Both the position numbers and the translations under genes were made by a program. Shown here piece after piece: positions 1-35,913 of a DNA stretch of 35,913 bases. Under the pieces are notes generated by a model. It was not told the DNA's origin, searched no databases, and saw nothing but the letters and a program-made list of their open reading frames with translations. The DNA lies in the IMG/VR virus record IMGVR_UViG_3300035216_001289, positions 1 to 35,913 of that record. The stretch is one strand, 5' to 3'. This DNA comes from a virus. Numbering within the stretch: the first letter of the stretch is position 1; every line of letters starts with the position of its first letter.

Positions 1-953
1 TTACCAAGACCACGGGCAACATCTACTGTCATTAGATAATTATGATCCTCAATAGGATTTTCATAGACATCTAATCCGGCATTTCTTTGTATGGGATCTT
101 CATAAACTAAAGTTTTGAGTTTTGATGGATTAATTAATGTATTAACAGAACCCAAGAACTCGCATTCAAACTCAACACGGAACTGTTCTTCTGATGTGTT
201 TGCGATTGTTTGTTCTTTCCAAACAACATCTCTACCAGGAACTTCTGACCAGTGAACCTCTGTAGGAATATATTCGTTTTTATTTCTCTCCGCATCATGC
301 CACATACGGTAGAAGTGATTCATACCGTGTGGTGTTGATACAATAATTACCTTTGTGCTTTTACCAGAAGTAATAGTAGGATAAACAGATGCAAAGAAGG
401 AGTCAGCGACGTGATTAGGGACGAATGCGAATTCGTCTAGAAATAAGATATTGAACGACATGCCTCGGACAGCACTCGCAGATGTAGATGATGCCAGTAT
501 CTTACTGCCATTTTCTAGTTCTATATTTCCTTTATTCCATACTAGAATACCTTGCTGCATCCATTTTGGCAAGTTTTCGTATGCGGTTGATAATCTTCCT
601 AACAATTCTCTAGCAGTAGATGCTTTGTTTGCCAGAATACCAATGTTTACACTGTCATTAAAAAGTGCATAATGCAGTAGATATGATACCACAGTAGTAG
701 ACTTACCGGTCTGTCGTGGCATCTTACAGATATTAAATCTATTATTGTGAAAATTGTGAATTAATTTCTCTTGAAAATGATATGGATGAAACTGTGTTAA
801 ACCTTCATCAAGAGAAACAATTTTAATATAGTTATTTGCAAAATAAATTGGATCTTGTTTACATTTCAGAAACTCAATAATTTGATCTTCTGTAAACTCA
901 ATCGCAGTGTTTGCTTTTTTTAATAATGGATTACCAAGATATACGTCACTCAT
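1..953 (-). CDS. 17: Terminase large subunit gp17 (C-terminus cut by window edge)
   Basis: DNA-packaging motor ATPase and nuclease that pumps phage DNA into the prohead. I translated 317 residues from ATG at 953; the frame is open to the window edge. The ATPase domain shows a Walker A motif, PRQTGKST (residues 79-86, Lys84), and a Walker B motif, NILFLDE (168-174), with Asp173 and catalytic Glu174. A coupling motif, STPHG, lies at 206-210. The visible end, MTVDVARG (308-315), matches the start of the RNase H-like nuclease domain with metal-binding Asp311. T4 gp17 is about 610 residues, so roughly half is missing. The next gene upstream ends only 9 bp before, so it is probably co-transcribed with gp16 and the 514-aa protein. 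Assignment is firm from motifs and from synteny with gp13-gp16. Confidence 0.96.
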   Translation of the reverse strand, partial: MSDVYLGNPLLKKANTAIEFTEDQIIEFLKCKQDPIYFANNYIKIVSLDEGLTQFHPYHFQEKLIHNFHNNRFNICKMPRQTGKSTTVVSYLLHYALFNDSVNIGILANKASTARELLGRLSTAYENLPKWMQQGILVWNKGNIELENGSKILASSTSASAVRGMSFNILFLDEFAFVPNHVADSFFASVYPTITSGKSTKVIIVSTPHGMNHFYRMWHDAERNKNEYIPTEVHWSEVPGRDVVWKEQTIANTSEEQFRVEFECEFLGSVNTLINPSKLKTLVYEDPIQRNAGLDVYENPIEDHNYLMTVDVARGLG

Positions 954-962
954 AAAATCAAA

Positions 963-2507
963 TTAACAATTCCAAGCTCTTAATGATTTAGACAATCTAT
1001 CATCACCAGTATTATTAGAAGGTTTTTGCCTCTTTCGCATTCCCTTCATTCTTGCACAAAAACTTTTCCTGCGAGGATTACCAACTTTTTTACTAGGTGC
1101 TTTCAGATCACTACCAGGATTTTCTGCTTCATAAGACTTACGTCCCTTCTCATTAAGACCACCAGACTTACTCTTACCCGATTTTTTAGTCCAGGCAGCA
1201 CCCTCTTCAAGTTCACTCTTCCAATCAGACTGTTCAAATCTTACTTTTGGTTTTAATTTTTTCTTACCATCAGGAGAAGGAACAAACACTCCAGTTTCTG
1301 GAGATTTCATGTCTACACTATCAATATCACCATCAACATCGGCATCAATTCTTCTTACTGCTTTTGCCGTAAGTTTCTTCAAGTTACCACCACCGACTTT
1401 AGATTCTTCTTTTTCTTCAGATACACCAGATTTTCTGAGTCTCTTTGCTTGACTCTTATGCATTTCGACTGCTTTATCTAGTTCTTTGGCAATACTTTTA
1501 ACACTTTCAGGATTCTTATGACTCTCATCCATCTTAACTTCTTCTTTCATTTTTTCACGTTTTGCTTTTGCCTTAGCAAGTAATCTTTGTTTTGCTGCTT
1601 CTCTCTCATCTTTGGGAATAGGAGTTACTGCACCAACTTTTTGATCAACATCACCAACATCATATCCTTCCTTCTTTACACAATTATTTACAACTTTACC
1701 AAACATCTTTTTGGTTCCTTTCTTCTCATAACCTTTCCAACACTTTTGTCCCTCATCAATCTGCTCTTGTCCACCTTTAATGGGTTCTGGTTTGATAATA
1801 TCAACGAACTCATATTCCATTGCCTGAAAATCATCTCTCCAATCAGAATACTCTACAGACTCTGACTTATTTCCCCAGTTAGCAGCACCAACCTTACGAC
1901 ACTTTACAAGTGCTCCGGAAGCATATGCAGAAGGCCAAACACTGTATCTACTCTTGACTTTCTTATAACAGGCATCTTTCTCACCTGCCTTTTCTACTAC
2001 AGTTTCTTCTGTCTTCACGTTGATTGCCTTCCCTTTTCTATCTGGATTTGGATCTTGACGTTGCTTTCTACTAAATGCCTTTTTCTCTTCCTTATCGTCT
2101 AAATTTGCGGCCATTTTGCTGGATCCGCATTTTGGTTTTGTGGTTTGTCCTGGTTGTTTGGCACAGGGTTTTCCGGCATATTTACCACCCAATTGAACCC
2201 AACCAGGCTTGCCATCACTAGACCTACTCTTGCCAAACCAGTCACGCAAAGAACTATCACCACTTTTCGATTCACTTACTCCTCCACCATTTCCGCCACC
2301 ATTGCCGTTTCCACCACCATTTCCATTTCCACCATTCCCATTACCGTTTCCACCATTCCCATTACCATTATTATCACTATCTTCTCCAGATTCTTCTCCG
2401 TTTTCTTTGCGAAGATATCCACCAGATGCAATACGATATCCCAGTGGAATTCGTTTACACTTCTTATCAGTATAACAATAATAATATCCTTGCTTACACT
2501 TTTTCAT
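963..2507 (-). CDS. 514-aa mosaic phage protein with Cys-rich N-terminus, Gly/Asn linker, EF-hand-like loop and basic Cys-containing tail
   Basis: No enzymatic function is recognised. The N-terminus (1-30) holds Cys4, Cys11 and Cys17 with aromatic residues. A Gly/Asn low-complexity linker covers about 47-76. Residues 86-160 (DWFGKS, KPGWVQL) resemble the DUF5872 type, and 178-213 hold a Cys/Trp-rich segment (SRYSVWPSAYASGALVKCRK). Residues 254-280 (KCWKGYEKKGTKKMFGKVVN) form a further small motif of a kind I associate with cyanophage proteins. Residues 300-360 are charged and probably helical. DADVDGDIDSVD (388-399) fits an EF-hand/dockerin calcium loop. The tail 445-514 (GRKSYEAENPGS, RRKSFCARMKGMRKR, RAWNC) resembles DUF6321. 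It lies between gp16 and gp17, which are adjacent in T4. A virion or scaffold-associated role is possible but unproven. Family names are from memory. Confidence 0.85.
   Translation of the reverse strand: MKKCKQGYYYCYTDKKCKRIPLGYRIASGGYLRKENGEESGEDSDNNGNGNGGNGNGNGGNGNGGGNGNGGGNGGGVSESKSGDSSLRDWFGKSRSSDGKPGWVQLGGKYAGKPCAKQPGQTTKPKCGSSKMAANLDDKEEKKAFSRKQRQDPNPDRKGKAINVKTEETVVEKAGEKDACYKKVKSRYSVWPSAYASGALVKCRKVGAANWGNKSESVEYSDWRDDFQAMEYEFVDIIKPEPIKGGQEQIDEGQKCWKGYEKKGTKKMFGKVVNNCVKKEGYDVGDVDQKVGAVTPIPKDEREAAKQRLLAKAKAKREKMKEEVKMDESHKNPESVKSIAKELDKAVEMHKSQAKRLRKSGVSEEKEESKVGGGNLKKLTAKAVRRIDADVDGDIDSVDMKSPETGVFVPSPDGKKKLKPKVRFEQSDWKSELEEGAAWTKKSGKSKSGGLNEKGRKSYEAENPGSDLKAPSKKVGNPRRKSFCARMKGMRKRQKPSNNTGDDRLSKSLRAWNC
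2281..2372 (-). repeat. Short tandem repeats encoding a Gly/Asn linker
   Basis: Imperfect 9-12 bp units (ccaccatttcc and variants) are repeated in frame inside the 514-aa gene. On the coding strand they read GGN/GGT/AAT codons and give a (GN)n and (GGN)n flexible linker. Units differ at third positions, which suggests that length can change by slippage while the frame is kept. Units are contiguous with no spacers, so this is not CRISPR. Confidence 0.8.
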
Positions 2508-2521
2508 CGATGAAAAGTAGT

Positions 2522-2941
2522 CTATTCTTTATTATTTAGAAAACCTTGCTTGAGCATTTTTTGAAGTTCTGATGTAGACCCAACAAACACTGCATTATTG
2601 GTGACATTATTTGTGGTCTTTTTAGTTTCGTCTTCTACATCCTTAAGTTTCTTTTGTAGATCAATTAACTTATCAGTAGTATCAGCAACACTCTTAATCA
2701 ACTGCCCTGCGACCTCGTATGCCCTTGGACTGCCTCCTTCCCCTGCTACCTCCATAATGCCGTTGATTGCCTCCTGACCCTTCTCTATGAGGGAGTAGAG
2801 ATTCGCACGACTATAGATATAATCTTTCTCTATATCATCATCCTTCGATTTTATGATCTCTGGTTTTTTGATTGGTTTTGACTCTACAATATCACTATCA
2901 ATATTCAGAGCCTCATCGATTGAATCATAATTATTATTCAT
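2522..2941 (-). CDS. 16: Terminase small subunit gp16
   Basis: This is the probable DNA-recognition subunit of the packaging terminase, assembling as a ring that regulates gp17. I use the ATG at 2941, giving 139 aa (MNNNYDSIDEAL...); an in-frame TTG at 2950 would only add three codons and overlaps the end of gp15. An AAGAGG stretch just upstream, inside the gp15 end, can serve as ribosome site. The N-terminus is acidic and Lys-rich (about 12-40). A helical segment (about 40-105: YIYSRANLYSLIEKG, AYEVAGQLIKSVADTTDKLI) fits the coiled-coil core of small terminases, followed by a polar Asn/Thr stretch. T4 gp16 is 164 aa. Identification rests on position directly after gp15, on size and on helical character. 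Confidence 0.85.
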   Translation of the reverse strand: MNNNYDSIDEALNIDSDIVESKPIKKPEIIKSKDDDIEKDYIYSRANLYSLIEKGQEAINGIMEVAGEGGSPRAYEVAGQLIKSVADTTDKLIDLQKKLKDVEDETKKTTNNVTNNAVFVGSTSELQKMLKQGFLNNKE

Positions 2942-2946
2942 AACAA

Positions 2947-3750
2947 TCAAATATCCTCTTGTCTAGTAGGACTATAATTTTTGGAGTCTCCTAAAAATTC
3001 CCAACTCTCGGTAAATCCAAAATCATCACCAGGTTCTGCAGTAATGGGATCAGGAACAGCAGTATATCTCATTTCACGTTTTGCAGTCTTTGTATTAGTA
3101 TCGGCATAAACATCTGCCTGAACTTTGCGGATGAGACCATCAGATGTATCGGCAATAGAACCGAATAGATAAGTTTTAGCAGTAAATCTTAGAGTATAAA
3201 TTAATGCTCTTCTCGTTTGGAATGATCCTTCATAATCATCTTGAAAATCAATACTATCGAGAACAATTGGAATGTCTCTTTTTTCTCCAATAGAACTGAC
3301 TAAATCTACAGTCAAATTAAAAGATGGTTGAAAAAATGGCAGTATTTGCTCAACAATTTGAAGAGCATCATCATTCAACTTACTGAAAATATTAAGTTCA
3401 AATCCAATATTATATGGAACCGGCATAAAAACTTTTTTTGTTTTATTATCAGTAGTATCGTTTGCCTTAAATGTTTGAGTAACTCCAGTTTTTCTAGTTG
3501 AATCATATTGAATCGTAGTCATCTCAAATGACATTCTTGGAAGAGTGATTGCAATAGATTTCGTTAACTGTTCTTGTTCTTGAATTTTTGTCAAAAACTT
3601 CTGCATTGGTCCATAAGAAAGACCAACTTTTGTTTCATCTAAAATACTACCATCACTTTTTGTATGTCTGATAGAAATATCATTAAATAAAGTTCCAAAA
3701 CTAATAATAGTTTTTCTTATAATTTCGTGATAAAAGTATGTTCCTAACAT
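2947..3750 (-). CDS. 15: Proximal tail sheath stabiliser / tail completion protein gp15
   Basis: gp15 caps the contractile tail and joins it to the neck. The protein is 267 aa, against 272 in T4. The N-terminus MLGTYFYHEIIRKTIISFGT and the segment RMSFEMTTIQYDSTRKTG are typical of the T4 gp15 family, as is the later YNIGFELNIFSKLNDDALQIVEQILPFF split over about residues 112-139. Its ATG shares one base with the gp14 stop (TAATG at 3750), so translational coupling is likely. Its own stop lies 5 bp upstream of the gp16 ATG. Nothing is truncated. It belongs to the gp13-gp14-gp15-gp16 neck and packaging run. Confidence 0.93.
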   Translation of the reverse strand: MLGTYFYHEIIRKTIISFGTLFNDISIRHTKSDGSILDETKVGLSYGPMQKFLTKIQEQEQLTKSIAITLPRMSFEMTTIQYDSTRKTGVTQTFKANDTTDNKTKKVFMPVPYNIGFELNIFSKLNDDALQIVEQILPFFQPSFNLTVDLVSSIGEKRDIPIVLDSIDFQDDYEGSFQTRRALIYTLRFTAKTYLFGSIADTSDGLIRKVQADVYADTNTKTAKREMRYTAVPDPITAEPGDDFGFTESWEFLGDSKNYSPTRQEDI

Positions 3751-5177
3751 TAATAATTACCAAATGGATTTGACTCTGAGAAATCTAAAATATCATCCGC
3801 CTCTAATTCTATTTCTTCATTAGTGTCATACGGATTATCATAACTCTCTGTATCGTAACTTAAAACAGTGTACCTAGCAGATGAAATTGTCCCTACAACT
3901 GTTTCACCAGGACTAAACTTACCAGTATTTAGTGAGACTCTAATATTGGTAACAGGAAGAACACCTGGTGTTGTCGGTTGAGTAGTTCTGAAATCTCTGA
4001 TTTTTGCCGTTACTCCTGAGGATTCTCCAGTTATGGTTTCGTTATAGATATAAGTTCCAACACCAACTGTAGATAATCCTGTTATGGAAACCGTAGGTGC
4101 CTGAGTATATCCAATACCTGTATTAAGCATTCTAATATAATCAAGTTTACCATCAGCAATTCCGGCAACTGCTATTGCAGTGACTCCTACTCCAGGACTA
4201 CCAATAATTACTGTAGGTGGAATAGAATATCCACGTCCTCCACTAGTAACAGAGATAGAAGAAACACTGGTCTCTGTTCCTCCGACAGAACAAGTTGCCG
4301 CAGCTCCTGCTCCTCCCCCACCACTTATTGTTATTATTGGAGGAGTTGTATATCCAGATCCCCCATTCGTTAGTTCTAACCTTAAAACAGATTGTATATT
4401 TACCCTACTAGTTGTAACTGCGACTGCTGTTGCCGTATCTATTCCACTATTTGGTCCTGAGAAAGTTACTATAGGAGCAGAAGCATATCCACTACCATCA
4501 TTATTTAAAAATATTTCAGTAATAGATCCGGAAGAAATTGATGCCGTTGCAGTAGCAGTTATTGCAGACCCAACAACTGTAAGACTTGTAATATATCCTT
4601 CATCTTCTACAGTATTATCAACTTCCTCAATTGAAGTATCAATGAGTTCATTTTCATATTCATAAAGTTCGCAACTCAATTCATAAACATAATTAGTTCC
4701 TAGTTGATAAAATGGTTTTTCTGATTCAACTCTTTTTATTTCAAATAGTCTTTCTCCAAGAGGAAAATAAATCAAATCTCCTTCTTTCGGTCTAGTAATT
4801 AAGTCTGCAAAATCATATTCAGTAATTCTTCCTTCTCTAATACCAGCACTAATACCTTCTAGAAATGGGGCAATAAATTCTTCATATCTTTCTCTAGATA
4901 TAGTCAAACTTATTTCATTTTTTAATCTTAATCCAAATTTAGTCATGATATCACTATCAGGAGCATATCCATCATAATTATTCAGATATGCTTCTATCAA
5001 AAAAGTATCATCAAATTTGGAGGATTGTATTTCACGAATTATATTATCAGTTTTAAAAATTTTTCTTGGTAGGTAATAAACATCTATACCATAAATTTTT
5101 AATTGCTCATTGATTATATCTTGAACAAGAAATTGTTCATTTGAAGATCCTTGAAGAAAAAATGGATTCAATGCCAT
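3750..5177 (-). CDS. 14: Neck protein gp14, enlarged by GxGY repeats
   Basis: Together with gp13 this forms the head-tail neck. The N-terminal 190 residues (ALNPFFLQGSSNEQFLVQDI, a tyrosine-rich IYGIDVYYLPR segment, then GDLIYFPLGERLFEIKRVE) match the gp14 family. The protein is 475 aa while T4 gp14 is 256. The extra length is an insertion of about 190 residues (195-385) made of Gly-rich beta units such as NGGSGYTTPPIITISGGGG and SGGRGYSIPPTVIIG. After the insertion an acidic tail ends in FSESNPFGNY, which is probably the original gp14 C-terminus. The stop overlaps the gp15 start (TAATG), and gp13 ends 5 bp upstream. The insertion looks like a surface decoration on the neck; that is an inference. 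Confidence 0.92.
   Translation of the reverse strand: MALNPFFLQGSSNEQFLVQDIINEQLKIYGIDVYYLPRKIFKTDNIIREIQSSKFDDTFLIEAYLNNYDGYAPDSDIMTKFGLRLKNEISLTISRERYEEFIAPFLEGISAGIREGRITEYDFADLITRPKEGDLIYFPLGERLFEIKRVESEKPFYQLGTNYVYELSCELYEYENELIDTSIEEVDNTVEDEGYITSLTVVGSAITATATASISSGSITEIFLNNDGSGYASAPIVTFSGPNSGIDTATAVAVTTSRVNIQSVLRLELTNGGSGYTTPPIITISGGGGAGAAATCSVGGTETSVSSISVTSGGRGYSIPPTVIIGSPGVGVTAIAVAGIADGKLDYIRMLNTGIGYTQAPTVSITGLSTVGVGTYIYNETITGESSGVTAKIRDFRTTQPTTPGVLPVTNIRVSLNTGKFSPGETVVGTISSARYTVLSYDTESYDNPYDTNEEIELEADDILDFSESNPFGNY
4020..4600 (-). repeat. Protein-level GxGY beta-repeat array within gp14
   Basis: Four or five diverged units of about 40-48 residues each contain a Gly-x-Gly-Tyr turn, then a Pro-x-(V/I)-(T/I)-(I/F) strand and a Gly/Ala-rich loop (examples: GSGYASAPIVTFSG, GSGYTTPPIITISG, GRGYSIPPTVIIGS, GIGYTQAPTVSITG). 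The repeat is visible in translation more than in DNA. The same unit recurs in gp8, the DUF4815-type protein and gp7 in this window. Confidence 0.8.
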
Positions 5178-5182
5178 AATTA

Positions 5183-6028
5183 TTAACCAATACAGTCCAA
5201 AGGTGGTAGTTCATACTCAGAAGACATTTTTTGTTTTATATCCTCCAATTCTCTTTGACCGTCTTCAAATATTGCACGACCATTGAGTTCAATGCCACCC
5301 GGAAGTTTTACGCCCTGGAATTTAATTAAATTTTGTCCCCACTGTTTCTTTAGTAATGCAGTGAGATATTTTTTAACAAAAGTATCATTATAAACTTGAG
5401 AAAAACTTTCTGGGTCAAGTGCTCTATAACATTCTAAAACAAAAAATGTATCCTTAGTTTTTTCTCCCCAATCTATATCCAAATATAATCTATCTTGTCT
5501 TTTATTAAATCTTACTTGCTTATCTGTTGTCAATAAAAAATCAATATCTTCAAGATACGATTTGGTCATTGAATATGATAACAAATCAATTGAACTAAAA
5601 TAATATAGATCATTCAAGAATAATTGATATTTGATACTGAACATTCCACTAGAAAGAGTGCTAGTATCAAATTTGAATACTTTTTCTATTCCTATTACAG
5701 AATTAGGAACTTGGATAAAATTGGAAGTTTCATAAAAATTTGAGGTAATCGTTCCAAAACCACTTATATTGGTTGAAGTTCCAGTTGTTGTTACAATACC
5801 AACTCCAGTTGTACCTGTTGCCCTACCTCTATCAATGTCATCTTGAGTAATTTTATACTTAAGATACATTTTTTCAACACCATCATAATGTCTTTCATTA
5901 AAGTATTGAATAGTATCATCAACTAAATCATCAATCTGTTCATCAGCAACATTTATTTCAAGAACTGGTGCTCCAAGTTGTCTCAGGCAATAATCAATAA
6001 GTCCTTGTCTAGTGCTAGGTTTTGCCAT
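5183..6028 (-). CDS. 13: Neck protein gp13
   Basis: Head-completion neck protein that, with gp14, closes the filled head and provides the tail docking site. The protein is 281 aa (T4 gp13: 309). The N-terminus ROGLIDYCLRQLGAPVLEIN-type helix (residues 8-26) and VADEQIDDLVDDTIQYFNE are characteristic, as is the segment LYLDIDWGEKTKDTFFVLEC. The C-terminal LPGGIELNGRAIFEDGQREL is also typical. A short Gly/Thr-rich loop (about 70-92) looks like a local expansion. Its ATG overlaps the stop of the upstream fibre-like gene (TGATG at 6028), with a GGAGGA ribosome site just before, inside that gene. Identification is firm. Confidence 0.94.
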   Translation of the reverse strand: MAKPSTRQGLIDYCLRQLGAPVLEINVADEQIDDLVDDTIQYFNERHYDGVEKMYLKYKITQDDIDRGRATGTTGVGIVTTTGTSTNISGFGTITSNFYETSNFIQVPNSVIGIEKVFKFDTSTLSSGMFSIKYQLFLNDLYYFSSIDLLSYSMTKSYLEDIDFLLTTDKQVRFNKRQDRLYLDIDWGEKTKDTFFVLECYRALDPESFSQVYNDTFVKKYLTALLKKQWGQNLIKFQGVKLPGGIELNGRAIFEDGQRELEDIKQKMSSEYELPPLDCIG

Positions 6029-7059
6029 CAGTATATTCCTCCATCAATGAGTCCGGCAGTTAGTGTTCCTGAAACAAATACATCACTAGAATATGTTGCA
6101 ACACCAACAAATGTTGATAGTCCAGCAACGTGTAAATTTCTAGAGAGTATTAAATCTCCACTAGAAGTTAATGTGGATGCGACACCAGGAAAACCTATAT
6201 TAATACCACTTCTAGCAGTAATGAGTCCAATAGCATCAACATTATTTACATCTTCATATGTAAGTGTTCCTGCAATAGAAACATTGCTTGCGAATAATAC
6301 ATTACCAGCAAATGTAGAAACACCTGACACATTGAGATTATCTAACTCAGTGTGTCCATCTACATCTAAAGATCCATTAGCATCAATATTACCAGCAAAT
6401 GTAGAAACACCGGAAACATTAAGTGTTTCTGAAATATTAGTTATATCTAATTCAGTTCGACCATCAACATCTAAAGTTCCATTAACATCTAATGTTGTTC
6501 CTACTGTTGAAATTCCAGTTATATTGGAATTACGAGCATTGAACTCATCAAATTTTATATCATCATTAACATATAAATCTCCTCCAATATATAAATCACC
6601 ACCAGTAGTAGTAATTCCTCCGGCAGAAGCAAGAGTTGTAATTCCAACGGAGTTAAATGTAGAATTTACTGTTAATCCGTTTAATATGTCAACAGCAGCA
6701 TTTATATCTAAATTAGAAGCAAAGGTTGAGACACCAGCAACCGATATATTTCCTCCAATATTAACTGCTTTACCAATTCCAATTCCACCATCAATAACTA
6801 AAGCACCATTCGTTGGTAATGAAGATTCGGTAGTATTTGTAAATGTTACAATACCAGTAATATTGAGAGATGACGAATCAATCGTATCCGTCATGAAGAA
6901 AGACTCTGTTGCCAGATCCCATACCAAAATCATTCCATCTCTAGATTTTAGAGTGGAATTTACATCAGTTAAATTTAGTAATCGTGTCGGTGGAGCAGAA
7001 GCATTGGATAAAACACGGATTACATTTTGAGAACCAATTCTGTCGTTGATATTGGGCAT
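6028..7059 (-). CDS. Fibre-like virion protein with GVSTF repeats (position of T4 wac)
   Basis: Probable fibrous virion protein of 343 aa. The first 60 residues (DRIGSQNVIRVLSNA, LLNLTDVNSTLKSRDGMILV) look like an attachment domain. From about residue 95 on the chain is a series of Asn/Gly/Asp-rich beta repeats with units such as NVSGVSTFAGNIDANGSLDV. Repeats of this kind are common in cyanophage fibre-like proteins and suggest a trimeric beta-fibre. It lies immediately upstream of gp13, the place occupied by fibritin (wac) in T4, so a whisker or short fibre role is plausible by position only; no sequence link to wac is claimed. ATG at 7059 overlaps the previous stop (TAATG), with a GGGGGAG ribosome site. 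Confidence 0.82.
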   Translation of the reverse strand: MPNINDRIGSQNVIRVLSNASAPPTRLLNLTDVNSTLKSRDGMILVWDLATESFFMTDTIDSSSLNITGIVTFTNTTESSLPTNGALVIDGGIGIGKAVNIGGNISVAGVSTFASNLDINAAVDILNGLTVNSTFNSVGITTLASAGGITTTGGDLYIGGDLYVNDDIKFDEFNARNSNITGISTVGTTLDVNGTLDVDGRTELDITNISETLNVSGVSTFAGNIDANGSLDVDGHTELDNLNVSGVSTFAGNVLFASNVSIAGTLTYEDVNNVDAIGLITARSGINIGFPGVASTLTSSGDLILSRNLHVAGLSTFVGVATYSSDVFVSGTLTAGLIDGGIY

Positions 7060-7394
7060 TACCTAGTTACTCCCCCTCTTATTAGTGCTGCACCTTCCAC
7101 AGCTTTAAATTCTTTTCCAAAATTTGTTAATTTCACATCAAAAACATATCTACCAGGTTTTATATTAACAGTTTGTGATGCATTCAATGAAATAGAAATA
7201 ATTCCTAATTCAGGACTAGTTATTGACGATGCAAAAGATACCGATGTTGTAGAACCATAATGTTTTCTCAGTTTAGCTTCAGCAGAAGCACTAGTCAGTA
7301 CTAATGGAGAATTAGTTCTGGTATCTTCTAATTGAAATGAAGTATCAAAATCAAATCCTTGTTCGATAACAATATTTGATACATAAACAGCCAT
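7059..7394 (-). CDS. Small beta-rich virion protein (BppU N-terminal-like)
   Basis: The protein is 111 aa. It reads as alternating strands and turns: VSNIVIEQGFDFDTSFQLED, then a loop, then SASAEAKLRKH, SPELGIISISLNASQTVNI, KPGRYVFDVKL and VEGAALIRGGVTR. The order (input strand, 'PGxYxFDVKL' strand, terminal 'GxVTR') resembles small phage structural domains of the BppU N-terminal or Ig-like kind, which bind fibres or baseplates; this is fold resemblance by eye. It sits between a late promoter and the fibre-like gene, and its stop overlaps the start of that gene, so the two products probably work together, for example as adaptor and fibre. No signal peptide or membrane segment is seen. Confidence 0.78.
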   Translation of the reverse strand: MAVYVSNIVIEQGFDFDTSFQLEDTRTNSPLVLTSASAEAKLRKHYGSTTSVSFASSITSPELGIISISLNASQTVNIKPGRYVFDVKLTNFGKEFKAVEGAALIRGGVTR

Positions 7395-7422
7395 TATTTT
7401 ATGATGCTAACATACCTTTAGA

Positions 7423-7430
7423 TATTTATA
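7423..7430 (-). promoter_or_regulatory. T4-type late promoter (TATAAATA)
   Basis: A perfect TATAAATA on the minus strand lies in the 53-bp gap between the 67-aa and 111-aa genes, about 29 bp before the ATG at 7394. It matches the T4 late promoter -10 consensus recognised by a gp55-type sigma factor. It would drive the 111-aa gene through gp17. Confidence 0.72.
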
Positions 7431-7447
7431 TGAATTATTGATAGTAA

Positions 7448-7651
7448 CTATTTACTCAAGAAATCTTTGAGTAAATTTTTTATTTCTTCAATATCTTTTT
7501 TCATATTATTTAACTCTTCTTTCTCAGAATTTTTTCGTTTCACTCTATTCATATACCTATCATAAGAAATATCGTCACAATTAACAATTGCTCCAGTATT
7601 CTCATCTCTGTAAAGATGAGGATGGTCTTTAACTTTTATTAAATTCTTCAT
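7448..7651 (-). CDS. 67-aa small conserved-looking protein with C-terminal coiled coil
   Basis: A short protein with an N-terminal KVKDHPHLYRDENTGAIVN segment, resembling small proteins encoded next to structural genes in cyanophages. Residues 30-66 form a highly charged helix with heptad spacing (EELNNMKKDIEEIKNLLKDF), likely a coiled coil for oligomerisation. The ATG overlaps the stop of the 2427-aa gene (ATGA at 7648-7651), so it is coupled to it and probably made with it. It may be a chaperone or minor structural partner of that protein, by context only. It is followed by a late promoter for the next group. Confidence 0.8.
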   Translation of the reverse strand: MKNLIKVKDHPHLYRDENTGAIVNCDDISYDRYMNRVKRKNSEKEELNNMKKDIEEIKNLLKDFLSK

Positions 7652-10600
7652 GCTAGTGCGATTGTTCTAAGATCACTGATAATCGGTGCATTTGCTTGAT
7701 CAGTTCCTGACATAATAATTTTAATTGAATATCCACTAAATTCTCCTAAATCATTAGCACTAAATTCATATTCTAAGAATTGATTAGCAGAACTTGCGGG
7801 AACTTTAGTATCAGGTTTTCCGTTATTTAAAGAAGGATCAACAACTTTAAATCCACCATCAGAAGTTGCTTGAAGATTTTCATGTCCTGGGAATAATTCA
7901 AATTCCTGTTCAATTTCTGATGAATCATCTCTAATAAGACTATAAAGAACTCTAATATCTGCAGAGGCGGGTCTATATGCTCCTAATATAACTTTCAAAG
8001 AAGATGCTGGTTTAGATAAATTGACCGTATCGGAAACATAAATTGCCGAGTGTGGATCATTCAAAATAGAATTTACTCTAGAATCTGTGGCAAAGTTTGT
8101 AACCGGATTATTTAAATAATTTGATGCAAACTCAACATTAGAATCTTCAAGATTTATAATTGGAGATAAGTTTTCGTCTGTGCTGTTTAATGTAACTGCT
8201 ACAGTAAATGATGTTCTGTCAGTTACATTATCAAATACTGGTTGTTGCAATTCATTCACCCTAGAGCATACTATTCTAGTAGATTTTAAATTATTGAAAG
8301 AATTTAATTCTACAGGTTCAACTTGATTTAATAATTGGAAGGATGTTTCAGTACCATTAATACTGGTTCCGGTTGTTGTTCTAATTACAGCACTTACTGA
8401 AGTAGAATCTCCAGGTGCCTGAATAAAGAACCTTGGATTTACGGAATTGAATTGAATATTTTCTGATGCATAAACTTTATCTCCACCACCAATAAGTTGC
8501 TTATTGAATGATAATTGTGGTATAGTTGCTGTATCTACAGATCTGTTAACACCATACGTAGCACTTCGGTCTATTTCAATATAATATCCGTTGGAGTCAA
8601 TTCCAGTATCGGAAATATCATAGATTACATTATTAATTCTCCTTAAAGAGACTCCATTAAACTCATATTTTTCGACTATTGAATCAACTTCATGCGATTG
8701 AGTTTTTCCTTGAACACCTCTACCAAGAGTTCCTAATTGATTTGCAGATGCTGTTTGGTAAGATATAACTTCATCACCGATTTTTACATATCCGGGATTA
8801 GAAGCACTAACAGACAATCCTTCAAAAATTGTAAAGACGGAAGAATCTTCAACAAATATTGTATTTGATTCTGTTGTCAATAGATTCGCAGTAAGAATCG
8901 ATGGTGCAATATCAGATTTAACACCATTTAATTGCAATTTATTGTTATTGGCATACATTCCATGATTGAAATGACTTACTTCTAAGAAATTTCCAGAATT
9001 TGTTCCTGTTCCTTCAGTTGCACTTAAAATAGTAGTAGATCCTAAAGATACGGTAGTTGTATCACTATCATAGTAACTTACTCCAGCACCAACTTGGAAT
9101 GCCTTTGAACCACCAGATTCACCCTGAACATTAGTTAAGTAAAGTGTGTCTCTTCCACTAATTGCAGTAATACTAATTAATGCGTCTCTACCTGTTGTAG
9201 CACTAGTTACAGTCACTACATCACCAACTTCATATCCATTTCCATTAGAAGTTTTTGTAATCCCTGTGATTGCACCATTTGTAGTTGTGATAGTTATTTT
9301 TAATCCACTTCCATTACCAACAAGAGTAGTTGTTGGTAAATTTGATTGATTAGTATAATTTGTACCTCCAGCAGTAATTCCTATAGTATTAACTGGTCCA
9401 CCAGCATATTCAATATAACCATAACTATTTGGAATAGAACCGGCAATTTTTCTACCAGTGGTCAAGATACCAATCAATCCTGAATTTGTAACTGTTGTGA
9501 TTCCAAGATTAGTGGTCTTCGGAAGACCTGTGATTGGATTGGGAAGTAAATTACTTACATATCCATTACTTTGATCTAAAGGCGGATTTCCAAAATGAGC
9601 AATACCAGTATTTGCGGTAAATTTTGCTTTATAAAGTTTAAATTTAAGATCTAATTCTTGTGTAGGTGTCCAAATAGATCCATTTTGAGACTTGAATAAA
9701 CTACCAAGTGCAAATTGCTTAGTATAAATTACTGATTCTGCATCAGGTAGAGATTGTGTATTAACAGTTTTCTCTCCCATTTTTGCAATCCAAACTTCAT
9801 ATTGATCAGAAGTAGGTGCAAGTAAAACAACCGCATATTCATTTCCAGGAGCAAGATACTTTGGTTCATCAAATGTAACTCTTGTTGCAATTTCACCAGT
9901 TGTTGATGTTACAATTTGATCTGGATATAATGTTTTCGATCCTCCAACTAAATTTAAAGTTGGAATACCAAGTTCCACTGTTCTTATCTGAACTTCGAGA
10001 GGTTCACTTCCAGTTGGTACATTTGCAAAATAAAGATCCAATTCAGTAAGAACTACACCTTTATCATCACTACTAAATCCATTCAAGTCTGGAGCATCAA
10101 TATCTCTACCGACAACAAATGATTGTGCAAGAGGATCATCTCTTCTAGCTCTAACAACTTCACGTCTAGTTGTCGTTAGAATTGTAGTACGTCTTACTGT
10201 GGTTGCAATAGTTGTAGTTATTGTGGTTTGTATTTGTCTTGTTATAAGAGTTCCAACGGCACTATAAGATCCTTGACCGGTAGAGATTAACTTGCTTCCG
10301 GGCAATGGTTTTTCATTCGTAGAACTACTAGTTAATACGTAAGTCTTTTTACCAGTAAGAATCCGTGGATTAGGTGCTGGGTTTGTATGTGGATTTTTAA
10401 TAAAGAATGATCCGAAAAGATCTCCATAATTATCAGTTATTAATTTCAAATCTTTTACATAAGCAATTGCTCCACTACTCTGTCCAACTATTTTTGCTCC
10501 CTTAGCAACACGTCCAAAAAATGTCCCTTGTGCTTCATTAGATAGTGAATTTAAATCAATATTTAATGTTTTGGATGATTGACTATATGAAGTTGGTAAA

Positions 10601-13600
10601 TTTTCCTTTCTTGCATATGGATTAATATTATATGTTCTTGATGGGGAATTGAAGGATCCTTCTTTATGGTTGGAATTTGCAAGTCTAAATCGACCTAGTT
10701 CCCCATCATTTTGATATACTTTTATCGTTTCTCCGGATGTAAATACACCTTCAGAAGAACCATAATTTTCCAAAGTTGTGCTATTTGCAATCTCTAAAAG
10801 TTTTGGTATAAAATCTACATTACTGTGATTATCCAAGAACTGATAGTGTTTTGTAAGAGGTTTAAATGACCTTCCAAAGAAAGAAACATTTCTAGATCTA
10901 ATATATTGCTCATCACCACTTGAAATGAGAACATCTCTAGATCGCACATCAACTCTAGTTCTAGAACTTGTTGAAGTTTGTACTCTAGAACTGGTATTAG
11001 TTTCGGTTGTTCTTGTTTCTCTGACTCTAATTCCACTTCCAGTTTCAGTTCTTATAGAAGGAAGAGTTCTGGTATTATTAGCAGTATTAGTAACAACATT
11101 AGTAGTTCTTCTTGTTATATTTTGTACAGAAGGGGAAATGTATATTGTTCTAATCCAAAAATCATTTTCTGGAGATAATTTTACATTTCCAGCATATTCT
11201 ATTACATGGAATGGATTGACATTTTCTACACGAGTGGCAAGTGGTTGTTCCAACCAACCAATAGAATCATATTTTAAAGTAGCAACATTTCCAGTTTTTT
11301 GGACATTTGGATCTAATAAATTAAAGTTAGTTGACAAATCTAAAGGAACAACTTCATCAGTAGGTGACTGTAAAATTCTCTGCTTTAATGTATTGGAGAG
11401 CACTCTCGGTCTCAATTGACCTTCACTAATGTCTGCAGACGTTAAATTTTGATCGACAAGAGTTCTATCTACAAAATTATCTACAAAGAATCCGGATTTA
11501 AATCTATTATTACCATCTTCATCTTCAATACGTAATGCTTCAGTGCTAACCTCCAATAAACTTAAAGATGTAACTCTTTCTAAGTTTTCTATTCTATCCT
11601 CAAGTTGACCAATATCTCTCATAGTATATCTTCTATTGTCAACTAGATCAATAAAAACATCATCAGGATTATAAAGATATGGTGGAAGTGTAATAGTTGC
11701 CAATTCCATCAAACTTTGATCATTACTTGGAGATGCCTTTGGATCTTTTGCCGAAACACCTTTACTAACAATAAGATTTTCAAACTTATCAAGATATAAT
11801 TTATCAATTCTAGGAAGATAAAAATCAAACCCAAGTAATGAACTTTCTCCGGTTTTTAAATTATAGTTTGTGGTAAATGTTCTTGAAGCAAAATCAAATG
11901 GTGAAGCAGTTGTTGAAGAATAATTGGCAACTCTTGGTCTAAAATCTAGTGTATCAGAAGCTCTAACATTTTTGGGGCCAATTGTAGGAATATCATTTAA
12001 AAATCTATCCACATCATAACTTAAAACCGTAAATACATCTCCACTATCTGATGCAGGAACTATGTAATGATCGAATACAACTAGCAACCTCTTAGATGGT
12101 TCTGAATCTGTTGTTCTAATCAATCTAGAATAATCATAATATTCATTTTTCTGTCCACCATCAAGAACATAGTTATTAGTTACATTGTTATATTTTCCTA
12201 ACGTAATTGACTGAACGGTAGAAATAATATTAGATTCTTTGAATGTTACAGTTTCTCCAGCAGTAAAAGTATTTTGATTTAGATAAACCACACCTAGTTT
12301 ATTTGTACCACCTGATGAAGGAGTGGAAGTATTATTTGTAACTACTCTTGCAACTGTTCCACTTTCAGAACCAATGATATTTTCACCAATAATCGCATTT
12401 GTTTCAACATTAGATATTGAAGAAAATTCTATTGAATCTAATGTAGGATCTACAGTATTCGTTGATTCGTATACTACAAGAACTTTTGCAACATCAGGAA
12501 CATCTAATGAAATTTGATCGTCTTGAACTCTAAGTCCATAATATTGATTATATGTTAGTCCATCATTGATTGATATGCTAGATGCAGATCCAGATTGTGC
12601 TAATTTTGAAAGATTAACTACTTTTAATGCACTTCTAGTAAATTTTTTAATTTTACTTTGAATTCCATTCTTTTTAAGTGTTACATTTACAACTATATTT
12701 GATTGACTTGTATTCAATCCTTCAATTTCGACTCCAGTTCCTCCTCCAGTAAGGGTAAATGCATCAGAAGTTACTGTTCCAATTCCACCCCCAGTATAAT
12801 GAACGGAATATCTTTCCTGATCAAATGCTTCATAAAATGCACTTGTAATACCAGTTGGTAGTCCAAATACTAAATCCCCAGAACCATCAGTTGCTTCTCC
12901 AGTTATTTGATTTGTTATTAATAACTGAGAACCTGAAAGATCGATAGAGGAAATATTAGATTCTGGAAGATTTGCATAAAGAAATCCATTTTCACTATTT
13001 TTTATTTCTGCTACTCTAAGATTTGCCGTATAATTTCCAGTAGAAATTGCAGTTCCAGTAAATACTCCACTAACATCCGTAATAGTTCCAAGAGTTAATG
13101 TTGATAAGTCTGAAGAAATTGCTGTAATTCTATTATATTTTAGAATGCTTGTCTGTGCAACACTAATTACATCATTCACTTTGACTCCAGAAAATAATTT
13201 TCCTGGACTTGTTACAGTTGCTCCATCAACATTAATTTCTGAAATTCCATTGGAGAACTTTTTAGAATTTAATACCGCATCTGCGTTAAAATTTGGAAAT
13301 CCCGATACACCAGTTTTTTTAACAGATTTTAATTGATTGATATTATTTTGAACAAAACTCTTAATTGTTAATGCAGTTTCAATTCCGTTAATAATCAATT
13401 TTTCTCCAATCACAAACGTTCCCGAAGTTTGACTGAGATTTAACGGTCCAACACCACCAGCAACAACAAAACCACTCGCACCACTACTCTTTCCTTTTAT
13501 AAAAGAAGATGTTGGAATTTGGGTTGCGGTTACACCTACATTAAAGGTTATATTTGTATAAGTTTGAATATCATAAAGATATAAATCCCATTGAGTTTTT

Positions 13601-14931
13601 GCATTAGTGTATGCAGCATCAGTCAAATTAAATGTATATACTCTAGCAATACCAATTTGTGTTCCTCCCCCACCAAGTTGATCATATAAATCTAAAGTTT
13701 CATTTTCTTTTGGAGCACCACTGACATTATTAACTCTCAATAAATGTCCCATCTCAAATGGGATATTAGCACCACTTATACTTTCAGTATCTCTGGGTTT
13801 TTCTACATCTACAGCAGTTTCTGAGTCAAAAGTAACGTCATATCCATCTACATATGCTCTTCCAGGACTTACCTGTAGACACATTAAATCATCTGATGGA
13901 GTATTTCCTTGTTCTGTAGTTTCTCCCTCTAAATATAAACCATCATTATCGATTTGATCATTTAAAGAGTTGAGTGCTTTAACACCAAACTCATCTACAG
14001 CATAATGTCCAGATTCATCAAATGTTCTTTCCGCAATATAATCTCTTATTAAATTATATTGTGGTTTATTATCAATTTTTTTAATTTTTCCTTTATCTAC
14101 TCTTAATATCTCTACAAAATCAGTATCTTTAGTATCAGATATTTCTTTTTTTGTAAGTATTAATGAAATCTTTAATCTGTCTGCACCTGGTGCCGCAAAG
14201 TTAGTAAATCCTTTTGCATTATCATATAAAGATGAATCATCCTTTGCATTTACAATAGTTTCGGATATTTTTAATCCTACTCTATATGAAGGAGTATTGG
14301 TATAATAATCTAATATAAGTGTTTGCTTAGAAACTTCTACAAATGTTCCTCTGATAAAATAAACACCATTATCAATAAATGCTGCTGAACCAATAGATGT
14401 TGCATCCTGAGAGATTAATGATGCAAATGCAGTTCCTGCAGTAATTGTAGTATTGCCATAAGTAATATTTTCACTTGCAAATAACTGTTCTCCATCTTGG
14501 AATGTATCTACTTCGGCATCATCTCCAGATTCTCCATATTTGACATAAATTGTAAGATCACTTACTAGATCACTATCAGATGTAAGAGCAACTTGTTGAA
14601 TAGATGCTGTTACACCCGAAAGTTGTCCAGTAATTTTCTTTCCAATAAAATTCTTAATATAAACAGAGACATCTATACCCAAATTAACCGCATTTAATTT
14701 TATTGCAGAAAATTGATTATCAAAAGATACAGATCCTGGAAGAACCATGGATCCTTCTTTGAAAATATTACCACCAAAAGACTCTACTTGATTCTGTAAA
14801 ATAGATTGAAGAGTTGTTAATTCTCTAGCCTGAACTGGAAATCCTGGTTTAAATAAAACTTTATAAAAGTTTTTATCTCCATCAAAATCATCATAATATG
14901 GGCTTATATTTAAATCTGTTTTTTGTGCCAT
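7648..14931 (-). CDS. Giant DUF4815-type virion structural protein (2427 aa)
   Basis: A very large virion protein occupying the slot of T4 genes 9-12. The N-terminus (TDLNISPYYDDFDGDKNFYK, VLFKPGFPVQARELTTLQSI, GNIFKEGSMVLPG) and the later LMCLQVSPGRAYVDGYDVTF are the signature of DUF4815, which I know from cyanophage structural proteins; this part covers roughly the first quarter. Two Thr/Arg-rich stretches follow at about residues 1270-1335 and 1565-1597. A beta-sandwich-like segment starts at DDPLAQSFVVGRD (about 1599-1740), then GxGY repeats (about 1850-1930). The C-terminal part (FELFPGHENLQ) looks globular. A peripheral baseplate or fibre-connector role is likely. The start lies 6 bp after gp8; there is no good Shine-Dalgarno, only an A-rich leader. 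Confidence 0.88.
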   Translation of the reverse strand: MAQKTDLNISPYYDDFDGDKNFYKVLFKPGFPVQARELTTLQSILQNQVESFGGNIFKEGSMVLPGSVSFDNQFSAIKLNAVNLGIDVSVYIKNFIGKKITGQLSGVTASIQQVALTSDSDLVSDLTIYVKYGESGDDAEVDTFQDGEQLFASENITYGNTTITAGTAFASLISQDATSIGSAAFIDNGVYFIRGTFVEVSKQTLILDYYTNTPSYRVGLKISETIVNAKDDSSLYDNAKGFTNFAAPGADRLKISLILTKKEISDTKDTDFVEILRVDKGKIKKIDNKPQYNLIRDYIAERTFDESGHYAVDEFGVKALNSLNDQIDNDGLYLEGETTEQGNTPSDDLMCLQVSPGRAYVDGYDVTFDSETAVDVEKPRDTESISGANIPFEMGHLLRVNNVSGAPKENETLDLYDQLGGGGTQIGIARVYTFNLTDAAYTNAKTQWDLYLYDIQTYTNITFNVGVTATQIPTSSFIKGKSSGASGFVVAGGVGPLNLSQTSGTFVIGEKLIINGIETALTIKSFVQNNINQLKSVKKTGVSGFPNFNADAVLNSKKFSNGISEINVDGATVTSPGKLFSGVKVNDVISVAQTSILKYNRITAISSDLSTLTLGTITDVSGVFTGTAISTGNYTANLRVAEIKNSENGFLYANLPESNISSIDLSGSQLLITNQITGEATDGSGDLVFGLPTGITSAFYEAFDQERYSVHYTGGGIGTVTSDAFTLTGGGTGVEIEGLNTSQSNIVVNVTLKKNGIQSKIKKFTRSALKVVNLSKLAQSGSASSISINDGLTYNQYYGLRVQDDQISLDVPDVAKVLVVYESTNTVDPTLDSIEFSSISNVETNAIIGENIIGSESGTVARVVTNNTSTPSSGGTNKLGVVYLNQNTFTAGETVTFKESNIISTVQSITLGKYNNVTNNYVLDGGQKNEYYDYSRLIRTTDSEPSKRLLVVFDHYIVPASDSGDVFTVLSYDVDRFLNDIPTIGPKNVRASDTLDFRPRVANYSSTTASPFDFASRTFTTNYNLKTGESSLLGFDFYLPRIDKLYLDKFENLIVSKGVSAKDPKASPSNDQSLMELATITLPPYLYNPDDVFIDLVDNRRYTMRDIGQLEDRIENLERVTSLSLLEVSTEALRIEDEDGNNRFKSGFFVDNFVDRTLVDQNLTSADISEGQLRPRVLSNTLKQRILQSPTDEVVPLDLSTNFNLLDPNVQKTGNVATLKYDSIGWLEQPLATRVENVNPFHVIEYAGNVKLSPENDFWIRTIYISPSVQNITRRTTNVVTNTANNTRTLPSIRTETGSGIRVRETRTTETNTSSRVQTSTSSRTRVDVRSRDVLISSGDEQYIRSRNVSFFGRSFKPLTKHYQFLDNHSNVDFIPKLLEIANSTTLENYGSSEGVFTSGETIKVYQNDGELGRFRLANSNHKEGSFNSPSRTYNINPYARKENLPTSYSQSSKTLNIDLNSLSNEAQGTFFGRVAKGAKIVGQSSGAIAYVKDLKLITDNYGDLFGSFFIKNPHTNPAPNPRILTGKKTYVLTSSSTNEKPLPGSKLISTGQGSYSAVGTLITRQIQTTITTTIATTVRRTTILTTTRREVVRARRDDPLAQSFVVGRDIDAPDLNGFSSDDKGVVLTELDLYFANVPTGSEPLEVQIRTVELGIPTLNLVGGSKTLYPDQIVTSTTGEIATRVTFDEPKYLAPGNEYAVVLLAPTSDQYEVWIAKMGEKTVNTQSLPDAESVIYTKQFALGSLFKSQNGSIWTPTQELDLKFKLYKAKFTANTGIAHFGNPPLDQSNGYVSNLLPNPITGLPKTTNLGITTVTNSGLIGILTTGRKIAGSIPNSYGYIEYAGGPVNTIGITAGGTNYTNQSNLPTTTLVGNGSGLKITITTTNGAITGITKTSNGNGYEVGDVVTVTSATTGRDALISITAISGRDTLYLTNVQGESGGSKAFQVGAGVSYYDSDTTTVSLGSTTILSATEGTGTNSGNFLEVSHFNHGMYANNNKLQLNGVKSDIAPSILTANLLTTESNTIFVEDSSVFTIFEGLSVSASNPGYVKIGDEVISYQTASANQLGTLGRGVQGKTQSHEVDSIVEKYEFNGVSLRRINNVIYDISDTGIDSNGYYIEIDRSATYGVNRSVDTATIPQLSFNKQLIGGGDKVYASENIQFNSVNPRFFIQAPGDSTSVSAVIRTTTGTSINGTETSFQLLNQVEPVELNSFNNLKSTRIVCSRVNELQQPVFDNVTDRTSFTVAVTLNSTDENLSPIINLEDSNVEFASNYLNNPVTNFATDSRVNSILNDPHSAIYVSDTVNLSKPASSLKVILGAYRPASADIRVLYSLIRDDSSEIEQEFELFPGHENLQATSDGGFKVVDPSLNNGKPDTKVPASSANQFLEYEFSANDLGEFSGYSIKIIMSGTDQANAPIISDLRTIALA

Positions 14932-14937
14932 CTTTTT

Positions 14938-16446
14938 TTAGAATTCCAGAATAATTTTGATGTCTTCTTTTTGTCTAGAGTCTCTCTGAACCTCGGGTCT
15001 ATTATCGATATAGATTATAGTGCCCGTCTTTTTATTTATCTCTGGATTTGCAAGACCATTCGTAAAAGTAACTCCCAAATTAATTTGTTTGCTATTCACA
15101 ACTACTACACTACCATTAAGGTTAGTATCAATACTTGAAGAACCTGAACTTTGAGCAAATGTAATATCATTAGTAGAGTTAAATGCTATTATATTTGATG
15201 TACTGGCACTATCTAATTGATCTTCCTTATTTCCAAAACATAATGATCTGTCTTGATAATATTTTAAAACCTTAGTATCAGTATCAAATGATGCCACATA
15301 TCCTTTTGCTCCAGATGTGTCTTGTGTTATTTTTTCTCCAATAACTACGTTTCTAGAAGTTGTTAATCCAACAGCATAAAGAGATGAGAATGCATTTTCA
15401 GTAAAAGTTATTCCAGCTCCAGCAAAAGTTTCGGGATTTTTTATAATACCAACTTGAGAAAATTTAGTATCTATTGGAAAATCTTTAGTCGAATCATCAA
15501 ATCTTGCATACATCAATACTTTATCTGTTCCTAACTCATCATAAATGTTATAACCATGACCTTTTGATGGGGGAATTATAGGAATTAACCTTGAACCTGA
15601 TCCCGAATTAGCACTTAAATCGATAATTCCATAAGTGTACCCTTTTCCACCATTTGTTACAGTAACACTTGTTATTATTCCAGAACTATCTACTGCAATA
15701 GAAACTGTAGCACCACTTCCATCACCTATAATAGATGCTGTACCATTACTGTATCCAGTTCCACCATTTTCAATATATACTGTTTTTATTTGATTATTAT
15801 TAATGTCGGAGTCTCCTCCTTCTCTGATAGTTTGAATATCCGAATTTGTCGAAGTTTCCCAATTATTAGGAACAATAATAAACTCCGTAGAATCAAATTT
15901 AATTACATCTGACGGTGAAATACTGAATAGATATTTCCATCTATATCCATCAGATCCTGCAACTGGAGGTTCTACGTCAGTTTGTGTTGGTTCTATTAGG
16001 GATCCTGTGATGGAAGGATTGCTACCAGAAGAACCATTATCTATACAAATATAAACTTTAAATTCACTTGTAACAATATAATAATTTGAATCATATAGTC
16101 TTACAGTTTTAGATACAGACGATTCATTACCTTGTCGATAATCATGTCTGTACATGTCATAAGGAGTATTTGAAACCCATTGAACTTTTCTTATGACTCT
16201 TCTGGCATTTTCTGCAGTAATCTTCTTACCAAATAAACTAGTATCTCTATAATGAGACAAATATTGAAAATTATCTACAGGATTATTAGTTGTACTTGTA
16301 TTCCAATTATCAGTCCTACCAAATCCAACTGATCCTGGAGTTGGATTTGATAATCCTAAGAAGGCGTAATAAGAATTATTACTGATAGACTCTACAAAAG
16401 AACCAGCATTCAATATTCTAAATTGATCTGTTACGAATGCGGACAT
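14938..16446 (-). CDS. 8: Baseplate wedge protein gp8, enlarged
   Basis: Baseplate wedge subunit. The N-terminus (FVTDQFRILNAGSFVESIS, YAFLGLSNPTPG, then ARRVIRKVQWVSNTPYDMYR) and the central GSDGYRWKYLFSISPSDVIKF are typical of the gp8 family. The length is 502 aa, against 334 in T4. Part of the excess is one or two GxGY units (about 220-275: ENGGTGYSNGTASIIGDGSG and TNGGKGYTYG) inserted in the middle. The family resumes with KVLMYARFDD and runs to a short C-terminal tail (VQRDSRQKEDIKIILEF). It follows gp7 as in T4, but has its own late promoter 18 bp upstream of the ATG. Assignment is firm. Confidence 0.92.
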   Translation of the reverse strand: MSAFVTDQFRILNAGSFVESISNNSYYAFLGLSNPTPGSVGFGRTDNWNTSTTNNPVDNFQYLSHYRDTSLFGKKITAENARRVIRKVQWVSNTPYDMYRHDYRQGNESSVSKTVRLYDSNYYIVTSEFKVYICIDNGSSGSNPSITGSLIEPTQTDVEPPVAGSDGYRWKYLFSISPSDVIKFDSTEFIIVPNNWETSTNSDIQTIREGGDSDINNNQIKTVYIENGGTGYSNGTASIIGDGSGATVSIAVDSSGIITSVTVTNGGKGYTYGIIDLSANSGSGSRLIPIIPPSKGHGYNIYDELGTDKVLMYARFDDSTKDFPIDTKFSQVGIIKNPETFAGAGITFTENAFSSLYAVGLTTSRNVVIGEKITQDTSGAKGYVASFDTDTKVLKYYQDRSLCFGNKEDQLDSASTSNIIAFNSTNDITFAQSSGSSSIDTNLNGSVVVVNSKQINLGVTFTNGLANPEINKKTGTIIYIDNRPEVQRDSRQKEDIKIILEF

Positions 16447-16463
16447 ATTAATTGTTTTTTATA

Positions 16464-16471
16464 TATTTATA
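16464..16471 (-). promoter_or_regulatory. T4-type late promoter (TATAAATA) upstream of gp8
   Basis: A perfect TATAAATA on the minus strand lies in the 33-bp gap between the gp7 stop and the gp8 ATG at 16446. The implied transcript would have a very short leader. It gives gp8 and the 2427-aa gene a start independent of the 11.6-kb gp7 gene. Confidence 0.72.
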
Positions 16472-16479
16472 AGACAATT

Positions 16480-19400
16480 CTAAGTTTCAATTTTGGGTAG
16501 TGCTCCAGTTTTTCTAATACCAATACCTCTTCTCTGAATTGTTGGATATGTTGTCAATCCAGATACAGTATTTCCAGTAACTCCGATTGATATTGGGTTT
16601 GCAGATCTTGTTCCTCCAGAAAATCTTCCCCATGAATATTTTCCAACTGGATTTAATATATTTCCAGTAGTTCCAAGACCAACGATATTAGAATTAGAAT
16701 CTACATTACATGTAATAATTCCAATTTTTGGTCCATCACCTGTATTATCATTAGACCAAGCAGAAACATAGTAAACATTGTCCAAGAAAGTTGTTCCAAT
16801 TCCAACAACTGCAGAATTTGAATTATCAATTGATGTAACTCCACTACCAATTCTAGTATCGTAAATATAAATTGGATAACCTGTTGATAGTCCAACAAAA
16901 TGTGAAGTAGCAACATCATGCTGTACTTTAAATTCAAGTGCTAAAGGAACTCCAATTCCAGATGTTGTTGTAATACCAGTTACAATTCCAGAGAAACCTT
17001 GAATAATATTAAAATTAAATCCAGTTATAGATTCAATAGAATCTGATGTTTGAGTAGAAATGCCGTTAACAACTAAGCAATCAAAAGTATCTTCCGCATT
17101 TCCAGTACCTTTTTCATAATCAAATAATTCTGAATTATCAACAAATATTTGAGTATCTGTTGTGGATACATCTTTAATAATTCTTGCAGTCGGGAAGATT
17201 AGAGGTTCTAATACATCTCTTGATTTATAAACATATTGGCCATTAATTTTTCTATCGGTTTTTTTCTTAGTCCAAGATAGTGGTTTATAATTGGATTCAT
17301 CAACTCCTAATCCGGAATATCGATTAGTTTCAAATTTATCGGAAGTAGTCAAGTTATAAACTGTTCTTTCATCTTGAGTTACTGTATTTGGATAAATGTT
17401 ATTACTTATGACTTGAACAATATCACCAGTTTCTATAGTTGGTATAATATTATCAACTAATACAGAATCAGTTCCATCAACACCTTTATAGAAATAAATT
17501 TCAATTTCTTCTTCTGGTATGGGTGCTCTAGTAAATGCAAATGATGTTCCACCTTCAAAAATGTAATTCTCCACAGGTTTTTGTAATACACCATTAACAA
17601 AAATTATAAGAATATTATTGATATTTTTTTCAATAGGAGAATTTTCTTTAGGTTCAAAACTTAGAAGTGATGAATTATAATTGAGAGGGAATCTAGTTCT
17701 TATTCCATCTTGTAGGTCTTTAATAGAATCAATATAATCAAGTTCTCCAAATTCCCAAGCAGCAAAACTATCAGAATAAGTATTAACTACTTCAATTTCA
17801 AAATTTGATATTGGAGAAGATAAAGAAGAATCAGTAACCAATCCAACGGGTTTAAATACGTCACCTCTTCTAAAATTATATCCATATCTTGAGATTTTGA
17901 ATTCACTTACTTCAAAGTAAGTAGATCCTATTCCTGTAGATCCACTAAGTTTTAAGTCTACCAATAATCCATTACCAGTATCAGTTGTAGATCCAATTCC
18001 CAATCTAGAAACGCCAATTACAGGAAGATTTTTATATGATGGATCCGAAACAAATATTTCAGGATTACTATATCCAGTTCCTCCAGCACCAACATTAAAT
18101 GATAATGTACCACCTGCACCAACAGTTGCCGTGATTGTTGCTATAGAACCAGAATGTCCACTTTCGTATACAGATATACCGATAGAAACTAAACCATTGT
18201 ATCCAGAACCGTGTCCTGTTGTTCCTAAACCGACAGATACAATAGAACCTCCAGCACCAACAACAGCAGTCACAGAGGCACCTACAAGTGGTGCAAATCC
18301 AAGTCCAGGTGTAGATCCATATGAAACTATAATTCCACCTCTAGGAACTTCATTTACGTTAACATCATAATCAGAAGTCACATATTGAAGAGGATCGTCT
18401 GGTCTAGTAATTGCAGAAAATTCTATGGTTGATATTCCTGCAGTAGTGCTTTCGAAAATTTGATAATTGAATTTTGTAGGATTATTATCAGTTTTGGGTG
18501 ATTGGTAAATGCTATTAATAAAGACCAGACCACTTGAAGCTTCTGTTCCAATTCCAGTAGTATTTGCACCACCAACTTTTAGTGTAAATGTTCTTCCAAT
18601 TCCAGTAAATTCGTCAGATAAATCATCATAGATTTTATTATTATCGTAATTAGATTTGAAAAATACTCTTCCAACAAATTGAGATGTTTCAAAATCTAAA
18701 TTACTAGTTGTTTTTGTAATCTGGGGATTTCCTCTTGGTGGTTCTGTAAAGTGAATTTCATCATCCACAATATCAAATGCTCCCTTATGAAGTCTGACTA
18801 AAGTAGAATCTGTATGAGTTGATGCAGTGGAACCTACAAACCCTCTTTTAACTTCAACTAAATTTATACTTCCATTATTTGTTATTGGTCCTATATTTGT
18901 TGTTCCCAATCCAACATTAGTAACACCCATATATTCATTATCAACCAACAATATATCTTTTGGATTTATTGTTGATATTCCACTTAAAGAAACAATAGAT
19001 GTGCTAATTCCTAATGAACCTCCGACATTTCCACTTAAATTGTGTGTAACCTTAGTAAATGTTATTGGATACTGAACTAAATCGTCAACGGATATAATAC
19101 ACTTAGTGCTCCTTTCCTTCATAGTAAATCTATGAGCATTTCCTTCTCCAAGAGAAGTAAATGTTGTTCCAATACCACTGGAAGATGCTGTGGTCGTTAT
19201 TGCTACTTTGAAAGTATCTTCCGTCAATTTAATAGCATATACTGTAGATGGCAGTTCACCACTAGGAGTAACCATTGCACTGGTTCCGATACCAATAACC
19301 GTAGAATTTGGAGTATAGATTAGTTCTTCACCAGTAACAAAGAAGTGATCTTGAATTGTAAATATTCCAGTAGTTGCAGCAAGTGCTACCGAATTCGGAT

Positions 19401-22400
19401 TAAATTTTTTGGAGAAAATTGGAGTATTATTATTTGTAAGTGAAAAATTAGTTTTATTAATTCTAGAACCATTTATTGCATTATAGAATTTTTCGTCAAT
19501 ACTTTCAGTTACGGAACCATATGATAAATCTAAAGGTTCGTTCAAAATATCTACTTCAGAGTAGAATAATTTACTGAATACTTCAATATCAATCTGTCCT
19601 GTTTGATTCGCATCTGGGTAGAATTTGAGTATCAAATTACTTCCAGATATTTCTCCTCCAAATGTTCCGATGCCAGCAGCATCGTCTAAAATATCATCAT
19701 TAGAAACTGAAAGGAAAGGTAATTGTTGAGTATAAACATCAGTTTGATCGGAAACCATCATAACTTGATGAAGTGCCTTTGTTGAACCTATGCTTACTTG
19801 AATTAATGATTTCGATGCATTAAATAAAATTTTATCTAATGATTGAATTATTGTGGAAGAAGCACCTACTGTAGAATAAAATTGTGAGTCATAGATTACA
19901 CTTCTTTCTTGTCCATTAGATTGATCTGAAGATTTAAATCTATAAGTACCCGTTCCAGTTGTTGTTGTTCCAAATCCAACAATATTAGTTCTTATTTTAA
20001 TTTCTTGAGACGAATCATTTTCATGTGTTATGGATAGAATTCCACTGTCTATATTGGAGTAGAAAGTTCCTATTTGATTTCCTGTCGAAGAACTAAAAAC
20101 AGTGCCATCAATATAATATTCAGACATGAATGTATCTGTTCCATCATGAGCAATATATAATCTCACATAATTCATATCTTGAGTAACACTATTAATCACT
20201 TGTGCATTGATATAAAGTGATTCGAAAATATTAGAATTTACAGAAATAATAGTTGTAGTTCCAATTCCTACGATAGTATTTTCAATATTAACAGATCCGG
20301 TCAAACTAGTGAATCCTACGGATTGAGTTCCAACACCAGAGAAAGTTGTATTAAATACTTGCTTAATTAATTTTATATCATAATTTGTATTAAGTGGTTC
20401 ATTTGGAACAAATCTAAGGAAAGTTTCCTCAGACTCATTTATGAATAAGTCAAAATTTCCGTATGTAAATTCTTGACCAGATATTGATTCATTTTCAATA
20501 ATGAATGATTCATCATCGTCAGCATCTCTTAGAATGGTAACATCAGTTAATTGAATTTCACTATTATTTTCATTAGTTACTCTTAATAAGTAATTAAAAT
20601 AAGTTTTATTATCAAGTTCTTCTATTAATAAAAATTCAGTAGATTCAGCTTCCGAATTTGAGAATTGATTTTGTATATCATCGATAGTCAATACATTAAG
20701 ATCCTTCAATTCTGTATAATTTGTAAGTTTTTTAGTTTTTAATTTTAGGAATTTTGACTTCGAATCTACAACATCGACATCAATAACATTATCAAAACTA
20801 TTGATAGTATCTACTCTTTTTTCATCAATTACATCATAAATTATAGTAATTCCATCATTAGTAGTAGATAATCCCGCACTTGTATTTGAAGTTATTCCAG
20901 TGTCTGCAAAATTTTTCAATCCACTTGTATGAACTAAACTTTCTACTGGAGATTGTTGATCTTTGTATGTTATTGAACTCTTTACAGAATAAGATAGATT
21001 TTGATAGTAATTATTATCTGAAGTAACCTGAAAATCTTCACTCAATTTTCCAGTTTCAGTGTCCCAACCAATATCTTTTGTGTTAGAATATCCAACATTG
21101 AATGTCCCTTCATTTAACTCTAAAGATTTAATTGTTGCAATAGTACCAGATTCATTTCCAGTAATAACTTCACCAACTGATAATTCATATGTTCCAGATA
21201 CTTTTAAAGAATCTCCATCACTTCCGACAACTTCCAAATCTCTAACTATTTGATTAGATGATAAAGTTTCTCCAATTAAAAATTTGGATGGTTCTTGAAC
21301 TACCTTAAAAGTAGGGTAATCATTTTTATGAATTATTACTCCGCTAAAATCTTGAATTGTTTTTCCAATACCAGTATTGGTAGTGAACCCAGATACATTA
21401 ATTGTTACTGTATCATTAACTCCTGAAGTATCATATCCACTTACCTTAAAGAATTTAAATCCATAATCTGCAGAATTAAATCCACTACCATCAGCACTAA
21501 ACTTCTGTATTCCTTCAATGAATACTTCATCTCCTGAATTAAATGGTTGAGTTGTAAAACCACTTACTGGAGGTGTTGATATAGTGCATGTGAAAATGCC
21601 GGTATTGGATGATGCTATTTTTTCAATTGCAATGCCATTATTATTATTTGTTGCAAAAACTTCTACAGTTTCATCAGGCAAACCTTTTGGTTCAACCTGT
21701 ATTTCTAAAGAAGAAATTGCGGATCCCGTTATTTTTGCCTCAATAAATCCAGAATTTACTGCACTTCTTGTTATAGAATTTACAAGAGTTATATTTGGAG
21801 CAGATACATAACCCTCTCCTCCACTAATTATTGATATCTGTTTTATTGTATTTGAATCTTTTGTTACGATATTTGGAGATACATTAACCTTAGGTCTTAA
21901 AGTTTTATCTGGAGAATAAGTAAATCTATTATTGATAACTCTACTTTCCTTTATAGATCCTACATTTATTGATTCTGCATTTACAATTAAGTCTATTCCA
22001 GAAACAGAATTTGTAGATTTTAAAGATGGCAATTTTTTATATCCAGTTCCTGAAGATAAAATAGTTAAAGATTTAACTGGGCCTGATGGTGAAGTTGATG
22101 TTGTGGAATATTCTAATATGTCACACTCTGCTGATCCATAAGAAAGTTTTTCTGGTTTTTTATTAATATTTACATTGAAAGTTGTTGCGGCAACACCACT
22201 TATAGTATATGAATTATTATAATCACTATCAATATATTTGATACTTGAATAATTTTTAGTATCAGTATCAGATTTAACTAATACTCCATCTTTCTTTAAA
22301 GTGTAGAATAATTCTCCAATTTGCGAGTTGTAATCTAATGTGAGAGCTGCTGTTGATGTTACTCCAACAGTTCCTACTCCAGATACATTAAAAGTAATAC

Positions 22401-25400
22401 TAGAACCAGTAGAAACAAATTCATTATTAAACTCTTTGTCCTGATACAATCTTAGACTATAATTTATCAATGAAGAATCTGAAAGGTCAAATACTAAATT
22501 GTTGTTTTTAACTGGTTGTAATTGTGGATTAATTAATGATATTGTTTGTGAAGAACCTCCTGTAGAAGCAAAGGATACGACTGTCGGAGGATTTTTTTGA
22601 GAATCAATATAAGTTTTGCAGAGATTAATTTTATTTCTATTAATTGTATAAACAAAATATTCATTATACCCATTATCTTCATAAAAAACTTTATCACCAG
22701 TTACCAATTTATGTTCTGAAATAGTGATTTCATTAGTTACTGTATTAATTCCTGTAGAGTTAAATCCAATTGGATTGACTACAATATTATCAATTTCTGA
22801 TTTATAAAGAACCCGAACTGCTATTGAGGTTCCAATACCTACTGAAAGATTAGGTTGAACATCTAATGTTACCGTATCTCCATTTTGAAGTTCGTGAGAT
22901 GTTGATACTGAAACAGTCACTACATTCTTATCTACGTCTCCCAATATTTGAGTATAATTGGATTCGAATGAATATTCATCATTATCTACTCCATTAGTAT
23001 GGAAGAATAACTCTTCACCTGTAATTGCAGTCTTCAATCCAATAATACTTGGACCTTTCTTAACAATAAAAACATTGTTAGGTAAATTTGTTGGGGTAGA
23101 TGTTCCATCGGCAGAAACAGTTATAGTTGTTCCATTAGAAGTATAAACAACTGGTTGATTTGTTACAAAGGGATGACTTTCAATATAAATTCCTTTTGTA
23201 GGAATGCTTCTAGTTACGGTCGAAATTTCTCCAAATGTAAATGATGTGCTATATCCAACACCACTTATTGTTCCAACACCAACAGATTCCTTAGGATTGA
23301 AAAATACCTTATCATTTACATTGGAATCAAATTTATCTGTAGATTTAGAAATTATGAAGGAATCTGGTGAGAAAGTTACTGCCGTTCCAACAGTATGTGA
23401 TACACCCGTCAATCCTCTTTCAATTCTGAGAATATTTTGATTTTTAAATACTTCAAGAACCTTTAAAGTTTCTGTTCCAATATTAATACTACTACCAACA
23501 GATACTTGATCTGGAATTGGAGAAACATAAATTTCTGTTGTAAATCCTGCAGACGATGTAGATGTTATAGTAGAAAGACATCTCCCATTTGCATAAGAAG
23601 GAACTATAATTTGATGTGTTCCATTTAGAGATGAAAGATTAGTCGAAAATCCAGATATAGTTACATAATCTAGATTTAAAAGATCATGTTTTGGTAATAT
23701 TGATACTTTTATTTTGCTAGAAGATTCCCATGTAAAGATAGAATTTAAATATTCAGTTAGATTTGTATTTAATTCTAAAACACTTTTACCTTTAATAGAA
23801 GCAATACTAACATTCAAACCACTTCCTGAAGTGTTAGTATCATTAAATGTTAATTTGTCTCCAACTTTATAATTACTACCAGAGTTTTCAATTTTTATAG
23901 ATTTTATCGAATCTGAAGTTACAGATACTACTTCTATTTTTTGTTCCAAAACATCACTGGTTTCATTGACAAAATCATAGTTAGCGTTTAACTCTGATAC
24001 TTTATATGGTAATGTGTTTCGTAATAAATTTGAATTATTGAAATCAAATGATTGATCTAAATCAGAATTAGAAATTAATTTTGATTTATACTTATTGCCT
24101 ATAAAATATGGAAATTCGTCTACCGTAGCATGGTATGCATAAACACCGTTCGGATACTCTACATTTTTTTCATATCTACCATTATATTCATCTAAATCTT
24201 TTCCTCCATTAAACTTATAATCTTCAACAAAAAATCCATCAACAAATCCAGCTGGTCTATCTTCAACATTTGATAAATTTAAAATATATCCAGATTCTAA
24301 TGATTTCAATCCAGAAGATATATCATTAGGATTTGTATATCCATACGGACCATAAATTGGATTTCCATCATAAGCCCATCCAATTATATTTGAAATGCTT
24401 GTAGATGCAGATCCTACAGGAGTTTCTTTGAAGGAACTTCTCAGATTTTCAAAGTATTTTGATACTGAATATTGAAGTTTATCTTTACCTTCCAATAAAA
24501 CTTCACCGGTAGTAAATCTTGCTGTATTATCATTAACAATTAGTGTTCTTATTTGTGGATCAATAAAAGCATTTTTTCCTGATGAAACAACTTCAATCTT
24601 TGTATTTGATGCAGAATACCCAATACCCGTATTCAGAACTTTTACTTCTGATATTTTTCCATCATTAATTACTGCTCTTAACTCGGCCCCAGTGCCAGAT
24701 CCAGAAACAACTAAATCTGGAGTGGAATAATATTCACTTCCAACATAACTTGTAAAAACGTTAATTATTCTTCCATCAACAATAGATGGTGTCAATTGAG
24801 CAGATTTACCATTCTTTATTGAAATTATTGGATTTTTCTTTAAATTTAAAGTTGTAGATCCATAACCAGTTCCAGATTCATAAACATAAGCATCAATAAC
24901 ACTACCTTTTACTACTGGGGTTGTTATTAATTCTTGATATTGTTGAGTAGTAGTTCCAAATCCTACAGTATTGTATTTAATTGAAACTGAAATATCAGGA
25001 TATTTAAAATACTGATATCCACTTCCTGTGCTATTAAATTCTACATAATCTTTTCGTTCATAATTTGAAGAAGTTGTTCCCCCAACACCCGCATCACATA
25101 ACCTAAAAGAATTTGTATCAAGTTTTAAAACGTAGTATTGGTTTGTAGTTGCAATTCCTGATATTGATCCACTTTCATAATCATATTCAATAATTTCGCC
25201 GTCGTTAAATCCGTGACCTTTGAAATTGATCGCATTTTGTGTTGTAGATATGTCAGTAGGTTTTACAATTAATTTTCTATTAGTATAACCTTCTCCTTTA
25301 TTAATTACTTTTACATAAGAAACTTGTTTTGAAGACGAAATAGTAGAGAACTTATGCGTTCCAACCGAACCTGTATAAATTCCAACAACATTCAAATCTG

Positions 25401-28083
25401 ATTGTTGATCATTTAAATTATTATATAATTTTATTGCTTTATTGTTAGTAACACCAACAAAATATACTGAATTAGTAGGTAGACTAAAATTAGTTCCTGC
25501 TGTTCCAATTGCTATTGGATTATTTCCTAGAGGATTGTAAATTACTTCTTCACCATTAACAAAGTTATGATCTATTAAAAATATAATTTGATTAGTTGTC
25601 TCACTAACTCCTCCACCACTAGAAAATTCATCTGCATTAAATAAAACTTCTCTGGGACTTTCTATTATTACGGGTTCAATTACTGCACCACTACCATTAC
25701 CTCCTTCAATATTAATAGAAATTATCCTATCAATGTTATAATTTTGAGAATCTACATGTACTTTTTCAAAAGACCCACTAATTACTGGTTGAATTTTTGC
25801 AGTACTGCCGATACCAGTAGAAACTTCTACTAATGGTGGATTAATTACATCAAAATCTTCTCCACCAGAAAGAATGTCTACATCCTCAATTGGTCCATAA
25901 TAAACTACATCTTTAGATTTGTAATTATTAATCTCAACACCATTAATTAACATTCCTGTAGTTCCTGGAATTGTTAAAGTTCCGGAACCATTTTCAATAT
26001 TTTTTTCTAATGGAAACTTTCTTAAAAGTTTTTGTATTCCAAGCTCAGATTGTCGTTGAGAATATAGAGTAAAAGTGTGAGTTCCTATACCAGAATTTGG
26101 TACTTGAAATTTTAAATTACTTCCCGATTCTATTGAAGATGGAGAGGAATATAATTTAAATTGATTTGTAGATATTACTTTTACATAATAATTTCCAGTT
26201 TGCAATCCAACCAAAGATTCATTTTGTGGAAAATAATATATTTTATCCCCTGTTAAGAAAGGAACTGAAGGATTAAATTCAATTATATTATAAACTCCTT
26301 CAGAAAAATCCTCAAGATTTGTAGTACTAGCAATACTAACACTTTTAATATTTGATTCGATATCGAGACGATAATCTACAATTCCATTTTTTTCCTCTGA
26401 TGGTAATGAATTTGAAGATACATACGCATAATCATCCTTATCAACATATAAATTGAGAATATCTGATAGTAAAGAACTACTTTCAAAATCTAAACCTGAA
26501 GACTTTGTTTTATTTAATTTTCTTCTTACATCATATTTTGTACTTGCATTTAAAGTTGGCTTATTTGCCAACGTTAAAGTATTTTCTGTAGTATTAATAT
26601 CTTCAATGTAAATTATATTGGAAGAAGATACTACAATTTCACTACCTCTTTCTAATATTTCAACCTCATCTCCAATTTTTAGACTGGATCTATCAATAAT
26701 AGATTCTAATTTTGTACTTGAATTATCTACAATCTCATACCTTGCACTAGTATTATAGATCCAAGAATTTGCAAAAATCTCTTTCCAATTTAAATTGGTA
26801 TTTTCAATCTTATCTCCAAGACTTTTAATTCTAATTACATCATTCTCATCTACTTTAAAATCTTTATTCTCTTCAACTAAGTCTTGTATTACTCCAAGTA
26901 ATATTAATTCAACTTTCTTAGAAGTATCTCCATCTTCATAAGAAAAATAAGTATCCTTAGATCTAATATTTGATGCTGTAGGTATAGTATTAGTGATACC
27001 ACTACATCCAAAAAATTGATTAATACTTTTTCCAGTATAAAAAATGTTATTAGTTCCAGAAACCAATGTTCCGGATTGTGGAAAACTAATAGTTGAATCT
27101 ACCGTTAAGATGGAAGATCCTGCTGATACACTTTCAACTAACTTTGTATTTGGTGTTATTTCAAAATTTCCTACAACTGATGAAGAATTTTCATCATTTC
27201 CAATATAAAATTCAATCTTATAGAATGTTTTATTCTTTCTTGAAAATGGTTCTATGGCCGATATTGAAGCAGTTGTATTCTCATCGGTAGTTTTTATGAG
27301 AGTTTGTCCAACTATTTTTGAAGGTTCTCCTGATATTAATTCTACTATTGCAACTTCTCTTCTCACATAATTTGCGGAGGAGGGTTTAATTAAATAATCT
27401 TCTAAATTTATAATTGAAGGTGTTTCACCAAAAATAACTTTGAAGAGTATTTTTATTGCTTCATCTGTTCCCTTAGAAGCATAAAAATCTTTTGCTCTCT
27501 TTATAAAATTTCCTGCATCTATTTCATCTACAAATTTAATATTTTCTAATCCTGGAGTAAAAGTAGATTTTAATTTTTTGTAAAAGTCTTTTAAGAATAA
27601 AGAACTTAAATTTTGAACAGATGAATTATTAGAATGTTCTACTGCTGTTGATGTGGAAAAAACAAGTTCCCCACGATTTAAATCTTGATGATAATCAGTT
27701 ACTCCACTGAATCCGCGTATACATCCAGTAAAACTATTAGTAGTAATTCCAGTATATGTAATGACTTCATTATCAATTTTAAGGAGTCCATATTGATTAG
27801 GAAATCCTTTTGTGCTAGAAACACTAATAATAGTATCAGCAGATGATATAGCATTACTAGTCGTTGTACTATCTACAATAACTTCTGGTGTTAAATTATC
27901 TAACTTTAAATATTGATCTAAATTATCACTAATATCAATAGGCCCACCTTGATATTCTTGTGAAATATAATATTGCTTTAAAAATTCTACTGCATTTGGA
28001 CTTTCTTCCAAGATAAACTCTGGAAGTTGATGGTCAATTAAATCCTGTACTTTGATTCTAGATTCAAATCCAGTTTGTATCAT
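16480..28083 (-). CDS. 7: Giant baseplate wedge protein gp7 (3867 aa) with embedded YHYH-like domain
   Basis: By order (25-6-7-8) and by the N-terminal 300 residues (QTGFESRIKVQDLIDHQLPE, NAVEFLKQYYISQEYQGG, DEIDAGNFIKRAKDFYASKG, DEAIKILFKVIFGETPS) this is the gp7 baseplate wedge protein. T4 gp7 is 1032 aa; this one is nearly four times longer and fills about a third of the window in one intact frame. The extra length is beta-rich: GxGY units around 770-830, 1130-1180, 2000-2090 and 3270-3350, and many segments of the type 'HxFxTGxxVxY'. About residues 1228-1340 resemble the YHYH domain (AYDGNPIYGPYGY, DEYNGRYEKN, NGVYAYHATVDEFPYFIG). It starts 1 bp after the gp6 stop and is probably coupled to it. 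The C-terminus has no recognisable domain. Confidence 0.9.
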   Translation of the reverse strand: MIQTGFESRIKVQDLIDHQLPEFILEESPNAVEFLKQYYISQEYQGGPIDISDNLDQYLKLDNLTPEVIVDSTTTSNAISSADTIISVSSTKGFPNQYGLLKIDNEVITYTGITTNSFTGCIRGFSGVTDYHQDLNRGELVFSTSTAVEHSNNSSVQNLSSLFLKDFYKKLKSTFTPGLENIKFVDEIDAGNFIKRAKDFYASKGTDEAIKILFKVIFGETPSIINLEDYLIKPSSANYVRREVAIVELISGEPSKIVGQTLIKTTDENTTASISAIEPFSRKNKTFYKIEFYIGNDENSSSVVGNFEITPNTKLVESVSAGSSILTVDSTISFPQSGTLVSGTNNIFYTGKSINQFFGCSGITNTIPTASNIRSKDTYFSYEDGDTSKKVELILLGVIQDLVEENKDFKVDENDVIRIKSLGDKIENTNLNWKEIFANSWIYNTSARYEIVDNSSTKLESIIDRSSLKIGDEVEILERGSEIVVSSSNIIYIEDINTTENTLTLANKPTLNASTKYDVRRKLNKTKSSGLDFESSSLLSDILNLYVDKDDYAYVSSNSLPSEEKNGIVDYRLDIESNIKSVSIASTTNLEDFSEGVYNIIEFNPSVPFLTGDKIYYFPQNESLVGLQTGNYYVKVISTNQFKLYSSPSSIESGSNLKFQVPNSGIGTHTFTLYSQRQSELGIQKLLRKFPLEKNIENGSGTLTIPGTTGMLINGVEINNYKSKDVVYYGPIEDVDILSGGEDFDVINPPLVEVSTGIGSTAKIQPVISGSFEKVHVDSQNYNIDRIISINIEGGNGSGAVIEPVIIESPREVLFNADEFSSGGGVSETTNQIIFLIDHNFVNGEEVIYNPLGNNPIAIGTAGTNFSLPTNSVYFVGVTNNKAIKLYNNLNDQQSDLNVVGIYTGSVGTHKFSTISSSKQVSYVKVINKGEGYTNRKLIVKPTDISTTQNAINFKGHGFNDGEIIEYDYESGSISGIATTNQYYVLKLDTNSFRLCDAGVGGTTSSNYERKDYVEFNSTGSGYQYFKYPDISVSIKYNTVGFGTTTQQYQELITTPVVKGSVIDAYVYESGTGYGSTTLNLKKNPIISIKNGKSAQLTPSIVDGRIINVFTSYVGSEYYSTPDLVVSGSGTGAELRAVINDGKISEVKVLNTGIGYSASNTKIEVVSSGKNAFIDPQIRTLIVNDNTARFTTGEVLLEGKDKLQYSVSKYFENLRSSFKETPVGSASTSISNIIGWAYDGNPIYGPYGYTNPNDISSGLKSLESGYILNLSNVEDRPAGFVDGFFVEDYKFNGGKDLDEYNGRYEKNVEYPNGVYAYHATVDEFPYFIGNKYKSKLISNSDLDQSFDFNNSNLLRNTLPYKVSELNANYDFVNETSDVLEQKIEVVSVTSDSIKSIKIENSGSNYKVGDKLTFNDTNTSGSGLNVSIASIKGKSVLELNTNLTEYLNSIFTWESSSKIKVSILPKHDLLNLDYVTISGFSTNLSSLNGTHQIIVPSYANGRCLSTITSTSSAGFTTEIYVSPIPDQVSVGSSINIGTETLKVLEVFKNQNILRIERGLTGVSHTVGTAVTFSPDSFIISKSTDKFDSNVNDKVFFNPKESVGVGTISGVGYSTSFTFGEISTVTRSIPTKGIYIESHPFVTNQPVVYTSNGTTITVSADGTSTPTNLPNNVFIVKKGPSIIGLKTAITGEELFFHTNGVDNDEYSFESNYTQILGDVDKNVVTVSVSTSHELQNGDTVTLDVQPNLSVGIGTSIAVRVLYKSEIDNIVVNPIGFNSTGINTVTNEITISEHKLVTGDKVFYEDNGYNEYFVYTINRNKINLCKTYIDSQKNPPTVVSFASTGGSSQTISLINPQLQPVKNNNLVFDLSDSSLINYSLRLYQDKEFNNEFVSTGSSITFNVSGVGTVGVTSTAALTLDYNSQIGELFYTLKKDGVLVKSDTDTKNYSSIKYIDSDYNNSYTISGVAATTFNVNINKKPEKLSYGSAECDILEYSTTSTSPSGPVKSLTILSSGTGYKKLPSLKSTNSVSGIDLIVNAESINVGSIKESRVINNRFTYSPDKTLRPKVNVSPNIVTKDSNTIKQISIISGGEGYVSAPNITLVNSITRSAVNSGFIEAKITGSAISSLEIQVEPKGLPDETVEVFATNNNNGIAIEKIASSNTGIFTCTISTPPVSGFTTQPFNSGDEVFIEGIQKFSADGSGFNSADYGFKFFKVSGYDTSGVNDTVTINVSGFTTNTGIGKTIQDFSGVIIHKNDYPTFKVVQEPSKFLIGETLSSNQIVRDLEVVGSDGDSLKVSGTYELSVGEVITGNESGTIATIKSLELNEGTFNVGYSNTKDIGWDTETGKLSEDFQVTSDNNYYQNLSYSVKSSITYKDQQSPVESLVHTSGLKNFADTGITSNTSAGLSTTNDGITIIYDVIDEKRVDTINSFDNVIDVDVVDSKSKFLKLKTKKLTNYTELKDLNVLTIDDIQNQFSNSEAESTEFLLIEELDNKTYFNYLLRVTNENNSEIQLTDVTILRDADDDESFIIENESISGQEFTYGNFDLFINESEETFLRFVPNEPLNTNYDIKLIKQVFNTTFSGVGTQSVGFTSLTGSVNIENTIVGIGTTTIISVNSNIFESLYINAQVINSVTQDMNYVRLYIAHDGTDTFMSEYYIDGTVFSSSTGNQIGTFYSNIDSGILSITHENDSSQEIKIRTNIVGFGTTTTGTGTYRFKSSDQSNGQERSVIYDSQFYSTVGASSTIIQSLDKILFNASKSLIQVSIGSTKALHQVMMVSDQTDVYTQQLPFLSVSNDDILDDAAGIGTFGGEISGSNLILKFYPDANQTGQIDIEVFSKLFYSEVDILNEPLDLSYGSVTESIDEKFYNAINGSRINKTNFSLTNNNTPIFSKKFNPNSVALAATTGIFTIQDHFFVTGEELIYTPNSTVIGIGTSAMVTPSGELPSTVYAIKLTEDTFKVAITTTASSSGIGTTFTSLGEGNAHRFTMKERSTKCIISVDDLVQYPITFTKVTHNLSGNVGGSLGISTSIVSLSGISTINPKDILLVDNEYMGVTNVGLGTTNIGPITNNGSINLVEVKRGFVGSTASTHTDSTLVRLHKGAFDIVDDEIHFTEPPRGNPQITKTTSNLDFETSQFVGRVFFKSNYDNNKIYDDLSDEFTGIGRTFTLKVGGANTTGIGTEASSGLVFINSIYQSPKTDNNPTKFNYQIFESTTAGISTIEFSAITRPDDPLQYVTSDYDVNVNEVPRGGIIVSYGSTPGLGFAPLVGASVTAVVGAGGSIVSVGLGTTGHGSGYNGLVSIGISVYESGHSGSIATITATVGAGGTLSFNVGAGGTGYSNPEIFVSDPSYKNLPVIGVSRLGIGSTTDTGNGLLVDLKLSGSTGIGSTYFEVSEFKISRYGYNFRRGDVFKPVGLVTDSSLSSPISNFEIEVVNTYSDSFAAWEFGELDYIDSIKDLQDGIRTRFPLNYNSSLLSFEPKENSPIEKNINNILIIFVNGVLQKPVENYIFEGGTSFAFTRAPIPEEEIEIYFYKGVDGTDSVLVDNIIPTIETGDIVQVISNNIYPNTVTQDERTVYNLTTSDKFETNRYSGLGVDESNYKPLSWTKKKTDRKINGQYVYKSRDVLEPLIFPTARIIKDVSTTDTQIFVDNSELFDYEKGTGNAEDTFDCLVVNGISTQTSDSIESITGFNFNIIQGFSGIVTGITTTSGIGVPLALEFKVQHDVATSHFVGLSTGYPIYIYDTRIGSGVTSIDNSNSAVVGIGTTFLDNVYYVSAWSNDNTGDGPKIGIITCNVDSNSNIVGLGTTGNILNPVGKYSWGRFSGGTRSANPISIGVTGNTVSGLTTYPTIQRRGIGIRKTGALPKIET

Positions 28084-28084
28084 A

Positions 28085-29989
28085 TTACTTTCTTACTAAA
28101 TTTCCGTTTGAATAACTTGATGTATAGAAGTCAGAAACAAATCTGGTTCCAGATATTTCATCCCCAGAAGCAATTACATCCCTGACAATATTTATTGTAC
28201 TTTTAGAAATGTTTAATGAGACATATAAGTCTCTTAATCCAACAACATCGTTAGATTCTGGAAATGCCTGTATTTCAATTAATCCATCACTCAATGAAGT
28301 TGATGTAATATTGATAGTTCCTAAAATTATTTCACCTTTTACATAATCAACTGTTCCTGCAGATTTTACAATTACTCTAGTTTCATCATCAGATAATTCT
28401 TTTACAATTGATAAGTTTCCTGATTTTAAGTCGGCATTAGGAACATCTGTAATATAAACTGTGTCTGTTTCCCCAAAAATTTTAAATCCAGTAGATTTTA
28501 TATTAAATCCTTTAGAATTTACATGAAATTGATTCCCATAACACAATTCATATTGTGCAAACTTATTGAGTACAGGTTTTAAATCTCTACGAATAATAAT
28601 TCTTGTAATATTTGATGTAATTGCAGTATCTGTATTGTCGATAACTTGTTGTAGTTTACTATATCTAACTCTACCTCCAAATTTATTTAAATCTAAAGAC
28701 TCCGAATATTTTTGAAGAGAATTTATAACAGAGGTTTTTAATGTATCTGCACTCGATACTTGAGAATAATTATAGTAAACAGAACTATTGAGTTCAACAT
28801 AGAGAATTTTAAGATCAGTTATCTTCTGATTTATTCCAGATACTGTAAATTGTTTTAATTTTGATAAAATTTGTGTCTTATTAAAATCTGAAACAAATGT
28901 TCCATTTTTTGGTTTAATACTGATCTGAACAGTACCAAATTGTGGAGGATCCATTTCCTCACCACCAACTACAGATATGGACTCTGTATCTGGATATATT
29001 TTTTTAATGATGGTTTCATAGTCTCTTGATGTAACTGCTCTATATTGAGACGAATACAATCTTGGAGCATAATATTTAATCGAATCTACAGGTTCGATAT
29101 CTCCTCCATTAATTGAGGATTGATTAGTGGTAATCGTAACAGTTCCTGGATCAATAATATTATTAGATGCATCTTCCAATGTTCCTGAGAATGAAAAACT
29201 AGAAGCTCCATTTCCATCTCTACCATCAGTAATAATATAGTTGGCAGTAATTATCGTCCCATCAGAACCAACTGCATCACCAGGTTTTTTGCCAATCAGT
29301 CCATCACCAAATCTTAATTCATATTTTTCATCTTGAACTTCATTAATGAAGAAAATTCTAGAATTATTATCTACATCAAAAATATTTTCTGAAAGGAAAT
29401 ATTCAACACCAAGTCCAGATTGTTCTGTTTTTTTAATGTATACCTTAAGTGTTGATGTATCAACAAAAGAATTATTTAAAACAAATCTTTGATCCAAAGA
29501 ACCATCATATTGAAATTGTTTGGTTAAGAATATTCCTTGATAAACATTAACATTACTGAAAGAAGCCGTGTCACTCACAACGTTTGCCGTAATGTCTTCT
29601 GGTATGGCAAATGTATATGTAGTATCATTAGTGCCCCCCACGCACACTATACCTGCCTTCAGAGTGAGTGTAGGAGTGTCTATGCTAGTTGTTACGTTAA
29701 ATGATATTTGTGCCGTAGATGCGGTTCTGGAACGGGGTACATATCCAATATTACCGGCAAGAGAAACTACATTCTCTCGAAGAGTTGCAGAATCCAAAAA
29801 GGATTCATTCACAACCATATTCGAATTGAATGCAGTAATGTAAGTATTATATGCTAACGTATCAATTAAAACTGAAAAGTTTGATCCCTCAAAGTCAAAG
29901 TCCGTGAATGTAGAGTTGGCACGGAGATAATCTTTGATGGAAGTTTTTATCTGATCAAAATCTAAATTTGTATATTTTGTAAAAGGCAT
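28085..29989 (-). CDS. 6: Baseplate wedge protein gp6
   Basis: Baseplate wedge core protein that forms the dimeric ring around the hub and links wedges. The length is 634 aa (T4: 660). Family features in order: FTKYTNLDFDQIKTSIKDYL at the N-terminus; DTLAYNTYITAFNSNMVVNE (about 48-67) with ATLRENVVSLAGNIGYVPRS, the baseplate J-like entry; YELRFGDGLIGKKPGDAVG (about 227-245); APRLYSSQYRAVTSRDYETI (about 311-330) with IKKIYPDTESISVVGGEE. The C-terminal half is less conserved by eye. It lies between gp25 and gp7, with 1-bp gaps on both sides, so translation is likely coupled. Assignment is firm. Confidence 0.95.
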   Translation of the reverse strand: MPFTKYTNLDFDQIKTSIKDYLRANSTFTDFDFEGSNFSVLIDTLAYNTYITAFNSNMVVNESFLDSATLRENVVSLAGNIGYVPRSRTASTAQISFNVTTSIDTPTLTLKAGIVCVGGTNDTTYTFAIPEDITANVVSDTASFSNVNVYQGIFLTKQFQYDGSLDQRFVLNNSFVDTSTLKVYIKKTEQSGLGVEYFLSENIFDVDNNSRIFFINEVQDEKYELRFGDGLIGKKPGDAVGSDGTIITANYIITDGRDGNGASSFSFSGTLEDASNNIIDPGTVTITTNQSSINGGDIEPVDSIKYYAPRLYSSQYRAVTSRDYETIIKKIYPDTESISVVGGEEMDPPQFGTVQISIKPKNGTFVSDFNKTQILSKLKQFTVSGINQKITDLKILYVELNSSVYYNYSQVSSADTLKTSVINSLQKYSESLDLNKFGGRVRYSKLQQVIDNTDTAITSNITRIIIRRDLKPVLNKFAQYELCYGNQFHVNSKGFNIKSTGFKIFGETDTVYITDVPNADLKSGNLSIVKELSDDETRVIVKSAGTVDYVKGEIILGTINITSTSLSDGLIEIQAFPESNDVVGLRDLYVSLNISKSTINIVRDVIASGDEISGTRFVSDFYTSSYSNGNLVRK

Positions 29990-29990
29990 T

Positions 29991-30392
29991 TTATCTGGTT
30001 GCCTCTAAGAGGAATGAATATTCTTGTGTCGGAAACTCTTGACCAATAATATCAAATATGACTGTTACATTAAATGTGTTTTCGTCTGCTATTGGATCTA
30101 CTTGAACGATCAAATTTTCGACTCTATCTTCAAAATTATTAATCGCAATTTCAATTTGGTCCTGAATGACTGATGCAGTACCAAAATCAACGAACTCAAA
30201 TAGACTTCTTCTTACATCAGAACCCAACAAAGAGTTAAAAAATCTCTCTGTTGGGATAGTTTCTACTATATTTCTTACGGAACGACGAATTGCGTTCTCA
30301 TTTTTTAGAACCGGAAGGTCTTTTGTCACAGGATGGGGCTCAAAAGACAAACTAATGTCCTTAAATGCCCGTGATATCCTCTGAATTGCCAT
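29991..30392 (-). CDS. 25: Baseplate wedge protein gp25
   Basis: Small baseplate wedge protein of the GPW/gp25 family that binds gp6 and nucleates sheath assembly. The length is 133 aa, against 132 in T4. Typical features are the N-terminal RAFKDISLSFEPHPVTKDL, then ENAIRRSVRNIVETIPTERF and the SDVRRSLFEFVD segment, and a closing beta hairpin (VTVIFDIIGQEFPTQEYSFL). It starts at ATG 30392, about 22 bp downstream of a perfect late promoter, without a clear Shine-Dalgarno. It is the first gene of the 25-6-7 transcription unit. Confidence 0.96.
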   Translation of the reverse strand: MAIQRISRAFKDISLSFEPHPVTKDLPVLKNENAIRRSVRNIVETIPTERFFNSLLGSDVRRSLFEFVDFGTASVIQDQIEIAINNFEDRVENLIVQVDPIADENTFNVTVIFDIIGQEFPTQEYSFLLEATR

Positions 30393-30414
30393 TGTTAAAG
30401 AGTTTTCTTAATTT

Positions 30415-30422
30415 TATTTATA
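30415..30422 (-). promoter_or_regulatory. T4-type late promoter (TATAAATA) upstream of gp25
   Basis: A perfect TATAAATA on the minus strand lies in the 32-bp gap between the 58-aa gene and gp25. It would drive gp25-gp6-gp7. Together with the boxes before gp8 and before the 111-aa gene it divides the structural block into three late units. Confidence 0.75.
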
Positions 30423-30424
30423 CT

Positions 30425-30601
30425 CTATTCCTGAAGATTTCTTTGTCCTTCCTTTAAATCATCGTGCATAATCTCCTGAAGCACTCTTTCTTCTGGATCA
30501 TTTGTTTTTTTAGGTAATGACCAGTGATCTGTGGTCAAACTTGTTGTCCCCCACATTTCTTTCATGTAACTTGTACTTCTATCTACTGGTGAATTGCCCA
30601 T
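30425..30601 (-). CDS. 58-aa hypothetical protein
   Basis: A small protein with ATG at 30601 and TAG at 30425. It begins MGNSPVDRSTSYMKEMWG and has a charged helical C-terminal half (DPEERVLQEIMHDDLKEGQR). A clear TAGGAG ribosome site lies 5-9 bases upstream of the ATG, which supports real translation. It sits just before the gp25 late promoter. No family is recognised; the acidic, helical end could mediate protein binding. A perfect 7-bp hairpin overlaps its ribosome site, so translation may be controlled. Confidence 0.75.
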   Translation of the reverse strand: MGNSPVDRSTSYMKEMWGTTSLTTDHWSLPKKTNDPEERVLQEIMHDDLKEGQRNLQE

Positions 30602-30608
30602 TTTACTC

Positions 30609-30625
30609 CTATTTTGTTAAAATAG
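30609..30625 (-). promoter_or_regulatory. Hairpin overlapping the ribosome site of the 58-aa gene
   Basis: CTATTTT and AAAATAG form a perfect 7-bp stem with a 3-nt loop. One arm overlaps the first bases of the TAGGAG ribosome site. A further copy of CTATTTT (plus strand) lies at 30649-30655 and could pair alternatively. The stem is AT-rich, so any effect on translation would be modest. Confidence 0.35.
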
Positions 30626-30657
30626 AACTTTTTGAGGGGTTTCTATCCCTATTTTAT

Positions 30658-31332
30658 TTATTTTTCACCCTCTTCGGATGAATTTTCACGTTCCTGTGCA
30701 GTCTTCCAGAAATATTCGTCCTCACGTCCCATTCCAAGTCGTTCAAATCCATTTTCAACTTGATAATATTGAGTCGAAACCTTAAAATCAGGCATTTTAG
30801 GATCAACAGGAGTTAAACTATTGTCAAAAATACGTAATCTATTGTTTGGATACAGTGCATACTGTCCATTCTCAAGTTCAATCAGGTTATGAGACTTGTG
30901 TTCGGCTGGATTTTCACTGGTTGCCCAATCAACATAGTCCGGATCATGATGATAGTTATCAATAGTGCAGACATAGGTGCCTTTTACATTACCAAAGTCC
31001 CGAGTATAACATTCAAAGTCCATTGAACCAATAAATTTCTTATCCACCGAGACAACCCCGTAGTCCATACAATTCCAAAACTGAAGGTTTGGTAGGTTCA
31101 TGTCCGGACTTGGTGTCTCAGGGTCTGCTACAAAGGCACTGATAGGCAATTTATCATACATTGCCGCATATTCTGGTAGATAGGTCTCAAAATAAAAAGC
31201 ACGTCCAGGAATCGATTTAACCGATACCCAAACGCCCTTTACAAATTCACCATGTCCACTTTGATGATCCGTTAGATATTCTTTACGAACCCATACTTCC
31301 TGTGATGGAAGATTTGCAATCAAACATGCCAT
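30658..31332 (-). CDS. 224-aa hypothetical phage protein
   Basis: I do not recognise a function. The protein begins ACLIANLPSQEVWVRKEYLT and contains aromatic-rich segments (GRAFYFETYLPEYAAMYDKL, LQFWNCMDYGVVSVDKKFIG), a His/Asp-rich stretch (DNYHHDPDYVDWATSENPAE, about residues 132-151) and a Glu-rich tail (ERENSSEEGEK). It looks like a soluble, beta-rich globular protein, without signal peptide or membrane segment. The His/Asp cluster might bind metal. It lies between the basic 50-aa gene and the 58-aa gene, just ahead of the late structural block. A possible weak promoter sits directly upstream (31353-31379). Confidence 0.82.
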   Translation of the reverse strand: MACLIANLPSQEVWVRKEYLTDHQSGHGEFVKGVWVSVKSIPGRAFYFETYLPEYAAMYDKLPISAFVADPETPSPDMNLPNLQFWNCMDYGVVSVDKKFIGSMDFECYTRDFGNVKGTYVCTIDNYHHDPDYVDWATSENPAEHKSHNLIELENGQYALYPNNRLRIFDNSLTPVDPKMPDFKVSTQYYQVENGFERLGMGREDEYFWKTAQERENSSEEGEK

Positions 31333-31352
31333 ATAGTGACAATAAAACTACA

Positions 31353-31379
31353 ATTATATATTAACCTCGTCCTTGTCCA
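31353..31379 (-). promoter_or_regulatory. Possible weak sigma70 promoter before the 224-aa gene
   Basis: TGGACA (31374-31379) and TATAAT (31353-31358) on the minus strand are separated by 15 bp. The -10 is perfect and the -35 is 5/6, but the spacing is shorter than the usual 16-18. It overlaps the end of the 50-aa gene and lies about 20 bp before the ATG at 31332. Confidence 0.35.
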
Positions 31380-31513
31380 CGATACATCTTACGCTTGCCG
31401 TTACGAGAAGTCGCGGCATATTTTGTGTGCTTACCATTCCCTTGACGAGACTTCTTCGGTTTTCCCTCTATAAAACCGTCACCACTTAATCCAACTCTTG
31501 AACGTACTGCCAT
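31361..31513 (-). CDS. 50-aa strongly basic protein
   Basis: A small basic protein from ATG 31513 to TAA 31361. The sequence begins AVRSRVGLSGDGFIEGKPKK and continues with a Lys/Arg-rich stretch containing NGKHTKYAATSRNGKRK, ending RGQGRG. About a third of the residues are Lys, Arg or His, with many Gly and Ser, like ribosomal-protein tails or nucleic-acid-binding peptides. It resembles small basic proteins I know from cyanophage genomes. Binding to nucleic acid is an inference from charge. It lies 9 bp downstream of the 53-aa gene, in the same unit as the glycosyltransferase. Confidence 0.75.
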   Translation of the reverse strand: MAVRSRVGLSGDGFIEGKPKKSRQGNGKHTKYAATSRNGKRKMYRGQGRG

Positions 31514-31522
31514 AATAACTTC

Positions 31523-31684
31523 CTAATACTTTGTGATTTTTGTTTCTAAATCTTGTGGTCTTGGAAAACCTTTCTGATAATACTCTACCGAAAGGTCCTC
31601 CATCATATCAAAATACTCCTCCTCCGTCAAGTTCTTATGTAATACTTTCCCTTTATGGAGAATTGTATATTCTGTCAGTACCAT
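31523..31684 (-). CDS. 53-aa hypothetical protein coupled to the glycosyltransferase
   Basis: A small acidic protein from ATG 31684 to TAG 31523: it begins VLTEYTILHKGKVLHKNLTE, continues EEEYFDMMEDLSVEYY and ends QDLETKITKY. Its ATG shares one base with the stop of the glycosyltransferase gene (TGATG at 31682-31686), indicating translational coupling. The pattern of a short beta hairpin followed by an acidic helix is seen in many small phage proteins ('hKGKvh..nLteeEyfd'). Function unknown; the overlap suggests a joint role or dosage link with the transferase. Confidence 0.75.
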   Translation of the reverse strand: MVLTEYTILHKGKVLHKNLTEEEYFDMMEDLSVEYYQKGFPRPQDLETKITKY

Positions 31685-32442
31685 CAGATGACTCTTGTCT
31701 TCTCGTGTCCAACTCTGATACGTGGATCACACCATATCTCAAATCCTGCTTCGATAGCATCGAGACAGAATGATACATCCTCTCCACACATATCCTGTAC
31801 CTCTCCACTCTCAAATACTTGCATCTTAGGAGCAAACCATGGATACTTGATCTCAGAATGCTCAAAGACTCCGTACTTGATAAGTAACCATCCAAATCCT
31901 GCATAATCTACAGTAAATGGTTTGCGACGCTTCGAAATACTCTCCCCAGTCTCATGATTCATCACTCCACCATTATTACGGAAGTCATCCTCTTCCATCC
32001 AATGTGCAACTGAAGTGGTCTTACCATCTTCTGTCATATACCATCCACATGCAATATCCTGATCCATCAAAACTAATTGCCAAAACTTCTCAGGCGAAAA
32101 TACAATGTCACTATCAATCCATAATTGCCAATCATAATTTAACTTACCGTCCCATGGAATTTGATCCGGTCCTCGCAATACATTCGCACCTAAACACTTA
32201 CATCTGGCAAAATTTACCATCGATGAATAATCTTGTGATATCTGAATACTTGCTCCTGCCTGTACTAAATCAAAACAAAGTTGTACAAAGTTTTTGAGAT
32301 ACGTATAAGAAACTCCTCTACCTGGTAAACAAAAGACAATGGACTTGCCTTTTACCATTTCCTTTGCCTTCGCATAGTCCCATTCTGGAGCACTCTCAGC
32401 TGGTTTGGGTGTCTTTGCTTTTACTGTAAATCCTTTAGCCAT
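31684..32442 (-). CDS. GT-A-like glycosyltransferase family protein
   Basis: Probable sugar transferase of 252 aa. After a Lys/Pro-rich leader (1-30) a Rossmann-like core begins with GKSIVFCLPGRGVSYTYLKN. A DxD-type metal and nucleotide-sugar motif lies in DWQLWIDSDIVFSPE (Asp110 and Asp112). An acceptor-side segment VDYAGFGWLLIKYGVFE (178-194) and CGEDVSFCLDAIEAGFEIW (219-237) with the 'ED' pair Glu221/Asp222 follow, then DPRIRVGHEK with His246, which commonly closes GT-A metal sites. No membrane segment is seen. The target could be a virion protein, host surface glycan or modified DNA base; nothing here decides. A strong sigma70-type promoter lies just upstream and the 53-aa gene overlaps its end. 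Confidence 0.82.
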   Translation of the reverse strand: MAKGFTVKAKTPKPAESAPEWDYAKAKEMVKGKSIVFCLPGRGVSYTYLKNFVQLCFDLVQAGASIQISQDYSSMVNFARCKCLGANVLRGPDQIPWDGKLNYDWQLWIDSDIVFSPEKFWQLVLMDQDIACGWYMTEDGKTTSVAHWMEEDDFRNNGGVMNHETGESISKRRKPFTVDYAGFGWLLIKYGVFEHSEIKYPWFAPKMQVFESGEVQDMCGEDVSFCLDAIEAGFEIWCDPRIRVGHEKTRVI

Positions 32443-32465
32443 AACCGTAAATGAACTTCGTCACT

Positions 32466-32494
32466 ATCATAACACTCTATCTATACTCTGTCAA
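32466..32494 (-). promoter_or_regulatory. Near-consensus sigma70-type promoter for the glycosyltransferase unit
   Basis: On the minus strand TTGACA (32489-32494) is followed after exactly 17 bp by TATGAT (32466-32471), 11 of 12 consensus positions. A start about 7 bp further on would give a leader of about 15 bases to the ATG at 32442. The promoter overlaps only the region beyond the stop of the AbrB-like gene. This is host-polymerase style, in contrast to the late boxes downstream. Confidence 0.75.
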
Positions 32495-32502
32495 TCAATC
32501 AC

Positions 32503-32673
32503 TCACTCCGCATCTTTGATAATAATACAGTCACTCTCGACCTCGATATTTACTTCTGTTCCCTCGTACCACCCCCTCTCATCACATATCCATTCCGGTA
32601 TCGTAATAACATATTCCCCACTTACTGGGTCGATCTCTACAGTCGTAAAATTTTCTGCGGAATTTTTTTGCAT
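32503..32673 (-). CDS. 56-aa AbrB/MazE-like swapped-hairpin protein
   Basis: A small protein from ATG 32673 to TGA 32503. Residues 19-56 follow the AbrB/MazE/SpoVT pattern: a strand YVITIPEWIC, a short helix with GW (DERGWYEGTEVNIEVE), and a closing strand ESDCIIIKDAE. In this family two chains interleave to form a dimer that binds DNA or pairs with a toxin. The chain lacks the basic residues usual on the DNA-facing strands and is rather acidic, so a protein-binding or regulatory role is as likely. No toxin-like partner is adjacent. It precedes the glycosyltransferase promoter, which it might influence. Confidence 0.72.
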   Translation of the reverse strand: MQKNSAENFTTVEIDPVSGEYVITIPEWICDERGWYEGTEVNIEVESDCIIIKDAE

Positions 32674-32838
32674 ATCTTTGAATCCTCTATCCGTTTTTTA
32701 TATATGAAAACTTTTTTTTTATCATCGTGATATTGAGGTCGGACTTTGGGTCGTTTATAGCTTAAAGTAGTAGGGGGTTTTTATATACGGGGCACGGCAA
32801 CGCATAACATAAGGGGGGCAATCACCCCCCACTGCTGT
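32674..32838 (-). other. 165-bp gene-free gap with T-tracts and a G/C hairpin
   Basis: No convincing frame. It contains a 9-base T run (plus strand, near 32712), TATATAAAA stretches close to the AbrB-like start that could serve as an AT-rich promoter, and the hairpin at 32813-32830. It separates the accessory block from the transition block. Confidence 0.5.
32813..32830 (-). terminator. Possible hairpin terminator after the 85-aa ORF
   Basis: GGGGGG and CCCCCC form a perfect 6-bp G/C stem with a 6-nt loop, 8 bp after the stop at 32839. On the minus strand it is followed by TTATGTTATG, which is only moderately T-rich, so termination efficiency is uncertain. Confidence 0.5.
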
Positions 32839-33096
32839 TTACGAACGAACGGCATAAAGTCTAAGTTGCTCATTAATATCTCTTTCTATGTTTTTCATAA
32901 CGCGACAATCACTGGGAGTTCTTGAGGTCACAACCCGTGCCTGTTTGTATATGTTGTGATTCCATATGCAATGCTTACCATTACATCGGGTCAATGAAAA
33001 ATTAGAGATTTTCATTTTGAGTTCGATTTGCCTTTGTCGTTTCATAAAAAAGTAAAGAGAAAAAATCAGGAAAGGGTCAGGACAGAGCAAACGCAT
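32839..33096 (-). CDS. Hypothetical protein (up to 85 aa; start uncertain)
   Basis: No family is recognised. The longest form starts at ATG 33096, overlapping the preceding KTSC-like frame by 20 bp; two internal Met codons (MKRQRQIELK at 33045 and MKISNFSLTRC near 33015) are alternative starts, none with a good Shine-Dalgarno. The common part has SLTRCNGKHCIWNHNIYKQA with Cys and His spaced like a small metal site, then SRTPSDCRVMKNIERDINEQ. The first 20 residues of the long form are hydrophobic (LLCPDPFLIFSLYFF) and may be non-coding. A G/C hairpin follows its stop, which supports a real gene end. Confidence 0.5.
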   Translation of the reverse strand: MRLLCPDPFLIFSLYFFMKRQRQIELKMKISNFSLTRCNGKHCIWNHNIYKQARVVTSRTPSDCRVMKNIERDINEQLRLYAVRS

Positions 33097-33307
33097 TTAC
33101 CCACTGCCCTACCGACTGACGACGGTTGAGAAGACGAAGCATATCACGACGACGAACGGAGTGGGTAGAGAAATGACCCGACCTCCACTCTACGGTGATG
33201 GTGCGACGACGGAAACGAAGACGAAGTTCAGAGACGGCAGAGCTAGGAACGTTGCCCCAGATAATGACGGTGTTGAGTGGGTTGATGGGTGGGGTTCCTT
33301 TGTTCTC
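33077..33307 (-). CDS. KTSC-like small protein frame without a canonical start codon
   Basis: An open frame of 76 codons follows a TGA at 33308-33310 and ends at TGA 33077. The translation is protein-like: NTVIIWGNVPSSAVSELRLR, then RTITVEWRSGHFSTHSVRRR and DMLRLLNRRQSVGQWVNAFA. The 'strand, WxxG, V-R-R, S-x-G-x-W-V-N' order resembles KTSC-type small domains of phages and bacteria. Arg is mostly CGT, which points to selection for coding. There is no ATG, GTG or TTG before residue 56; an AAGGA ribosome-like site lies 9 bases before an in-frame ATC. A near-consensus promoter lies directly upstream. It may use a rare start or a +1 frameshift from the overlapping ATG near 33309, or be a recent pseudogene or sequence error. 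Confidence 0.45.
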   Translation of the reverse strand, partial: ENKGTPPINPLNTVIIWGNVPSSAVSELRLRFRRRTITVEWRSGHFSTHSVRRRDMLRLLNRRQSVGQWVNAFALS

Positions 33308-33311
33308 TCAT

Positions 33312-33339
33312 ATTCTACAGCATCGGACCCCCTTGGCAA
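33312..33339 (-). promoter_or_regulatory. Sigma70-type promoter before the KTSC-like frame
   Basis: On the minus strand TTGCCA (33334-33339) and TAGAAT (33312-33317) are separated by 16 bp; each hexamer matches consensus at 5 of 6. The implied start falls near 33305, at the beginning of the open frame. The -35 overlaps the inverted repeat at 33336-33361. Confidence 0.5.
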
Positions 33340-33361
33340 CCCCCTAACCCATCAGGGTTGC
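33336..33361 (-). terminator. Inverted repeat after the ligase-like gene
   Basis: GCAACCC (33336-33342) and GGGTTGC (33355-33361) form a perfect 7-bp stem with a 12-nt loop, and an alternative CATCAG/CTGATG hairpin lies at 33350-33366. It is 17 bp past the stop at 33379. There is no T-tract on the minus strand, so it may be an attenuator, RNA-end protector or regulator site rather than a classical terminator. Confidence 0.4.
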
Positions 33362-33378
33362 TGATGAGGGTGATAAGA

Positions 33379-34290
33379 TTATTTGTCTACACTTTGGAAC
33401 TTATTGTTGTTAAAGTTGGCATAACTGAACTGCTCACGATTGACTAACTTAAATGTACCGTACTCATTGGAGTAGACATAACCCTCACCACCGATTGGGG
33501 TCTGTCCGATATATGCCTTTGGACCATTATTACGGCAGAGATAGATAGCGTCCTCTTTGATCGACTTAACTAACAACCAGAAACTGATGAGATTCTCATT
33601 CATAAAGGTCGAAGCAATCACGGGACGATTCTCACGGATACAGGAATTGAGTTCCTGTTTAATCAGTACTGCTTCCTTATCTGATACAAACTCAACGTTC
33701 TGTGCCATAACTTTCGCAAACTGAATTACGTCGTCTAAGTCATGGAATCTCTTCAGTCCGTCATCATAACGACCGGATGCAATCGTTGCCAGAGGTTTCA
33801 CGAACTTACAATAGAATGTGTCTGTGATGATGAAGTTCATCGGGTGTGCGATTGCATCCCTTAAGTCACTCTCTGCTGTGTAGTAAGTATGAGGGGCAAC
33901 GATAATCTCCTCCTCTACAATGTTATCGAACTGATAGGTGATTGTGTTTGGTGTGTATTCATCAGTGCCACCGATTCCGATGAAGTCCCCCTGAAAGATA
34001 CCCCCGTTTTGTGGAAGATAGTCAAGGCAATTATGGAGGATTGCTGCAACGTTGCCCGTGTGGTTCCTATTAATGTCCTGATGAGATTCGTTGATTTTAA
34101 TCTTTACTTTGTTAAAGACGGACTTTGTACCCACGAAGAAATTACCCGATGCAGGATTAGTCCCCCATACGATTGCAGGTGCCCCGTCCATCTTCACTGA
34201 CAGATTACCCTCGTTTCGTAGACAATCAAGAGCACTTAAATCTCCGGTGAGAATGGAATCTTCGGGATGTTCGATGTGCTTATTTTTCAT
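33379..34290 (-). CDS. Ligase/nucleotidyltransferase-like protein (KxDG family)
   Basis: Probable member of the covalent nucleotidyltransferase superfamily (ATP-dependent DNA/RNA ligases), 303 aa. Motif I is KMDGAPAI, with Lys33 as candidate adenylated lysine, Asp35 and Gly36. FQGDFIG (99-105) fits motif III. GGEGYVYS (267-274) with Glu269-Gly270 fits motif IV, and FKLVNREQF (280-288) with Lys281 fits motif V, with the usual short spacing between IV and V. There is no OB-fold or other domain after motif V, so it is a bare core, shorter than T4 DNA ligase (about 490 aa) or Rnl1 (374 aa). RNA or DNA end repair is plausible; the exact substrate is not shown. Its ATG directly abuts the stop of the 25-codon peptide (TAAATG). 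Confidence 0.75.
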   Translation of the reverse strand: MKNKHIEHPEDSILTGDLSALDCLRNEGNLSVKMDGAPAIVWGTNPASGNFFVGTKSVFNKVKIKINESHQDINRNHTGNVAAILHNCLDYLPQNGGIFQGDFIGIGGTDEYTPNTITYQFDNIVEEEIIVAPHTYYTAESDLRDAIAHPMNFIITDTFYCKFVKPLATIASGRYDDGLKRFHDLDDVIQFAKVMAQNVEFVSDKEAVLIKQELNSCIRENRPVIASTFMNENLISFWLLVKSIKEDAIYLCRNNGPKAYIGQTPIGGEGYVYSNEYGTFKLVNREQFSYANFNNNKFQSVDK

Positions 34291-34368
34291 TTAGAGAATG
34301 ATGAGAATGAGAATAATTGAGTAGAATCGGGCATAGATTGATGCCCACTCTTTTTTAGTTTTGATCAT
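34291..34368 (-). CDS. 25-aa membrane micropeptide coupled to the ligase-like gene
   Basis: A micro-ORF from ATG 34368 to TAA 34291. It begins MIKTKKEWASIYARF and ends with a run of Ile/Leu (SIILILIIL), a basic N-terminus followed by a short hydrophobic segment, as in phage membrane micropeptides. Its ATG overlaps the stop of the 128-aa gene (ATGA, 34365-34368), and its stop is directly followed by the ATG of the ligase-like gene (TAAATG). It fills that gap exactly. This arrangement suggests real translation or at least ribosome delivery to the ligase start. A GGGCAT/ATGCCC hairpin (34329-34346) lies within it. Confidence 0.6.
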   Translation of the reverse strand: MIKTKKEWASIYARFYSIILILIIL

Positions 34369-34751
34369 GCAAGACGCATACCGTCAAAGAAAGGAATTGG
34401 TGCTCCCTGATAGTTAACGAACCACTGAAAGTTTTTCTGAAAGACATGCTCACCGTCCATTCCGAAGGCAGAAAGTAAAGCATTCAAACGTGACTTTGTA
34501 GTCTTTGATTGTCTGCCACCATCGAACAATTGCATCCAATCTTCACCAATTGTGGCAATTTTGTTTCCGTGGAGGTATACGTCAGAGGTCCCCTCCCAAC
34601 CGGGGATAACTGTCGTATTGGCAGATGACCAACGTTCATCGTTCTGAACTGCTGTGATCATCTGGGATTCGATTTTACGCATGAGAGGCAGGTAGAAAGG
34701 TCTGAGAGGTGTGGAGTTTATCACCGGCAGTAGAGTTGCCAACTGACTCAC
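34365..34751 (-). CDS. 128-aa hypothetical phage protein (GTG start)
   Basis: No function is recognised. The frame opens at GTG 34751, which directly follows the TAA of a 32-codon ORF (TAAGTG). A start at the internal Met (MRKIESQMITAVQNDERW, residue 24) is possible. The conserved-looking core has WEGTSDVYLHGNKIATIGED (about 51-70), LFDGGRQSKTTKSRLNALLS (75-94) and a C-terminal FQKNFQWFVNYQGAPIPFFD. It appears soluble and compact, with no membrane segment. The pattern 'VxLhgnxIAxi ... ggxxskTTksRLNall' resembles small proteins common in cyanophages and marine bacteria. Its stop overlaps the 25-aa peptide start, so it heads the cluster with the ligase-like gene. Confidence 0.78.
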   Translation of the reverse strand: MSQLATLLPVINSTPLRPFYLPLMRKIESQMITAVQNDERWSSANTTVIPGWEGTSDVYLHGNKIATIGEDWMQLFDGGRQSKTTKSRLNALLSAFGMDGEHVFQKNFQWFVNYQGAPIPFFDGMRLA

Positions 34752-34850
34752 TTAGGAGTGATGAATGGGTGTCCTGTTCCCCTCCACTTCTATACAATAC
34801 ACGGTTTTGAGGTCTAAAACGAAACCTTGTGACACCTTGTCAACTGGCAT
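34752..34850 (-). CDS. Possible 32-aa overlapping ORF containing a repeated 20-bp element
   Basis: An ORF from ATG 34850 to TAA 34752 begins MPVDKVSQGFVLDLKTVYC. It overlaps the end of the 60-aa gene by 11 bp and its stop abuts the GTG of the 128-aa gene, so it fills the gap exactly. The LKTVYC codons are part of a 20-bp element that recurs at 35620-35639. The element could instead be a promoter or regulator site, in which case this ORF is incidental. Coding is possible but unproven. Confidence 0.35.
   Translation of the reverse strand: MPVDKVSQGFVLDLKTVYCIEVEGNRTPIHHS
34793..34812 (-). repeat. 20-bp repeated element, copy A
   Basis: The minus-strand sequence CCTCAAAACCGTGTATTGTA occurs identically here and at 35620-35639, each time shortly upstream of a gene. 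A weaker match (CAGTTG, then CACA) extends the similarity further upstream. Within copy A a TATAGA follows, compatible with a -10. It is a candidate promoter or operator. Confidence 0.7.
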
Positions 34851-35022
34851 CGATTAGTTCAGGGTATAGTTTCGCTAGCGCCTCATAACCGAAGATATCT
34901 GCAAAGGATGCCCCGATCGTGCTGGAGCTCACACCGATCGGATGCCCCCCCTCTGCTGTTCTATTGTTGAGAGTCCAGACGATGCGTCGAGTCTGCAAAT
35001 CGGTTGACATTGAGAAAATCAT
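34840..35022 (-). CDS. 60-aa hypothetical protein
   Basis: A small protein from ATG 35022 (or Met5, MSTDLQTRRIV) to TGA 34840. The sequence VWTLNNRTAEGGHPIGVSSS and FADIFGYEALAKLYPELID looks like a folded small domain with an alpha-helical end, and resembles no family I can name. The leader upstream has no Shine-Dalgarno and is nearly free of G. The end overlaps the 32-codon ORF. It belongs to the run of small accessory genes right of the ligase-like gene. Confidence 0.65.
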   Translation of the reverse strand: MIFSMSTDLQTRRIVWTLNNRTAEGGHPIGVSSSTIGASFADIFGYEALAKLYPELIDAS

Positions 35023-35063
35023 GATGATGTTAGATAGTGAAGGGTTAGTTAGTGTTACTTAGT
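35023..35063 (-). promoter_or_regulatory. G-depleted ACT-rich leader 1
   Basis: The 41-nt gap between the 93-aa stop and the 60-aa start reads on the coding strand ACTAAGTAACACTAACTAAC, then CC TTCACTATCTAACATCATC. Only one G is present and there is no Shine-Dalgarno. It shares CACTATCTAACA with leader 2 and CACTAACTAAC with leader 3. Confidence 0.55.
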
Positions 35064-35345
35064 CTACACCATTTCCTGCTGTTGTAACATCAGTTGCTCC
35101 TCTGTAACCTCATCCACACAGTCTTGAATCATAGTGTAGATATAATCAATCTGCCCAACATCATCAAAGATACGTGCAACAAGTGCAGGATCATTTACCT
35201 CCATATCATAATCAACCTCACCATTTTCATCCTTCATATGAATATCTTCCTTGGTGTAAATCCATGCGGCACACTCTGCATCTTCTCCCTGTTCTTTGAT
35301 CATACTTGATACTCTGTCTTGAAGTTGCTTAAGAGTGTAGTTCAT
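35064..35345 (-). CDS. 93-aa acidic hypothetical protein
   Basis: A soluble, strongly acidic protein: NYTLKQLQDRVSSMIKEQGE, then an Asp/Glu-rich middle (KDENGEVDYDMEVNDPALVA) and a helical tail ending EEQLMLQQQEMV. No family is recognised. Small acidic proteins of this kind are frequent among early genes of T4-like phages, where some mimic nucleic acid or bind host enzymes; that is analogy only. It starts after a 35-nt leader without any G and ends at a second leader of similar type. ATG 35345 is the first and only reasonable start. Confidence 0.78.
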   Translation of the reverse strand: MNYTLKQLQDRVSSMIKEQGEDAECAAWIYTKEDIHMKDENGEVDYDMEVNDPALVARIFDDVGQIDYIYTMIQDCVDEVTEEQLMLQQQEMV

Positions 35346-35380
35346 GAGTTTGTGTTAGATAGTGAATGAGTGAGTTAGTA
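35346..35380 (-). promoter_or_regulatory. G-free ACT-rich leader 2
   Basis: The 35-nt gap before the 93-aa gene reads TACTAACTCACTCATTCACT, then ATCTAACACAAACTC on the coding strand. It contains no G at all, so it cannot hold a Shine-Dalgarno or form G-C pairs with itself. Confidence 0.6.
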
Positions 35381-35614
35381 TCAGTTACCGAAGAATTCAT
35401 CGTGACAATCAGCAACGAAATCTATCAGTTCATCGTTACAATCAAGACCGAAACGATCACATACGAAATCGACACACATATCAAGGGGAGGCATCATCTC
35501 CAGCATGTAGTTTGCAAGGTCTGAAGCAATCTCTTCCTTGAGACGGTTCATATCACTTTGCATGGCATAGGTGCAAGGGTCGGTGTAGGTTTGGTTTTGA
35601 GTAGTTTTGTTCAT
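35381..35614 (-). CDS. 77-aa acidic Cys-containing hypothetical protein
   Basis: I use ATG 35614 (MNKTTQNQTYTDPCTYAMQS), preceded by AGAGGT close to the start; upstream in-frame ATG or TTG codons would extend it to as much as 96 aa through the 20-bp element. The protein is acidic and helical: DMNRLKEEIASDLANYMLEM, then a Cys-rich end (CVDFVCDRFGLDCNDELIDF, ADCHDEFFGN). Cys14, Cys47, Cys51, Cys59 and Cys70 with a late His could bind a metal, but the spacing matches no motif I can name. It lies among other small accessory genes and has a candidate promoter or operator element directly upstream. Confidence 0.72.
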   Translation of the reverse strand: MNKTTQNQTYTDPCTYAMQSDMNRLKEEIASDLANYMLEMMPPLDMCVDFVCDRFGLDCNDELIDFVADCHDEFFGN

Positions 35615-35619
35615 ACCTC

Positions 35620-35639
35620 TACAATACACGGTTTTGAGG
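35620..35639 (-). repeat. 20-bp repeated element, copy B
   Basis: Identical to the element at 34793-34812. Here it ends 5 bp before the ATG at 35614, so if it is a promoter its transcript would be nearly leaderless. It reads in frame as LKTVYC relative to the following gene, as in copy A. Confidence 0.7.
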
Positions 35640-35701
35640 GTCGTGCCCATTTTGTGTGCCACTTTGACCAACTGTCCACTCGCGGCTGACCTGAGTGTTA
35701 C

Positions 35702-35851
35702 TTAGTAGTCTATCTTACCGTTGAGATATCCTTCCACATCGAACTTCTTATCATCTTCTCCCTCTTCTTTGTATTCAATCACATCATAAATCTCACCCGG
35801 CATGTCATTAATCTCAGAGAAAATGTCAGTGTCGAAAGTGTCGTAATCCAT
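35702..35851 (-). CDS. 49-aa acidic hypothetical protein
   Basis: A small ORF from ATG 35851 to TAA 35702. It reads DYDTFDTDIFSEINDMPGEI, then YDVIEYKEEGEDDKKFDVEG and ends YLNGKIDY. It is very acidic, with Asp, Glu and Tyr dominating. The frame is opened after a 43-nt leader of the G-depleted type and its stop sits in the same TAAGTAACACT context as the stops of its neighbours. This shared layout supports it as a real gene. No function can be given. Confidence 0.7.
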   Translation of the reverse strand: MDYDTFDTDIFSEINDMPGEIYDVIEYKEEGEDDKKFDVEGYLNGKIDY

Positions 35852-35894
35852 TTGAAGAAAAGTGTTAGTTAGTGAGTGAATGAGTAAGTGTTAC
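35852..35894 (-). promoter_or_regulatory. G-depleted ACT-rich leader 3
   Basis: The 43-nt gap before the 49-aa gene reads GTAACACTTACTCATTCACT, then CACTAACTAACACTTTTCTTCAA. It has a single G and no Shine-Dalgarno. It shares ACTCATTCACT with leader 2 and CACTAACTAAC with leader 1. Confidence 0.55.
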
Positions 35895-35913
35895 TTAGTC
35901 TATAAGTTCTTTC
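35895..35913 (-). CDS. C-terminal end of a further gene (cut by window edge)
   Basis: The last bases read ...KELID then TAA on the minus strand. The stop lies in the same GACTAAGTAACACT context that ends or follows the neighbouring small genes, which is why I accept it. Nothing more can be said of the product. Confidence 0.35.

Follow-up and report, generated by a model that had tools for sequence, protein, structure and literature searches.

T4-like cyanophages rank among the ocean's most abundant viruses. In the motif series of the classical ligases, the acidic residue of motif III is usually glutamate, and motif V usually reads K-x-K. Cyanomyoviruses have no recognized homologue of the g30 DNA ligase, so that either the enzyme has gone unrecognized or a host enzyme substitutes for it (PMC2984593), and a stand-alone ligase DNA-binding domain, AAX44695.1, has been noted in such phages (PMC7824862). 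The locus described here encodes a small protein that bears on this question.

The stretch of DNA analyzed (the window) is a 35.9-kb fragment of a T4-like cyanophage, and its nearest relative is Synechococcus phage S-SKS1 (87% identity over 96% in the comparison with window positions 14938 to 35913). Baseplate and head-closure genes are also encoded in it. The gene of interest is flanked by small phage genes and tail genes and, unlike in some relatives described below, is not part of a replication cluster. Its 303-residue product is a member of PF19782 (DUF6267; E = 5.9e-83, 279.7 bits against a gathering cutoff of 27) and matches phrog_455 (E = 1.6e-127); its S-SKS1 homologue is 93% identical. 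The protein is not an orphan, as DUF6267/phrog_455 is common to hundreds of cyanophages. By tblastn, the family occurs in 470 phage records, nearly all of them T4-like cyanophages of Synechococcus and Prochlorococcus, with the remainder from Pelagibacter phages, Methylophilales phages, and a few others. Members are mostly annotated as hypothetical, Pfam and PHROG give the family no function, and no mention of DUF6267 was found in the literature searched. The sparsely coding stretch between this gene and the tail genes contains a G/C-rich hairpin, GGGGGGTGATTGCCCCCC (window positions 32812 to 32830), which is terminator-like by its pattern.

An initial annotation described a minimal ligase-like nucleotidyltransferase with a complete motif set. 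The open reading frame and the strings KMDG, FQGDF, EGYVY (residues 269 to 273), and KLVNR are present exactly as it reported (Table 1). Motifs I, III, IV, and V do follow in order, but the set departs from the standard one in having an invariant Asp in motif III, a single Lys in motif V (KLV), and neither motif VI nor an OB fold. Two elements had been overlooked: G54-T-K56-S-V-F-N60, which is probably motif Ia, and, at the position of motif IIIa, a strand with the invariant H134. The long spacer between motifs III and IV, put at about 165 residues, measures 167 and ranges from 158 to 249 across the family, compared with 105 in T4 Rnl2 (GE at 98 to 99, EG at 204 to 205). As also annotated, the protein stops 18 residues past motif V (residue 285), and the structural model ends there in a helix, without an OB fold. 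Because the domain ends 14 to 19 residues from the motif V lysine in every member, the OB-less minimal form is a feature of the family and not a truncation.

Table 1. Positions of the DUF6267 gene and its sequence features in the window, and of DUF6433 genes in three other loci (given with the locus identifier)
Feature	Position	Strand	Remarks
DUF6267 protein, ligase-like nucleotidyltransferase core	33379..34290	-	303 aa, ATG start
N-terminal HxEHxED signature, residues 5-11	34258..34278	-	H5, H8, E10 invariant
Motif I KMDG, residues 33-36	34183..34194	-	K, D, G invariant (73 representatives); Lys33 is the candidate AMP acceptor
Probable motif Ia GTKSVFN, residues 54-60	34111..34131	-	K56 invariant; in the model, strand 51-54, then helix
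Motif III FQGDF, residues 99-103	33982..33996	-	Q100, D102 invariant; model strand 98-106
Strand at motif IIIa position, IIVAPHTYY, residues about 129-138	33880..33906	-	H134 invariant; strand from the model
Helical insertion IIIa-IV, residues about 183-251	33538..33744	-	Helices 183-198, 204-219, 232-251; N215, K245 invariant
Motif IV EGYV, residues 269-272	33475..33486	-	E, G invariant
Motif V KLVNR, residues 281-285	33436..33450	-	K281, R285 invariant; second Lys of K-x-K missing
C-terminal FSxxNF signature, residues 288-293	33412..33429	-	F, S, N, F invariant; domain end, without OB fold
DUF6433 gene	L499:2410-2844
DUF6433 gene	L497:2534-2965
DUF6433 gene	L275:38440-39063

Conservation was assessed over 73 nonredundant DUF6267 relatives sharing <85% mutual identity and extending down to 29% identity with the window protein. 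K33, D35, G36, P38, K56, Q100, D102, H134, and N215 are invariant in all 73 representatives, as are K245, E269, G270, K281, R285, F288, S289, N292, and F293; K33, D35, G36, D102, E269, G270, K281, and R285 are fixed in a 66-row alignment (A1) as well. The positions assigned to ligase motifs I, Ia, III, IV, and V thus count among the fixed residues, and Lys33 and Glu269, whose variation among homologues would have told against the initial annotation, are invariant. Composition-preserving shuffles produced the ordered motif pattern in 12 of 20,000 cases, a result that by itself is no more than suggestive; conservation is far stronger evidence that the motifs exceed chance. Run over 1,360 open reading frames of at least 200 amino acids from the loci examined, the same pattern recovered DUF6267 members, two true ligases, namely T4 gp30 (the same open reading frame in two loci) and the ligase of Pseudoalteromonas phage XG4, and two other open reading frames.

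The AlphaFold2 model of the window protein, built from 66 family members, has a pLDDT of 92.3 and a pTM of 0.87. Motif I follows a strand (residues 29 to 33), and motifs III, IV, and V are each located on a strand or next to one, as expected for this fold; three long helices are inserted between IIIa and IV. In a Foldseek search of the PDB, the best five matches are DNA ligases (S. solfataricus, Thermococcus, and P. furiosus enzymes and NHEJ and ligase III complexes), followed by T4 Rnl2, capping enzyme 1p16, and LigA. The resemblance is remote, given that the scores are weak (best E value of 0.05, probability of 0.54, TM score of at most 0.33 on the query); the main unrelated matches near the top, carbonic anhydrases, have a probability of 0.02. 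The predicted fold nevertheless appears to be related to that of the nucleotidyltransferases, and these best solved matches, together with the invariant motifs, support the ligase-like core that had been proposed. Among the viral models of BFVD, the matches ranked beneath the DUF6267 family itself include many RNA and DNA ligases, as well as a 446-residue protein of phage PA5oct (A0A4Y5JUK8; E = 3e-6).

Sequence comparisons returned less. No link from DUF6267 sequences to solved structures was found, hhalign gave no significant match to T4 Rnl1, Rnl2, or gp30, and no alignment was returned against a wide set of bacterial Rnl2 proteins. Pfam ligase families do not appear among the matches listed (25 families) for 66 DUF6267 members, and the window protein has no HMM match to PF01068, PF09414, PF09511, or PF01653. 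Since the motifs are invariant, the fold matches ligases weakly, and the profile comparisons are not significant, DUF6267 is most likely a very divergent OB-less nucleotidyltransferase of the ligase superfamily. We regard it as highly probable that the protein has the ligase fold and belongs to the ligase/capping superfamily.

The stand-alone domain AAX44695.1 is a member of DUF6433, a family present in 476 phage records. The predicted structure of one member (pLDDT of 79) has as its best PDB match the DNA-binding domain of T4 ligase, 5wfy (probability of 1.00, TM scores of 0.69/0.76), with DNA ligases next, and DUF6433 is predicted to be a free-standing DNA-ligase DNA-binding domain. Structure comparison is the only link, as hhalign of DUF6433 against T4 gp30 and the XG4 ligase gave nothing; with the XG4 protein as the query, no relatives were found in bacterial genomes. 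In S-PM2 and S-WAM1, the DUF6433 gene comes immediately after that for RNase H, and in no genome viewed is it adjacent to the DUF6267 gene. The product of T4-GC 314, the gene after DUF6433, was considered as a candidate for the absent OB part, but visual inspection spoke against it: it is short, with a Lys-rich tail and no motif VI seen.

Each of the 10 phages with DUF6267 that were checked has DUF6433 as well. The ATP-dependent DNA ligase family PF01068 was not found in nine of these 10 genomes, the exception being XG4, and PF09511 (Rnl1 type) is absent from the same nine, including S-SKS1. PF09414 is absent from seven of the eight DUF6267 genomes tested and PF01653 from all eight. T4 and IME13 present the reverse, a gp30-type ligase with both DUF6267 and DUF6433 missing. 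Nine of the 10 genomes form one related group, so the shared presence of the two families partly reflects common descent and is weak evidence; XG4 is the independent case. That phage (L085, PP712099.1) encodes DUF6267, DUF6433, a PF01467/HIGH protein, and a full ATP-dependent DNA ligase, and it also carries Rnl1- and Rnl2-type RNA ligases, an unusual collection for a single unannotated genome. With one complete DNA ligase and a pair of RNA ligases in the same genome, DUF6267 would not be the sole ligase of XG4. This gene set therefore supports the association of DUF6267, DUF6433, and PF01467 and weakens the idea of DUF6267 as a needed substitute; strict replacement of gp30 is contradicted, as XG4 has both.

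In many other members of the family, the gene lies near replication genes. The uvsX/recA and gp41 helicase genes immediately precede the DUF6267 gene in S-PM2, P-RSM6, Melnitz-2, and HTVC008M, and in syn9 it comes after gp41. In S-PM2, DUF6267 and a HIGH (CTP_transf_like) nucleotidyltransferase form a single fusion protein, and in syn9 and P-RSM6 the HIGH domain is the next gene. Among IMG/VR loci, 51 of 63 S-PM2-like cases have the fusion, and 39 of 45 syn9-like ones have the two close together on the same strand; the link is found in none of 80 window-like and two of 77 P-SSM2-like loci, where DUF6267 stands apart. The active-site motifs of the HIGH domain are intact (GRFNPP...GH and a SASKxRK-like string), its nearest relatives, below cutoffs, are nicotinate/nicotinamide nucleotide adenylyltransferases (NadD/NMNAT), and a PF01467 protein is present in 10 of the 10 DUF6267 phages checked. 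The initial annotation had allowed for an end-repair enzyme or a nucleotidylating effector; the genomic surroundings favor replication or repair, and a HIGH-nucleotidyltransferase partner, over an effector.

Several annotations around these genes deserve comment. The HIGH nucleotidyltransferase of S-SKS1 (HQ633071.1, 72585 to 72893) lies inside a stretch without an annotated gene (71984 to 73234). The DUF6267 protein of metaG-MbCM1 (JN371769.1, 145359) is named NrdB ribonucleotide reductase A subunit, and a short S-PM2 protein associated with the HIGH domain (L086:7521-7796) is matched by phrog_4808 ("ribonucleotide reductase alpha subunit"); both names are likely errors. Over its C-terminal approximately 85 residues, a DUF6321 protein in the window (963 to 2507, minus strand) has matches to several distinct PHROG families; the HIGH/DUF5824 protein of Melnitz-2 contains related modules (phrog_727, 38880, and 28131). 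From these matches, the segment looks like a mobile C-terminal module.

Our preferred, and still tentative, explanation as a whole is that DUF6267 is an OB-less covalent nucleotidyltransferase that provides, in T4-like cyanophages, the catalytic component of a split ligase. XG4 is the main evidence against it, and a host ligase is able to take the place of g30 (PMC2984593). Its direct basis is the motifs, their invariance, the fold resemblance, the co-occurrence, and the lack of a recognizable ATP-dependent DNA ligase in nine of 10 genomes. We infer the adenylation, the substrate, the pairing with DUF6433, and the role of the HIGH domain as follows. Lys-AMP would form by attack of Lys33 on the ATP (or NAD+) alpha-phosphate, with Asp102, Glu269, Lys56, and Lys281 shaping the nucleotide and metal site; AMP would then pass from Lys33 to a nucleic-acid 5'-phosphate, and sealing would follow. 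In T4-like cyanophages, DUF6267 would form the catalytic half of the nick-sealing enzyme and the separately encoded DUF6433 the DNA-binding half, and a nucleotide cofactor may be supplied or recycled by the NadD-like HIGH nucleotidyltransferase that two clades carry either fused to DUF6267 or near it. Action on nucleic-acid ends is, on balance, the expected activity; that DUF6267 is the core of a split DNA ligase, with DUF6433 as its DNA-binding half, is a more doubtful proposition. It is very improbable that T4-like cyanophages swapped gp30 for a two-gene ligase (DUF6267 plus DUF6433) that uses NAD+, with the NMN-adenylyltransferase-like partner remaking NAD+ from the released NMN.

Other readings account for parts of the evidence. 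The same HIGH partner could indicate a nucleotidyltransferase that modifies a small molecule, an RNA 5' end, or a protein (cofactor metabolism, capping, or NMPylation) and not a ligase, as the frequent fusion and same-strand proximity, the intact HIGH motifs, the NadD/NMNAT resemblance, and the presence of PF01467 in all 10 phages would suggest; yet the window-like and P-SSM2-like clades have lost the connection, and the resemblance of DUF6267 in both sequence and fold is to ligases and a capping enzyme, leaving this reading rather unlikely. We consider somewhat less likely again an Rnl2-style RNA-repair ligase, working by itself on nicked tRNA or on other RNAs cut in the course of infection. 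As in Rnl2, DUF6267 does start almost at motif I and has no OB fold, its motif III and IV strings resemble those of Rnl2, the Foldseek alignment to Rnl2 covers about the whole protein, and the genomes tested from the cyanophage group yielded no known RNA ligase. Against this, the profile comparison with Rnl2 is not significant, the loci viewed show no RNA-repair partner next to the DUF6267 gene, and XG4 is already equipped with enzymes of the Rnl1 and Rnl2 types. The weak Foldseek E values, the nonsignificant profile matches, and the Asp of motif III would also fit motif convergence toward the ligases in a protein that is catalytically inactive or unrelated to them, but it is precisely the catalytic-type residues that stay invariant down to 29% identity, and the top structural matches are concentrated in one superfamily, so we judge this quite improbable.

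If the split-ligase explanation is true, it gives a function to a family known only as DUF6267. The family is found in nearly all T4-like marine cyanophages and could supply a portion of the ligase thought to be missing from them. With a ligase-like core encoded near replication genes in many cyanophages and a separate ligase DNA-binding domain, the question of the missing ligase becomes testable with two small proteins.

Compared with known systems, DUF6267 shares with the T4 Rnl2 family (PF09414) the motif order, a motif I near the N terminus, the EGYV of motif IV, and the lack of an OB fold. It differs in the Asp of motif III, the single Lys of motif V, a longer helical insertion between motifs III and IV, and the lack of the Rnl2 C-terminal domain. 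The strings around motifs III and IV (QGDFIGIGG and EGYV, versus FGEFAGPG and EGYV in Rnl2) look more like those of Rnl2 than those of gp30. With gp30-type ATP-dependent DNA ligases (PF01068), the likeness is structural, as the best PDB matches are DNA ligases, but DUF6267 has no DNA-binding domain of its own, no OB fold or motif VI, and no HMM match; its genomes encode as a stand-alone protein the domain matching the T4 ligase DNA-binding domain. Within PF19782, some members are fused to the HIGH nucleotidyltransferase, whereas the window member is unfused. The PA5oct protein (L584:814-2151) has KIDG, EGYV, and KIVDK..F motifs, comparable to those of DUF6267, and a SREG motif, but is longer, differs in the region between the motifs, and matches weakly in sequence (hmmsearch E value of 0.006); this jumbo phage protein is a remote relative that could bridge DUF6267 to the classical ligases. 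DUF6267 is thus probably a ligase-superfamily core that stands outside every named ligase family.
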